The position numbers and the translations under genes were made by a program. A DNA stretch of 59,504 nucleotides from an uncultured SAR86 cluster bacterium (lineage in GTDB: Bacteria > Pseudomonadota > Gammaproteobacteria > Magnimaribacterales > Magnimaribacteraceae): assembly GCA_902532015.1 (NCBI GenBank), contig CACAGI010000006.1, positions 1 through 59,504 of the forward strand, read 5' to 3'. A model generated the notes under the pieces. It had not been told where the DNA came from. It saw only the letters and a program-made list of their open reading frames with translations, and searched no databases. Each line of letters starts with the position of its first letter. Positions within the stretch are counted from its first letter, which is position 1. Positions 1-59,504 of this stretch are shown one piece after another.

Positions 1-1200
1 CATTTCTATTACTTCTCCTTGAGGCGTAAAAACATAAATTTCATCTGGAAAAATATCCGTCTTCACAGAATCTATGAATTCTTCTGCAGTTTCATAGTTT
101 TCTCGCATCTCTAGTAAGCCTGCAACCCAACGTCTAGCTTTAATTTGAGGACTAGAATCAGATTTATTTCCTGATTTATAGAGCCAATGAGAAGCTACAC
201 CATTTTCAGCCATATCATTCATTTCTTGAGTCTTGATCTGAATCTCTATTGGAATTCCTTTTAATGCAATTACTCCAGTATGAATAGATTGATATCCATT
301 AGATTTAGGAATTGCAATGTAATCTTTAAATCTTCCTCTTACTGGTTTGTACATGCTATGTATATGACCGAGTGCTCTGTAACAGTTTTCCGGGGCATCA
401 ACAATAATTTTTATAGCATAGACATCCATAATTTCTTCAAATGACCTTCTTCTCTCTTTCATTTTTCTATAGATGCTGTAAATGTGTTTTTCTCTTCCTT
501 CGACTACAGAGGCAATACCTTCATTTAGTAATTTATCGCTCATTCCTTTCTGGATTGTATTCAATATTCTTTTTTGACCACCTCTGTTTTTCTTTACGGC
601 TGCAACTAAACGTTCGTATCTAGTGGGGTAAATCGTTTTAAAAGCCAAATCTTCAAGTTCTCGGTATAAATTATTCATGCCAATTCTATGAGCAATGGGA
701 GCATAAATTTCTAAGGTCTCTTTGGCTATTCTTAGTTGTTTATCTCTATCTAGATACAACAATGTACGCATGTTATGGAGTCTGTCAGCTAATTTAACTA
801 CTATTACCCTTATATCTTTTGACATAGCCAGTACCATCTTTTGGAGATTCTCTGCTTGAGATTCATTTTTACTTGCTATAGTTAAAGTATTTAATTTACT
901 AACTCCATCAACTAGATTTGCGACCTCCTTATTAAATTTTTTTTCAATTACACTTTTAGGAATCCCAGAATCTTCCATAACATCATGAAGCATTGCAGCA
1001 GATAGGCTGTCTTCATCCATTCTAAAACTACCCAATATGCTTGCAACGGCTATGGGGTGGGTGACATAAGGATCACCGCTAGACCTGTATTGTCCAGAAT
1101 GTGCTTCGCAAGCAAAATCATATGCTTGATTTACTTGCTTTACTTTCTTAGGATCTAAGTAATCCGAAAGTTTTTTTGAAAGTGCACCAATAGATTCCAT
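1..1200 (-). CDS. spoT: SpoT/Rel bifunctional (p)ppGpp synthetase/hydrolase, 3' end cut by window edge
   Basis: Translating the minus strand from the ATG at 1200 gives an open frame of 400 codons that runs off the left edge. The N-terminal HD hydrolase domain keeps the catalytic HDxxED motif (HDVMED, residues 72-77). The synthetase domain (about 230-345) has Asp259 and Glu319 in EIQIKT. The loop RFKDYIAIPK (290-299) has the RxKD form found in bifunctional SpoT/Rel rather than the ExDD form of synthetase-only RelA, so both activities are expected. The start of the TGS domain (DEIYVFTPQG, from about residue 386) is visible; the rest of TGS and the ACT domain lie outside. It makes and degrades the stringent alarmone in the cytoplasm. 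It is last in the minus-strand order gmk-rpoZ-spoT, as in many gammaproteobacteria, 66 bases after rpoZ. No strong Shine-Dalgarno is seen before this ATG. Confidence 0.96.
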   Translation of the reverse strand, partial: MESIGALSKKLSDYLDPKKVKQVNQAYDFACEAHSGQYRSSGDPYVTHPIAVASILGSFRMDEDSLSAAMLHDVMEDSGIPKSVIEKKFNKEVANLVDGVSKLNTLTIASKNESQAENLQKMVLAMSKDIRVIVVKLADRLHNMRTLLYLDRDKQLRIAKETLEIYAPIAHRIGMNNLYRELEDLAFKTIYPTRYERLVAAVKKNRGGQKRILNTIQKGMSDKLLNEGIASVVEGREKHIYSIYRKMKERRRSFEEIMDVYAIKIIVDAPENCYRALGHIHSMYKPVRGRFKDYIAIPKSNGYQSIHTGVIALKGIPIEIQIKTQEMNDMAENGVASHWLYKSGNKSDSSPQIKARRWVAGLLEMRENYETAEEFIDSVKTDIFPDEIYVFTPQGEVIEM

Positions 1201-1266
1201 AAAATTATAAAAACAAAGATAAAGTATCTCTGTTTTTTTACCCTAAGGCTAATGATATTGGATTAT

Positions 1267-1539
1267 TTAAGTTTGAGGCAAGTCTTCTGCCTGAAGACCT
1301 TCTGTGAATTCTTGCTCTAAATCTGCAATGTCGACTTTAAGATCGTTAATATTTTCAGTAGATACAGTTCCTGCTTCTATTTCTCTAAGCGCCATAACAG
1401 TTGGCTTATCATCTTCCCATTCAAGGGTAGGACGCCTTCCACCAGTCGCCAATTGGCGTGCTCTTTTTGCAGCCAAAATAATTAATTCGTACCTAGTAGT
1501 AACCTTATCTAAACAATCTTCTACAGTAATTCTTGCCAT
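1267..1539 (-). CDS. rpoZ: RNA polymerase omega subunit
   Basis: A 90-residue protein starting [13 protein letters not shown], with the omega-family core ([15 protein letters not shown] and the [10 protein letters not shown] segment). Omega helps fold and assemble the beta' subunit and forms part of the ppGpp site 1 on RNA polymerase. Its placement between gmk and spoT is the classic gammaproteobacterial arrangement. The acidic, less conserved C-terminus is normal for the family. Confidence 0.97.
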
Positions 1540-1587
1540 ATTTAATGCACTTTTAAGTTAGGGAAAAGCATTCTAATGCAAAGCGCT

Positions 1588-2205
1588 CTATTGATCCAGC
1601 AAATGAGATAAAGATTTTTTTGTAAGCTCTTCTCTTTCTTTCTTGCAATTAGCATTTGAGTACATTGCATATTTCAAGTCTAAGAATGCAAGATCAAAAT
1701 CATCATTTGTAATTAAGTAGTCAAAATCTTTACCTGAGATAATTTCCTGTTTAGCCTCTGAGAGTCTTTTTTCTATTGTTTCCTGGCTGTCTAGTCCTCT
1801 TTTAACTAATCTATTTTCTAGGTCTTTATATGAGGTAGGTATAATAAAAATAGTTTTTGCATCGGGATAAACATTTTTAACTTGCAGAGCGCCTTGTACG
1901 TCTAGCTCTAGTATGACATCAAAACCTTTAGCAATTGTTGAAATAACCCAATCTTTTGGAGTTCCATAAAGGTTTCCAAAAACATTTGCATATTCAAGAA
2001 AACCGTCTTCTTTAATCTTTTTATTAAATTCTTCTTCAGTAAGAAAAAAATAAGCTATACCTTCTTCTTCATTTTTTCTTTTTTCTCTAGTTGTGCATGA
2101 AATTCCTAATTTTGCCTTAGAAGCTAATTCTTCATGTAAAACTTTATTAATTAAAGAGGTTTTACCCGTGCCTGAAGGTGCAGAAATAACAAATAATTGA
2201 GCCAT
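1588..2205 (-). CDS. gmk: Guanylate kinase
   Basis: 205 residues, the usual length. The P-loop SAPSGTGKTSL lies at residues 8-18 and the GMP-binding region SCTTREKR follows at about 36-43. It phosphorylates GMP to GDP with ATP in the cytoplasm and so feeds both GTP and ppGpp pools. It is the first gene of the gmk-rpoZ-spoT group and is transcribed away from pyrE across a 66-base gap that must hold both promoters. Confidence 0.97.
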   Translation of the reverse strand: MAQLFVISAPSGTGKTSLINKVLHEELASKAKLGISCTTREKRKNEEEGIAYFFLTEEEFNKKIKEDGFLEYANVFGNLYGTPKDWVISTIAKGFDVILELDVQGALQVKNVYPDAKTIFIIPTSYKDLENRLVKRGLDSQETIEKRLSEAKQEIISGKDFDYLITNDDFDLAFLDLKYAMYSNANCKKEREELTKKSLSHLLDQ

Positions 2206-2271
2206 AAGTTAAAAAGAAGTTTATTGTAGGTTAAATATATTTAAAATGATGAAGTTTTTAGAAAACTTTTT

Positions 2272-2901
2272 ATGAAAGAAAGAGAAAACCATTTTTTTGA
2301 ACTTGCACTAGAGTCAGATGCTTTGCTTATAGGTGACTTCACTTTGAAGTCTGGAAGAAAGAGTCCTTATTTTTTTAATATCAGCTCTTTATTTGAATCT
2401 GGTTTCATTAATGAACTATCTACTTTATACGCCGATTTAATTGAAGAAGAAAATATCAAGTTTGACGTAATTTTTGGCCCTGCCTATAAGGGAATACCAC
2501 TCGCAGCAGCTGTTGCGACAATTCTAAGTAACAGATCTTCACATGCAGTTGCTATAAGTTTTGATAGGAAAGAAGAAAAAAAACATGGAGAAGGTGGAAA
2601 AATAATAGGTAATGTTAAAGACAAGAAGGTTCTTATTTTAGACGATGTTTTAACTGCAGGCACCGCTTTAAATCAAAGCATAGATCTAGTTAGAGAAACA
2701 GGAGGTGAAGTCGTCTCATCCGTAGTTGCGTTAGACAGAGAGGAATCTGTAGATGGTTTGCTGGCCAGAGACTTAATAGAAAATAAGACTAACTCTAAAT
2801 TGTTATCTATAGCTCGTATCTCTCAAATAGTTAATTTTTTAAACCAAACAAAGAAAACTGAAAAGGCTCAATTGATAGAAGACTACTTATCAAGACAATA
2901 A
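2272..2901 (+). CDS. pyrE: Orotate phosphoribosyltransferase
   Basis: 209 residues. The N-terminal block FTLKSGRKSPYFFN and FGPAYKGIPLA, the flexible-loop segment RKEEKKHGEGG and the PRPP-binding motif VLILDDVLTAGTA (about residues 123-135) identify PyrE of the E. coli type. It joins orotate to PRPP in de novo pyrimidine synthesis. The stop TAA overlaps the ATG of the riboflavin synthase gene by one base, so the two are probably translationally coupled. Divergent from gmk. Confidence 0.97.
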   Translation: MKERENHFFELALESDALLIGDFTLKSGRKSPYFFNISSLFESGFINELSTLYADLIEEENIKFDVIFGPAYKGIPLAAAVATILSNRSSHAVAISFDRKEEKKHGEGGKIIGNVKDKKVLILDDVLTAGTALNQSIDLVRETGGEVVSSVVALDREESVDGLLARDLIENKTNSKLLSIARISQIVNFLNQTKKTEKAQLIEDYLSRQ

Positions 2902-3485
2902 TGTTTACAGGGATAGTTCAAGAATTAGGAGAAGTTAAGGAGTGCAATCAGACCTCCTCTGGAATATCTATAAAGATTGGTGCAACTAGCTGCTTTACAG
3001 AGAATCTTAAGGAGGGAGCAAGTGTTTCTGTAAACGGAGTTTGTTTAACCGTAGTAAATTCAAATGATATCAGTATGTCATTTGATGTTATTAAAGAAAC
3101 ATTAAGAGTAACAAATCTTGATGTAGTTCAAGTTGGCAGTATTGTAAATCTAGAAAGATCTTTGAAATTTGGTGATGAAGTAGGAGGGCATATTCTCTCT
3201 GGTCACATATCATGCAAGGGTAAATCACAATTAATCGAACATGATGGAGAAGTTGAACTAAGAATTGAGTGCCCTAAAGAATGGTTAGATTTTGTATTAC
3301 TTAAAGGTTATGTTGCGGTTAATGGAGCTAGTCTAACTGTCGCCAAGAGAGAAGAAAAAAGTTTTTCAGTTTACTTAATTCCTGAAACTCTGGAGGCAAC
3401 TAATTTATCAGAAATTACTGAAGAATCTTTTTTAAACATCGAGGTAGATCAATCAACCTATGCCTCTATGTCGGCACAGAAATAA
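2901..3485 (+). CDS. ribE: Riboflavin synthase, alpha chain
   Basis: 194 residues starting with the signature MFTGIVQELG. The protein is two tandem lumazine-binding barrels: NGVCLTVV in the first half, GGHILSGHI at the junction, and the repeated NGASLTVAK motif in the second half. It converts two 6,7-dimethyl-8-ribityllumazine molecules into riboflavin and a pyrimidine. It is not beside other rib genes here; it overlaps pyrE by one base. The symbol ribE is used in the sense of riboflavin synthase (E. coli ribC). Confidence 0.96.
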   Translation: MFTGIVQELGEVKECNQTSSGISIKIGATSCFTENLKEGASVSVNGVCLTVVNSNDISMSFDVIKETLRVTNLDVVQVGSIVNLERSLKFGDEVGGHILSGHISCKGKSQLIEHDGEVELRIECPKEWLDFVLLKGYVAVNGASLTVAKREEKSFSVYLIPETLEATNLSEITEESFLNIEVDQSTYASMSAQK

Positions 3486-3524
3486 TCATTTGCTTTAATT
3501 TAAATAACTTTTTAAAGTAATTGT

Positions 3525-4886
3525 ATGGAGCGTTACTTACTTTATATTTTCTTTTTAAGTTTTCTTTACTCTTGTTCTTCAGAAATTTTTGATAATACTC
3601 CAAGAGAACCAGAAAGTAATGATGTCTTTGCATCAACATACCAGCCTTCACCTAGTGGAGATATTTTGATAACTGGGGGCAGGGTATTAACCGGCACAGG
3701 CGAGGAATTGGAAGATGTTGACATTCTGATCAAAGATAACGTAATTCAAGAGATATCTGAAACTATAACACCAGGTTCTGACTCTATTGTTATTGACGCT
3801 GAAGGCAAATGGATAACACCAGGCATAATTGATATACATTCCCATATGGGTGTATATCCAGCACCTAGCTTGAGATCCAATTCTGATGGCAATGAAGCTA
3901 CCAGTCCAGTGACCCCTCATGTTTGGGCAGAACACTCTTTCTGGACTCAAGATACACAGATGCCATTAGCTTTAAAAGGCGGCACTACTACTTTTCATGT
4001 ATTACCTGGTTCAGCTAATCTATTTGGAGGAAGAGGCGTAACTTTAAAAAATGTATGGTCTAAGACCGTACAAGGAATGAAATTTCCTGGCGCACCATAC
4101 ACTCTAAAAATGGCTTGTGGAGAAAATCCCAAAAGGGTTTACGGATCGGGTTCAGGACCATCTACTCGAATGGGAAATGTAGCTGGTTACCGAGTAGAGT
4201 GGATTAAAGCTAAAGAATATAGAGACAAACCTTATAAGACTCGAGACTTAAAACTTGATACGTTACAAGGAGTACTTAATGGAGAAATTCTTGTTCAAAA
4301 CCATTGTTATCGAGGAGAAGAAATGGCGGTAATGATTGATGTTGCTAAAGAATTTAATTACAAAATAACGACGTTTCATCATGCTGTAGAGGCTTATAAA
4401 GTTGCTGACATGTTGGCGGAAAATAATATATGTGCAGCTTTATGGGCGGATTGGTGGGGATTTAAACATGAAGCATTTGATATGGTATGGGAGAATGTCG
4501 CGATTGTAGATCAAGCAAAGGGAGGCACAGGTTGTGCAATTGTCCACTCAGATTCTGCCATTGGAATACAAAGGCTTAATCAAGAAGCCGCTAAAGCCAT
4601 GGCTGCAGGCATAAGAGCTGGTTTTGATATACCTAAAAAAAGAGCAATACAGTGGATTACTAAGAATCCAGCAAAGGCCTTAGGTATTGATGATAGAGTT
4701 GGGACCCTTGAAAAAGGTAAAATGGCTGACTTGGTCATTTGGGATTCTGACCCCTTCAGTGTTTATTCTAAAACAGAGCTGGTCATGATAGATGGCATAA
4801 TAAAATATGACTCTTCTGATCCCAGTACACCTAAGCCAACTGATTTTGAACTTGGCATCATTTCACCCGATGAGAACAGGTTATGA
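3525..4886 (+). CDS. Exported amidohydrolase-family lipoprotein
   Basis: 453 residues. A short hydrophobic N-terminus ends in LYSC (Cys17), a plausible lipobox, so the protein is probably a periplasm-facing lipoprotein. The amidohydrolase fold is shown by the metal motif DIHSHMG (His105, His107), HCYR (His260), FHH (285-286) and HSDS (Asp343), and by the C-terminal block with GTLEKGKMADLVIWD, typical of imidazolonepropionase/dipeptidase-like members. It should hydrolyse an amide or cyclic amide bond; the substrate cannot be read from sequence. The next gene overlaps by 4 bases (ATGA) and is a paralogue with a degraded active site, so the two products probably form a complex. The 39-base gap after ribE allows co-transcription. 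Confidence 0.88.
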   Translation: MERYLLYIFFLSFLYSCSSEIFDNTPREPESNDVFASTYQPSPSGDILITGGRVLTGTGEELEDVDILIKDNVIQEISETITPGSDSIVIDAEGKWITPGIIDIHSHMGVYPAPSLRSNSDGNEATSPVTPHVWAEHSFWTQDTQMPLALKGGTTTFHVLPGSANLFGGRGVTLKNVWSKTVQGMKFPGAPYTLKMACGENPKRVYGSGSGPSTRMGNVAGYRVEWIKAKEYRDKPYKTRDLKLDTLQGVLNGEILVQNHCYRGEEMAVMIDVAKEFNYKITTFHHAVEAYKVADMLAENNICAALWADWWGFKHEAFDMVWENVAIVDQAKGGTGCAIVHSDSAIGIQRLNQEAAKAMAAGIRAGFDIPKKRAIQWITKNPAKALGIDDRVGTLEKGKMADLVIWDSDPFSVYSKTELVMIDGIIKYDSSDPSTPKPTDFELGIISPDENRL

Positions 4887-6100
4887 GAATAGTTAATTTA
4901 CTTTTAGTCCTCATCATTAGTAATTTTGCATTTTCCGAGAGCATCTTGTTTAAAAATGCATCTATTTATACTGGTGACAGTACAGAAATACTTAAAGAGC
5001 ATGATCTGCTTATTGTTGATGGGAAAATTTCTGATATTAGAAGTGACATAACAATATCTGCAGATAAAGTTTTTAATTTAGGAGGGAAAATAATTACTGC
5101 AGGATTTATTTCTCCGTTTACTCATTTAGGCCTTATTGAAATAAACCAAATTGCTGCTACTCGAGATGATAGTTCTGATCTTTATTCAGCAGGATTTAGC
5201 ATCAGCCAGGCGTTTAACCCATCTTCCACATTAATTCCTTATAATCTAAATGGCGGATTAACTTCAGCCATTTCTGCACCAAGTGGAAATAGACTTTTCT
5301 CTGGTCTAGGATCAGCTTTTTCCTTATCGGGCAATACCGATAGTTTGATATCAAGAGATATAGCTCTATATGGGTCAATAGGGGCTGATGGAGAATCAAA
5401 AGCAGCCAACATACTTCTTATTGAAGATACGTTTGAATTAGCCAGGAAGTTCAATGAAGACTCAAGTGAAATACAAGAATTTGGTTTACCGGATTCAGTC
5501 AAATATTCTAAGAGGGATTTACTCGCAATAAAAAGGGTTTTAAATAAAGAGATTCCAATGGTCGTATCAATTAATCGAGCTTCAGACATAATTACTATGA
5601 TAGATTTTGCTAAAAATCAGGATATAAAATTAGTCATTATGGGAGCTTCAGAAGGATGGATGGTCTCAAGTCAATTAGCTGAGTCAAACATTCCAGTTAT
5701 ATTGGAACCTATTAATAACTTACCAGCCTCTTTTGATAGGTTAGGCTCTCGACTTGAGAATGCTGCTTTGCTTAATGATGCAGGAGTAAAAATACTAATT
5801 GCCTACGACGAATGGGAAACTCATAACGCTTATTTAAGCCGTCAAGGAGCTGGAATAGCAGTTTCTTATGGCCTACCTTGGCATGAAGCCATCAATGCTT
5901 TGACTAAGAACGTATCGGATACTTTTAATATTCCTAACAGAGGTAGCTTACTAATAGGACATCATGCCGATCTAATTGTTTGGGATGCTGACCCTTTAGA
6001 GGTAACTTCTTTCCCTGAACAGATATATATTTCAGGAAAATTGATGTCACCAAATACAAGGTCTTTAATGTTAAGAGATAGATATCTAAATAAAGATTAA
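4883..6100 (+). CDS. Exported amidohydrolase-like protein with degenerate metal site
   Basis: 405 residues with a signal peptide (residues 1-18, ending near FAFSES). The fold matches the preceding amidohydrolase and the C-terminal GHHADLIVWDADP block is well kept. The catalytic positions are not: the first His of HxH is Phe79 (PFTHLG), the FHH motif reads IMGASEG, HCYR becomes SINR, and HSDS becomes AYDEW. This alignment was made by eye. It suggests a non-catalytic or altered partner of the upstream enzyme, with which it shares a 4-base ATGA overlap. It ends in a 4-base convergent overlap with yqeY. An alternative is a functional enzyme using different ligands, which structure prediction would reveal. 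Confidence 0.82.
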   Translation: MRIVNLLLVLIISNFAFSESILFKNASIYTGDSTEILKEHDLLIVDGKISDIRSDITISADKVFNLGGKIITAGFISPFTHLGLIEINQIAATRDDSSDLYSAGFSISQAFNPSSTLIPYNLNGGLTSAISAPSGNRLFSGLGSAFSLSGNTDSLISRDIALYGSIGADGESKAANILLIEDTFELARKFNEDSSEIQEFGLPDSVKYSKRDLLAIKRVLNKEIPMVVSINRASDIITMIDFAKNQDIKLVIMGASEGWMVSSQLAESNIPVILEPINNLPASFDRLGSRLENAALLNDAGVKILIAYDEWETHNAYLSRQGAGIAVSYGLPWHEAINALTKNVSDTFNIPNRGSLLIGHHADLIVWDADPLEVTSFPEQIYISGKLMSPNTRSLMLRDRYLNKD

Positions 6101-6552
6101 GCTGTAAGATTATCTTTTACTATCTTACTTACTAAACCCATATCTGCATTGCCGTGTATTCTTTGTTTTAAAGAGCCCATAACTTTTCCCATGTCTTGAG
6201 GTCCATCTGCGTCTGTCTCTTTAATTACTTGCTCTACTATAACAGCGAGCTCCTCTTCACTTAATTGTTCTGGTAAGAAGTCAGAAAGAATATTGATCTC
6301 ATTTTGTTCTTTTTCTGCTAATTCATCTCTACCCGCATCAGAGAATTGAGTATAGGAATCTTTTCTTTGTTTTATCATTCTTTGTAGAATTTGAATTACT
6401 TGTTCGTCTTCAAGCTCTATTTTTTTGTCGATTTCTTCTTTTTTTAATTCAGAAATAGCCATTCTTAATGTGGAAGTAGTTTCTTTATCTCTAGTCTTCA
6501 TGGAGATTTTAACAGCGTCTTCTATAAGAGGTCTGATAGTTTGGTTTGCCAT
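6097..6552 (-). CDS. yqeY: GatB/YqeY domain protein
   Basis: 151 residues, the normal size for the stand-alone YqeY family. The N-terminal half has LRMAISELKKEEIDKK, and the C-terminal part, related to the tRNA-binding tail of GatB, has the conserved DMGKVMGSLK. Family function is unsettled; a role in tRNA or amidotransferase chemistry is inferred from the GatB similarity. It lies 16 bases after rpsU in the same direction, a conserved pairing. Confidence 0.93.
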   Translation of the reverse strand: MANQTIRPLIEDAVKISMKTRDKETTSTLRMAISELKKEEIDKKIELEDEQVIQILQRMIKQRKDSYTQFSDAGRDELAEKEQNEINILSDFLPEQLSEEELAVIVEQVIKETDADGPQDMGKVMGSLKQRIHGNADMGLVSKIVKDNLTA

Positions 6553-6568
6553 ATTGGCTCCTTAGATT

Positions 6569-6784
6569 TTAGAAACGGGGCGGTCTGCCTAATCTATTCT
6601 TTCTTTGATTTTTTTGTTCTCTCTTAACAGCTGCCGCTTTTTTTCGTTTTAAAACAGAAGTTGGTTTTTCGTAGAACTCGCGTTTTCTGACTTCAGGTAT
6701 TATTCCAGCTTTCTCACATGCACGTTTGAACTTTCGTAGTCCAACATCGAATGATTCATTTGGTCTTATTTTAACTGAAGGCAT
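6569..6784 (-). CDS. rpsU: 30S ribosomal protein S21 (bS21)
   Basis: 71 residues, starting [21 protein letters not shown], with the basic C-terminal tail typical of bS21. In E. coli rpsU heads the macromolecular synthesis operon with dnaG and rpoD; here dnaG-rpoD lies 27 kb away and rpsU is paired with yqeY. An AAGGAA Shine-Dalgarno sits a few bases before the ATG within a small palindrome (6791-6803). Confidence 0.98.
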
Positions 6785-6803
6785 ATAAATTTCCTTTAAG
6801 GAA

Positions 6804-6837
6804 GCGCAATTCTATAGAACCATTATTATTTTGGAAA
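6804..6837 (-). promoter_or_regulatory. Putative rpsU promoter with GCGC discriminator
   Basis: Reading the minus strand, TTTCCA (6832-6837, weak -35) is separated by 17 bases from TAGAAT (6809-6814, -10), followed at once by TGCGC (6804-6808). A G/C-rich discriminator just after the -10 is typical of rRNA-type promoters repressed by ppGpp. The site lies about 20 bases before the rpsU start. Confidence 0.5.
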
Positions 6838-6886
6838 GGCTTTCTTTTTTTTAATTTTTGACGAGAATAGCCTAAAGTTTATAAAA

Positions 6887-7897
6887 ATGAATATTTTAGG
6901 AATAGAAACATCTTGTGATGAAACTGGTATAGCCATTTATAATACTGAAAAGCAGCTAATTATTTCGGAACAATTATTTAGTCAAGCTTCTAAGCATGCT
7001 CAGTATGGCGGTGTAGTTCCTGAACTTGCTTCAAGAGACCATTTAATAAAAATTATCCCCTTAATTAAGCTTACTTTAGAAGAGGCTAAGTTAGATTTTG
7101 ATGATCTAAATGCTATAGCTTATACGGCTGGACCCGGTTTAAGAGGACCACTTTTAATAGGGGCTTCTATGGCTAAATCGCTTGCTTTTAGTTTAAAGAT
7201 ACCTTCAATAGGAATTCACCACATGGAAGCACACTTATTGATAAATCTTTTAGAAGATCCTGCCCCAAAATTTCCTTTTCTGACTCTTCTTATTTCAGGA
7301 GGACATTGCCTTTTAATAAATTCAAAAGCCTTGGGTTCATATGAAATTGTAGGTCAAACTATCGATGATGCTGTTGGGGAAGCTTTTGATAAGGTATCTA
7401 AACTTCTGGATTTAGGATATCCGGGAGGTCCTTTGATAGAACAGCTTGCTGCATCGGGAGATTCTTCAGCTTTTAATTTTCCGAGGCCCATGGCTAATAA
7501 AGATAATTTAGATTTTAGTTTCAGTGGTTTGAAGACGTCAGTTTTTTATGCTCTTAAGGAAATAGATATTTTAACTCAAGAAATCAAAGCCAATATAGCT
7601 GCATCATTTCAAGAAGCTGTTGCTGAAACATTATTAATAAAATCCAAGAAAGCATTAGAAAAAACAAAACAAAATGAATTGGTCATTGGAGGAGGGGTTG
7701 CTTCTAATAAATATATAAGAAATAGGCTTATAAATGGTCTAAAAGGCAGTCAAATTTATTTTCCTCCACTCGAACGTTGCACAGACAATGGTGCTATGGT
7801 TGCTTTTGCTGGAAGTTTTTATATTAATAAGAATAATCACAAGAAAAATGATTTAGTGCTTCCTAAGTGGCCTTTATCAGAATTAAAGAATGGATAA
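6887..7897 (+). CDS. tsaD: tRNA N6-threonylcarbamoyladenosine transferase TsaD
   Basis: 336 residues beginning MNILGIETSCDETGIA, the ASKHA ATP-binding motif. The metal motif HHMEAH (His residues near 109-114) and the later GGGVASN motif are present. TsaD transfers the threonylcarbamoyl group made by TsaC to A37 of ANN-decoding tRNAs, working with TsaB and TsaE, which are not in this window. Divergent from rpsU, a common gammaproteobacterial arrangement. It overlaps folB by 8 bases. Confidence 0.97.
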   Translation: MNILGIETSCDETGIAIYNTEKQLIISEQLFSQASKHAQYGGVVPELASRDHLIKIIPLIKLTLEEAKLDFDDLNAIAYTAGPGLRGPLLIGASMAKSLAFSLKIPSIGIHHMEAHLLINLLEDPAPKFPFLTLLISGGHCLLINSKALGSYEIVGQTIDDAVGEAFDKVSKLLDLGYPGGPLIEQLAASGDSSAFNFPRPMANKDNLDFSFSGLKTSVFYALKEIDILTQEIKANIAASFQEAVAETLLIKSKKALEKTKQNELVIGGGVASNKYIRNRLINGLKGSQIYFPPLERCTDNGAMVAFAGSFYINKNNHKKNDLVLPKWPLSELKNG

Positions 7898-8237
7898 AGT
7901 ATTTATAAAGAACCTTAAAGTAGAAGCAATTATTGGGATCTTTGCCTGGGAAAGAGAAGTAAAGCAGGTAATCTCAATCGACTTAGAAATGGAATTTGAT
8001 AATAAAAAAGCAGCTAAATCTGATGATATTAAGGATGCACTAGATTATAAAAAGGTAGGAAAGAGAATTACTTCTTTCGTAAAGAGATCAAAATATAATC
8101 TAGTAGAAAGGCTTGCTGAACAAATAGCAAAACTAATTCTAAAAGAGTTTCCTGTTGCTAAAGTAGTTGTTTCTGTATCTAAACCAGGGGCCTTGAGAGG
8201 TTCAGAGTTAGTTGGAATAAGCATTACAAGACCCTAA
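7890..8237 (+). CDS. folB: Dihydroneopterin aldolase
   Basis: 115 residues with the FolB pattern: an N-terminal strand VFIKNLKVEAIIGI, WEREVKQ, DALDYKKV and a conserved LVERLAEQIA helix. It cleaves dihydroneopterin to 6-hydroxymethyl-dihydropterin plus glycolaldehyde in folate synthesis. It sits between tsaD (8-base overlap) and folK (1-base overlap), so supply of the FolK substrate is genetically coupled. Confidence 0.94.
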   Translation: MDKVFIKNLKVEAIIGIFAWEREVKQVISIDLEMEFDNKKAAKSDDIKDALDYKKVGKRITSFVKRSKYNLVERLAEQIAKLILKEFPVAKVVVSVSKPGALRGSELVGISITRP

Positions 8238-8689
8238 TGGATCAAGTCTTTGTCAGTATTGGTAGTAATATCAATCCAAAAGAAAACATAGCAATTTCTA
8301 AAGAGCTTTTAAACGAACACTTTGATTGCACTTTCTCTAGTAACTATGAAACTATTGCAGAAGGTTTTAAAGGGAATGATTTTATTAACTGTGTAGCTGG
8401 ATTTAAAACAACTTTACTACCCTCAGAATTAAGGAAAACACTAAAACAAATTGAATATAGTATGGGTAGAACCGAAATTCAGGCAGGTATGGCTAATAGA
8501 GTCATTGATCTAGATTTAATTCTTTATGGAGAAAAAGTCATTAAACAAGATAATTTTGATATACCCAGCAATGATATAGAGAAATATCTTTTTATTCTTG
8601 AGCCTTTATCGGAAATAGCTGGAGAATTATTTCATCCAGTTTCTAAAGTATCTTTTGCAGAACTTTTGAAGCAATTGAAGGCTGATTAA
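8237..8689 (+). CDS. folK: 6-hydroxymethyl-7,8-dihydropterin pyrophosphokinase
   Basis: 150 residues. FVSIGSNINPKENI at the N-terminus and RVIDLDLILYG (about residues 87-97) are the HPPK signature. It transfers pyrophosphate from ATP to hydroxymethyl-dihydropterin, the step before FolP. Its start overlaps the folB stop by one base, and its 3' end overlaps the convergent MFS gene by 4 bases. Confidence 0.96.
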   Translation: MDQVFVSIGSNINPKENIAISKELLNEHFDCTFSSNYETIAEGFKGNDFINCVAGFKTTLLPSELRKTLKQIEYSMGRTEIQAGMANRVIDLDLILYGEKVIKQDNFDIPSNDIEKYLFILEPLSEIAGELFHPVSKVSFAELLKQLKAD

Positions 8690-10269
8690 ATATTTTCACC
8701 AAGTTTCCTTGCTCTTTCAGTAACTGACTCTTCGTCCTCTTTTAGATGCTTAATAGCCATGAAAAGAGTTATACAAGGTATTAATAGGATTAATAAGATT
8801 AGCGCCATGGAGGTTTGCATGGCATCACCTGGAGCATAACCTTGAGAGTCGATAAAGAAGTCCGCAACTCTTCCCAAAGTATAAGGTCCTAATGCAAGAC
8901 CAATCATACTAAGGGTTAGAATGAAGAACGCACCTGACATTGCTCTCATTCTTGGTAGAACTAAGTTAGTAACCGTGGTTGCAGCACAACCCACATATAC
9001 AGAACTTCCTATGTGGTAAATGAAATTAAATATTATAGATACATTTTTAGATTCCGTATAAATCATACCTAAACAGCCTAAAGTTGTTACTACTATGCCT
9101 CCTGCGAAGATTACATATAATCTACCACCTACATACTTTTCTTTGAGCTTATCTCCGAAGTATCCTCCTCCTATTACTCCAATGAATGACCCGACGGCAG
9201 TTACTAAACCAATAAAGGTTCCAATCTCTAAAGCGGTCATTCCATGGTAGTTAATATAGAAAGGTGGTGTAAAAGCTGAATATGCGTAGCCAACAAAAGG
9301 AATACATGGAAAAGATATAAAGGAATAGACTATAGCTTTACTTCTGAACATTAAATTGAAGGCTACAGGATCTCGTTCGCTTAGGCTTTGTATCCATGTA
9401 CAAACTAAGTAGGCACCAATTCCCCAAGCCACCCATTGTAAAAAGTCTTCAGTTAATTGATACAGTAAAAAACAAATAAGAGATATGGTGGAAGCAATTA
9501 ATAAATTGATGAATAGAGTTCTTGGTAAGTCCTTTCTCCCAATAAAAGATAAAGGTGTTAATCCAATGAATTCTTTGAAGGTATCTTTAAAAGGTTCTTT
9601 ACTTTGTTCAGTAACTAAACCTTCACTCATACCTCTTATTGGCTCTTTGATGAAAGTGAATGTAATTAGAGATAACAGAATTCCTGGAAGACCAACACCC
9701 ATAAAAGCTGCTTGCCAGCCTTTTAAACCAAATGGAGCATTTGATGGATCCGGATAGGCATTATTCCATGTGTCTAAAATCCAGCCACCCAAAAATAATC
9801 CTATTGCTGCTCCAATGTATAAACCACTAGAGTATATAGATAAAACTGTGGCACGTACTTTGGGTGAAAAATAATCAGATAGAAGAGAATAGGCAGAAGG
9901 AGTGGCAGTGGATTCTCCTATTCCTACTCCAAATCTATAAATAGACAAACTTAAAAAGGACTTTGCTGTCCCCGACAAGGCTGTCATTAAACTCCAAAAA
10001 GCTAACCCAATACTTATTAGATTTTTTCTGTTCCAAGAGTCAGCTAATTTACCCATTGGTATACCTACTACTGAATAAAATACACCGAAGGCGGTGCCAA
10101 ACAAGAAGCCTATATCACTATTAGATATACCTAAATCAGCTTTTATGTCTTCAGCAAGAATTGAAATAATTTGCCTATCTACAAAATTAAAAATATAGAC
10201 AATAACTAAAAGACCTAGAGCAATTTTAGCGTGCCGTCCACCTACAGCAGAACTTTCTTTATCTGACAT
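8686..10269 (-). CDS. MFS transporter, spinster-like
   Basis: 527 residues with about twelve hydrophobic segments. The N-terminus (VYIFNFVDRQIISILAEDIK) and the loop GIPMGKLADSWNRKN, which matches the MFS motif between helices 2 and 3, resemble spinster-type major facilitator proteins. The large middle loop (about residues 215-260) joins the two six-helix halves. It ends the minus-strand group kinase-MaoC-MaoC-MFS, 26 bases after the second MaoC gene, so it may import the substrate that those enzymes handle. The substrate is unknown. Confidence 0.85.
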   Translation of the reverse strand: MSDKESSAVGGRHAKIALGLLVIVYIFNFVDRQIISILAEDIKADLGISNSDIGFLFGTAFGVFYSVVGIPMGKLADSWNRKNLISIGLAFWSLMTALSGTAKSFLSLSIYRFGVGIGESTATPSAYSLLSDYFSPKVRATVLSIYSSGLYIGAAIGLFLGGWILDTWNNAYPDPSNAPFGLKGWQAAFMGVGLPGILLSLITFTFIKEPIRGMSEGLVTEQSKEPFKDTFKEFIGLTPLSFIGRKDLPRTLFINLLIASTISLICFLLYQLTEDFLQWVAWGIGAYLVCTWIQSLSERDPVAFNLMFRSKAIVYSFISFPCIPFVGYAYSAFTPPFYINYHGMTALEIGTFIGLVTAVGSFIGVIGGGYFGDKLKEKYVGGRLYVIFAGGIVVTTLGCLGMIYTESKNVSIIFNFIYHIGSSVYVGCAATTVTNLVLPRMRAMSGAFFILTLSMIGLALGPYTLGRVADFFIDSQGYAPGDAMQTSMALILLILLIPCITLFMAIKHLKEDEESVTERARKLGENI

Positions 10270-10295
10270 AAATTCTTCTTTTTAGTTTAATAGAA

Positions 10296-10715
10296 TTAGG
10301 ATTCTATTTTTGCAGTGGCATTTCCTGTTATTACAGCAACATCATTTTGGTTGGTTGTTTCGATCTGAAGATCAACTACTCTTTCACCGTCTTGTTCTCT
10401 TATATCAACAATTGTTGCAGTACTTTTTAGGGTATCTCCCGGCCAAACTTGATTAGTGAACCTTACGCCATACTTTTTTAGTGCCCCATCTCCAACATAA
10501 TTTGTGAGCATTGTCCCTGTAAGGCCCATTGAGAGCATTCCATGAGCAAAAACACTTGGATATCCAGCAACTTGAGTAGTAAATATCTCATCAGTGTGTA
10601 AAGGGTTATAATCTCCTGAAGCGCCTGCATATTGAACTATTTGAGTTCTTTTCAAATCTTCAACCAAGGTTGTAGTATGCTTATCACCTATTTTAATTTC
10701 ACTTTCTTTTAACAC
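10296..10715 (-). CDS. MaoC-like hotdog dehydratase
   Basis: 139 residues from the GTG at 10715. I chose that start because AAGGAG lies six bases before it; a longer reading from 10757 would overlap the previous gene with no ribosome binding site. The MaoC motif YAGASGDYNPLHTDEIF carries the Asp/His dyad of R-specific enoyl-CoA hydratases, followed by FAHGMLSMG. It probably hydrates or dehydrates an acyl-CoA. The preceding gene encodes a related half-protein, and such pairs often form a heterodimeric hydratase. Confidence 0.86.
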   Translation of the reverse strand: MLKESEIKIGDKHTTTLVEDLKRTQIVQYAGASGDYNPLHTDEIFTTQVAGYPSVFAHGMLSMGLTGTMLTNYVGDGALKKYGVRFTNQVWPGDTLKSTATIVDIREQDGERVVDLQIETTNQNDVAVITGNATAKIES

Positions 10716-10725
10716 ATTAATCTCC

Positions 10726-11238
10726 TTAACTATCAACAGCTCTTTCTGTTTGTACACCCACCCCTGTTGCGGTGATCACCAAATCACCATTTTGATTTCT
10801 ATATTCGGTCACGCTTTCACTGAACTTGAGTTTACCAGCTCTTTTGCTTTCCTTTTCCCAGGTGTTTCCTGGTTTTGTAGTTGCGCTTAATACATCGCCA
10901 GCTTTAACAGGTAAGTGGTATTCAAAGTGTTGTTCTGCATGAAGACCCATGGCAGCTCCACCACCTCCACTCTCACCAGATCCTGAACTAGAGGAAGGTT
11001 TAGCGCCTGAAGCATCTTTGCCTGAACCAAACCATCCTTCTCCACCAATCTTTGGTCTCAAGAAGTAGTTAGGATCAAATTGGGCACTTGATTGAGCGAA
11101 AGTTGGAGGAGCAATAATTCCTCCTAAATCAGTCTTATTTGCATATTCTTCATCATGATAAATAGGATTATCATCTCCTACTGATCTAGCAAACATCATT
11201 ATATGGCTTGCTTCTACTAAAAATTTATCTATTGCCAT
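10726..11238 (-). CDS. MaoC N-terminal-type (FAS1-like) dehydratase
   Basis: 170 residues from the ATG at 11238, chosen because GGAGAG precedes it and no site precedes the longer reading at 11271. The start region FLVEASHIMMFARSVGDDNP resembles the N-terminal hotdog of MaoC/FAS1-like dehydratases. A Gly/Ser-rich loop (about residues 80-95) precedes LHAEQHFEYHLPVKAGD, a conserved segment of the family. It probably pairs with the next hotdog protein. It lies 16 bases after the kinase gene. Confidence 0.82.
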   Translation of the reverse strand: MAIDKFLVEASHIMMFARSVGDDNPIYHDEEYANKTDLGGIIAPPTFAQSSAQFDPNYFLRPKIGGEGWFGSGKDASGAKPSSSSGSGESGGGGAAMGLHAEQHFEYHLPVKAGDVLSATTKPGNTWEKESKRAGKLKFSESVTEYRNQNGDLVITATGVGVQTERAVDS

Positions 11239-11254
11239 TTTCTCTCCATTTTTT

Positions 11255-12307
11255 TTAAAAATTCTCTTCAATTAACTTCCATGCCGCCTCTGCTAAAGGT
11301 CTAACTCTAGCTCTCATTTCTTCTGCGTTCTTATTTGCTGCAGTTCCATCTCTTACTCTTCCTACTATACCTTGAAGTATTCCTGCAGATTTAAATAAGT
11401 TGTAAGCCATGTAGAGTTCCCATTCTTTTTCAAAATCTAATCCACTTTTCTCTATATACATAGAAACATATTCTTTTTCTGTAGGTATTCCTTGCTCTAA
11501 GCAATACCCCTCATCTGCTAGTGAAGGATTTAATCTATATTGCATGCAATGGTAACTAAAATCAGCACAAGGATCTCCTAAGGTAGATAACTCCCAGTCT
11601 AATATTGCGATTACTTCTGGCTCTACTTTATGAAGCATTAGATTAGTAAGACTAAAATCTCCATGGACAATTCGAAGTGGTTTATCGGAAGGTAAATTGT
11701 TAGGCAACCATTCAATAAGCTTATTCATATCTTCTATTTCTTCAGTTTCAGAATCTTGATACTGCTTAGTCCATATTGAGACCTGTCTTCCAACATAGTT
11801 ACCTGGTTTTCCAAAGGTCTCTAATCCTATCTCATAAGGATCTACAGAGTGAAGAGCAGCCATTGTAGAGTTCATAGAGGCATAGACACCATAGGATTCT
11901 TCTTTTGAATGTCCATTCATTGAAGCATCCCATAATACCCTTCCATCCATAAATTCCATCAAATAAAAGGCTGTACCAATTATGGAATCATCTTCACAAA
12001 GAGCATAGCTGGTCGGTACTGGGACTTGTGTTTGGTTTAAGGCCGTTATAACCCTGTATTCTCTATCCACTGCGTGAGCTGATTTTAATAGTTTTCCAGG
12101 AGGCTTTCTTCTCAAAACATAAGAATTAGAAGGACTAACAATTTTATAAGTAGGGTTAGATTGTCCTCCTTTAAATTCTTCAATTGAAATTTCACCTTCA
12201 AATCCAGGCACGTTAGCTTGCATGAAACTTTGTAGTGCAACAGCATCTATAGCATGCTTTTCAAGCACTGGCATAGTGCCTACATTATCATTCTCTTTGA
12301 AATCCAT
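11255..12307 (-). CDS. Aminoglycoside-phosphotransferase-fold kinase, ACAD10/ACAD11 N-domain type
   Basis: 350 residues with the APH fold: a Gly-rich GGQSNPTYK loop, the catalytic IVHGDFSLTNLM segment and the metal-binding ILDWELSTLGDP. The block LRRKPPGKLLKSAHAVDREYR and the CEDDSIIGTAFYLMEF strand are characteristic of the kinase domain fused to an acyl-CoA dehydrogenase in ACAD10/ACAD11. In that family the kinase phosphorylates 4-hydroxyacyl-CoA; assigning that here is inference. It precedes two MaoC-type genes and an MFS transporter. A dehydrogenase resembling the other half of ACAD11 lies at 53470-54684. Confidence 0.87.
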   Translation of the reverse strand: MDFKENDNVGTMPVLEKHAIDAVALQSFMQANVPGFEGEISIEEFKGGQSNPTYKIVSPSNSYVLRRKPPGKLLKSAHAVDREYRVITALNQTQVPVPTSYALCEDDSIIGTAFYLMEFMDGRVLWDASMNGHSKEESYGVYASMNSTMAALHSVDPYEIGLETFGKPGNYVGRQVSIWTKQYQDSETEEIEDMNKLIEWLPNNLPSDKPLRIVHGDFSLTNLMLHKVEPEVIAILDWELSTLGDPCADFSYHCMQYRLNPSLADEGYCLEQGIPTEKEYVSMYIEKSGLDFEKEWELYMAYNLFKSAGILQGIVGRVRDGTAANKNAEEMRARVRPLAEAAWKLIEENF

Positions 12308-12362
12308 AGATGGATAAGTTAAACCAGATGTAGGTTAATTTAAAGAATTAAATAAATTTTTT

Positions 12363-13094
12363 TTAAAACGAGAATCTGCCGCCGTCTACATTGATTATTT
12401 GACCAGTCGTGTATTTAGATTCAGTTAGAAAGAAAATGACTGCGGCTATATCTTCTGGCTTTCCTATTCTTCCTATAGCTACTTTTTTTAAAATAGATTC
12501 TTTTTCTTTATCAGATAAATCTTTGTCATCTGGCCAAAGAATTGCACCGGGAGCAATTCCATTAACTCTAACTTTGGGAGCAAGTTCCTTAGCCAAAGAT
12601 TTTGTTATTCCTTCTAAAGCTGCTTTAGCTCCTGTGTATAGACTGTATTCTTTGATACCATTTTTGATTAAGGTGTCACTGATGTTAATAACACATCCGT
12701 TTGCTCTTTTTAGATAAAGAGCTAGGGCTTGGATTAAGAATAAGGGTGTTGTGACATTGGTATCTGTAAGGTCTTTCCATTGATCTGATGAAGCTGTATC
12801 TATTGGTGTTGGATAGAAGCTCGAAGCATTATTAACTAATAAATCTAAGGTTTCAGTTATATTACTTACCTTTTCAACTAGTGTATTTATTGAAGCCTCA
12901 GAGTTGAAGTTTCCTTGTATCGTAAAACAAGAATTTTTACGAATCTTATTGAGTTCATTACTAATACTCTCAGCTTCTAATTCTGAATTATTATAGTGTA
13001 GGATTATATTGAAACCTTTTTCATGCAGGTATCTAGAGGTTGTTGCCCCAATCCTTTTAGCTCCTCCTGTTATTAAAACAAATCTTTCTTTCAT
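12363..13094 (-). CDS. Pteridine reductase-like SDR
   Basis: 243 residues. The Rossmann motif is TGGAKRIG (residues 9-16), followed by NNASSFYPTP, the YSLYTGAKAAL active site with YxxxK, and NGIAPGAILWPD near the C-terminus. The NNASSFYPTP and ILWP features are typical of pteridine reductase/FolM enzymes, which reduce dihydropterins or dihydrofolate with NADPH. The start overlaps the cca stop by 4 bases (ATGA), so it is the last gene of the lptD-cca operon. Confidence 0.86.
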   Translation of the reverse strand: MKERFVLITGGAKRIGATTSRYLHEKGFNIILHYNNSELEAESISNELNKIRKNSCFTIQGNFNSEASINTLVEKVSNITETLDLLVNNASSFYPTPIDTASSDQWKDLTDTNVTTPLFLIQALALYLKRANGCVINISDTLIKNGIKEYSLYTGAKAALEGITKSLAKELAPKVRVNGIAPGAILWPDDKDLSDKEKESILKKVAIGRIGKPEDIAAVIFFLTESKYTTGQIINVDGGRFSF

Positions 13095-14161
13095 GATTCA
13101 GATAAGTAAAGTTGTATTGCGTTAAGTCTATCCTCTTTTAATTTCTTGGCTATTAATTTACCTTCTTTAAGATCCGATGAAGCCTTTATGTCGTTGATAA
13201 GTTTTACTATCTTATCCCAGTCCAGTTTTTGACCGGAATTAATATCGATACAAAAGTTAGATATTTTCTCTGCTTTAAGAAATCTATCTTCTTTTCTATA
13301 AATATCAGTTTTATCAGCAAGTTCAATAATATCTTTAGCATTTACAGAATCTAATTTTTTAAAGGCAATAATTAACCGACAAACTTCTGATATTTCCTTA
13401 TATTCTTTAGGTACATTAAATGAATTATTAATATCCTCAAGTGAGGTATTTGATGCCACTAAGCATGCCCATCTTGCATTAGGGTCTCTTTGTGTTTTTA
13501 TAGCTTTTGAAAGGTAGGTCGTATCTAGCTGACTTACCGGGCATATTTGACTAAGGGCGCCACATTCTTCTATTAGTTTAAAGTAGACCTCAGGATTGTC
13601 TGTTATTAATGCTTTATATGTCTCCATCCAAATTCTTTCTCTACTTAATGTTGTTAGCTCACCAGAAGTGACTATTTTTTGTATCTCTATCATTGTGTCT
13701 TCATCAACCTTAAATCCATGTCCATTCAACTTAGCTGCAAACCTTGCAACCCTAAGAACTCTAAGAGGATCTTCTTTAAAAGCATCCGAAACTCTTCTTA
13801 TTGTTTTATTTTTTAAGTCTTCTTGACCCTTAAAAGGATCAATAAAATTGCCTTCATTATCTTGTGCTATAGCATTTATCGTAATGTCTCTTCTTTCAAG
13901 ATCTTCTGTTAAGCTAACATTCTTATCAAATTCAAAACTAAATGCTTTGTGCCCTGTTCCGGTTTTCCTCTCTTTCCTTGCTAAGGCATATTCTTCTTTA
14001 GTTTCAGGGTGAAGGAATACAGGAAAATCTTTCCCAACTTGCTTATATCCTTTTGCAATTAATTCCTCTTTTGTTGCCCCAACAACTACCCAATCTTTTT
14101 CATAAAAGGGCATATTTAACAACGAGTCTCTAACTGCTCCTCCAACTAAATAGACTTTCAT
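13091..14161 (-). CDS. cca: CCA tRNA nucleotidyltransferase, HD domain degenerate
   Basis: 356 residues. The head domain matches the gammaproteobacterial enzyme almost throughout: YLVGGAVRDSLL, DFPVFLHPETKEEYALAR, RRDITINAIAQD and EDPLRVLRVARFAAK. It adds or repairs the 3' CCA of tRNAs. Two differences from E. coli stand out. The metal motif is Glu21-x-Asp23 instead of DxD. The C-terminal region is shorter, and where the HD phosphohydrolase motif (CHDLGKG) should be it reads WACLVAS, so the 2',3'-cyclic phosphodiesterase/phosphatase activity is probably absent. It follows apaH by 4 bases. Confidence 0.94.
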   Translation of the reverse strand: MKVYLVGGAVRDSLLNMPFYEKDWVVVGATKEELIAKGYKQVGKDFPVFLHPETKEEYALARKERKTGTGHKAFSFEFDKNVSLTEDLERRDITINAIAQDNEGNFIDPFKGQEDLKNKTIRRVSDAFKEDPLRVLRVARFAAKLNGHGFKVDEDTMIEIQKIVTSGELTTLSRERIWMETYKALITDNPEVYFKLIEECGALSQICPVSQLDTTYLSKAIKTQRDPNARWACLVASNTSLEDINNSFNVPKEYKEISEVCRLIIAFKKLDSVNAKDIIELADKTDIYRKEDRFLKAEKISNFCIDINSGQKLDWDKIVKLINDIKASSDLKEGKLIAKKLKEDRLNAIQLYLSES

Positions 14162-14165
14162 ATAT

Positions 14166-14999
14166 CTAATTTATCTTATTACAAGAAAAGATTCGATTAT
14201 CTTCTAACCTTAGTGCAGTTAATTTTTTACCCCAAACACAACCAGTATCCAATGCTGATATATTACTTTTCCCAGTTTTACCTTCCAAGGCAGCCCAGTG
14301 TCCAAAAAGTATATGAAATGGATGCTCAAGAATTTTTAGATTCCAATCAAACCAGGGCTTCATTTGAGGTGGAGTTTCATTTGCTTTTCCTTTGCTTACA
14401 AGGTCTAGGGTTCCATCATTTTGGCAAAATCTCATGCGAGTAAAATAATTTATATTCAAACGCAACCTTTCTATTTCAGAATCACATTTAGTTGAATGAT
14501 TTGGTTCATTGCCATACATATTTTCTAAGAGACCTATTGAACCTGGGCCTTTTAAGGTTTCAGTTAATTCTAAAGAATATCTTTCTAGCTCCTCTCTAGT
14601 CCAATGTGGAGGAATGCCAGCATGAGTCATTATGTATGACTTCATTTTCCCTTCAATTTTTATGTTACTTATATGATGAAAAGGCAACTCCCTGATCCAA
14701 CTAACATAAATATCAAGATTTTTATCTTCAAGGAGGGCCTGAAACGTATCAGAATCAGATATTTCTTTTACTCCTTCTGCAACGGCTAAGAAATGAAGAT
14801 CATGATTTCCTAAAGTTATATGACAATTTTTCTTAATAGAATAAAGGAATTCTAAAGTTTCAAGTGACTTAGGGCCTCTATTTATTATGTCTCCACATAT
14901 CAATAATTTATCTTGTTCTGATTGAAATTTAATTATATCAAGTAAAATTTTTAGCTCGTCATAACATCCTTGAATATCACCAATTGCGTAAGTTGCCAT
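14166..14999 (-). CDS. apaH: Symmetrical bis(5'-nucleosyl)-tetraphosphatase
   Basis: 277 residues with calcineurin-type phosphoesterase motifs in order: GDIQGCYDEL (residues 7-16), ICGDIINRGP, LGNHDLH, and later FGHWAALEG and ALDTGCVWG. It splits Ap4A to two ADP. The GDxQG form of the first motif is common in ApaH and is not a defect. It starts one base before the rsmA stop codon's end would allow any spacer (adjacent, no gap). The apaG gene, usually between rsmA and apaH, is missing. Confidence 0.96.
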   Translation of the reverse strand: MATYAIGDIQGCYDELKILLDIIKFQSEQDKLLICGDIINRGPKSLETLEFLYSIKKNCHITLGNHDLHFLAVAEGVKEISDSDTFQALLEDKNLDIYVSWIRELPFHHISNIKIEGKMKSYIMTHAGIPPHWTREELERYSLELTETLKGPGSIGLLENMYGNEPNHSTKCDSEIERLRLNINYFTRMRFCQNDGTLDLVSKGKANETPPQMKPWFDWNLKILEHPFHILFGHWAALEGKTGKSNISALDTGCVWGKKLTALRLEDNRIFSCNKIN

Positions 15000-15764
15000 T
15001 TATATTAATTCTTCTGCAATTCTTACATAATCATTTACAGATAAATTTTCAGGCCTTAGAGACAAATCTATATCTAGTTGTTCTATTTGCTGAGCCGTGA
15101 GTATATTTTTTAAAGATTTTCCTATCATCTTTCTTCTATGCATAAATGTTTCTTTGGTTATTTCTTGTAATTTTTTTGCAGTAGGGGAAAGTATATGTCT
15201 ATCTTTTATGGGTTTAAATCTAACAAACACGCTTTCTACACTAGGCTTTGGTTTAAAGCTATCTGGTTCTAGATAAAGCACTCTATCTAATTCAGTCAAA
15301 TATTGTGTAAGGACAGATATTCTTCCATAGCTTTTACTATTAGGTTTAGCAGAAAGCCTATCACCAAATTCTTTTTGAAACATAAAATGCATATCTTCAA
15401 AATACCTTAGGTTGTCAAAAGCCCAAAGCATGATTTCGGTAGAAATGTTATAAGGAAGGTTTCCTATAATTCTAATTTTTTCATAGTCGAGTATGCTATC
15501 AACATTAAAATTTAATATATTTTCATGATGGATAAAAAGTTTCTTGCTATTTATAAGTCTCAAACTTAGTAATAAATCTTCATCAAGTTCAACGGCATCT
15601 AATCTTTTTATTTTGGTAGTTAGAAGTTTTGTCAATGCACCTTGTCCAGGACCTATTTCCAAGAAATGTTCTACATTACTGGGATTTATTAGTTCAATTA
15701 TTTTATTTAAGGCAACTTTATCAATTAAAAAGTTTTGGCCTAGATCTTTTTTGGCCTTAATCAT
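15000..15764 (-). CDS. rsmA: 16S rRNA dimethyladenosine transferase RsmA (KsgA)
   Basis: 254 residues. KKDLGQNFL at the N-terminus, the SAM-binding LEIGPGQGALT and the target-adenine motif IGNLPYNIST define the KsgA family. It dimethylates A1518 and A1519 of 16S rRNA late in small-subunit assembly. The C-terminal RKMIGKSLKN segment is also conserved. It lies one base after pdxA and directly abuts apaH. Confidence 0.97.
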   Translation of the reverse strand: MIKAKKDLGQNFLIDKVALNKIIELINPSNVEHFLEIGPGQGALTKLLTTKIKRLDAVELDEDLLLSLRLINSKKLFIHHENILNFNVDSILDYEKIRIIGNLPYNISTEIMLWAFDNLRYFEDMHFMFQKEFGDRLSAKPNSKSYGRISVLTQYLTELDRVLYLEPDSFKPKPSVESVFVRFKPIKDRHILSPTAKKLQEITKETFMHRRKMIGKSLKNILTAQQIEQLDIDLSLRPENLSVNDYVRIAEELI

Positions 15765-15765
15765 C

Positions 15766-16743
15766 TCAACTTGAAGCTATTGCAGCAGCTGTTTTAGTAG
15801 CCTCTATTAAACTTGATTCATCTGCTTTAGCTGAACCCGCTATATCATAGGCCGTTCCATGATCCACTGAAGTTCTTATAAATGGGAGGCCAAGCGTTAC
15901 ATTTGTTATACATCTAAACCCTAACGTTTTTAATGCAGGCAAACCCTGATCATGATACATGGCCAAAATTATATCTGGCTTGGTTTTATCATCATTTTTA
16001 ATAAAAGCAGTATCTGCAGAATAAGGTCCTGAGATATTTAAACCCATATTGGTTAGCTTTTTTATGGCTGGAACTAAAACTTCTTGCTCCTCTGAACCTA
16101 TATAACCGCCGTCTCCTGCATGTGGATTAAGTCCTAAAACTTTAATCAGAGGACTTTTCAAGTTATATTTTTCTTGAAGATCTTTATTTATAATTAAAAG
16201 TGTTTCTTCAATATTTTTTGGTGTTATATGTTGAGGAACTTCACGTAGAGGTAGGTGTGTAGTAGCTAGAGCCACCCTTAATTTGTCAGAAGTAAGCATC
16301 ATTACTACCTTTTCTATTTTTGCAAGCCTAGCTAATTCTTCTGTGTGCCCAGTAAATTCTATTCCACCTTTATTTATTACTTCTTTGTTAATTGGGCAAG
16401 TAACAACAGCATCAAATTCCTTAGAAATTGTTCTATCCACTGCATTTCGAAAGTTAGAAATTATAAAATTTGCACACTCAGGATTAGGCTTTCCAGGAAT
16501 GACGCTCAAATCACATTTTTGGTCAACTATCCAAAGTTCATCATTAGATAGTTCTTTTTCTTGTCCTTTATAGGCTTTAGTAGCTATTTGAATGCCTAGA
16601 TCTTGAGCTCTAGCTTCAAATATTTCTCTATCTCCAAAAATTACTGGGAAAAAATTATATTTTCTTTTTTGTCCAAAAGCTTTGATGCAAATATCAGGAC
16701 CTATTCCTGCTGGGTCTCCAGAAGAGACAGCTATTTTGATCAT
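15766..16743 (-). CDS. pdxA: 4-hydroxythreonine-4-phosphate dehydrogenase
   Basis: 325 residues, the standard length. It opens with the family motif SSGDPAGIGPDI, and has the metal-binding His segments TGHTEELA, GLNPHAGD and YHDQGLPALK. PdxA oxidises 4-phosphohydroxy-threonine in the DXP-dependent pyridoxal phosphate pathway. Its start overlaps the surA stop by 4 bases, matching the conserved surA-pdxA-rsmA order. Confidence 0.97.
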   Translation of the reverse strand: MIKIAVSSGDPAGIGPDICIKAFGQKRKYNFFPVIFGDREIFEARAQDLGIQIATKAYKGQEKELSNDELWIVDQKCDLSVIPGKPNPECANFIISNFRNAVDRTISKEFDAVVTCPINKEVINKGGIEFTGHTEELARLAKIEKVVMMLTSDKLRVALATTHLPLREVPQHITPKNIEETLLIINKDLQEKYNLKSPLIKVLGLNPHAGDGGYIGSEEQEVLVPAIKKLTNMGLNISGPYSADTAFIKNDDKTKPDIILAMYHDQGLPALKTLGFRCITNVTLGLPFIRTSVDHGTAYDIAGSAKADESSLIEATKTAAAIASS

Positions 16744-18050
16744 GAGTTGAGCTTGATATCTACGTAAGCTTCTGCTCTTAGCTCAATTAAAGTACTTTCA
16801 AGCTCTTGTTCAAATTTTCTTTCGTAGATAATTTGGTAGGCTCTATTTTTTTGCTCTTCTTGGCTGACATCTTCATTTCTTCTGTCGAGCACTTCAATAA
16901 TATGCCATCCAAATGAAGATTTCACTGGTTTGGAAATTTCTCCAATTTTAGTAGCATCTAGAGTTTTCTCAAAAGCAGGATCATATTCTCCAGGGTTCGC
17001 CCATCCTAGATTTCCACCATCCATTTTAGAACCTGGATCTTCTGAATATTGTCTTGCTAATTGCTTGAAGTCTTCACCTGCGAGAAGTCTTTTATGTATG
17101 TTATTAATTAATAATTCAGCTTGGTTTTCAGTTCTGATCTCAGATGGTTGTACGAGTATGTGTCTCGATAAGGTTTGATCCATAAACTTTACTGTATTAC
17201 CTCTCTTTTCATTAAGTCTTAGTATGTGAAAACCAGCTCCACTTCTTATTAGTTCTGAAGTCTCTCCAACTTTTAAAGAAGAAACAGTCTTCGCAAATAA
17301 AGTAGGTAGTTCGGCAGAGGTTCTCCATCCAAGAAACCCTCCTTCAAGAGCTTTTTGTCCAGCAGAATAAGTAGCAGCTAACTTCTCGAAACTTTCCCCA
17401 ACTTCAAGTCTTGTTATAATTTCTAGAGCCTTTTCTTCTATGGCTTCTATTTCGACCTCAGTCAGTCCTCCTTTCACCGATATTAAGATATGCTGTACAT
17501 TATATTGTTCAGCCAACTCCGTTCTCCCTTCTTCAGAATTTATGAAGTTTTCTAATTCTTGTTCAGATATATCCACTCTTGAGCCCACCTTGCCTCTTTG
17601 AACTCTTTGTATGATTAGCTCTTTTTTAATAGTTTCTCTAAAGGTTTTGTAAGAATCTCCTTCTTGCTCAAGCGCCACTCTAAATTCTTCAAGACTTAGA
17701 TTATTTTGAGAAGCTATCCTTGAAAGGGTTTGATTTAATTCCGAATCACTTATTTTTATTCCAGCCCTATCCGCAATCTGCATTTGAATCTCTTCAATAA
17801 TTAATCTGTCTAATACCTGTTCTTCAAGCAAGTTTAATGGAGGCAGTTCAGCTTTGTTAGTTTGAAGTCTTCTTAGAACTTCTTGAACTCTTGAATTTAA
17901 TTGGGTTTCCATTATTACACCAGAGTCAACAACAGCTATTACTCTATCTAATAGCTCTATTTTTGCATTTACGTTAAACGATAAAGAACACAATAAAAAC
18001 AAAGAAATTAGACTCTTCATTGCGTATTTATGAGGCATAATCTTTTTCAT
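16740..18050 (-). CDS. surA: Periplasmic chaperone/peptidyl-prolyl isomerase SurA
   Basis: 436 residues with a signal peptide ending near FNVNAKIELLDRV. The N-terminal chaperone domain (VIAVVDSGVIMETQ) is followed by two parvulin domains (around 170-270 and 285-385); the second has the conserved YSEDPGSKMDGGNLGW. It escorts outer-membrane proteins to the BAM complex and is needed for LptD folding, the product of the gene just upstream. A shorter start at the second Met (18020) would also give a full signal peptide. Confidence 0.96.
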   Translation of the reverse strand: MKKIMPHKYAMKSLISLFLLCSLSFNVNAKIELLDRVIAVVDSGVIMETQLNSRVQEVLRRLQTNKAELPPLNLLEEQVLDRLIIEEIQMQIADRAGIKISDSELNQTLSRIASQNNLSLEEFRVALEQEGDSYKTFRETIKKELIIQRVQRGKVGSRVDISEQELENFINSEEGRTELAEQYNVQHILISVKGGLTEVEIEAIEEKALEIITRLEVGESFEKLAATYSAGQKALEGGFLGWRTSAELPTLFAKTVSSLKVGETSELIRSGAGFHILRLNEKRGNTVKFMDQTLSRHILVQPSEIRTENQAELLINNIHKRLLAGEDFKQLARQYSEDPGSKMDGGNLGWANPGEYDPAFEKTLDATKIGEISKPVKSSFGWHIIEVLDRRNEDVSQEEQKNRAYQIIYERKFEQELESTLIELRAEAYVDIKLNS

Positions 18051-18086
18051 ATAAGGCTATTGTCTTCTTTTTTAAGATTCTTGCAA

Positions 18087-20291
18087 TTATTCAAGTAAAG
18101 TAGACGAAATAACTTCTGATATATCCTTGCCTATTCTGCCTATATCTTTAAGCTCAAAGAAGATATAAATATTATCTCTTACTAATTCTGGGTTAATACC
18201 GCTTTCAAGTGCCTTAAACGCTTCCTCTTGATTCTTATACCACCTGTAATAATCTTGGTCTTTCCATTTTCTCTTCATTAGACCTATTTTCATACAGCAA
18301 TTTGAATACTGGAGCCCAAAAGAGAAATCTTTAGACTCATTTAGTTCATTGTCCTTCTGTAATTTTCCAAAGACAATAAATCTATCTGAAACTGACCATT
18401 GAGTTAATAGTTCCATTTGAGATATAGGTAACTCTTTATCCAACCAAGGCATCTGATTAATATAGGGATTCCGCCTCTTGTAAACTGATCTTAGTTCAAT
18501 TCTCTTATTTTTACCTCGCTCAAACATGACACCCAAGTAACTGGAGTAGACTTTATCGAAGTTTGAATCAATTTCTATCATGCCATTTGAAAAGAAATCT
18601 CCCTGTAACTTATTTTTAAATTCCAAAACTAAAGGAGAAGATCCTATATTATTCCTTCTAAGCAGATATTTATCTTCTAAGAAGAAAGCTTTACCAAATA
18701 AAAGATTCAGATTTATATCTCTCTTCAAATCTATTTGGTTATGTTCTATACCTACAATCACTCTATCCTGATTCAAGAATCTGTCTGGACCCGAATACCA
18801 ATTCCTCAAGAAAAGATTATTATAATTAAGTGACATGAGCCTCGAATCAATTGATTGAGAAGAGTTCGATTTCTCATCGTATGAAATAAATTTCAAGGTA
18901 GGATTTAAAGATTTAAAGACTTGATTGGATTTACTTTCAAAGAAAACTTTATATTCAGTTTCTAGCCAGTTTGAAGATCTTTTAAAGGACGATGGATTTA
19001 AATCATACCTTAAATCTTCCGACCCAATAGCAATAGAAAAGCTAGAACTGTCAAAGTTATGACTAAAACTTAATGAAGGTTCTATAACTTGTCTTTTAAT
19101 ATATTTTTCTTTACTAAAAGGGTTATAAGATCTTTCAAAAGCAAATTTTGTGTAGTCAGATAATAAAGTAAATGTAATACCTTTTATCCTGTGCCTAAAG
19201 CTCAGGGAAACTTTTGGCTTAGTCTCATATTGTTCAGATGTAAAAGGGCTTAAGTCTTTATACTCTCTAATCTCTGCTTCAAGCTTAAGCAATTCTCCTA
19301 TCCACTTAACCTTCATTCTAGTAGTTAAGTAATTCTTTTGCTTAGTTCCTAAAATATCTTCGTTTAAATTTTCGAAATAGAAATTATCACTTACACCCTC
19401 TGCATTAAAATCTAGAAATATATTAGAGCCAATTTGAGACCTATGAGACCACTGAGCCATCCATCTATTGCCTTGGTAATTAGTTTCATCTGTAAATTTT
19501 CTGTCTTTAAAAATATTTGATGCAGTAAAGCCTCCCATAGAATTCTCTGTTAGGTATCTAAATTCTGTTGCTATTCCTATACCTCTCTCTTCTATGAATC
19601 TTGGTGAAACAGTGAGGTCATAATTAGAAGCAAGACTAAAAAAGTAAGGTATTGAAATATCAATTCCATCCCTTCCTTGTTTTAAAGTAGGGGATAAAAA
19701 CCCTGAAAACTTATCTTCTCCCACTGCAGTTCTTACGTATGGTATATAAAGAATAGGAATTTCTTTAATTCTTAGATTGATTCCTTTCATTACAGCATTT
19801 CTTCCACTTTCAAGGAAAGTTAGACTAGCTGAATTTAATTGCCAAAGAGGATCTTCAATTGAACAGCTATTTACAGAAGTATTTAGTAGTTCAATTTTTT
19901 CGTTAGCAAATACTCTTATTGAATCAGCTTTTCCAAAACTCATATTCATAAAATCAAAAGTAGTTTCGCTAATATAGAAAGTTCTATCTAACAGGTTAGC
20001 TTCCATTTGTTCTGCGCTGATATCTAGGTTCTTAGATAGTACTCTTATTGACCCCTCAAGTTTTATCGATTTTTTACTCTTATCGTAGATAGCTTTATCA
20101 CTCCAAAACTCAAGTTGTTCTGTTTTTATTACTACATTTCCTTCCATAGAAAGGGTATTTTGATCTAGGGTGGTAATAATTTTGGCGTCTATAGAATCAA
20201 TTTCTATTTCTTTTGCTAATAATAATGGCGAAGCAATGGATAACAAAAAGCAAAGACTTAAAGCCATGAATAGTGAATATTGTTTAGGCAT
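18087..20291 (-). CDS. lptD: LPS-assembly outer-membrane protein LptD
   Basis: 734 residues. A signal peptide (about 1-26) is followed by an LptA-like jellyroll (30-130: SMEGNVVIKTEQLEFWSDKAIYD) and a long beta-barrel. The family block IPILYIPYVR is present. Only one N-terminal cysteine remains in the mature protein (Cys143) with the C-terminal pair Cys665-Cys666; the first cysteine of the E. coli protein is absent, so a single inter-domain disulfide is expected. LptD with LptE places LPS in the outer leaflet. First gene of the operon, divergent from amgK. Confidence 0.95.
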   Translation of the reverse strand: MPKQYSLFMALSLCFLLSIASPLLLAKEIEIDSIDAKIITTLDQNTLSMEGNVVIKTEQLEFWSDKAIYDKSKKSIKLEGSIRVLSKNLDISAEQMEANLLDRTFYISETTFDFMNMSFGKADSIRVFANEKIELLNTSVNSCSIEDPLWQLNSASLTFLESGRNAVMKGINLRIKEIPILYIPYVRTAVGEDKFSGFLSPTLKQGRDGIDISIPYFFSLASNYDLTVSPRFIEERGIGIATEFRYLTENSMGGFTASNIFKDRKFTDETNYQGNRWMAQWSHRSQIGSNIFLDFNAEGVSDNFYFENLNEDILGTKQKNYLTTRMKVKWIGELLKLEAEIREYKDLSPFTSEQYETKPKVSLSFRHRIKGITFTLLSDYTKFAFERSYNPFSKEKYIKRQVIEPSLSFSHNFDSSSFSIAIGSEDLRYDLNPSSFKRSSNWLETEYKVFFESKSNQVFKSLNPTLKFISYDEKSNSSQSIDSRLMSLNYNNLFLRNWYSGPDRFLNQDRVIVGIEHNQIDLKRDINLNLLFGKAFFLEDKYLLRRNNIGSSPLVLEFKNKLQGDFFSNGMIEIDSNFDKVYSSYLGVMFERGKNKRIELRSVYKRRNPYINQMPWLDKELPISQMELLTQWSVSDRFIVFGKLQKDNELNESKDFSFGLQYSNCCMKIGLMKRKWKDQDYYRWYKNQEEAFKALESGINPELVRDNIYIFFELKDIGRIGKDISEVISSTLLE

Positions 20292-20397
20292 ACAGATAAT
20301 TAGAGTATATTTGAGTTAGATTGTTCCATAAACTTATTTTTAGATCATAAAGTAAGCTACTGTCAGTTAGAATAAGAAAGATCTGCAAGGTAATTAA

Positions 20398-21402
20398 ATG
20401 TTAGAAGTTGAAGAGAATCTACTTAAATGGGCAAAATCTCAAATTCCTGATCTTGGAACTATGGAGCGTCTGCGAGAACAGGCAAGTTCAAGAAAATATT
20501 ATCGAGTTTCTTCAACTGGAAAAAGCTTTATTCTGGCATTTTCAGATCCTCATAAAGAATTAAATGATGAATTTATTAAATATTCTAAATTCCTTATAAA
20601 AAATCATGTATCAGTTCCAAGAATTGAAGCTTTTGATATTGAAAATGGATTTATGTTGATTGAGGACTTCGGAGACAAGGTATTTCAGAACGAGATAAAT
20701 GCAGATAACCAAAAGCATTTATATTTATTGGCTATTGATCAGATTATTAAGTTGCAATTAGCAGATAAAAATAAAGACATAAAAGAACTAAATGAGACTT
20801 CAGTTAAGGAACAAATGGAACTATTTGAAGAATGGTTTTTATCAGGCTATTTAAAGCTAGAAATTAATGAATCCGAAATCAAACTAATTCATAATGCATA
20901 CAATTTTATTTCTAAGCATTTTTTAGAGCAAAAAAAGACTCTATGTCACTATGATTTTGAATTAAGGAACCTCATGTTAAAAGAGGATGGAACTATTGGG
21001 ATATTAGATTTCCAAGACCTTACTTACGGTCCTTTAACTTTAGATCTTGTCTCGTTAATTAAAGATTTAGAGAACCCTGTATCTAATAAAGAAATTGAAT
21101 TTTATTTAGAGACATACTTATCTTTAGCGCAAGAAGCAGGACTAGACGTTGCATTTGACTTAAATTCTCTATATGACGATTTTGAATTTGCTGGCTTACA
21201 AAGGCAATTAAGAATTTTAGGTACTTTATCTCGGCTTCATATTAGAGATGGTAAGTCTTTTAGGCTACCAGATCTTAAGCAAACTCTATTCTATGTTATT
21301 GAGGCAAGCCAAAAGTATAATGAACTTAAAGATTTTTCTAATTTTTTAGAATTAAAAGTTCAATCAGTTTTGAATGAAAGGTTAGAGACGAGATATGACT
21401 AA
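20398..21402 (+). CDS. amgK: Anomeric MurNAc/GlcNAc kinase AmgK
   Basis: 334 residues with an APH-type kinase fold: catalytic CHYDFELRNLML and metal-binding ILDFQDLTYGP. The N-terminal EQASSRKYYRV and the pairing with a MurNAc-1-P uridylyltransferase identify AmgK. It phosphorylates MurNAc at C1, the first step of the cell-wall recycling shortcut that bypasses de novo UDP-MurNAc synthesis and gives intrinsic fosfomycin tolerance in pseudomonads. It is divergent from lptD, the same arrangement as in pseudomonads, and overlaps murU by 8 bases. AAGG lies a few bases before the ATG. Confidence 0.92.
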   Translation: MLEVEENLLKWAKSQIPDLGTMERLREQASSRKYYRVSSTGKSFILAFSDPHKELNDEFIKYSKFLIKNHVSVPRIEAFDIENGFMLIEDFGDKVFQNEINADNQKHLYLLAIDQIIKLQLADKNKDIKELNETSVKEQMELFEEWFLSGYLKLEINESEIKLIHNAYNFISKHFLEQKKTLCHYDFELRNLMLKEDGTIGILDFQDLTYGPLTLDLVSLIKDLENPVSNKEIEFYLETYLSLAQEAGLDVAFDLNSLYDDFEFAGLQRQLRILGTLSRLHIRDGKSFRLPDLKQTLFYVIEASQKYNELKDFSNFLELKVQSVLNERLETRYD

Positions 21403-22063
21403 AGCTTTTGTTTTAGCTGCGGGTCAAGGGAAAAGGTTTTTGCCTTTTTCTAAAAAAATTCCTAAACCTCTTTTTAAAATAGGGGAAGTTTCGCTTCTTG
21501 AAAATAATTTAAATAATTTAAAGAAATGCGGTATTGATGAAGTCGTGATTAATGTATTTCATTTAGGTGAGAAGATAATTGACGTAATAGGAGATGGTTC
21601 TGACTACGGATTAAAAATTTCTTATTCAATTGAGACAGAACTTCTTGGGACAGGTGGAGGTATAGCAAAGGCTATTCATTTATTCAGAGAACCTTTTATA
21701 GTTGTAAGTGGAGATGTTTGGACGGATTTTAATTTTTCAAATTTAAAGCTGGAAGATAATCAATTGGCCCATATGATATTAATTAAAAATCCTATTTCTA
21801 ATGAAAAGGGAGACGTATGTATTGAAGACGGCAAGGTTTTACCAAAAGGGGAGGGTTTAACTTTTACTTATTCAGGGATTTCTATTTTGTCCCCTGAATT
21901 ATTTCATAGTAAAGAAGTAGAGAAATTTGAACTTTGGGAAGAGATTCTTTTGCCTGCATCAGAAGATGGCCTAGTTTCTGGAGAAATTTATAATGGTCTA
22001 CTAGATAATCTAAATTCTCTTGAAGAGGCTGAAAAATTAGACGCATTATTAACCGGAGAGTAA
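21395..22063 (+). CDS. murU: N-acetylmuramate-1-phosphate uridylyltransferase MurU
   Basis: 222 residues. The nucleotidyltransferase signature is [23 protein letters not shown], with pyrophosphorylase Arg/Lys positions intact, followed by [10 protein letters not shown] and VSGDVW. It turns MurNAc-1-P plus UTP into UDP-MurNAc. Short length without a C-terminal hexapeptide domain fits MurU rather than GlmU or RmlA. It overlaps amgK and precedes rpe by 13 bases. Confidence 0.92.
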
Positions 22064-22076
22064 ACTTGCCGAATAT

Positions 22077-22748
22077 ATGGCGACAAAAGAATACATAATT
22101 GCCCCTTCAATACTCTCTGCTGACTTTTCTCGGTTAGGAGATGAGGTTCACTCCGTTCTGGAGGCAGGTGCTGATTGGGTACATTTCGATGTGATGGATA
22201 ACCACTATGTTCCTAATTTAACAATAGGTCCAATGGTATGTCAGTCTTTAAGAGATTGCGGAATTACAGCTCCTATCGATGTTCACTTGATGGTGGAACC
22301 CGTAGATGAATTAATTAAAAGTTTTTCAAAAGCTGGTGCAACTTATATAACTTTTCATCCAGAAGCCTCAAATGATATAGATAAATCATTAAGTTTAATT
22401 AGAGATGGTGGTTGTAAAGCTGGGCTAGTTTTAAATCCAGATATTCCAATTGACGTTTTAGATGGTTATTTAGAAAAATTGGATATGATTTTGCTAATGT
22501 CAGTTTTCCCAGGTTTTGGAGGACAAAAATTTATAGATTCGGTTTTAGAAAAGGTTACTGAAATAAGATCGATTATTAATGACAAGGAACTTGAAACAAG
22601 ATTAGAAATAGATGGCGGAATTAAGTTAGAAAATATAAGAGAGGTAGCTGATGCCGGTGCCGATACTTTTGTTTCTGGCTCCGCTATTTTTGGTCAGCCT
22701 GATTATTCTGAAATAATTCAAAAGATGCGAGACTCTCTAGAGGCATAG
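22077..22748 (+). CDS. rpe: Ribulose-phosphate 3-epimerase
   Basis: 223 residues with [17 protein letters not shown], the metal-binding [12 protein letters not shown] and DVHLMV, and the C-terminal phosphate grip VSGSAIFG. It interconverts ribulose-5-P and xylulose-5-P. In many gammaproteobacteria rpe-gph-trpE form one cluster; here gph (phosphoglycolate phosphatase) is missing and trpE follows after six bases. Confidence 0.97.
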
Positions 22749-22754
22749 TGATTA

Positions 22755-24197
22755 GTGAAAGTTAAAACAAAGATACCAGTTTCTAGGGAGATCCTAGCAG
22801 ACATGGAAACTCCATTGAGTGTCTATAGGAAACTTGCGAATGGTCCATATAGCTATTTATTTGAATCAGTTGAAGGAGGAGAGAATTGGGCTCGATATTC
22901 TTTGATTGGTTTAGAGGCTTCAAAAATTATTTCTATTAAAAAGAATATAATCGATATTCAATCAAATGGAGAAATTATTGAATCTTTTAAAGCTGATGAC
23001 CCATTAGCATATATAGACGAACTGCAAAGAAGTTTTGAATTAAAGCAAAACAAAAATCTACCTATTTTCAATGGGGGCTTGGTTGGTTATTTTGGATATG
23101 ATTGTGTTAGATATATTGAAAACAAGTTAGTTGATTCTGAACCACCAGACCAGATCGGTACTCCAGATGCCTTATTTATGATTTCTGACGAAGTGGCTGT
23201 CTTTGATAACCTGCAAAATAAACTACATTTAATTGTTCTTATTGAATCTCATGATGACGAAGAACAAGCTAATGCCCGATTAGATGAACTTGAAAATAAG
23301 CTAAAAATAAGCCTACCTTTTGAAGATTTTGTGAAGCCAGTTAAAAGTATTGAAGAAAAAGATTTTATCTCTGGCTTTGGCGAGCAAGAATTTAAGCATT
23401 CAGTACAAAAAGCTAAAAAATACATTGAAAGTGGGGACATAATGCAGGTTGTTTGTTCTCAAAGAATGTCTATCCCTTTTAATGCTGATCCAGTGGCTTT
23501 GTATAGATCCATAAGACAATTGAATCCTTCTCCTTATATGTATTATTTAAATTTAAAGGAATTTCATATAGTTGGCTCTTCTCCAGAGATACTTGCACGA
23601 CTTGAAGATGGAAAAATAACTGTAAGACCTATAGCTGGAACTCGCAGAAGAGGAAAAGACGACAAGGACGATATGGTTATGCAAGAGGACATGGTTAATG
23701 ATCCTAAGGAAATAGCTGAACATTTAATGCTAATTGACTTAGGCAGAAATGATGTTGGAAGAGTTGCTAAACCAGGCACTGTAAAAGTTACTGAAAAGTT
23801 TGGTATAGAAAAATATAGTCATGTTATGCATATGGTTTCTAATGTTGAAGCTGATTTAAATGAAGGTTTAAGTGCCATAGATCTTTTTAAAGCAACTTTT
23901 CCGGCTGGTACAGTTTCAGGAGCACCGAAAGTAAGAGCGATGGAAATTATCGATGAATTTGAACCTGTAAAGCGCGGAATTTACGGAGGAGCTGTTGGTT
24001 ATCTTTCTTGGCAAGGAAACATGGATATGGCTATTGCAATAAGAACTGCTGTTATAAAAGATGAAGTTTTGTACATCCAAGCTGGAGGGGGATGGGTAGC
24101 TGATTCTCAACCAGACCTAGAATGGAAAGAGTCATTGAATAAAGGAAGAGCCATCTTTAAGGCTGCAGAAATGGTTCAAGAGAAATTGGAAGGTTAA
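22755..24197 (+). CDS. trpE: Anthranilate synthase component I
   Basis: 480 residues from a GTG start at 22755. An in-frame TGA lies just upstream (22749-22751), and the first ATG (residue 17) would remove the conserved [18 protein letters not shown] segment. The chorismate-binding half has the conserved blocks [31 protein letters not shown], and [18 protein letters not shown]. It converts chorismate with ammonia from TrpG to anthranilate. The 16-residue N-terminal lead contains the Trp-feedback region only in part. It is one base before trpG. Confidence 0.96.
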
Positions 24198-24198
24198 A

Positions 24199-24765
24199 AT
24201 GTTATTGATGATTGATAATTATGATTCCTTTACCTATAACCTAGTTCAGTATTTTTTTGAATTAGGACAAAATGTAGAAGTTTTTAGGAATGACCAGATT
24301 AGTCTCGAAGAGATATCAGCTAAATCCCCAGATTTCTTAGTTATCTCACCTGGACCTTGTACTCCTAAAGAAGCCGGTATATCTGTTGCTGCAATTTCTC
24401 ATTTTGCTGGAAAGATACCAATCTTAGGGGTTTGCTTAGGTCATCAATCAATAGGTGCAGCTTATGGCGCAGAAATAATTAAAGCTAAACAAATAATGCA
24501 TGGAAAATTATCAAATATCAAACACAACCAGACTGGTATCTTCTCTTCAATAGATAATGAATTTGTTGCAACAAGATACCATTCACTAGTAATTGAAGAG
24601 GAAAGTTTAAGTGAAGAGTTTGAAGTTAGCGCAAGATCTGAAGACGGCACCATAATGGCAATTCAACATAATGCTTTACCAGTTACTGGCATACAGTTTC
24701 ATCCTGAATCCATAGCAACCGAGAATGGAAAAGCTTTATTAAAAAATTTTTTGGAGGGTAAGTGA
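24199..24765 (+). CDS. trpG: Anthranilate synthase component II (glutamine amidotransferase)
   Basis: 188 residues. The class I amidotransferase triad is visible: Cys in [10 protein letters not shown] (nucleophile elbow), and His-Pro-Glu in QFHPESIAT near the C-terminus. The N-terminal [18 protein letters not shown] is characteristic of TrpG/PabA. It can serve both tryptophan and p-aminobenzoate synthesis in organisms with one copy. trpD starts inside its stop region with a GTG. Confidence 0.97.
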
Positions 24766-25778
24766 ACATCACATTGGCTATTTCAAAAATAAGTTCGGGA
24801 TTGCATTTAGAAGAGAGCGAAATGTCTGACGTAATGTTGGATTTACTAGAAGGAAGGGCTACGGATGCACAGATAGGTGCATTTTTGATAGCTTTAGATA
24901 TGAAAGGCGAAACCGTTGAAGAGGTTTTGGGTGCAGCTAAGATCATGAGGAAACTTTCAGCCAAAGTTGAAGTTAATAAAGATAAGTTAGTAGATACATG
25001 TGGTACTGGCGGTTCGGGTATAGGAATATTTAATGTTTCGACAACAGCAGCATTTGTTGCTTGTGCCTGCGGAGCTAGAGTTGCAAAACACGGCAATAGG
25101 TCTGCTACCAGAAAAAGTGGAAGCGCAGATTTATTAGAGGCAGCAGGAGTTTCTCTGGAGCTAAATCCTTCCCAAGTTTCAGACTGTATTGAGAATGTAG
25201 GCTTGGGCTTTATGTTTGCACCAGGCCACCATAGTGCTATGAAACATGTAATAGGGCCAAGAAAAGAAATAGCACATAAGAGTATTTTTAATATATTAGG
25301 ACCTTTAACGAATCCAGCATCCACTCCTAATCAAGTCATGGGAGTTTATGATAAAAAATGGATGAAGCCTGTTGCGGAAGTTCATCAATCTCTTGGAAGC
25401 AAAAACGTTATGGTAGTACATTCTGAAGATAATTTAGATGAAATTAGTATTGCTTCCAAAACTAAAGTTGTTGAATTAAGAGAAGACAAAATATCTGAAT
25501 ACGTTATCTCACCAGAAGAATTCGGTCTTGAACTTCAGCCTTTAGACGAACTGAAAGTAAATTCCCCCGAAGAAAGCTTATCTATGGCTAAGAAAGCTTT
25601 AAATGGAGAGCATTCAGCCGCTAGTTCCATGGTAGCCTTGAATGCAGGAGCAGCCCTTTATGTTTCTGGAGTAGAGGACTCTTTAGCTAAAGGCATAGAA
25701 CGAGCCTTAGAAGGAATTAAACACAAGAAAGGCCTAGATAAACTCCAAGAACTATCAGAATACTCTCAATCTTTTTAA
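24762..25778 (+). CDS. trpD: Anthranilate phosphoribosyltransferase
   Basis: 338 residues from a GTG overlapping the trpG stop by 4 bases (GTGA). The glycine-rich PRPP loop DTCGTGGSG and the NVSTTAAFV segment, [15 protein letters not shown] and the GPLTNPA block define TrpD. It joins anthranilate to PRPP. The start fits the tight spacing of the operon, and no better start lies close by. Confidence 0.96.
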
Positions 25779-26566
25779 TGAATTCTTATTTAGACAAAAT
25801 TATAGAACAGACAACATCTACAGTTGAAATAGATAAGCAGAGGATTCCTTTACAAGAATTAAGATCTTATCTTTCAGATTTAAATGAAACAAAAGGTTTT
25901 TTAAAATCTATAAAGTCTAGACATGACGATGGGCTTGTTTCGGTTATTGCAGAGATTAAAAAGGCTTCTCCTAGCCAAGGGTTAATAAGAGAAAATTTTA
26001 ATCCCGAAGATATTGCTAAAAGCTATCAAGCATCTCAAGCTACTTGCTTGAGTGTCTTAACAGATGCTCCTTATTTCAAAGGATCTTTAGAAGACTTAGC
26101 TGCTGTTAGAGAAGTTGTTGAGCTTCCTTTGTTAAGGAAAGATTTTATTGTTGATGAATATCAAATATACCAAAGTAGGTTTTATGGAGCAGATTGTATT
26201 TTATTAATAGCTTCTTTTTTATCTGATGCCCAATTAAAAGAATTTTATGAGATTGCAAAAGAATTAAGTCTCGATGTGCTCATAGAAGTTCATGATAAAT
26301 CAGAGATGGATAGGGCTCTAAAATTAGAATTTCCTTTAATTGGAATTAACAATAGGGATCTTAAAACTTTCAAAGTAAATCTAGAGACCACTATTAATCT
26401 CTCAAAAGGTCTACAAGATAAGATAATCGTATCGGAGAGTGGAATTAAAACAAAAGACGATGTAAAAGAAATAATGTCTTCTGGAACAAAAACTTTCTTA
26501 GTAGGGGAGTCTTTCATGAGAGCTTCTGATCCCGGTGAAGAATTACAGAAACTTTTCTTTTCTTGA
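25778..26566 (+). CDS. trpC: Indole-3-glycerol-phosphate synthase
   Basis: 262 residues, a single-domain TrpC without a fused TrpF. Conserved blocks include VIAEIKKASPSQGLIRE (catalytic Lys and Glu), PLLRKDFIVDEYQI, IGINNRDL and VSESGIKT. It closes the indole ring from CdRP. TAATG overlap with trpD. trpF, trpB and trpA are not in this window, so the pathway is split as in many gammaproteobacteria. Confidence 0.97.
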   Translation: MNSYLDKIIEQTTSTVEIDKQRIPLQELRSYLSDLNETKGFLKSIKSRHDDGLVSVIAEIKKASPSQGLIRENFNPEDIAKSYQASQATCLSVLTDAPYFKGSLEDLAAVREVVELPLLRKDFIVDEYQIYQSRFYGADCILLIASFLSDAQLKEFYEIAKELSLDVLIEVHDKSEMDRALKLEFPLIGINNRDLKTFKVNLETTINLSKGLQDKIIVSESGIKTKDDVKEIMSSGTKTFLVGESFMRASDPGEELQKLFFS

Positions 26567-26578
26567 TAATATAAAGAG

Positions 26579-26704
26579 ATGGAAGAAGGAGAAGTTCTGT
26601 TTACTATTTTTATAGGTGTATTGTTCTTTCTTCTCCTTCTCTTTGTTCTTATACAAAGGATTAGAGAATACAAGAACGATAAGTATAAAGATGTGGAGAA
26701 ATGA
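26579..26704 (+). CDS. Small single-span membrane protein (41 aa)
   Basis: An ATG at 26579 opens a 41-codon frame ending in TGA at 26702-26704. It encodes an acidic N-terminus (MEEGE), one strongly hydrophobic helix (about residues 7-25) and a charged, Lys/Glu-rich C-terminal tail (residues 26-41). By the positive-inside rule the tail should be cytoplasmic. The last bases overlap the ATG of the YbjQ-family gene (ATGA), which argues for translational coupling and a real gene. It starts 12 bases after trpC. No known family is recognised. Confidence 0.7.
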   Translation: MEEGEVLFTIFIGVLFFLLLLFVLIQRIREYKNDKYKDVEK

Positions 26705-27027
26705 TCATGTTAATAACAAGTACATTTGATATAGCTGACAAGACAATAGTAAAAACTCTTGGTTTGGTGAAAGGTAATACTATTAGAGCGCGCCATGTGG
26801 GTAGAGACATAATGGCTGGTTTAAGAGGAATTGTTGGAGGCGAACTACATGAGTACACAAAGTTACTAGCTGAGAGCAGGGAACAAGCTCTTGATAGAAT
26901 GATTGAAGATGCTGAGAAGTTAGGAGCAGACGCCGTTGTTGGGGTCTCCTTTTCTACTTCTGTAATGTCTCAAGGTGCCGCAGAATTAATGGCCTACGGA
27001 ACAGCAGTGCTTATTGAAGATAAATAA
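26701..27027 (+). CDS. YbjQ/UPF0145 family protein
   Basis: 108 residues with the family pattern: strand LITSTFDI, GNTIRARHVGRDI, the central RGIVGGELHEYTKLL and the C-terminal GADAVVGVSFSTS. Members form small pentameric or decameric heavy-metal-binding-like folds of unclear function. Either of two nearby Met codons (26701 or 26707) could start; the first gives ATGA overlap with the 41-residue membrane protein, suggesting a pair in which the membrane protein anchors or regulates the YbjQ oligomer. That link is inference. Confidence 0.88.
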   Translation: MIMLITSTFDIADKTIVKTLGLVKGNTIRARHVGRDIMAGLRGIVGGELHEYTKLLAESREQALDRMIEDAEKLGADAVVGVSFSTSVMSQGAAELMAYGTAVLIEDK

Positions 27028-27048
27028 TTAACTTAAATTTAAAGTTAA
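27028..27048. terminator. Weak AT-rich hairpin between convergent genes
   Basis: TTAACTT (27028-27034) and AAGTTAA (27042-27048) form a 7-base inverted repeat with a 7-base loop, right after the YbjQ stop and before the 3' end of the RRM genes. It has no G/C-rich stem, so it could be a weak bidirectional terminator or chance. Confidence 0.25.
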
Positions 27049-27071
27049 CTAATAGAAGACTATATAGTAAT

Positions 27072-27317
27072 TTAGGTTCTTTCTTTTGCTTGGTTGACTC
27101 TAAGATCTCTGCCACTAAAGTCGTTTCCATCTAAAGCCTCTATAGCAGCATTGCCAGCATCGGCTTGGGCCATCTCTACGAATCCAAATCCTTTAGATCT
27201 TCCTGACTCTCTATCAGTAATTATTCTTACGGAATTTACTTCACCATACTGACCAAACAAACCTTCTAATTCTTCTTCAGACACGCCCCAAGGGATATTA
27301 CCTACGTAAATATTCAT
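27072..27317 (-). CDS. RRM RNA-binding protein, copy 2
   Basis: 81 residues from the ATG at 27317. A longer frame to 27401 exists but would run back into copy 1, and the homology begins at MNIYVGNIPW. It is a single RNA recognition motif: RNP2 is IYVGNI (residues 3-8) and RNP1 is KGFGFVEM (42-49). 60 of 81 residues are identical to the gene just upstream, with no gaps, so it arose by tandem duplication. Such small RRM proteins are typically cold- or stress-related RNA chaperones in cyanobacteria and proteobacteria; a specific target is not known. Confidence 0.88.
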   Translation of the reverse strand: MNIYVGNIPWGVSEEELEGLFGQYGEVNSVRIITDRESGRSKGFGFVEMAQADAGNAAIEALDGNDFSGRDLRVNQAKERT

Positions 27318-27342
27318 ATTTTTATTTAAGAAATTAGACTGA

Positions 27343-27588
27343 TTAGTCTCTTGGTTTAGCTTCGTTAACCCTAAGGTCTCTTCCGCCAAAATCATTGCCA
27401 TCTAAAGCCTCTATAGCTGCTTCTCCAGCTTCTTTAGATTCCATTTCAACAAATCCAAATCCTTTAGACCTTCCTGAATGTCCTTCTGTGATTATTCTTA
27501 CTGCGCTGACGTTCCCGTACTGAGCAAAATGAGATTCTAGTTCTTCCTCAGATGTGCTCCAGGGAATATTTCCAACGTATAAATTCAT
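27343..27588 (-). CDS. RRM RNA-binding protein, copy 1
   Basis: 81 residues, starting MNLYVGNIPWSTSEEE, with RNP2 LYVGNI and RNP1 KGFGFVEM aromatic residues kept for RNA stacking. AAAAGGAAAA precedes the ATG. It is the first gene of the tandem pair, separated from copy 2 by 25 bases, and is preceded by a good promoter (27640-27667) with a roughly 45-base leader. The two copies differ mainly in the loops outside RNP1 and RNP2. Confidence 0.9.
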   Translation of the reverse strand: MNLYVGNIPWSTSEEELESHFAQYGNVSAVRIITEGHSGRSKGFGFVEMESKEAGEAAIEALDGNDFGGRDLRVNEAKPRD

Positions 27589-27639
27589 TAATTTTCCTTT
27601 TATATAATTTTTTGCAACTTACTTTTAGTTACGCGCGCC

Positions 27640-27667
27640 ACTATACTTATGTTGAGTTATTTAGCAA
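27640..27667 (-). promoter_or_regulatory. Putative promoter of the RRM gene pair
   Basis: On the minus strand TTGCTA (27662-27667) is followed after 16 bases by TATAGT (27640-27645), then a GGCGCGCG run. The -35 half overlaps a 7-base inverted repeat (27661-27681, TTAGCAA/TTGCTAA) just after the coq7 stop, which may be an operator or the coq7 hairpin. Confidence 0.45.
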
Positions 27668-27692
27668 CAGAAAATTGCTAACTTTTCGGTGA

Positions 27693-28322
27693 TTAGATGT
27701 GATAGCTAGTTTCCGTCATTACTTTAGCAACTTTTGACATCAATTCCTTTACCTCATTAGGTAATATCTCTGCACCGGCTTCTAAGGCATCTTTACTGTG
27801 CTGTTCTTCATCTACTCTCATCTGCTCTATAACGGATCTTGTCTTTGAATCCTTATAGGATAATTTATCCAAATGACTATCTAGATGTTTTACGACCTGT
27901 TCCTCGGTTTCATGAACAAAACCAAGACTCCATTTATCTCCTATCAATCCAGCCACTGCTCCAATACTAAAGGACATGCAATACCAAATGGGGTTCAAGG
28001 CACTTTGTTTACTATCAAGCTCTTCTAGTCTTTTATTACACCATGATAAGTGATCAAGTTCTTCTGAAGCAGCCTGTTCCATTTTAGTTCTTGTATCCTC
28101 GAGTTTTGCTGTAATTGCTTGACCCCTATAAAGGGCTTGAGCACAGACTTCACCGGAATGATTGACTCGCATAAGACCTGCCGAGTGATTTTTTTCTAAT
28201 TCATTTAAAGATTCTTGTTCTACTTCGTCAGCTGGATAAGGCCTTGTTTCAGTCTGATAGTTTTGAGTTGAATATTTCAACCCTTTATCTACTTCGTTGA
28301 TTAACAAATCTATTAAGTTCAA
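27693..28322 (-). CDS. coq7: 3-demethoxyubiquinol 3-hydroxylase Coq7
   Basis: 209 residues. It is a ferritin-like di-iron hydroxylase, shown by the two ExxH motifs: EVCAQALYRG region with the preceding Glu/His, EELDHLSWC, ETEEQVVKHLD and DEEQHSKDAL. It adds the last hydroxyl in ubiquinone synthesis, at the inner membrane. In gammaproteobacteria that lack UbiF this enzyme replaces it. Start overlaps purD stop by 4 bases, so it is last in fis-purH-purD-coq7. Confidence 0.94.
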   Translation of the reverse strand: MNLIDLLINEVDKGLKYSTQNYQTETRPYPADEVEQESLNELEKNHSAGLMRVNHSGEVCAQALYRGQAITAKLEDTRTKMEQAASEELDHLSWCNKRLEELDSKQSALNPIWYCMSFSIGAVAGLIGDKWSLGFVHETEEQVVKHLDSHLDKLSYKDSKTRSVIEQMRVDEEQHSKDALEAGAEILPNEVKELMSKVAKVMTETSYHI

Positions 28323-29602
28323 TTTTCTTCCCTTTCTATAGCTCTATAGCCAATATCATTTCTATAAAAACATTCCTTCCATGAAATATTTGAGATAGCA
28401 TCATAAGCTTTTTTTTGAGCTAACAAAACAGATTCTCCTAAAGTCGTTACGCAAAGAACCCGACCTCCATTAGTTTTGATATTTCCTTCTTGATAAGTAG
28501 TACCTGCATGGAATACTTTAATATCTTCTGCTTCATCAGGAATACCTTCAATAATATTGCCCTTTTCATAATTAGCAGGATATCCTCCAGAAGCCATTAC
28601 AACTCCTAGTGACTTTCTGTCATCCCAATCTAAATCTTCATCTGATAATTCTTTCTTGCAAGCTTTTAAACATAGTTCAGCTAAATCAGTTTTTAGACGC
28701 ATCATAATGGGCTGAGTTTCAGGATCCCCAAATCTACAATTAAATTCTAAAACTTTTATATTTTGATTAGAGTCAACCATAACTCCCGCATATAAAAATC
28801 CGCAATAATCGTATCCCTCAGACTTTAGACCTTCAACTGTTGGATATATCACTTCTTTTAAGATTTTTTCATGAACAAATTCAGTTACTACAGGAGCAGG
28901 TGAGTAAGCGCCCATACCTCCTGTATTAGGACCTAGATCTCCATTTTCTTTAGCTTTATGATCTTGAGAAGATGCGAAAGGAATTACTACATTTCCGTCC
29001 GTTAATACTATAAAACTAGCTTCTTCACCCTCAAGATATTCTTCAATGACAATTTTTGATCCTGCGTCACCGAAAGCCTTAGAATTTAGTGATTGATTGA
29101 TCGCTTCTGTAGCTTGAGAAATACTAGAAGCAACAGTTACTCCTTTACCAGCAGCTAATCCATCAGCTTTTATAACTATAGGACATCCTTGCTCTTTAAT
29201 ATAGCTAATAGCTTTTTTTGAATCAGTAAAAGTTTTGTAACTAGCTGTAGGGATATCATGTCTCAGCAAGAAATCCTTCATAAACTCTTTAGAGCCCTCT
29301 AACCTTGCTGCATCTTTAGAAGGACCAAAACATAAAAAACCCTTATTTTGGAATTTATCAGTTACACCATTTACCAAAGGATCTTCGGGACCTACAATAG
29401 TTAAATCTATACTTGATTGTTCAGCAAAGTCTAATAGCCCATCTAAATCATTTGAATCTATATCAATATTTTTGATAGATTCTTCTATTTCCGTTCCTCC
29501 GTTTCCAGGAGCAACAAAAATTTCAGAAACCAGATTACTTTTAGATAGTTTCCAAGCTAATGCATGCTCTCTTCCACCACTTCCTATAACGAGAACTTTC
29601 AT
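28319..29602 (-). CDS. purD: Phosphoribosylamine--glycine ligase
   Basis: 427 residues of ATP-grasp type: MKVLVIGSGGREHALAWKL at the N-terminus, the PGNGGTE motif, KADGLAAGKGV, and metal ligands in NCRFGDPETQ. It makes glycinamide ribonucleotide, the second step of purine synthesis. It follows purH by eight bases. Confidence 0.97.
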   Translation of the reverse strand: MKVLVIGSGGREHALAWKLSKSNLVSEIFVAPGNGGTEIEESIKNIDIDSNDLDGLLDFAEQSSIDLTIVGPEDPLVNGVTDKFQNKGFLCFGPSKDAARLEGSKEFMKDFLLRHDIPTASYKTFTDSKKAISYIKEQGCPIVIKADGLAAGKGVTVASSISQATEAINQSLNSKAFGDAGSKIVIEEYLEGEEASFIVLTDGNVVIPFASSQDHKAKENGDLGPNTGGMGAYSPAPVVTEFVHEKILKEVIYPTVEGLKSEGYDYCGFLYAGVMVDSNQNIKVLEFNCRFGDPETQPIMMRLKTDLAELCLKACKKELSDEDLDWDDRKSLGVVMASGGYPANYEKGNIIEGIPDEAEDIKVFHAGTTYQEGNIKTNGGRVLCVTTLGESVLLAQKKAYDAISNISWKECFYRNDIGYRAIEREEN

Positions 29603-29610
29603 AGTCTAGA

Positions 29611-31182
29611 TTAATGCCTAAAATGCCTCATGCCAGTAAATAGCATGGCTATATTCGCTTCATCGGCAGCCTGAATAACCTCATCGTCTCTCATAGATCC
29701 ACCGGGTTGAATTATAGAAGTTATTCCTATTTCTGCAGCAGCATCAATGCCATCTCTAAAAGGGAAGAATGCGTCAGAAGCCATAGCACACCCCTCAGTT
29801 TTAAAGCCTCTTTCTGTAGCTTTTGATGCAGCTATTCTGGCACTATCTATTCTACTCATTTGCCCAGCTCCAATACCTATAGTCTGATTTTCTCTTGTAT
29901 ATACAATGGCATTTGACTTAACAAATTTACAAACCTTCCAAGCAAATAAACAATTTTGTATTTCTGCCTCTGAAGGAACTCTTTTTGAAACAATCTTCAG
30001 ATCATCTCTTGCAACAACCCCATTATCAGTTTCTTGTACTAACATTCCATCAGTGACACTTAAAAATTTAAATCCTTCAGCTGGAAGACCAAGTTCATTA
30101 GCATCTAAGATTCTAATATTCTCTTTAGTTTTGGTTATAGCTAGAGCTTCATCTGTAACGCCAGGTGCAATTATTACTTCCACAAATTGATTATTAACTA
30201 TTATATCGGCGACTTCTTGATCTAATTCTCTGTTGAGAGCAATTATTCCACCAAAAGCTGAAGTTGGATCAGAAGAGAAAGCTTTTTCATAAGCTTCGAT
30301 AATATTTTTAGCTGTAGCTATGCCGCAAGGATTTGCATGTTTAACAATAACGCAAGCGGGTTCTTCAAAGGCTTTAACACATTCAAATGCTGCGTCCGTA
30401 TCCGCAATATTGTTATAAGACAATTGTTTGCCTTGAAGTTGAGAAGAATTTGAAACCCCAGTGTTATTAGACTCTATAGGATCAACATAGAATGCAGCCT
30501 TTTGATGTGGGTTTTCCCCGTACCTCAGGATTTCCTTGAGTTGATATTTTGAAAAAATATTATCTGGGAACTCATTGTTTTGAGCAGCAGATAGATAATT
30601 AGAGATAGCTGTATCGTAGGCTGCAGTATGAGTAAATGCTTTGGCTGCAAGATCACTTCTATCTTTTTCACTAATACATCCTTTATTCACTTTAAGTTCG
30701 TTTAGGACTAATTCATAGTCATTAGGATCTACTACTACGGTGACATATTTGTTATTTTTTGCTGCAGACCTAAGCATGCTTGGGCCACCAATATCAATAT
30801 TTTCAATTGCCTCTTCTAATGTAGTATCTGGTTTAGAAATAGTTTCAACAAAAGGATAGAGATTGACTACTACTAGATCTATTCCTTTTATATCATTTTC
30901 TTGCATAACAGTTTGATCAATATCTCGCCTTGCCAAGATACCGCCATGGACTTTAGGATGAAGAGTCTTCACTCTTCCGTCCATCATTTCTGGGAAGCCA
31001 GTAAATTTACTAATGTCAATTGCACTCAATCCAGCATCAAGCAAAGTGTTGAGAGTTCCACCGGTTGAGATGATTTCAACTTTATGTTCTTGAATTAAAT
31101 GAGTGCAGAATTCAATTATTCCATCTTTATTGGAAACACTGACTAATGCTCTTTTAATTTTAGGGTTAGCAGTAAGACCCAT
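29611..31182 (-). CDS. purH: Bifunctional AICAR formyltransferase/IMP cyclohydrolase
   Basis: 523 residues. The N-terminal MGS-like cyclohydrolase domain shows [14 protein letters not shown] and [17 protein letters not shown]; the C-terminal transformylase has [21 protein letters not shown] and [11 protein letters not shown]. It carries out the last two steps to IMP. It is between fis and purD, the order also seen in Vibrio and Pseudomonas relatives, but without the usual dusB before fis. Confidence 0.97.
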
Positions 31183-31189
31183 TTATTTC

Positions 31190-31453
31190 CTAAAGTAAAT
31201 TGTGTGCTTTAAGTTTGGTTCGTAAAGTGCCCCTGTTGATTCCAAGCATTTCACTCGCTTTTGTTTGATTATCATTACATTGTTGCATAACAATCTCTAA
31301 CAAAGATGATTCGACCTCTTTAAGAACCATATAGTAAACATCATTTGGGATTTCTCCATCTAACTGCTTAAAGTAGTTGCTCATACTTTTTGAAACTTGA
31401 TGACTAAGCTGCTTGCCTTCACCATTAAATTTCTTCTTTTTATTTGCAGTCAT
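31190..31453 (-). CDS. fis: Nucleoid-associated regulator Fis
   Basis: 87 residues. The C-terminal helix-turn-helix (NQTKASEMLGINRGTLRTKL) is nearly invariant across gammaproteobacterial Fis; the N-terminal beta-hairpin arms are present but diverged. Fis bends DNA, activates rRNA-type promoters and shapes the nucleoid in growing cells. True Fis is essentially limited to gammaproteobacteria and some relatives, which supports the taxonomic call. It has its own promoter at 31496-31523. Confidence 0.95.
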   Translation of the reverse strand: MTANKKKKFNGEGKQLSHQVSKSMSNYFKQLDGEIPNDVYYMVLKEVESSLLEIVMQQCNDNQTKASEMLGINRGTLRTKLKAHNLL

Positions 31454-31495
31454 TTGATTGAAACTTGGATAATATTTTTTTTAATCGGACTGACG

Positions 31496-31523
31496 ATAAT
31501 ACCCAACAAAATTTTTCTTTCAA
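31496..31523 (-). promoter_or_regulatory. Putative fis promoter
   Basis: Minus strand: TTGAAA (31518-31523), 16 bases, TATTAT (31496-31501), and a start expected near 31489, about 35 bases before the fis ATG. The bases after the -10 are CGTCAGTCCG, moderately G/C rich in an otherwise A/T intergenic region, as at stringent promoters. Confidence 0.5.
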
Positions 31524-31556
31524 GAGGTTTAATACTTAAATTTTTTTTTATTATTA

Positions 31557-31586
31557 TTGACAATCGTAATCAATTTTTAATATATA
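31557..31586 (+). promoter_or_regulatory. Putative rsmE promoter, near-leaderless
   Basis: A perfect -35 TTGACA (31557-31562) is followed after 18 bases by TATATA (31581-31586). Transcription would start near 31593, only a few bases before the ATG at 31597, so the message would be nearly leaderless, consistent with no visible Shine-Dalgarno. Confidence 0.5.
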
Positions 31587-31596
31587 AGTATTAAAT

Positions 31597-32322
31597 ATGA
31601 AAATGAATTTAACTAGGAACTTTATAGATCAAACTTTTTCCTTAAATAAGAAAATAATTTTGGAAAAATCTTCCACTCACCATCTTTTAAAAGTTCTTAG
31701 AAAAAAAGAAGGGGATGAAATAATTTTATTTGATGGAAAAGGTAATTCTTGTTTGGGAGTAATTTCTTCTCTTGATAGATCCAACTTAGAGTTAGAAATA
31801 ATAAATGTATTTGAGAGAACTTTGAGGTCAGGTGTCGATATAAATCTAGGTCAATCTATTATAAAGAGCGACCCTCTTCATTTCATAATTCAAAAGGCGA
31901 CAGAACTTGGAGTGGCATCCTTTTGTCCATTGATTACTGATCGTTCTGTAGTCAAATTAAAGATTACAAAGAACAAAACCTTAAAGTGGAGTTTAATTGC
32001 TAGAGGAGCATGTGAACAATGTGGAGAAAATTGGCTTCCTATTATTAAAGACCCTATGAGATTAGATAAATGGGCTGAAACCGAAAAATCTAAGATAAAA
32101 ATAGTTCTTTATCCTCAAGCAAATAACAAAATATCTGACCTAGATTATAAAGATTCAGTATCTTTGGCGATCGGACCTGAAGGGGATTTCACGAAATATG
32201 AAATTGATTCTTTAACCGAGAAGGGTTTCATTCCTGTTACTATAGGAAAGAGAATCTTACGTGCAGAAACGGCAGCTATTTCTGCTATAAGCTCTGTGAG
32301 GTTTGGTGCAAAAGAATTTTAA
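31597..32322 (+). CDS. rsmE: 16S rRNA m3U1498 methyltransferase RsmE
   Basis: 241 residues. The N-terminal PUA-like part has THHLLKVLRKKEGD, and the SPOUT methyltransferase part has the knot motifs SLAIGPEGDFTKYE and GKRILRAETAAI. It methylates U1498 in 16S rRNA. A second Met two codons later (31603) could also start. It begins the plus-strand operon with gshB, ruvX and dnaG. Confidence 0.96.
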   Translation: MKMNLTRNFIDQTFSLNKKIILEKSSTHHLLKVLRKKEGDEIILFDGKGNSCLGVISSLDRSNLELEIINVFERTLRSGVDINLGQSIIKSDPLHFIIQKATELGVASFCPLITDRSVVKLKITKNKTLKWSLIARGACEQCGENWLPIIKDPMRLDKWAETEKSKIKIVLYPQANNKISDLDYKDSVSLAIGPEGDFTKYEIDSLTEKGFIPVTIGKRILRAETAAISAISSVRFGAKEF

Positions 32323-32342
32323 TTAAATTTTTATTTTAGTTT

Positions 32343-33290
32343 ATGAAGTTAGGTGTGGTAATGGATCCAATAGAATCCATTAATTTTAAGAAAGACAGTA
32401 CTTTGGCCATGATGCTAGAAGCACAAGCTAGAGAACATCAACTTTTCTATATGACTCCTAATTCACTTTATTTAAACGAAAACGGAGCTAATGCTTTAGC
32501 AAATACTATAACCGTTAAAAACGACCCAATGGGTTGGTTCGAATTCAACGAGGAGAAACAAATCCGGTTATCTGAATTAGACGCGATACTCATGAGACAA
32601 GACCCTCCTTTCAACTCTAATTTCATATACAACACATATGTTTTAGAGTCTGCTGAAAGAGAAGGTGTATTGGTCATAAACAAACCTGCAAGTCTTAGAG
32701 ATTGTAATGAGAAAGTTTTTGCAACAGAATTTCCAGAATGTTGTACTCCTTTTTTAGTTTCCAGCGAAGCTTCTTTACTAAAATCTTTTATTGAAGACCA
32801 TAAGGATACAGTTATAAAGCCGTTAGATGGAATGGGAGGATCTTCGATTTTTAGATTAAGAAATACTGACCCAAATTTAAATGTGATTCTTGAGACGATA
32901 ACGGATTCATTCATTACAAAGGTGATGATCCAAACCTACATACCAGAAATAACTGATGGCGATAAGAGAATTTTACTAGTTAACGGAATACCTATGAAAG
33001 CCGCTGTTGCTAGAGTGCCTGCTGAGGGAGAACTCAGAGGAAATTTAGCAGCTGGAGCTTCTGCAGTAGCAAGATCACTAACCGAAAAAGATTTATGGAT
33101 ATGCGAACAAGTTGGACCAAAACTCAAAGAACTAGGTTTAGTTCTTGTAGGGGTAGACATTATTGGAGATTATTTGACTGAAATAAATGTAACTAGCCCA
33201 ACATGTTTTAGAGAATATGAAAGCTTATGTGATATTAACGTAGCCATAAGTTTTTTAGATGCTATAGAAGATTTACAAAAAAATGGTTAA
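32343..33290 (+). CDS. gshB: Glutathione synthetase
   Basis: 315 residues of ATP-grasp type. VVMDPIESINFKKDSTLAM at the N-terminus, MRQDPPFN, KPLDGMGGSSIF and EINVTSPTC match gammaproteobacterial GshB throughout. It joins gamma-glutamylcysteine to glycine. Followed by ruvX with an 8-base overlap; yqgE, normally between them in E. coli, is absent. Confidence 0.97.
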   Translation: MKLGVVMDPIESINFKKDSTLAMMLEAQAREHQLFYMTPNSLYLNENGANALANTITVKNDPMGWFEFNEEKQIRLSELDAILMRQDPPFNSNFIYNTYVLESAEREGVLVINKPASLRDCNEKVFATEFPECCTPFLVSSEASLLKSFIEDHKDTVIKPLDGMGGSSIFRLRNTDPNLNVILETITDSFITKVMIQTYIPEITDGDKRILLVNGIPMKAAVARVPAEGELRGNLAAGASAVARSLTEKDLWICEQVGPKLKELGLVLVGVDIIGDYLTEINVTSPTCFREYESLCDINVAISFLDAIEDLQKNG

Positions 33291-33705
33291 AGAGTCTGGT
33301 GTAGTGATGGCTTTTGATTTTGGTTTAAAGAATATTGGAATAGCTATAGGACAAAACATCACAAAAAGTGCTTCTACTTTCTATGCTATAAAAGCTAAAG
33401 AGGGCGTACCTGATTGGATAAGGTTAGATTCTTTAATAGAAGAGTGGGAACCTAACTTATTTGTTGTTGGTGATCCATTTAATATGGATGGAACCAAAAG
33501 TGAGTTTCAAAAAAAAATTGCGAAATTTTCAACCGAGTTAAAAAAAAGATACGAGATTGAGTTGTATATGATGGATGAAAGGCTTACATCTAAAGAAGCT
33601 AAAGAAAGAATTCAGGAAAAACCCAGTGGAATAAAGGATTCGGCTAATAAACATAGTATATCAGCTCAAATTATCTTAGAAGATTGGTTTAGGAGTATAG
33701 ATTGA
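33283..33705 (+). CDS. ruvX: Putative pre-16S rRNA nuclease RuvX/YqgF
   Basis: 140 residues with the RNase H-like core: AFDFGLKNIGIAIG (catalytic Asp near residue 11), GDPFNMDGT, and MDERLTSKEA. The family matures the 5' end of 16S rRNA. It starts within gshB and its stop TGA overlaps the dnaG ATG by one base. Confidence 0.93.
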   Translation: MVKESGVVMAFDFGLKNIGIAIGQNITKSASTFYAIKAKEGVPDWIRLDSLIEEWEPNLFVVGDPFNMDGTKSEFQKKIAKFSTELKKRYEIELYMMDERLTSKEAKERIQEKPSGIKDSANKHSISAQIILEDWFRSID

Positions 33706-35531
33706 TGGCTGGTTCTATTCCTGAAGACTTTATAAGAGAAATTGTAGACACTACAAATATCGTTTCTTTAGTTGAAGGATATTTACCACTTAAAAAAAAG
33801 GGCAAAGACCACTGGGGGATATGTCCTTTTTGTGATGATGGAAAGAATCCTTCTTTTAGTGTAAGTGAACAAAAACAGTTTTATTATTGTTTTAAATGCC
33901 GAGCAACCGGAAATGTAATAGGTTTTTTACAATCTCATCAAGGTCTTGATTTTGTCGAATCTGTTGAAGCTCTCGCAGCCAAAGCAGGGCTAGAAGTTCC
34001 TTATCAATCAAATCAAGTGATGAGTAAAGAAAGGGACCCTCTGTTAGATTGCATGAAGGCAGCAAGTGACATCTTTGAAAGAAATTTAAATGAACATGAT
34101 TCTGCAGAAAAAACTCGTATTTACTTAAAGGAAAACAGGAAGATTTCACCTGAAATCTGTAAAAAATACTCTATAGGATATTCTCTAAATTCTTGGGATT
34201 CCCTATACAAAGAACTGATAAAGAATGGTTTTTCAGAAGAAATATTAATAAAAGCAGGATTAGCAAAGAAAAATCAAGAAAGTAAATTGTATGATGTTTT
34301 TAGGGATAGACTGATGTTTCCCATAAAGGACAGGAAAGGCAGAGTGGTTGGCTTTGGAGGTAGGGTAATGAATCCAGAAGACCAACCAAAATATTTAAAT
34401 ACAGGTGATACGCCTATATTCCAAAAAGGAAAAGAACTGTATGGTTTGTATGAAGCACTAGAAGTGAGAAAGGATCTAAAACAGTTATTTGTAGTTGAAG
34501 GGTACATGGATACAGTTGCAATGTCGGAGCATGGCATGAGGAATTCAGTTGCAACCTTAGGTATCGCCACAAATAGATTTCATGTACAAAGATTATTACA
34601 GGTAGTTAATGAGATTATTTTTTGTTTTGATGGCGATGATGCCGGAAGAGGCGCAGCTTGGGGTGCATTAAAAAATGTTTTACCTGCGGTCGTCGATGGC
34701 ACAGAAATTAAATTCTTGTTTTTACCTGAAGCAGAAGATCCAGCTAGTTTATTGGAAAAAGGAAGTGCTGAAGATTTTAAGAAAAAGGCAAAAGATGCAA
34801 AATTATTATCTGAGTATTTTATAGAGAAATTAACACAAACTCTTGATTTAACTTCCCTAGAAAAGAAAGCTTCTTTAGCCTCTAAAGCTATGAGTCATTT
34901 AGCTTCCATGCAAGAGAGTTCAATCAAGAAACTTTTGGAGAGTGAGGTTTCAAAAATTACTGGACTAGACAAGGATGACATAAAGACTCATAAGCAGTCT
35001 TCAGCTAACCAAAGAAAATCTTCTCGAATAAAGCAGAATGTATCTGAGACAAAAGAAGAGAGAGTTTTTCAGCAGACAGGTCTAGGTTCGAAGATCCTCA
35101 ACGTGATCCTCACTTATCCCTTTTTAGCATCAGGGATAAAAGACTTAGAGAGATTTGAAGGATTTAGAGAGCCAGAAGTTAGACTAATGCTTGAAGTTAT
35201 TGAGTACTTCACTTCTAATCCTAAATTAGGAATATCAGATCTACTAAGCAATATTGATCCAGATTCTGCCTCATTTATTGGTACATTGATTTCTACAAGT
35301 CCGACAATAGAGGAAAAGAATGCTTTAGCTTATTTAGAAGATTGTTTATCTTTACTCAAAAAGTCAGATTCTATTTCAAGAATTCTTGAACTAAAAGAAA
35401 TCCATAAAAATAACGGCCTTTCTGATGATGAAACTTTTGAACTTCAACAACATTTACTGTCTAATATAGACAAGTTGGAAGAACCTGAAAGAAAGCTTTT
35501 AAAAGAGTTAAGTCAAAAAGCAACTAATTAA
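33705..35531 (+). CDS. dnaG: DNA primase DnaG
   Basis: 608 residues from the ATG at 33705. A TTG three bases earlier is also in frame, but MAGSIPEDFI matches the family start and AGGAG lies nine bases before the ATG. The zinc-binding domain has Cys40-x2-Cys43 and Cys62-x2-Cys65, a four-Cys site in place of the usual Cys-x2-His first half. Then come the RNAP-like core with the TOPRIM motifs VVEGYMDTVAM and FCFDGDDAGRGAA, and a C-terminal DnaB-interaction region. It makes RNA primers for replication. Operon with ruvX; rpoD follows after 69 bases with its own promoter. Confidence 0.96.
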   Translation: MAGSIPEDFIREIVDTTNIVSLVEGYLPLKKKGKDHWGICPFCDDGKNPSFSVSEQKQFYYCFKCRATGNVIGFLQSHQGLDFVESVEALAAKAGLEVPYQSNQVMSKERDPLLDCMKAASDIFERNLNEHDSAEKTRIYLKENRKISPEICKKYSIGYSLNSWDSLYKELIKNGFSEEILIKAGLAKKNQESKLYDVFRDRLMFPIKDRKGRVVGFGGRVMNPEDQPKYLNTGDTPIFQKGKELYGLYEALEVRKDLKQLFVVEGYMDTVAMSEHGMRNSVATLGIATNRFHVQRLLQVVNEIIFCFDGDDAGRGAAWGALKNVLPAVVDGTEIKFLFLPEAEDPASLLEKGSAEDFKKKAKDAKLLSEYFIEKLTQTLDLTSLEKKASLASKAMSHLASMQESSIKKLLESEVSKITGLDKDDIKTHKQSSANQRKSSRIKQNVSETKEERVFQQTGLGSKILNVILTYPFLASGIKDLERFEGFREPEVRLMLEVIEYFTSNPKLGISDLLSNIDPDSASFIGTLISTSPTIEEKNALAYLEDCLSLLKKSDSISRILELKEIHKNNGLSDDETFELQQHLLSNIDKLEEPERKLLKELSQKATN

Positions 35532-35572
35532 CGGTTTTTGTATTAAATAAGGCATTTTTTAAAAAAAAATAA

Positions 35573-35588
35573 TATAATTGCGCACCCC
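35573..35588 (+). promoter_or_regulatory. Putative rpoD promoter -10 with GCGC discriminator
   Basis: A perfect TATAAT (35573-35578) is followed by TGCGCACCCC, close to the E. coli rrn P1 arrangement TATAATGCGCCACC. No good -35 is seen at the proper distance, so an activator may be needed. It lies about 20 bases before the rpoD ATG. Confidence 0.5.
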
Positions 35589-35600
35589 TAAAATTTAGAT

Positions 35601-37472
35601 ATGGCAAAAAAAGCAAAAAATTCTGTAGTTGAAGTTAAGGAAAAGGAAGTAGAAGCTCCTGAAGAAGCTGAAGAAGTTTTATTTGGTGAAGAAGACCTAG
35701 AAAACTCAGGCTTAAGAGAGCTACTCGATAAAGGTAAAGATCAAGGTTTTCTTACTTATCAAGAAATTAACTCAATGCTGCCTGAAGATATTTCAGATCC
35801 AGACCAAGTAGAAGAGACGATACAAATGCTTATGGATATAGGCATAGAAGTGCTTGAGTCAACCACTCCTGCTGGTGGAGATAATTCAGACGCAGCACCA
35901 GAAACAATAGCAGACACACGAACAACCTTAACGACAGTTGAATCAGAAGTCGGAAGAACAACTGATCCAGTTAGATTATATATGAGGGAAATGGGAACGG
36001 TTGATCTGCTAACTAGAGAAGGAGAAATAGCCATTGCAAAAAGAATAGAGGAAGGTGCAAGAGAACTGCTATTTGCTTGCTGCTTCTATCCTGGAATAGT
36101 AGATAGAATATTAGATGAATACCAAGAGGTTGTTTCAGAAGATAAAAGGTTGTCTGAAGTTCTTGTTGGATTTATGGACATTGAAGAAGGGATTCCACCA
36201 CCTGCTTTAGCTCAAAAGAAGGAAAAAGAAGAGAAAGGTGAGGCAGAGGAAGAGGAACAAACTGGCCCAGATCCAGCTGAAGTGAAGAAAAGATTTAGCT
36301 CTCTAAAAAGGCAATTCAACAAGACTGAAAAGGCTTGTGCAAGATCAAGGACCAGTAAAGCAGCAATTAAAGAACAGGAAAAGTTAGGAGAAATTTTTAA
36401 ATTTCTTAAATTATCTCCAACCCAGTTTGAAATGATTGCTAATCCAGCAAGACATGCTTTGGAAATAATAAGAGAATGCGAAAAATTTATTTTCAATGTG
36501 ATGGTCAAAAGAGGGAAGATGCCAAGAAAAGAGTTCATCAATGATTTTGCAGGAAATGAGGCCAATACAAGCTGGTCTGAGAAAATAGCAAAATCTAGAA
36601 AACCTTGGGCTAAAGAAGTAAAAGAAAACATCGATGAGATAGTAAGACTTCAAAATAAGCTTTTAAAGTTAGAAAAGATAATTCAATTACCAATAGCTGA
36701 TATCAAAGATATTAATAGAAAGATGTCTATAGGTGAGGCTAAAATTAGAAGAGCCAAAAAAGATATGGTGGAGGCCAATCTTAGACTGGTTATTTCAATT
36801 GCTAAGAAATATACAAATAGAGGACTTCAATTTTTAGACCTAATTCAAGAAGGTAATATCGGACTTATGAAAGCGGTGGACAAGTTCGAGTATAGAAGAG
36901 GATATAAATTTTCTACTTATGCTACCTGGTGGATTAGACAAGCAATAACAAGATCAATTGCAGATCAAGCTAGAACTATCAGAATCCCTGTACATATGAT
37001 AGAAACGATAAATAAATTAAACAGAGTTTCTCGTCAGATGGTCCAAGAGATGGGTAGAGAGCCAACACCTGAAGAGTTAGGTGAAAGAATGGATTTACCT
37101 GAAGATAAGGTAAGAAGAGTTCTGAAGATAGCCAAAGAACCAATATCAACAGAAACCCCAATTGGTGATGAAGAAGATACTACTTTAGGTGATTTTATTG
37201 AAGACACTTCTATTGACTCTCCTGATGAAGCTGCAACAGAAGAAAATCTTCAAGATGCAACGGATGACATTTTGGGCAGTCTGACTGCAAGAGAAGCTAA
37301 AGTCTTAAGAATGAGATTTGGAATCGGAATGAATACTGATCACACATTGGAAGAAGTCGGAAAACAGTTTGATGTTACAAGAGAGAGGATCAGACAGATT
37401 GAAGCTAAAGCCTTAAGAAAACTTAGGCATCCAACAAGATCATCTCATCTTAAAGGGTTTTTAGACGAATAA
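35601..37472 (+). CDS. rpoD: Primary sigma factor RpoD (sigma-70)
   Basis: 623 residues. Region 1.1 is at the N-terminus, followed by the acidic non-conserved insert (Glu-rich about 205-225). Region 2 shows the -10 binding [21 protein letters not shown] in pieces, region 3 [17 protein letters not shown], and region 4.2 [20 protein letters not shown] for -35 contact. It is the housekeeping sigma. The dnaG-rpoD pair is kept, but rpsU is elsewhere. The tRNA gene follows 11 bases after its stop, as in many gammaproteobacteria. Confidence 0.97.
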
Positions 37473-37483
37473 ATTTTTCTACA

Positions 37484-37560
37484 GGGCCTGTAGCTCAGTT
37501 GGTTAGAGCAGTGGACTCATAATCCATTGGTCGGAGGTTCGAGTCCTCCCGGGCCCACCA
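37484..37560 (+). tRNA. tRNA-Ile2 (anticodon CAT, read as lysidine-AT)
   Basis: A 77-base cloverleaf with encoded CCA. All stems pair: acceptor GGGCCTG/CGGGCCC with one G-T, D stem GCTC/GAGC, anticodon stem GTGGA/TCCAT, T stem GGAGG/CCTCC. Anticodon loop CTCATAA gives CAT. CAT tRNAs can be Met or Ile2; the pairs C4-G69 and C5-G68 are the recognition elements of TilS, and the TTGGTC variable region matches ileX, so Ile2 is favoured over elongator Met. It follows rpoD, a common place for this tRNA. Confidence 0.93.
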
Positions 37561-37594
37561 GCAATCTAAATGATTCTTTAAGCAATAATTAATA

Positions 37595-38065
37595 TTATTC
37601 TCTTACTTCTGCGTATACCTTAGTTTTGCCATTCTTGAAATGTATTAGAACATCATAAGGCATAAAACGGTCTTCAACTTCCATACCTGGAGAGCCCAAA
37701 GGCATACCTGGCACTGACAGGCCAATAGCGTCTGGATTATTTTCAGAGAGAAATTTACTTACATATTTACTAGGAATATGCCCCTCAAAAAAATATCCAT
37801 TTGAAGAAACCCCAGTATGACAAGATCTAAATTGAGGTTCTATTTTTAGCATTTTTTTTATCTTCTCAAGACTTTGATGATCTTGCGTTTTAATAGTGAA
37901 CCCATTATTTTCCATGTGTTTAACCCACATTTTGCAACAACCACAAGTTGGGGTTTTGTGAACTAGTAGTTCCATTGGAGAATCCATAATTTTAATATTT
38001 AGATCAGAGGATTCTGCAGAAATAGCCATTAAAATTAAAACAATACCAATATACTTTTTACTCAT
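37595..38065 (-). CDS. DUF411 periplasmic metal-binding protein
   Basis: 156 residues with a signal peptide (about 1-19). The DUF411 signature is clear: TPTCGCCKMWVKHMENNGF (Cys41, Cys43, Cys44), SCHTGVSSNGYFFEGHIPS, and GLSVPGMPLGSPGME. Members are linked to copper handling, often beside copper exporters. No copper gene is beside it here. Function here is inferred from the family only. Confidence 0.9.
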   Translation of the reverse strand: MSKKYIGIVLILMAISAESSDLNIKIMDSPMELLVHKTPTCGCCKMWVKHMENNGFTIKTQDHQSLEKIKKMLKIEPQFRSCHTGVSSNGYFFEGHIPSKYVSKFLSENNPDAIGLSVPGMPLGSPGMEVEDRFMPYDVLIHFKNGKTKVYAEVRE

Positions 38066-38095
38066 ATTCTTATTTTATACCTGAGATCCTTTATT

Positions 38096-38935
38096 TTAAA
38101 AACTCTTTATTCTAGCTGGTTCAACCTTACTCATTAGGGTTAATACCAAGGGAATACTAATCGGTATAGTTATAAACATAACCAAAAGTCCAAAGAAAAA
38201 AACTATTCTTTGAAATGAACTTGCAGGTTCGATTTGTGAGACTTTAGGCTCAAAAAATTTAGTTGAATAGAGATATGGATATTCTTTGAAACGTTCTTGC
38301 ATAGTTGATACCCAGATTCTTAGTTTATGTAGCCTTTCGTCATTTAGCACTGCTTCTAGTGCGGGAACAGGAATGCTTGCATGACATTGAATCATTCCAA
38401 ACATAACCATATCTCTTGTACCCGGCTCATCTCCATCAAAGAAATCACCTTCATAAGTGTGGAGTATCTTTTCCCAATATAAAAACTGATCACCAAAATT
38501 TTCTGGCTCCTTTTGTTTTAATCTCCACTTACCAATACTTATTAGCGTAAACATATAAAATGCTATAAAACTAAGAAAGAAATTACTTATGGTATTGCTC
38601 ACGAAAGACTTTGAACTTTGACCGCCGCGAGAGAAAGCTGAAAAAAATCTAAAAGGATTATCGGTGCGGTGTAATACACCTTGCCAAGCATTTTGTGCAG
38701 CCTTTATTTCTTCTTCAAGAATAGTTTTATAACCTAATTTTACTAATATTTCAGTTGACTCTATCTCCCAAGCTTCATCATCTATTGAAACCGCAGGCAT
38801 ATAAACTCCCCACTTACTAAATACTTGAGATGGTGGTATTTGCAAAAGGTTATATTTTATTCCTTTGTCGTGTAATGCAAGCAATACAGCTTGCACCCAA
38901 GGCGAATGATTAAAACCATAAACTTTTACTTTCAT
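38096..38935 (-). CDS. Glutathione S-transferase-like membrane protein
   Basis: 279 residues. The N-terminus (VKVYGFNHSPWVQAVLLAL...) and the ESTEILVKLG segment match a thioredoxin-fold GST N-domain. The GST C-domain region is interrupted by a hydrophobic segment (about 115-135, SNFFLSFIAFYMFTLISIG) and the protein ends with a long hydrophobic stretch (about 245-270). So it is probably membrane-attached. The catalytic residue (Ser, Tyr or Cys near SPW) is not certain. Substrate unknown. The next gene on this strand is the DUF411 gene after 30 bases. Confidence 0.7.
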   Translation of the reverse strand: MKVKVYGFNHSPWVQAVLLALHDKGIKYNLLQIPPSQVFSKWGVYMPAVSIDDEAWEIESTEILVKLGYKTILEEEIKAAQNAWQGVLHRTDNPFRFFSAFSRGGQSSKSFVSNTISNFFLSFIAFYMFTLISIGKWRLKQKEPENFGDQFLYWEKILHTYEGDFFDGDEPGTRDMVMFGMIQCHASIPVPALEAVLNDERLHKLRIWVSTMQERFKEYPYLYSTKFFEPKVSQIEPASSFQRIVFFFGLLVMFITIPISIPLVLTLMSKVEPARIKSF

Positions 38936-39111
38936 TTTTTAAAATTATCTTATTTATATATCACTAAGGATTGAACAAAATCGTTATCCCTTTATATTTT
39001 ATGATTATATTTAAATTTAATTAGGAATAAATTCTCATTTTTTAAAAAAATGTAGTTTAAAAGAGATTTGTTGTATTCTCATCCTTAGGAGGGTGTAACC
39101 TTAACCAAATA

Positions 39112-40020
39112 ATGCTTTATCTTGCTAGCTTTATATTTATATTAGTGTCTGTTTGGGTTGGTAATGCAGCGTTGGCCCTTTTTTTAGGAATAATTCTTGC
39201 TTCTTATAAAGAAGTACCAAAAACCTTCTTTACTCAGAAATATGGTTCAACAATTCTCCAGACAGGTATAGTTTTTTTAGGCGGCAGTTTAAGTCTAGAC
39301 TCTTTTTTTGAAATTAATTCATCTTATTTTCTTTTGATATCTTTCTACGTCATAGGAGCATTTCTTCTCATGCTTCTAGTTGGAAAAATGTTTGGGGTTT
39401 CTAAAAAACTTACCTATTTACTGAGTTCTGGGACCGCAATATGCGGAGGTACAGCGATTGTTGCTGTGGGACCCGCTATTAAGGCCAAGCCAGAAGAATT
39501 TTCTACGGCCATCGCCATTATTTTTATACTAAATGCTTTAGCAGTTATTTTATTCCCTATCGCTGGAGATTTTCTTAGCCTTTCTGAACGAGAATTTGGG
39601 GCTTGGGTTGCTTTAGCAATTCATGACACTGCGTCTGTTTTAGGAGCAGCATCAATGATGGGAGATGAAGCCATGGAGGTAGCAGCAACATTGAAAGTAA
39701 GTAGAACTTTTTGGATAGTGCCTTTAGTAATAGGATCTGCCTGGTTATTTAGAAATAAGTCCTCTGGATTTGGATTACCTTTATTTATAGTTTTCTTTTT
39801 ATTGGCTACTATTCTTAATTCTTTAACCAGTCCTTCAACTGATTTATTGAATTTATTTAAACTAATAAACAGAGTCTGTTTATTGACTGGTTTGTTTTGT
39901 ATAGGAACTCAAATGAATATAGAAATCGTAAAATCTATATCATTAAAGCCAATTATTTTAGCAGTCTCTGTGTGGTTGGTTATTATTCCAACTTCTTTCT
40001 GGCTGGTATCAGTGATTTAG
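39112..40020 (+). CDS. YeiH/UPF0324 family membrane transporter
   Basis: 302 residues with about nine or ten membrane helices. GTAICGGTAIVAVGPAIKAKPEE and AIHDTASVLGAASMMGDEA are the conserved half-helices of the UPF0324 (YeiH, putative sulfate exporter) family. It starts MLYLASFIFILV. An AGGAGG lies about 17 bases before the ATG, too far for a normal ribosome site; no other in-frame start exists between it and the upstream stop. Substrate unconfirmed. Confidence 0.85.
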   Translation: MLYLASFIFILVSVWVGNAALALFLGIILASYKEVPKTFFTQKYGSTILQTGIVFLGGSLSLDSFFEINSSYFLLISFYVIGAFLLMLLVGKMFGVSKKLTYLLSSGTAICGGTAIVAVGPAIKAKPEEFSTAIAIIFILNALAVILFPIAGDFLSLSEREFGAWVALAIHDTASVLGAASMMGDEAMEVAATLKVSRTFWIVPLVIGSAWLFRNKSSGFGLPLFIVFFLLATILNSLTSPSTDLLNLFKLINRVCLLTGLFCIGTQMNIEIVKSISLKPIILAVSVWLVIIPTSFWLVSVI

Positions 40021-40028
40021 TCTAGAGT

Positions 40029-41231
40029 TTAAGAACTCTTGTCTTTTTTCATGGTATTGTAGGCATTTTTACTAGCCTTACCCACCGTGTAGTCTTTAGA
40101 CAAATCTTCTTTTGAGGAGTTTGGTGACAATTCTCTAACTCTTACATATTTACCCTCATCATAAGCTTTTCTGAATGGTTTCATGTTGCCCCAAACGTCT
40201 CCAACTTTGCCACTAGCACCCATGCCAAACCCTTCTATTGTTGCGCCATATACGATTGCCTGCATTCCCATTCTATGAAGTAACTTTGGACTTGCATTCT
40301 CAATTACGTCTGGTGCAGCTGAAAGTGACCAATTTTCTTGTGTTCGCATCCAGGCCTTTACATTGCTCATCGTTGCAACAAAACGTCTTTTATCAGTTTT
40401 GTTAACACCTGTACCATGTAAAAGCCTGCCGTCAAAAATCATAATTGTTCCTGCTTCAGCTTCTAAGTTTATAGTCGGAGGCAGTTTTCCTATCTTTCCA
40501 CCACTACCAGCTTCACTCATTATTTTATGACTACCTGGAATAACTAAAGTGCCGCCATTCTCTTCATTTATATCTTGTGGAATATACATGGTGTTTACTA
40601 GCGCAGGAGCCTGTTCTGTAATCCAAGGAACTAATGGTCCTTGATCCATATGCATGCCTTGGGGATATTTACCGGGATCCGCACCATTTGATAAAAAGCT
40701 GTGACAAATCCATCCAGACCCTAATGTTTCATTTAATAATTGCTCTATTAAAGGTCCTGCCTGAACTGCATCGGGATGTTGTTCAATGCATTTTCCAAAT
40801 ATTTCGCCTTTGTTAATTAACGTATGTATATATTGTCCTGTAGGGGACATGGCTTTTATTCCTGCCAATTCTTCGCCTTCAGCCTGCTCTAGAATTCGAG
40901 TTATGAAAGCTTTGGTTTGATTTTTAGACATGGCTTCTTCAATTAGGCCATAGCCCCATTCTTTAAGATCTGATCTTAATCGATGAATGTTCTTAGTAGG
41001 GACTGGTAATTCGTAATCCTTCCAATAAGGATGCTTTCTTGCGACAGTTGTATTCCAGTAATTTTCACCCCATTCCAAAGGTTTTTTAATGTTAGGGGGA
41101 ATCATCCACGGATTGTTTTTAAAGAGCGACTCGTAAGGCTCTTTAGAATTTAGAAATTGATAAAAGATTGAATCTTCAGGAGAAGAGTTTTCCGAAACGT
41201 GTTCTGGAGTGAATTCAGGAATAGTTTTCAT
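40029..41231 (-). CDS. Phytanoyl-CoA dioxygenase-family protein
   Basis: 400 residues. The Fe(II)/2-oxoglutarate double-stranded beta-helix has His194-x-Asp196 in MHMDQG, NGGTLVIPGSHK, the distal His272 in LLHGTG and Arg282 for 2-oxoglutarate. The N-terminal extension (about 1-100) is longer than in the two relatives at 44707 and 45687. It should hydroxylate an organic substrate using 2-oxoglutarate and O2. Not necessarily acyl-CoA: many marine members are of unknown substrate. It converges on the YeiH gene with eight bases between. Confidence 0.85.
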   Translation of the reverse strand: MKTIPEFTPEHVSENSSPEDSIFYQFLNSKEPYESLFKNNPWMIPPNIKKPLEWGENYWNTTVARKHPYWKDYELPVPTKNIHRLRSDLKEWGYGLIEEAMSKNQTKAFITRILEQAEGEELAGIKAMSPTGQYIHTLINKGEIFGKCIEQHPDAVQAGPLIEQLLNETLGSGWICHSFLSNGADPGKYPQGMHMDQGPLVPWITEQAPALVNTMYIPQDINEENGGTLVIPGSHKIMSEAGSGGKIGKLPPTINLEAEAGTIMIFDGRLLHGTGVNKTDKRRFVATMSNVKAWMRTQENWSLSAAPDVIENASPKLLHRMGMQAIVYGATIEGFGMGASGKVGDVWGNMKPFRKAYDEGKYVRVRELSPNSSKEDLSKDYTVGKASKNAYNTMKKDKSS

Positions 41232-41264
41232 AGGTAAATCTTAACAAATATCAAGCAGTCATGT

Positions 41265-42311
41265 TTAGGATAGAATTTTTTTAATGAAGCTAACCTCTTT
41301 TTCATCAAAAGCGCTTCCATTCTGTCTATAAATATCATGAAACCAAATTTCTGGTTCAGGTATGTCTTCTCCATCTTCAATAAACTCACCTTTTTGTTTC
41401 AAATCATGAAGATTCATTATTGTTTCCCACCCAAAATGAGTCTGACTTTTTCCTGCTACTAGCCCCCAGTTATAACAACCTACATTATTTTTTTTGAATA
41501 TTGGAAGGCTGAACTGAAAACTAGTTCCGAATTGTCTTGCCATATATTCGGTACAAATAAGAGGTCTTTGAGTTTCCTTCAGTCTTTTTATTGTTGGTTC
41601 TAATTTATCTTTTTCGTAGGTGTGAAAAGTTATAACATCTGAATTATCTAAGTTTAATTTGATTATGTCATCACCAACTGATCCATCTAGACAGGAAGTC
41701 AGTGGTTGAGTGGGGTTAATTTCTCTCGCCCATTTCCAAGTTAAATCCAATAACTTAATGGACTTTTCTCCTACTCCAAATTGCCCTGGTTCATTGTATA
41801 AATCCCACATCAAGATCCTTTCATCATCTGCATACGAATCCAAAACACCTTTTACGTATGCGCTTAAATTAGATGATTCTTTCTCAGAGAGGGAGCCATC
41901 AAATAAGTCATGAACTATCTTCATTCCAGGACTCTGCTTCCACCCAGAATTATGAACACCTCTGACAGGTTTAGGCTGAGTTCCTAGTTTTGGATAAGCC
42001 CTGTGACAGTCATCAAATAAAACTAATATAGGCTTTATATTCTCTTCAGAGCACGCATCTAAGACGAGGTCTAATTTTGCAGTAAAACTTTTTTTGTTTG
42101 CCCACAAAAGATCATGGAGATAGATTCTAAGACTATTGAATCCTGTATCAGAAGCCAAAGAAATTTCTTTTTTAATAGTATCTAAATCAAAAGTATCATC
42201 TTGAAACATCTCAAGCTGGTTGATGGCTGTGCTCGGTAGAAAATTACAACCCACTAACCATTTGTGATTTTCATACCAAGAGTTGGCTTTTTCTTTAGTC
42301 CATTTACTCAT
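41265..42311 (-). CDS. Glycoside hydrolase family 5-like (cellulase fold) enzyme
   Basis: 348 residues from the ATG at 42311. The TIM-barrel glycosidase motifs are visible: DLYNEPGQFG (acid/base Glu after Asn) at about residue 177 and CTEYMAR (nucleophile Glu) at about 254. GFNSLRIYLHDLLW is the typical early beta-strand. It has no signal peptide, which is unusual for a polysaccharide hydrolase, so a cytoplasmic oligosaccharide substrate or export with a partner is possible. It overlaps the small secreted protein gene by 8 bases. Confidence 0.78.
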   Translation of the reverse strand: MSKWTKEKANSWYENHKWLVGCNFLPSTAINQLEMFQDDTFDLDTIKKEISLASDTGFNSLRIYLHDLLWANKKSFTAKLDLVLDACSEENIKPILVLFDDCHRAYPKLGTQPKPVRGVHNSGWKQSPGMKIVHDLFDGSLSEKESSNLSAYVKGVLDSYADDERILMWDLYNEPGQFGVGEKSIKLLDLTWKWAREINPTQPLTSCLDGSVGDDIIKLNLDNSDVITFHTYEKDKLEPTIKRLKETQRPLICTEYMARQFGTSFQFSLPIFKKNNVGCYNWGLVAGKSQTHFGWETIMNLHDLKQKGEFIEDGEDIPEPEIWFHDIYRQNGSAFDEKEVSFIKKILS

Positions 42312-42513
42312 CAATCCTAGCGCATCTAGTCATTCCTGCTACGAATATTCCTTGTCTTGCTATCTCGCAATTCTCTCTTAATTTAAATACTTCAGGATAG
42401 GCAATCCAACTACAGTCTTTACATACTTTAAATAATAGATTGTAGTCATTGTTAGCTCCTATCGGAGTGCTAAGAGTGATGATCATTAAAAGAATCAATT
42501 TATTAACTTTCAT
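42304..42513 (-). CDS. Small secreted cysteine-containing protein (69 aa)
   Basis: 69 residues with a clear signal peptide (1-20, ending at IGA). The mature part has four cysteines (31, 34, 49, 64), including CKDC, and a WIAYPEVFKL segment. Its stop lies inside the start of the GH5-like gene, so the two may be coupled. I recognise no family. It might be a small periplasmic partner; an old signal-peptide-bearing N-terminus lost by frameshift from the glycosidase is less likely because the 69 residues form a distinct conserved-looking domain. Confidence 0.6.
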   Translation of the reverse strand: MKVNKLILLMIITLSTPIGANNDYNLLFKVCKDCSWIAYPEVFKLRENCEIARQGIFVAGMTRCARIDE

Positions 42514-42541
42514 ATTTCTTTATTAATTATACTGTTGAAGT

Positions 42542-43336
42542 ATGAGTTTAATAAAGACACAAGAATTATCCATCTATTATGAACGCTCTTCAGAGCGAGA
42601 AAATGGACCTTTATTATATATAGGGGGCACTGGAGGTGATTTAAGAAATAAACCCAATCAAATGGATTCTCCTTTAAAAAATTTTTTTGAAGTAATTTCC
42701 TATGATCAAAGAGGGCTTGGTCAGACTTCTAAACCTAACGAAGTATACACAATGAAGCAATATGCTGATGATGCTGCAGATTTTATGGATAAATTAGATC
42801 TACCTAGGTTGCCTGTTATGGGAGTTTCTTTTGGAGGTATGGTTGCCCAAGAGTTAGCGATTCGTTACCCAGATAAAATCAGTAAGCTTGTTTTAGCATG
42901 CACTTCTTCAGGAGGGAAGGGTGGATCTTCTTATCCTCTTCATGAGCTTCAAAAGCAAGATGAAGAAACAAGGTTGGAATCAAATATAAAGATTAATGAT
43001 TTAAGAATCAGCGATAAATGGATAAAACAAAATGCCTATGAATGGCAGAAGCTTAAAGAGTTATCCTCTAGCAGGATTCAATACAAACCACAACAAGATG
43101 GATTTATGAATCAGTTGATGGCAAGAAAAGATCATGATACTTCTGACCGATTATCTCAGATCAAGATGCCAGTTTTATTACAAGGAGGCAAATATGATGG
43201 CATTGCTCCTGTTAAAAATATGGAATTTCTAAGTAAAAATATTAAGTCTAGTACTTTGAAGTTTTATGAAGGAGGTCACTTATTTCTTATCCAAGATCAA
43301 CGAGCCTTTAAAGATATTATTTCATGGTTGAAATAA
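42542..43336 (+). CDS. Alpha/beta hydrolase
   Basis: 264 residues. Nucleophile elbow GVSFGG with Ser, Asp in GGKYDGIAP and His in EGGHLFLIQD complete the triad; the oxyanion region GGTGGD lies near the N-terminus. The fold is common to esterases, lactonases and epoxide hydrolases, so substrate is open. Divergent from the small secreted protein gene across 28 bases. Confidence 0.86.
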   Translation: MSLIKTQELSIYYERSSERENGPLLYIGGTGGDLRNKPNQMDSPLKNFFEVISYDQRGLGQTSKPNEVYTMKQYADDAADFMDKLDLPRLPVMGVSFGGMVAQELAIRYPDKISKLVLACTSSGGKGGSSYPLHELQKQDEETRLESNIKINDLRISDKWIKQNAYEWQKLKELSSSRIQYKPQQDGFMNQLMARKDHDTSDRLSQIKMPVLLQGGKYDGIAPVKNMEFLSKNIKSSTLKFYEGGHLFLIQDQRAFKDIISWLK

Positions 43337-43482
43337 TAAGAAGTTCTAATTCTTATAAATTTAACTAATAAGCTATCAGAGAAGATGACTCTTAATCATT
43401 TGGTCTTTGGTCAGGATCCTGCGAAAGTAACTTTTCTTTGAAATTCTTTGGTTTAGGACTATTAAATAAAAATAATTCAATA

Positions 43483-43511
43483 TTGACTAATACACCAAGT
43501 CCTTTAATAAT
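43483..43511 (+). promoter_or_regulatory. Putative promoter upstream of the double-barrel protein gene
   Basis: TTGACT (43483-43488), 17 bases, AATAAT (43506-43511). A strong AAGGAG (43529-43534) then precedes the ATG at 43542. The rest of the 205-base gap (43337-43541) holds only a 7-base AT inverted repeat (43336-43356). Confidence 0.35.
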
Positions 43512-43541
43512 ATTTTTTTAAATAATTTAAGGAGAAATACT

Positions 43542-44177
43542 ATGGCAATAGCTAGAGTTCAAATATCAACTTCTTTAATAGGTAAAGAAGCTGATTTTAT
43601 GTCTGCAACCTCAAAAGGTGCTGAACTAATGCAATCTAAAGGACTAAAAAATTTTTTGAGGGTTTCACATTCTGGTACACCCGGAATTGAGGTTTGGTCC
43701 ATGACTATGTTTGAGAATTGGACAGAATACGGTGAAGCACAACAGATGATGATGTCTGATCAAGACATTCAGGCATGGTACTTAGATTCAATAACCAATA
43801 GAACCGGAGAGGTGATAGATTCTTTTGAGATGGTCGAGGTTATTGGCTTTGAAAAAGGGGCAGAGACTACAGGTGATGTAATTTTTGCAACAGCATGGGA
43901 TATTATTCCCGCTGAAGGAAATGGAAAAAATTTCATAAAATCTTGTCATCAAGCGAAGGAAATACATGAAAAACATGGAGCAAAAGCTAGACTTTGGCAA
44001 GGAATGGGAGGAACCTTTTCTGGGCAATTGATTTATAGCCTAGGATATGAAGATTTTTCAGCCATGGGTAAAATTCAAGACTCTTTTCAAGAAGACTTTG
44101 CTGCATTTAACAGAACAGCGCCTGTATCAGCAACGATTAATCGTCAAATGGTCCTAAGGTCTTCAACTATTCTATAA
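43542..44177 (+). CDS. Conserved hypothetical protein, probable double ferredoxin-like (dimeric alpha/beta barrel) domain
   Basis: 211 residues, soluble, no signal peptide. Strand-helix pattern in two halves (1-105 and 110-205), each beginning with a strand (ARVQIST and ATAWDIIP) and containing a helix of the type found in NIPSNAP/Dabb small barrels: GAELMQSKGLKNFLRVSHSG and EIHEKHGAKARLWQGMGG. I infer a tandem dimeric alpha/beta barrel; the function is unknown. It has its own promoter and a strong ribosome site, and ends at a bidirectional terminator, so it is monocistronic and may be well expressed. Confidence 0.7.
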   Translation: MAIARVQISTSLIGKEADFMSATSKGAELMQSKGLKNFLRVSHSGTPGIEVWSMTMFENWTEYGEAQQMMMSDQDIQAWYLDSITNRTGEVIDSFEMVEVIGFEKGAETTGDVIFATAWDIIPAEGNGKNFIKSCHQAKEIHEKHGAKARLWQGMGGTFSGQLIYSLGYEDFSAMGKIQDSFQEDFAAFNRTAPVSATINRQMVLRSSTIL

Positions 44178-44187
44178 TTTTATTTAA

Positions 44188-44212
44188 TTAACCCGCCATA
44201 TTGGCGGGTTAA
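44188..44212. terminator. Bidirectional hairpin terminator
   Basis: A perfect 11-base inverted repeat, TTAACCCGCCA / TGGCGGGTTAA, with a TAT loop. It lies between two convergent genes (stop at 44177 and 3' end at 44217). The GC-rich stem is striking in an AT-rich background. The 3' sides carry no long T run (AAAGACC one way, ATAAAATTATAG the other), so efficiency may be moderate. Confidence 0.75.
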
Positions 44213-44216
44213 AGAC

Positions 44217-44615
44217 CTAAATAAAGATCCATAGAAGATTTACCAGCAGTGTTCCAATTGTTAGGGAAACACTTATTGTGTGGAGAACAGAAAACTTCTT
44301 ATCGTTTTTTTCGTCTCTTGCTTGATTTGTCGCAGGAATAATCGAGTTACAAATAGCTCCGGAAATCAAAGTCACACCTCCCACCACATATCCAATTAAA
44401 GAATCAGATGTTTTAAGAAACGAAAAAATTAATACTAATAATCCCAAAATTATTAACGCTTTAAATAATTTGGGAAAAATAGCCCTAAGAAAAGGGGCTC
44501 TATTATCTTCTGCGAGGTCTTTAAATACTGTCGGAGCTACAAATGCGGTTTGGAAGATAATTAAGCCGCAAATTATCCCCGATATTAGTATTTGCAAAGA
44601 ATTGTATATATCCAT
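44217..44615 (-). CDS. Small membrane protein, DUF4149/TMEM205-like
   Basis: 132 residues with four hydrophobic helices. The first (ISGIICGLIIFQTAFVAPTVF) and the C-terminal FSVLHTISVSLTIGTLLVNLLW, with the NQARDEKNDKKFSVLH segment, resemble the DUF4149 group (TMEM205 superfamily). Function not known. Single gene in the minus direction facing a strong terminator. Confidence 0.6.
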   Translation of the reverse strand: MDIYNSLQILISGIICGLIIFQTAFVAPTVFKDLAEDNRAPFLRAIFPKLFKALIILGLLVLIFSFLKTSDSLIGYVVGGVTLISGAICNSIIPATNQARDEKNDKKFSVLHTISVSLTIGTLLVNLLWIFI

Positions 44616-44706
44616 ATAAACATGAATTTAACATCTCTCCCGTATATCTGATAGGATTATGTTAATGATTTTTTAGATTTCATTTTAAGATAGATATCGA
44701 AACTAT

Positions 44707-45690
44707 ATGTTGTTAAATTCAGCCCCGCCACCAACTAAAGATTTAGAACAAGCTAAGCTTGATTTAACTAAATTTGGATTTTGCATAGTCCCAGAGGCAC
44801 TAAATAAAGACGAAATAACTGCAGCAAGAGAACGTTTATTGGATCAAGCTGAAGCAGAAGAACAACAAGGATTATCCTTCAGAGATGGAGGCCCTGAACA
44901 ACAAGTTAAATTAATTAATGGAAGGATAGATAAAAATTCTTTCAGTACTTCGAATGGTGGAGTAAACCAACGTCTATGGATGTTAGCTAATAAAGGTCAG
45001 TGCTTTAGGGATATGGTTACGCACCCTTTGGTTGATGAACTGGTAGGACATATTTTAGGTAAAGAATTTATTTTATCGACTCACTCAGCAAATATAGCTA
45101 AACCCGGAGGAGTGCGTATGGGTCTTCATACTGATCAATGGTGGATGCCTCAGCCAGTTAGGGCGGATGAAGAATATATAAAACCTTCTGAGATATCTAG
45201 AAGTGCTGCAGATTCTTTCGTAGATCCAGATACTTCACTAGGAATTTCTCCTCCTGTAGTGGCTAATTGTATGTGGATGCTTTCAGAATTTTCTTCAACA
45301 AATGGTTCGACAGAGGTTGTACCAGGCTCACATTTAACTGGAGCTCACCCTAATCAAGAAGATCAATCTACTTATCCTATAATACAAGCAGAGGCTGAGG
45401 CGGGCACTTTAATGGTATTTGATGGCAGGCTCTGGCATGGCACTGGTGCTAATACAGGTAATTCAGACAGAGTAGGAGTCTTAACTACTTTTTGTTCTCC
45501 TCAATTTAGGCAACAGGAGAATCAGACCTTAGGCCTTGATAGAGACCTTTGGGACAAATGCTCTGAGAAACTCAAAACTAGGCTTGGTTTTAAGGTCTGG
45601 AATGCTTATGGAAGAATTGAGAGTTCAATGGATTATCTTATAGATATTGAACCAGAGAGGATTAAAGAACTTAAGCCAAATAAGAAATGA
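44707..45690 (+). CDS. Phytanoyl-CoA dioxygenase-family protein
   Basis: 327 residues. The metal site is His141-x-Asp143 in LHTDQW, distal His244 in LWHGTG and Arg255 in SDRVG. Shared HxDQ, VVPGSHL and DGRLWHG motifs put it in the same subfamily as the genes at 40029 and 45687. It probably hydroxylates an organic substrate. It overlaps the next gene by 4 bases (ATGA), so the two are probably made together, possibly as a heterodimer. Confidence 0.86.
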   Translation: MLLNSAPPPTKDLEQAKLDLTKFGFCIVPEALNKDEITAARERLLDQAEAEEQQGLSFRDGGPEQQVKLINGRIDKNSFSTSNGGVNQRLWMLANKGQCFRDMVTHPLVDELVGHILGKEFILSTHSANIAKPGGVRMGLHTDQWWMPQPVRADEEYIKPSEISRSAADSFVDPDTSLGISPPVVANCMWMLSEFSSTNGSTEVVPGSHLTGAHPNQEDQSTYPIIQAEAEAGTLMVFDGRLWHGTGANTGNSDRVGVLTTFCSPQFRQQENQTLGLDRDLWDKCSEKLKTRLGFKVWNAYGRIESSMDYLIDIEPERIKELKPNKK

Positions 45691-46583
45691 ACACTCAACT
45701 TAAAGACTTAACAATCATGGACTACCCACCTTTGACTGATGATCTGAAAGAAGCAAAAGAACATTTAGACCTTTATGGCATGGCCCTTATAAAAAATGCA
45801 TTATCTGAAGATGAGATTAACCAGATGGATCAAAGATTAACAGAACAATTTTATGGAGAAGAGAAATATAAAGTAGGTTCAAAAGTTAGAGGTGATGAAG
45901 GTTTAGGAGCTGTATCATCTGAGGAAGAAAAAGTTAGTAGACTGGTTTGGAACCTTATAAACAAGGGTGATTGTTTTCTAAAACTAATTGATCATCCCAA
46001 AATACTTCCCTTAATTCAGCACATCATAGGAGACCGAGTATGTCTTTGTTCTATGGGAGCCCACATGAATGGAAGTGGTAATGAGAGAATGGCATTGCAT
46101 CAGGATCAATGGCCCTTAGTGCCACACCCCATGGAATTTGCTTTTATGGCTAATGTCATGTACTTAATCTCTGATAATTCTCCAGAAAATGGGGGAACTC
46201 GATTGATTCCTGGTTCACATAAATGGCCTCTATTGGATTATAAGACTGCAAACTCTGAAGAAGTGCAGAAGATGGCGGTCTCTTTAACCGCACCTAAAGG
46301 AACAGCAATTGTATGGGAAGGTAGAGTATGGCATGGAAATGGGTTAAACAGATCTGGATCTATAAGAAGCAATATTTCTACTGCCTTCTTGCAGCCATGG
46401 GTCAAGCCACAAGAATATCATCAATACAGCATTCGAGATGAGGTGATACAAAAGTTAAGTGACAAGCAAAAGCACATACTTGGGTTTAGCTCCTTTGGAA
46501 CTTTGGGAGGTCATGATGGTTCGAGCGTTTCCCCTACTGATTTTGATCCAAAAAGAGAATCAATAGGGATCTTAAAACCTTAA
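45687..46583 (+). CDS. Phytanoyl-CoA dioxygenase-family protein
   Basis: 298 residues. His138-x-Asp140 in LHQDQW, IPGSHK, distal His216 in VWHGNG and Arg227 form a complete iron and 2-oxoglutarate site. It is the second gene of the tandem PhyH pair. The N-terminal extension is short. An internal Met (residue 11) could also start. Its 3' end faces the acyl-CoA dehydrogenase pair with a 37-base gap. Confidence 0.86.
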   Translation: MNTQLKDLTIMDYPPLTDDLKEAKEHLDLYGMALIKNALSEDEINQMDQRLTEQFYGEEKYKVGSKVRGDEGLGAVSSEEEKVSRLVWNLINKGDCFLKLIDHPKILPLIQHIIGDRVCLCSMGAHMNGSGNERMALHQDQWPLVPHPMEFAFMANVMYLISDNSPENGGTRLIPGSHKWPLLDYKTANSEEVQKMAVSLTAPKGTAIVWEGRVWHGNGLNRSGSIRSNISTAFLQPWVKPQEYHQYSIRDEVIQKLSDKQKHILGFSSFGTLGGHDGSSVSPTDFDPKRESIGILKP

Positions 46584-46620
46584 ATAGAGTCTAGGAATAA
46601 ATACTACTAAATTTATCTTT

Positions 46621-47748
46621 TTAGAAGTCAGTAAACTTGTCCAAATGAAAATCAGCATTTCCAAATTGAGAATCTATGACTAGTAACCTTTTAAAAAAGT
46701 GACCTATTCTTAATTCTTCTGTTACGCCCATACCGCCATGAAGCTGAACAGCGTTTTCACCAACAAAAATGCCCGATTTCCCTATTAAGTGTTTTAAGGC
46801 ATGAATTGTTTTTTGAGCCATCTTTGGATCTTGGATAGTTTCCATAGTCGCCCTAAACAAAAGGGATTTACATTGTTCATATTCCATAAACATATCTACC
46901 ATTCTGTGTTGTAGAACTTGAAAATCAGATAAGGGATGATCAAATTGTTCTCTTTGTTGGGTGTACTCAACGGTATCCTTATAAAGAATCTCCATAGCAC
47001 CTACAGCTTCGGCACATAAAGCAAGAATTCCATTATTTGAGACGGCTTTAAGAATTTCAAAACCATTATCAATATCACCTATCATTCTTTCAGTATTAAC
47101 TTCAACATTCTCCAAGGTTATTTCTGAAGCCCTTAAACCATCAACGGTAGGAAAATTTTGTTTTTCTAAGCCCTTAGTGTTTGAATCTACTAAGAAGAGA
47201 GTGATTCCTTCTTCATCAACTTGACCACCGCTTGTTCTTGTAACTACAACAAGATGATCGGCTGACTCAGCATTCAATACCATCGACTTTTGCCCATTGA
47301 TAATATATTTGTCTCCTTCTTGGCGTGCTGAAGTTGCTACGTCTTCTAAATCAAAACGACTCTGTTGTTCAGCATAGGCTAAAGTTACTTGTTTTGTCCC
47401 CTCAATCAAGCTTGGTAAAATTTCTCTCTTTAGCTCTTCTGAGCCTCCCATTTGAATAGCACCACCTCCAAGAACAACATTTGCAAGAAAAGGTTCTAAA
47501 ACCAAACCTTTACCAAATTGCTCCATTATGACCAAGGTATCAATTTGGTTGCCTCCAAAGCCGCCATCTTCCTCATTAAAAGGAAGTCCAAGCCAGCCAA
47601 GCTCTGCCATTGAACCCCAGTAGTCTTTGTTATAACCAGGGTCTTTAGAGCTAATCTCGACTCTCTTAGGAAGATCATAGTTTTCTTGTACAAAGCGCTC
47701 AACGCTCTGTTGAATCATTTTTTGCTCTTCAGATAGTTCGAAATTCAT
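46621..47748 (-). CDS. Acyl-CoA dehydrogenase, PimD/small-subunit-like
   Basis: 375 residues. The ACAD fold is seen from FELSEEQKMI at the N-terminus, the AYAEQQSRFD central segment, and the C-terminal VQLHGGMGVTEELRIGHFFKR. It resembles the smaller partner of heteromeric dehydrogenases (PimD and steroid side-chain FadE type). The start overlaps the larger-type partner upstream by 4 bases. The FAD-binding residues are less well kept here than in the partner, as is usual in such pairs. Confidence 0.86.
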   Translation of the reverse strand: MNFELSEEQKMIQQSVERFVQENYDLPKRVEISSKDPGYNKDYWGSMAELGWLGLPFNEEDGGFGGNQIDTLVIMEQFGKGLVLEPFLANVVLGGGAIQMGGSEELKREILPSLIEGTKQVTLAYAEQQSRFDLEDVATSARQEGDKYIINGQKSMVLNAESADHLVVVTRTSGGQVDEEGITLFLVDSNTKGLEKQNFPTVDGLRASEITLENVEVNTERMIGDIDNGFEILKAVSNNGILALCAEAVGAMEILYKDTVEYTQQREQFDHPLSDFQVLQHRMVDMFMEYEQCKSLLFRATMETIQDPKMAQKTIHALKHLIGKSGIFVGENAVQLHGGMGVTEELRIGHFFKRLLVIDSQFGNADFHLDKFTDF

Positions 47749-48917
47749 TTTTTTGACCCCTTAGTCAGTCCTAGAACTTTCTTAGCTATTACATCCTTTT
47801 GGACTTCACTAGCGCCTCCATAGATTGTGAAATATCTACTATTTAAATAACCACCAGTACCCCCTTTTGCAAAAGGAAAGCCTATGCCGCCATCACCCCA
47901 TGCAGAAGAGTAAATACCACTAGCTTCAACAGTAAGTTTTTGTATTCTTTGTTTAATTTCGGTTCCTTTTAATTTCAGTATGGAAGATTCAGGACCTAAT
48001 TCTTCGCCAGCAGCTGCATTAGCTAAACTTCTAAGCTCAGTGTATTCAGTTGCCATTAGGTCAATTTCTAATTCAGCTACTTTAGATTTATAGCTCGAAT
48101 CATCCATTAGCGTGCCATTTCCTCGTTGGACAGAACGTGCATTTTCTTTCAGTTGTTCAACTTCAACTAAAGATTTTGAAAGACCAGCAAGCCCAGTTCT
48201 TTCGTGTTCTAGTAACCCTTTTGCATATGTCCAGCCTTTACCTTCTTCTCCAATTCTATTTTCAACTGGAACTTTTACATCAGTAAAGTGGACTGTGTTT
48301 ACAGTATGAGATCCGCCTAGAGTGATGATAGGCTTTACTTCTATGCCTTCTTGTTTCATGGGAAATAGAAGAAATGTAATACCTTGTTGTTTAATGCCAG
48401 AGTCATCTGTTCTAGTTAAACAAAATATCCAATCAGCTACATGGGCTAAAGTAGTCCAAATTTTAGACCCATTCACAGTGTAATAAGACCCATCATCAGA
48501 AAGAACAGCTTTAGTTTTTAAGTTTGCTAAGTCTGACCCCGCCCCTGGCTCTGAGTAACCCTGGCACCAGTTAACTTTCCTGTCTCTGATATCAGGCATG
48601 AACCTTTCTTGTTGTTCTTTCGAACCATAAGACATCAAAATTGGTGCCAGCATTCCAAGACCAAAAGGTAGATCAAAGGGAATTGTAGCTCTTGCCGTTT
48701 CTTGTTCCCAAATATAATGTTGAGTAGGAGTCCATCCAGGACCACCAAATTTAGCTGGCCATTTAGGGACATCCCAACCCCCTTTTTCTCTGGCTTTTTT
48801 AAACCAGCCTAAACGCCAAGAGAAGTAATCTTCTCCTTCTTTTATTTTATTTTCTTCGAAAAAAGCCCTGACTTCATCCCTGAAAGCTAGGTCTTCTGAA
48901 CTAAGCTCTATATCCAT
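47745..48917 (-). CDS. Acyl-CoA dehydrogenase, PimC/large-subunit-like
   Basis: 390 residues. WDVPKWPAKFGGPGWTPTQHYIWEQE is the start-region pattern of the PimC/FadE group, and YSEPGAGSDLANL is the FAD-binding ACAD signature. It should oxidise a dicarboxylic, branched or ring-derived acyl-CoA with its partner; substrate not known. Preceded by a 128-base gap that holds nothing recognised before the small protein at 49046. Confidence 0.87.
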   Translation of the reverse strand: MDIELSSEDLAFRDEVRAFFEENKIKEGEDYFSWRLGWFKKAREKGGWDVPKWPAKFGGPGWTPTQHYIWEQETARATIPFDLPFGLGMLAPILMSYGSKEQQERFMPDIRDRKVNWCQGYSEPGAGSDLANLKTKAVLSDDGSYYTVNGSKIWTTLAHVADWIFCLTRTDDSGIKQQGITFLLFPMKQEGIEVKPIITLGGSHTVNTVHFTDVKVPVENRIGEEGKGWTYAKGLLEHERTGLAGLSKSLVEVEQLKENARSVQRGNGTLMDDSSYKSKVAELEIDLMATEYTELRSLANAAAGEELGPESSILKLKGTEIKQRIQKLTVEASGIYSSAWGDGGIGFPFAKGGTGGYLNSRYFTIYGGASEVQKDVIAKKVLGLTKGSKK

Positions 48918-49045
48918 AATTATTTACTCGTAAATTTATAAAAGGTGTCTGAATATTAATGGCTTTTAATGATTAAAGCTACGTTAAAAAAAAGTAAATA
49001 TTTAGTTCTTTTATCTATATAAATTTTTTCTGATATAGTCATATT

Positions 49046-49222
49046 ATGAATTCTTTAATGTTCTTAGCTTTAGTTTCTTTAGTTCTATTTCTGTTTATAT
49101 ACAAACAGGTTTTAGATCTAAAAAAAGAAATACAAACAGAAAAAAACAATATTAAAGAGTTGGAAGAGAAACTTGTTGCTTTGATAGATAAAGATTATGG
49201 CTTCTCAGAAGACCGATATTAG
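49046..49222 (+). CDS. Small membrane-anchored coiled-coil protein (58 aa)
   Basis: An ATG at 49046 opens a 58-codon frame ending in TAG at 49220-49222. Residues 1-19 are a hydrophobic helix, followed by a Lys/Glu-rich stretch (20-46) with heptad-like Leu/Ile spacing (LDLKKEI, IKELEEKLVAL) that suggests a short coiled coil. No family recognised, and no clear Shine-Dalgarno. The organisation (one span plus coiled coil) recalls small division- or phage-shock-type membrane proteins, but nothing identifies it as one. Confidence 0.6.
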   Translation: MNSLMFLALVSLVLFLFIYKQVLDLKKEIQTEKNNIKELEEKLVALIDKDYGFSEDRY

Positions 49223-49309
49223 TTAAAGAAACAAGGAGGTTGAGTTTGTTTAAAACCTTTTTCAAGGTTAGGGTTTTATGTAACTTAAATTTTGGAGGTT
49301 CATATAAAT

Positions 49310-49840
49310 ATGAATTTTTATAAGACTAAGATTTTTATTTTTCTACTAATTTTTTTGAGTTCTATTACTTATGGAGAGACTAATATTTGCCTTACTGACT
49401 TCCAAGAAAAGTTACCTAAAGAATCTATAAATAAAATCAAAGAAATGAGATTAAAGGCATCAAGCCATTGTCTAGAGTGTGGTACAACTAGCTGTAAACT
49501 CAAGAAGTGGGATTCAGCAAATCAAACAAATCAAACAATTTGCAATAGACTATTCTGTAAGCCTACCAAAACAAGTAAAACTTTATTTGCTTCAAACGAA
49601 AATCATGGTCTAGGCATTACCCAAGTTAATTTTACGTATTCCATAAACTCATCTGGAAGAATAGAAGATGTAGTACTAACAGAAGTAAGAGGAGAAATGG
49701 ATAGGAAAAGAGCTCTAGTTTATCTGAAGGACAATTTAAAGCTTTTGAGATATGAGCCGATAGCAATAGAAGGAAAAACTTATTCTTTAAAAGACCTGAA
49801 AGGCTCTACAGGATGGAATATTATGGAAAAAGGAATGTAA
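49310..49840 (+). CDS. Secreted cysteine-rich hypothetical protein
   Basis: 176 residues from the ATG at 49310, with GGAGG 11 bases before it; a TTG reading from 49292 would put the signal peptide behind six extra residues. A signal peptide ends near YGE. The N-terminal half has six cysteines (27, 54, 57, 62, 78, 83), with a CLECGTTSC cluster that looks metal- or disulfide-forming. The C-terminal half (about 100-155) looks like a TonB-C-type strand-helix-strand (VNFTYSINSSGRIEDVVLTE). I infer a periplasmic protein of unknown role; it lies between the small membrane protein and the thioesterase. Confidence 0.65.
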   Translation: MNFYKTKIFIFLLIFLSSITYGETNICLTDFQEKLPKESINKIKEMRLKASSHCLECGTTSCKLKKWDSANQTNQTICNRLFCKPTKTSKTLFASNENHGLGITQVNFTYSINSSGRIEDVVLTEVRGEMDRKRALVYLKDNLKLLRYEPIAIEGKTYSLKDLKGSTGWNIMEKGM

Positions 49841-49847
49841 TGAAATC

Positions 49848-50261
49848 ATGGAAGATAATTTAAAAAAAATAAACGAAGGGTTTTCAGGAGCAACAAAGAA
49901 TTTTTTTAATTTAAACTTTATTAAAAAAGACCAAGATAAATTTATTTTTTCTTGCTCGTTTCCTGATGCTTGCGCTAACCCGATGGGGTTTGTTCAAGGA
50001 GGAATGATCTCAGCAGTGCTGGACGATGCAACTTCTATTGCCATGATATCTAGTTATGAGAACAAAAAAGCTCCATTGACTACAGATTTGCATGTTTTAT
50101 TTCATCGTCCTTTGGATGTTGATGAGGCAAAGATAGAGGTAAGTTTAATTAAAATGGGCAATAGAAGTGCTACCGCTGAGGGAAGAATTTTTAATAAGAG
50201 CAATAAGCTTGCAGCTACATTATTACACACAGCACAACCTGTTGACGCACCCAGTCAATAA
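49848..50261 (+). CDS. PaaI-type hotdog thioesterase
   Basis: 137 residues. Hotdog helix motif NPMGFVQGGMISAVLDDATSIA with the catalytic Asp of the PaaI family, and TTDLHVLFHRP strand. It should hydrolyse acyl-CoA thioesters, possibly as a salvage step beside the dehydrogenase genes. It lies 26 bases before the SDR gene. Confidence 0.85.
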   Translation: MEDNLKKINEGFSGATKNFFNLNFIKKDQDKFIFSCSFPDACANPMGFVQGGMISAVLDDATSIAMISSYENKKAPLTTDLHVLFHRPLDVDEAKIEVSLIKMGNRSATAEGRIFNKSNKLAATLLHTAQPVDAPSQ

Positions 50262-50286
50262 TATAAGATTTAAATAAGAGGTAAAT

Positions 50287-51069
50287 ATGAAACCAGTATG
50301 TTTAGTGTTAGGAGCCGGAGCAGGAATAGGTGGAACAGTTGCAGCTAAATTTGCAAATGAGGGGTATCACGCTCATCTATGTAGAAGGACTGATCAAGAG
50401 GGGTTAGATAAATTAATCCAAGGAATTGAGGATTCAGGTGGATCAGCCTCGGGTTCTTTAATAAATGCAATAGAAGAAGATGTTTTAGAAGAATTAATTA
50501 CAACTGTAGAATCTGATATAGGCCCTATAGAGGTAATGGTTTATAACCTAGGAGCTCAAACCGGTATGAAACTTCTGAGTAAAACAACTACTAAAGAATT
50601 TGAATGGGGTTGGAGGATAGCAAGTTTAGGTCTTTTTAGAGTTGCTAAGGTCCTGTGCCCTATTATGGCAGATAGAGGGAAGGGAACTTTTTTGGTTACT
50701 TCTGCTACTGCGGCAATGAGAGGAAATGCAACGCAACATTCACATGCTGCAGCTATGGGAGCAAGAAGAATGTTGTGCCAGTCGCTTAATGCTGAGTTTG
50801 CATCTAAAGGAATACATGTTGCTCATATAGTTGTTGACGGTGCCGTAGATGCTCCAGATACTTTAGGAAAAATGCTAGGACCAGAAATGTATAAACAATT
50901 GAGAGAAACAAAAGGAATGGAGCACGACGGTCTTTTGCTGCCTAAAGAAATTGCAGAAACCTATTTTCATTTAGCTCAACAACACAGATCTGCATGGACT
51001 CATGAGTTAGATTTAAGAGCTTTTTCAGATCTTGCATGGTGGAATCACGCTACCATGCTAGAAGATTAA
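50287..51069 (+). CDS. SDR-family protein lacking the Tyr-Lys catalytic pair
   Basis: 260 residues. The Rossmann nucleotide-binding motif GAGAGIGGTVA (residues 9-19) is intact, and YNLGA stands at the structural NAG position. At the active site, where SDRs have Ser...YxxxK, the sequence reads SATAAMRGNATQHSHAAAMGA: His153 and Met157 replace Tyr and Lys, and Ala140 stands where the Ser should be. The C-terminal IHVAHIVVDGAVDAPDTLG is typical of a non-classical SDR subfamily. It probably binds NAD(P) but its chemistry, if any, is not classical. Overlaps the convergent oxygenase gene by 4 bases. Confidence 0.83.
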   Translation: MKPVCLVLGAGAGIGGTVAAKFANEGYHAHLCRRTDQEGLDKLIQGIEDSGGSASGSLINAIEEDVLEELITTVESDIGPIEVMVYNLGAQTGMKLLSKTTTKEFEWGWRIASLGLFRVAKVLCPIMADRGKGTFLVTSATAAMRGNATQHSHAAAMGARRMLCQSLNAEFASKGIHVAHIVVDGAVDAPDTLGKMLGPEMYKQLRETKGMEHDGLLLPKEIAETYFHLAQQHRSAWTHELDLRAFSDLAWWNHATMLED

Positions 51070-52007
51070 GACCTGAACCTACTGATTTGTATATCTTCTT
51101 CCCCTAAATCTGTGTAGTTATCATCTACTCTTCCTTGTATGTATTCTTTCCATGTAAAAGGCACATATATGGGTTCTTCGTCTGATATTTGTTCTAAAGG
51201 TTGTATAACTGCGTCTCTTTTAGGATTGTAAAAATATGGAGTACTGTATCTAGCTGTAGCAGTTCTCTTGGTGACCCTGTGAATTGCAGCAACATATTTG
51301 TCATTTGTCCATACTTGCATAGCATCACCAAGGTTAACAACAATCGTATTTTCTTCAGGTTCTATATCTATCCAACCTGATTTTTTTGATTTCGTTTGTA
51401 AACCACCAGTCATGTCTTGAATTAGTAAAGTAAGAATACCTGGATCGGTATGATGATGCAGAGCCATATCTCCTAATTTTGAGATATCCTTTCTAGTCTT
51501 TTCTTCTAAAGGGTCGTCAATCGGATAATAATTTAATCTTGCATTGCTTGTTGATTTTTCTCCACTTGGAAGCTGGTAAACATTATGGCTTAAGTTTAAA
51601 AAAACAAGCTTTAGAGTTTCTTCAGCCACCAAAGAGGCTTTAGAAAAAAAATTCTGCATTTTTGATCTAAATACTTTATTTTCGGGCCATTGATTCAAGT
51701 CTTCTCCGTTTGATTTAGTATACATAAAATCAAAAACCTCTTTTAAATCTCTTTTTTGCTTAGTCAGCTCTCTATCGTAATAGCCCAAAGGAATGGTTTT
51801 AGTTCTGATGATCTTTAATTTATCTTCTCTAGGCTGATGAAAGAACCATTCTGACATTCTCCACATGTCATCGATCTCCTCCTGCATCCCATGATTTTTT
51901 AATAGAAAAAAACCATGGTCTTTACAAGCTATATCTAATAATTTCAGCTGAGAAGGATCATCCTTAGCTTTTTCTAAGTCTATAGTTGGAACCTTAACTT
52001 TACTCAT
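51066..52007 (-). CDS. Isopenicillin-N-synthase-like 2-oxoglutarate/Fe(II) oxygenase
   Basis: 313 residues. KDHGFFLLKNHG at the N-terminus is the DIOX_N pattern, HHTDPGILTLLIQD supplies His-x-Asp, AIHRVTKRTATARYSTPYF the third His and the Arg-x-Ser for 2-oxoglutarate. It resembles plant-type and ethylene-forming-type oxygenases more than PhyH. It overlaps the amidase gene by 8 bases, so oxidation and amide hydrolysis may act on the same compound. Confidence 0.87.
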   Translation of the reverse strand: MSKVKVPTIDLEKAKDDPSQLKLLDIACKDHGFFLLKNHGMQEEIDDMWRMSEWFFHQPREDKLKIIRTKTIPLGYYDRELTKQKRDLKEVFDFMYTKSNGEDLNQWPENKVFRSKMQNFFSKASLVAEETLKLVFLNLSHNVYQLPSGEKSTSNARLNYYPIDDPLEEKTRKDISKLGDMALHHHTDPGILTLLIQDMTGGLQTKSKKSGWIDIEPEENTIVVNLGDAMQVWTNDKYVAAIHRVTKRTATARYSTPYFYNPKRDAVIQPLEQISDEEPIYVPFTWKEYIQGRVDDNYTDLGEEDIQISRFRS

Positions 52008-53403
52008 GATCTGTAGCCTTGTCGGAGAAGTTGATTACCTTCTCAAACGCTTGCATGGCATTTAAAACATCTAAATCTTGCCTTTGTCCTCCTATGATTT
52101 GTATTGCAATAGGAATATTAGAAGATGAACTCACGCCCACCGGAATAACACCTGCAGGATTACGAGTCATGTTTATTCCCATGGTAAAATCTACCCAAGA
52201 AGGTGTTTCTTCTCCATTAACAGTACCGTCTCCTTCAATTTTAGGAGCCTGACCACACGTTCCTGGAGTGATAATCAGGGGTGACTCTTTAAAAGATTCT
52301 TCAAGCTGATATCCAAACTTATGACACGCATCAATTGAAGATGCATAAGAAGCTCCGTCCATCTCGACGCCCATTTCTATGAACATCCTGAGCAATGGAT
52401 CAATCCGTTCATATTCCGCAGTTCCTATTAGATGTTGTTGTCTTCTTGCACAAGCACAAGCCCAAAATACCATCCACGCGTTTACAGGATTTTCATCCCA
52501 AATTACATCTTTTTCAATAATTGTAACTCCAGCATCCTCTAATGATTTAACTGCTTTTTCACAAACTTCTAAGACCTCTTTATCCACTGTAGAGAATCCC
52601 ATAGTTGGTGACCAAATTGCAGTTTTTGGTAAGTTTTCCGTTAATTGTTTTGACCAATTTGGATTTTCTCCCTCAAGAGAAAAAATATCAGTTGGATCCG
52701 CACCCACTGTAGCATCTAAGGCAAGTACCGTATCTTCTGTTGTGTTTGCCATAGGACCCTTGACTGTTAATAAACCTGATCCTGGTGGTTTTGTACCTCC
52801 ATTAGGAATTCTTCCTTGAGAAGTTTTAATACCACTAAGTCCTCCCAGTACAGAGGGGATTCTTATTGAACCACCACCATCTGAACCGGTCCCTAGAGGA
52901 ATCATTCCAGAAGACAAGGCTGCCGATGTTCCACCAGATGATCCGCCAGGAGAGTATTCAAGATTCCATGGATTTTTAGTAGCACCAAAAGGAACATTAT
53001 CAGTTTTACCTTTGTGACCGAACTCAGGAGTATTGGTTTTTCCTAAAATGATACATCCTTCACTTCTAAGTCGACTGACTAAGATTGAATCTTCCTCAGC
53101 AGGACTATCGTTCGTGTGAAGTTCTGACCCATATGTTGTAACAAATCCTTTGGCATCTTCAAGATCTTTTACGCCTACAGGAATACCTACTAAAAGTCCG
53201 ACATCTTCTCCATTGGAGATTTTTTTATCCAATGATTCAGCTTGATCAAGAGCATCTTCCTGATTTAGAGCACAAAATGCATTTATCTCTTTATCGTATT
53301 TTTCAATATTACTCAAAGCCGACTCAGTGAGTTCTCTAGCCGAAATTTCTTTATTTTTTACTTTGTTTACTAGCGCCTGTATTGAATGCTCCCTAAAGTC
53401 CAT
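52000..53403 (-). CDS. Amidase signature-family hydrolase
   Basis: 467 residues. Amidase signature GSSGGTSAALSSGMIPLGTGSDGGGS is seen in pieces, with the Lys in VGVKDLED (Ser-cisSer-Lys triad). GatA-like N-terminus (ALVNKVKNKEISARELTESAL). Stand-alone location away from gatB/gatC suggests a small-molecule amidase rather than the tRNA amidotransferase. It precedes the oxygenase with an 8-base overlap. A divergent ACAD gene starts 66 bases away. Confidence 0.9.
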   Translation of the reverse strand: MDFREHSIQALVNKVKNKEISARELTESALSNIEKYDKEINAFCALNQEDALDQAESLDKKISNGEDVGLLVGIPVGVKDLEDAKGFVTTYGSELHTNDSPAEEDSILVSRLRSEGCIILGKTNTPEFGHKGKTDNVPFGATKNPWNLEYSPGGSSGGTSAALSSGMIPLGTGSDGGGSIRIPSVLGGLSGIKTSQGRIPNGGTKPPGSGLLTVKGPMANTTEDTVLALDATVGADPTDIFSLEGENPNWSKQLTENLPKTAIWSPTMGFSTVDKEVLEVCEKAVKSLEDAGVTIIEKDVIWDENPVNAWMVFWACACARRQQHLIGTAEYERIDPLLRMFIEMGVEMDGASYASSIDACHKFGYQLEESFKESPLIITPGTCGQAPKIEGDGTVNGEETPSWVDFTMGINMTRNPAGVIPVGVSSSSNIPIAIQIIGGQRQDLDVLNAMQAFEKVINFSDKATDHE

Positions 53404-53469
53404 GTATTTCCCCGTTTTTTCTTATATTATCATTGTTTGATTAAAGGTAACTATTAGTTAGGAAATATT

Positions 53470-54684
53470 ATGGATTTTGAACACACAAAAAAGACTAAGG
53501 ACTTAATGTCAATAGTTGCAGACTTTATCAATACACACATAAGACCTGCTGAAAGCATCTACGCAGAAGAAATGGAAACTTATAGGAAGGAGGGTGATCA
53601 GTGGCGTGTTCCCAAGATCCTCTATGAATTAAAAGAAAAGGCCAAAGGAGCTGGTCTTTGGAACTTTTCTTTAACTGGTGATCTTGGATATGGTTTAACA
53701 AATTTAGAGTTTGCACCGCTGGCAGAGATGATGGGTGTTGGATGGACTTCAGAGGTTTTTAATTCTTCAGCACCTGATGCTGGCAACATGGAAGTTTTAG
53801 ATAAATACGGAACTGAAGAGCAAAAAGATAAGTGGTTAAAACCTCTTTTGGATGGATCAATGAGATCAGCTTTTGCTATGACAGAGCCCAATGTAGCCTC
53901 TTCGGATGCAACTAACATTTCAAGCACTATAGTTGCCGATGGGGATGAATACGTAATAAATGGAGAAAAGTGGTGGACATCTGGTTATGGAAGACCAGAT
54001 TGTGGTTTTATGATTTTTATGGGCGTTTCAAATCCAGACGCACCTAAACATCAAAGACAATCTCAGATAATCGTCCCTAGAGAAACTAAAGGGATAGAGC
54101 TAAAAAGAATGTTAACGGTATATGGAGCGGATCATGCTCCTAGCGGGCATGCTCATTTAATATTTAAAAATGTTCGCGTGCCTAAAGAGAATATGATTCT
54201 AGGTGAAGGCAGAGGCTTCGAGATAGCTCAAGGACGCCTGGGTCCAGGCAGGATACATCATTGTATGAAGATTATTGGAGCAGCGGAAACGGCTCTAAAG
54301 TTATTGTGCGAAAGAGCTTCAACAAGAGTTGCGTTTGGAAAAGCAATAGCTGAGTTAGGAGGGAATTACGATGTCATTGCTAAATGCAGAATAGAAATCG
54401 AAATGTGTAGATTATTGACACTTAAAGCCGCTTATATGATGGATACTCTAGGAAACAAAAAAGCTAAGAGTGAAATAGCTCAACCCAAAGTTGAAGTGCC
54501 TAGTATGGCAGTTAGAATTATTGAAAGGGCTGTGCAAATTCACGGTGGTGCTGGTGTTTCACAAGATACACCTCTAGCCAGTCTTTATAGTTCTATTCGA
54601 TATTTAAGAATAGGAGATGGTCCTGATGAGGTTCATCTGAGAACTATTGCCAAAGATGAACTTTCTAAATATGAAGGATTGTAA
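53470..54684 (+). CDS. Acyl-CoA dehydrogenase, ACAD10/ACAD11 C-domain type
   Basis: 404 residues. It begins with a helix ([20 protein letters not shown]) typical of this group, has the FAD signature [13 protein letters not shown], the [20 protein letters not shown] segment and [14 protein letters not shown] near the C-terminus. It closely resembles the dehydrogenase half of ACAD10/ACAD11. In those proteins a kinase half phosphorylates a 4-hydroxyacyl-CoA that the dehydrogenase half then dephosphorylates and desaturates. A matching kinase is at 11255-12307 but 41 kb away. Confidence 0.88.
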
Positions 54685-54750
54685 TAAAGATATAATCTTA
54701 TTCCTTTCCTTAATAGACTTTTTGGATTAAGAATATAAGATTACTTAATA

Positions 54751-54829
54751 TGTGAAGGGGTGGCTTTTGCCTGAGATCTGAAATGAGACCCTTTGAACCT
54801 GATCCATATAATAATGGCGGAGGAATTAC
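54751..54829 (+). promoter_or_regulatory. TPP (THI-box) riboswitch containing the receptor gene's ribosome binding site
   Basis: The conserved thi-box sequence is present in order: GGGGTGG (54757-54763), CTGAGA (54771-54776), ACCC and TTTGAACCTGATC (54788-54803), then ATAATGGCGGAGG (54810-54823). The closing P1 stem can form between TGTGAA (54751) and TTACA (54826-54830) with one bulge. The Shine-Dalgarno GGAGG (54819-54823) lies inside the last conserved strand, six bases before the ATG, so TPP binding should block translation directly, with no separate expression platform. A plausible -10 (TATAAG, 54734-54739) precedes it. Confidence 0.95.
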
Positions 54830-56938
54830 ATGCTAAATCTGAATAAATTTTCTTTTTTTATATCTATTTCAATATGCTTACTTTGCAGCAATTCTTTTGG
54901 AGATATCATTGAGGAGGTTATTGTATTAGGTGATTGGAGGCAAGTATCTCAAAACAAAGAAGACGCCAGTATAGTTCTATTAAATTCAGAGGATATTAAT
55001 AATCAGAGCATCAATCATTTTGAAGGTCTTACATACCTAGTGCCCAATTTAAATTTTGCTGCAAGCGATTCAAGAGCTAGATATTTTCAAATAAGAGGCA
55101 TTGGAGAGAGATCTGGATACCAAGGAACTCCAAATTCATCAGTAGGCTTTTTAATTGATGATATAGATTATTCAGGTCAAGGAGGAATAGCTACAACGTT
55201 TGATATAGAGCAAGTAGAAATACATAGAGGCCCCCAAGGTTCTAGGATGGGTGCAAATGCTTTGGCTGGCTTAATTTATATAAAAACCAAAGATCCTACC
55301 GAAGAATTCGAATCTTATAGCACACTTTCTTTAGGCGATTTTGGTAGAGAAGGTTTAGGACTTGCCATTGGTGGCCCTGTAGAGAATCTAGAATCTATTC
55401 AGTATAGATTAGCTATTCATAAGCATAAAGAAGATGGGTTTAGAAAAAACCGGTATTTGAAAACATCAAATACATCAAGAAAAGATGAGCTGACAAGTAG
55501 ATTTAAGGTCAATTGGAAAATAAATAATGATACTTTGATTAAGTTGTTGCTTTCTAGAGTAGATCTTAAAGACCCTGCTGATATTTGGACTCTTGATGGA
55601 AGCTTGAACACTCTCTCTGATAGGCCAGGTATGGATTCTCAAAAGACAGATTCCTTTGGTTTAAATCTTATAAGCCAGCAAGAAGGTTTTGATTTTCAAA
55701 GTTTGACTAGCACAACGAATACAGATGTAATTTTTAGCTATGATGCTGATTGGGGCAATTCAGAATCATGGCACCCCTATGTCTACAACTATTTCTCGGA
55801 AACTTATAGAGAAAGAGAAACTTTAGGCCAAGAATTTAGATTTTTATCTAATGAAAAATCTTTATTAACTCATAAGAGGCTTGAATGGGTTTTGGGAATT
55901 AACTATTTTAAAACAAAAGAATTTAACTCAAAAAATGATGACGGAACTTATGGAGAGCCTAATGATCCTTACGGACCTTATTTTAGTCAGTCTTCCTCTC
56001 AAAGTTTTTACCAATCAGAAAATGTCTCATTTTTTGGAAATATAGATTTTTCTTTTACAGAAACTCTAAAGCTTTCTCTAGGATTCAGAAGAGAGGATTG
56101 GAAGGCAAATTACAATGACAGTTTTGGAGAAAGGTTTAGCCCCTCAAATATGATGAACGGAGGAAAACTTTCTTTAATAAAAAGTACTAAAAATACTAAT
56201 TTATTTGCAAGTATTGCTAGGGGGTATAAACAAGGAGGATTCAACCTAGCATTAGGATTAGGTTCCGATGCATCTAATGACAATATTTTTTATGATCCTG
56301 AATATCTTTTCAATTATGAGGTTGGATTTAAAACCATATCCTTGGATTCTCGAGTCAATTTCTCTGCTGTCATGTTTTATTCAGATAGAAAAGATCAACA
56401 AGTACTTATCTCCACCCAAGTGGATCCTTCAGATCCTAATACATTTTCTTTTATTACCAAAAATGCTGCTGAAGGACTTAATTACGGATTAGAGTTAAGC
56501 ATTGATTACCAAATTAATGATGCCTTTAATGTATATTCCAGAATAGGATTACTGGAAACGGAAATAAAAAATTGGCAGTCTAGACCAGACCTTGATGGTA
56601 GAGAACAAGCGCATGCTCCCAAAACTAGTTATTCTGTCGGTTTGGAGTGGAGACCTATTAAAAGCTCTTTTGTTAGGCTTGACGTAGTTGGTAAAAGCAG
56701 CTTCTATTATTCAGACTCTCATGCAAATAAATCAAGATCTTATTCGCTCACCAATCTAAGCACAGGATATCAATGGGATAGGCTTGAATTTTCTTTTTGG
56801 GTAAGGAATGCTTTTGATAAATACTACTCAGTTAGAGGATTTTATTTTGGTAATGAGCCTCCAAATTTTGAAGATACGCTATATGAAAGGCAAGGAGATC
56901 CTAGGCATTTTGGAATATCTCTTAATTATGAATTTTAA
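54830..56938 (+). CDS. TonB-dependent outer-membrane receptor (riboswitch-controlled, thiamin-related)
   Basis: 702 residues. A signal peptide (about 1-24) is followed by the TonB box EEVIVLG, a plug domain (about 40-160, with RGIGER and QVEIHRGPQGS) and a 22-strand-type barrel ending in a terminal aromatic (NYEF). The riboswitch upstream and a PnuC-family transporter 12 bases downstream indicate uptake of thiamin, a phosphate ester, or a precursor such as HMP across the outer membrane. Which of these is imported cannot be told from sequence. Confidence 0.92.
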   Translation: MLNLNKFSFFISISICLLCSNSFGDIIEEVIVLGDWRQVSQNKEDASIVLLNSEDINNQSINHFEGLTYLVPNLNFAASDSRARYFQIRGIGERSGYQGTPNSSVGFLIDDIDYSGQGGIATTFDIEQVEIHRGPQGSRMGANALAGLIYIKTKDPTEEFESYSTLSLGDFGREGLGLAIGGPVENLESIQYRLAIHKHKEDGFRKNRYLKTSNTSRKDELTSRFKVNWKINNDTLIKLLLSRVDLKDPADIWTLDGSLNTLSDRPGMDSQKTDSFGLNLISQQEGFDFQSLTSTTNTDVIFSYDADWGNSESWHPYVYNYFSETYRERETLGQEFRFLSNEKSLLTHKRLEWVLGINYFKTKEFNSKNDDGTYGEPNDPYGPYFSQSSSQSFYQSENVSFFGNIDFSFTETLKLSLGFRREDWKANYNDSFGERFSPSNMMNGGKLSLIKSTKNTNLFASIARGYKQGGFNLALGLGSDASNDNIFYDPEYLFNYEVGFKTISLDSRVNFSAVMFYSDRKDQQVLISTQVDPSDPNTFSFITKNAAEGLNYGLELSIDYQINDAFNVYSRIGLLETEIKNWQSRPDLDGREQAHAPKTSYSVGLEWRPIKSSFVRLDVVGKSSFYYSDSHANKSRSYSLTNLSTGYQWDRLEFSFWVRNAFDKYYSVRGFYFGNEPPNFEDTLYERQGDPRHFGISLNYEF

Positions 56939-56950
56939 ATTTAAGCTGAA

Positions 56951-57520
56951 ATGGAATATATAGCAGTTTTATTGGCTATTCTCTATCTGGTACTTGCAGT
57001 TAAGCAGAATATTCTATGTTGGCTTGCAGGAATATTAAGCTCTACTCTTTATTTGTTCATTATGTTTTCAGCAGGCTTGTATATGGAGGCCAGTTTGCAA
57101 ATTTTCTATGTCGTAATGGGAGTGTATGGATGGTCCCAATGGAAATTAAACGACTCTAATTTTGTAGTCAATAATTGGAGCCCTAAGGATCATTTCAAAG
57201 CACTTACCCTAATTTTTCTTCTAACTTTCTCTTCAGGATACTTGCTCAAATTATTTACTGATGCTGCCCTGCCTTATCTAGACGCTTTGACAACTTGGGG
57301 AGCGATTGTCGCAACTTACATGGTAGCCAAAAAATTAATTGAGAATTGGATATATTGGTTTGTTATAGACTCTATTTCTATATTTCTATTTATTTCTAGA
57401 GATTTAAATTTAACTGCCTTACTTTTTGGTTTATATCTTGTAATTATCTGTTTTGGTTATAGATCATGGAGCAGGGCAAGGAAAGATATGAAGAAAAAGG
57501 CTACTGCAAACTTGCAATAG
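56951..57520 (+). CDS. pnuT: PnuC/PnuT-family vitamin transporter (thiamin type inferred)
   Basis: 189 residues with about seven membrane helices and the PnuC pattern QIFYVVMGVYGWSQW (helix 3-4 region) and NWIYWFVIDSISIFLF (C-terminal). Facilitators of this family carry nicotinamide riboside (PnuC), riboflavin or thiamin (PnuT). The TPP riboswitch makes thiamin the best guess, by context. It ends in a terminator shared with katG. Confidence 0.85.
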   Translation: MEYIAVLLAILYLVLAVKQNILCWLAGILSSTLYLFIMFSAGLYMEASLQIFYVVMGVYGWSQWKLNDSNFVVNNWSPKDHFKALTLIFLLTFSSGYLLKLFTDAALPYLDALTTWGAIVATYMVAKKLIENWIYWFVIDSISIFLFISRDLNLTALLFGLYLVIICFGYRSWSRARKDMKKKATANLQ

Positions 57521-57525
57521 CCTTT
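57496..57525 (-). terminator. Terminator of katG, overlapping the pnuT 3' end
   Basis: A 14-base inverted repeat (AAAGGCTA-x-TGCAA and its partner) with a 2-base loop. On the minus strand the single mismatch becomes a G-U pair and the stem is followed by a T-rich run (TTTTTCTTC), which suits katG. The plus strand side is weaker. The hairpin covers the last codons of pnuT. Confidence 0.7.
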
Positions 57526-57541
57526 GGTGTTTCTTTCTAAG

Positions 57542-59504
<1,963 letters not shown>

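Follow-up and report, generated by a model that had tools for sequence, protein, structure and literature searches.

The literature already describes direct attenuation of translation by TPP aptamers, OMthi-pnuT operons under TPP control and, in SAR86, an omr1 gene adjacent to a riboswitch. For the first of these, "direct translation attenuation," Barrick and Breaker (2007) name TPP among the riboswitch classes in which it is most common (PMC2258182). In Bacteroides, OMthi and PnuT are required for growth on thiamin, and the OMthi and pnuT transcripts hardly respond to thiamin despite the adjoining TPP switches (PMC5613172); such flat transcripts are what translational control of a related operon would lead one to expect. 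B1 auxotrophy of SAR86 is described in the accessible part of a further report, which also places omr1 near a TDP riboswitch in two SAR86 metagenome clusters (PMC10881298). The locus described here shares with these clusters the lineage, the receptor class and the riboswitch; that part of the report gives proximity in the two clusters, with no embedded ribosome site, order-wide geometry or exclusion of ThiC and ThiE. For an order-wide fixed geometry with the AUG in P1, and for the ThiC/ThiE exclusion, we found no description in a limited body of open-access literature.

The window, that is, the whole stretch of 59,504 nucleotides that was analysed, belongs to an uncultured SAR86 bacterium whose assembly comprises 1.16 Mb in 45 contigs and is 66% complete. 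The original prediction had proposed a TPP riboswitch whose last conserved strand contains a GGAGG at 54819-54823, six bases before the ATG of a TonB receptor that is followed after 12 bases by a PnuC-family gene, and had offered as a check that a match to RF00059 should reach position 54829. All of this holds. Using cmscan, we find a full-length match to RF00059 (TPP riboswitch) at 54746-54842 on the forward strand (all 105 model positions; 62.0 bits, where the gathering score is 54.3; E 8.6e-10), which is the only TPP match in the window and in the whole assembly. The five-helix TPP fold is present with its conserved CUGAGA, GAACCUGA and GCGNAGG. The covariance score, together with the finding that 104 of 199 genomes from the order carry the element, rules out chance; by covariance and fold the element is a TPP riboswitch of RF00059, and it is predicted to bind TPP. 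The features of the locus are as follows.

54746-54842, forward strand: TPP riboswitch aptamer (full-length RF00059 match, cmscan)
54751-54755, forward strand: 5' strand of P1, UGUGA (covariance-model alignment; pair counts in 69 copies)
54798-54800, forward strand: 5' strand of P4, CCU, which pairs with the AGG of the ribosome site (covariance-model alignment, pair counts, fold)
54819-54823, forward strand: Shine-Dalgarno GGAGG within the aptamer, of which AGG (54821-54823) is the 3' strand of P4 (covariance-model alignment, pair counts)
54826-54830, forward strand: 3' strand of P1, UUACA, whose last base is the A of the receptor ATG (covariance-model alignment, pair counts, fold)
54830-56938, forward strand: TonB-dependent receptor of 702 aa, omr1/OMthi-like by context (PF07715, Plug, 4.8e-11; PF00593, barrel, 9.9e-32)
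56951-57520, forward strand: PnuC-family inner-membrane transporter of 189 aa, PnuT by context (PF04973, NMN_transporter, 3e-49)

Of the GGAGG, only the AGG is base-paired in the RF00059 model, in a P4 helix of three pairs. P1 has five pairs, is A/U-rich with one G-U, and extends into the start codon by one base, its A, so that the aptamer covers the AUG as well as the ribosome site. The receptor can be assigned to the Omr1/OMthi class from its plug and barrel domains and its placement after a TPP aptamer. The downstream ORF belongs to the PnuC fold family by its PF04973 match, scores 80.1 bits against TIGR01528 (cut-off 42.45) and matches the PnuC structure PDB 4qtn at 1.3e-6. Its context is linked to thiamin by the aptamer of the same operon and by the ThiC/ThiE exclusion described below; we consider it PnuT by context, with thiamin as the probable substrate. 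A peroxidase (katG-like) gene (57542-59476, reverse strand) converges on the operon 21 bases past PnuT, and the neighbor at this position differs in relatives that have a third operon gene.

The arrangement is conserved throughout the order. RF00059 matches are found in 27 of the 35 genomes of the family, and PnuT in 26 of these 27 carriers; in the copies examined across the order the element is always accompanied by the operon. There is one TPP element per carrier genome, with a single exception in the order sample (G180), which has two (G180:C6 and G180:C111), each with its own receptor and PnuT, and which may be a mixed assembly. In 69 distinct copies from the order, the first ATG after the AGG lies six bases away in 61, eight in six, nine in one and one in one. 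The fused geometry is present in 67 of the 69 copies, compared with 10 of 62 copies from elsewhere in the class, the latter drawn non-randomly from the best-scoring end of the list. Across 19 pairs of the 69-copy alignment, 98.9% of cells are paired, against 30-54% in controls with slid partners. P1 is paired in 98.3% of cells, is intact by simple register in 65 of the 69 copies, and shows a compensatory change at one pair from C-G (50 copies) to U-A (15 copies, two families); further compensatory changes occur in P3 and P5, and P4, the helix that contains the AGG, is invariant. The U that pairs with the A of the start codon is retained in 68 of 69 copies. In six copies from one genus the ATG is shifted two bases downstream and the P1 base A is unchanged, so that this pair is retained for the aptamer as well as the start codon. 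A tree of PnuT sequences (read without L121, a row with a misread frame) groups by family, with 4 label changes against a shuffled mean of 24.1, and suggests that PnuT has descended mainly vertically.

Several features argue that aptamer and expression platform are one, as the original prediction had proposed. The ribosome site lies in the conserved core, neither a terminator nor a separate sequestering hairpin was found, no competing pairing is predicted, GGAGG-6-ATG recurs over the order, and the 16S rRNA anti-Shine-Dalgarno (CCTCC) is intact in the bacterium's own genome. The AGG is fixed by the aptamer itself, a point against the model. The base preceding it is G in 68 of 69 SAR86 copies compared with 11 of 62 class copies, and U in the Rfam consensus; a G at this position costs P4 the wobble pair available to U but gives a complete GGAGG. 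Because the aptamer alone would not favor G, we infer selection for ribosome binding. Only 11 of the 42 long ORFs of the window have a Shine-Dalgarno-like motif (background 12%), so by the standard of this genome the receptor has an unusually strong site. By the same count, the covered AUG may be more important than the GGAGG.

The aptamer family, the position of the ribosome site in the conserved 3' purine-rich strand and the lack of any further expression platform are the same as in direct translation attenuation as described (PMC2258182). In SAR86, however, P1 also includes the A of the AUG, the base before the AGG is fixed as G, and the form is near-uniform over a whole order, whereas elsewhere it is the minority form. 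The view that a separate platform is usual, and that this switch is therefore unusual, survives in part: no separate platform is present here, but direct attenuation is frequent for TPP (PMC2258182), which makes the switch less unusual than implied.

Judging from comparative sequence evidence, it is very probable that in this uncultured SAR86 bacterium a TPP riboswitch acting directly on translation governs an operon for thiamin uptake. When TPP is scarce, P1 and P4 would open with sufficient frequency that the 30S subunit could bind the GGAGG and the AUG. Bound TPP would lock P4 (holding the AGG) and P1 (holding the A of the AUG) together and block initiation on the receptor, and the output of PnuT would fall too, either through translational coupling or because mRNA left untranslated decays or is terminated by Rho. 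Thiamin would cross the outer membrane via the receptor and the inner membrane via PnuT; in many relatives a ThiK-like kinase of the operon would then make thiamin phosphate, from which ThiL would make TPP. In the predicted ligand-free fold, P1 and P4 are already part of the minimum-energy structure, with the AGG unpaired at only 0.02-0.08, and no competing anti-sequestor is seen. Because the free RNA folds both helices with no competitor, control must come from the ligand stabilizing helices that would open in its absence. How large this effect is remains uncertain, chiefly owing to the closed state predicted for the free RNA. With about 80 nucleotides from P1 to AUG and dozens of natural variants, this very compact natural TPP switch would suit experiments on how an aptamer alone could control initiation.

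The distribution of thiamin synthesis genes bears on what the operon imports. The comparison covered 81 genomes of SAR86 (completeness 80% or more in nearly all), 41 with the element and 40 without it. ThiC, which the original prediction had suggested looking for together with other thi genes, is encoded in none of the 41 carriers but in 26 of the 40 other genomes; for ThiE the counts are 1 of 41 and 38 of 40. The genomes are related, so that Fisher p-values overstate the independence of these counts. The exclusion recurs inside families f1, f2 and f4, and no TPP element was detected in the thiamin-making genomes among the 81. A candidate ThiE in the window's own genome was rejected as a weak match inside a 504-aa ORF. 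The sole carrier ThiE (in G004) is a broken remnant of 49 aa with three stops. The element of the same genome (L036, G004:C47) is divergent, with its ATG one base past the GGAGG and a rebuilt P1; these oddities may mean that synthesis was lost recently or that the assembly is faulty.

The carriers also differ in how imported thiamin could be converted to the coenzyme. TPK was found in none of the 81 genomes; ThiL is above cut-off in 73 of them, and most carriers retain it. A third operon gene, overlapping PnuT, is present in G009 and in families f2 and f4 (L046:6620-7480, L108:7282-8106, L116:6966-7790 and others). It encodes a protein of 240-290 aa with an APH/choline-kinase fold, for which ThiK ranks first or second among the NCBIfam matches; at 46-68 bits against TIGR02721, which has a cut-off of 299.45, it is ThiK-like rather than certified ThiK. 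Where this gene is present, the route likely runs from thiamin through the ThiK-like kinase to ThiL. Three genera, the window's among them, have no ThiK-like gene in the operon, and none was found elsewhere in their genomes; within the window's genus (G000, G010-G014) we found neither TPK nor a recognizable thiamin kinase, and ThiL is present in G012. The TPP aptamer, TonB receptor and PnuT are the same as in the OMthi-pnuT-tnr3 operon of Bacteroidetes (PMC5613172), but the SAR86 operon lacks tnr3/TPK; many relatives have the ThiK-like kinase instead, with ThiL finishing the coenzyme, and the operon of the window's genus has neither. Moreover, the Bacteroides host still makes thiamin, whereas the SAR86 carriers do not. 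In SAR86, which is abundant in the ocean, the element goes with the loss of ThiC and ThiE and can therefore serve as a sequence marker for thiamin demand.

We considered whether the aptamer might act mainly on transcription or mRNA stability, through an intrinsic or Rho-dependent terminator, with its overlap of the ribosome site incidental. TPP switches of E. coli involve Rho as well as translation, and Rho effects would be invisible in sequence. Nevertheless, we find no terminator-like hairpin in 54600-54950 and no room for one between aptamer and ATG, given that the 3' strand of P1 ends on the ATG, and the spacing is conserved over the order, which together make this explanation improbable. 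A relic, or a constitutively closed aptamer that no longer switches, would account for the already closed free fold and for the modest score of 62.0 bits (copies of the order score 47.9-68.3 bits, and those elsewhere in the class up to 85.4). Such decay is hard to reconcile with a core that is nearly invariant in 69 distinct copies, with the compensatory changes in P1, P3 and P5 and with the constant association with the operon, and we regard it as the least probable of the alternatives. Direct control of translation by a functional aptamer is the reading we favor.

The substrate is a separate question, as the transporter pair might carry HMP, thiamin phosphate or nicotinamide riboside instead of thiamin. 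The last is suggested by the name of TIGR01528, whose PnuC cut-off the transporter exceeds, but control by a TPP riboswitch speaks against it. HMP or thiazole could not be used by carriers without ThiE, which would have nothing to join them. Thiamin phosphate would fit the window's genus, since ThiL can use it without the kinase that this genus appears to lack; the ThiK-like kinase in many relatives' operons points to the unphosphorylated form. On balance, a substrate other than thiamin is rather unlikely, and the imported compound is likely intact thiamin and not HMP. The prediction of import of thiamin or a precursor is therefore upheld for thiamin, given the exclusion of ThiC and ThiE, the third gene of relatives and the work on OMthi and PnuT (PMC5613172), and HMP as the precursor is unlikely without ThiE. 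More tentatively, SAR86 carriers, the window's genus above all, might salvage without TPK and, in that genus, without a recognizable thiamin kinase, so that either imported thiamin phosphate is used by ThiL or an unrecognized kinase acts, and the order-wide fused switch over Shine-Dalgarno and AUG might be the point of control that accompanied the loss of synthesis; we hold this to be possible but doubtful.

Fused switches also occur outside SAR86. In 10 of the 62 top-scoring copies from other orders of the class, an ATG lies 4-10 bases past the AGG; in at least two of these ten (L134 and L184) another ATG follows in frame after some 60 bases. In many other class copies the start lies some 40-120 bases further. 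The idea that a compact switch suits a streamlined genome gains some support here, as 7 of the 10 fused copies come from genomes of at most 2.0 Mb, against 9 of the other 52 (p 0.0017 by Fisher's test and 0.047 by a rank test), a weak association in a top-scoring sample in which kinship was ignored and some calls are ambiguous. A broad pattern scan listed 80 loci, 60 of them with an upstream thi core, and at 36 of these 60 the ATG begins an ORF that reaches 100 aa or more (60 aa or more if the ORF is open). The remaining loci were rejected as fused switches and attributed to chance or to another start. Among the listed loci, the fused pattern occurs in many phyla, including Neomarinimicrobiota and Bacteroidales, and in these two groups six loci (L231, L259, L260, L271, L282 and L287) combine a fused TPP aptamer and ATG with an ORF of 755-821 aa, the size of a TonB receptor.
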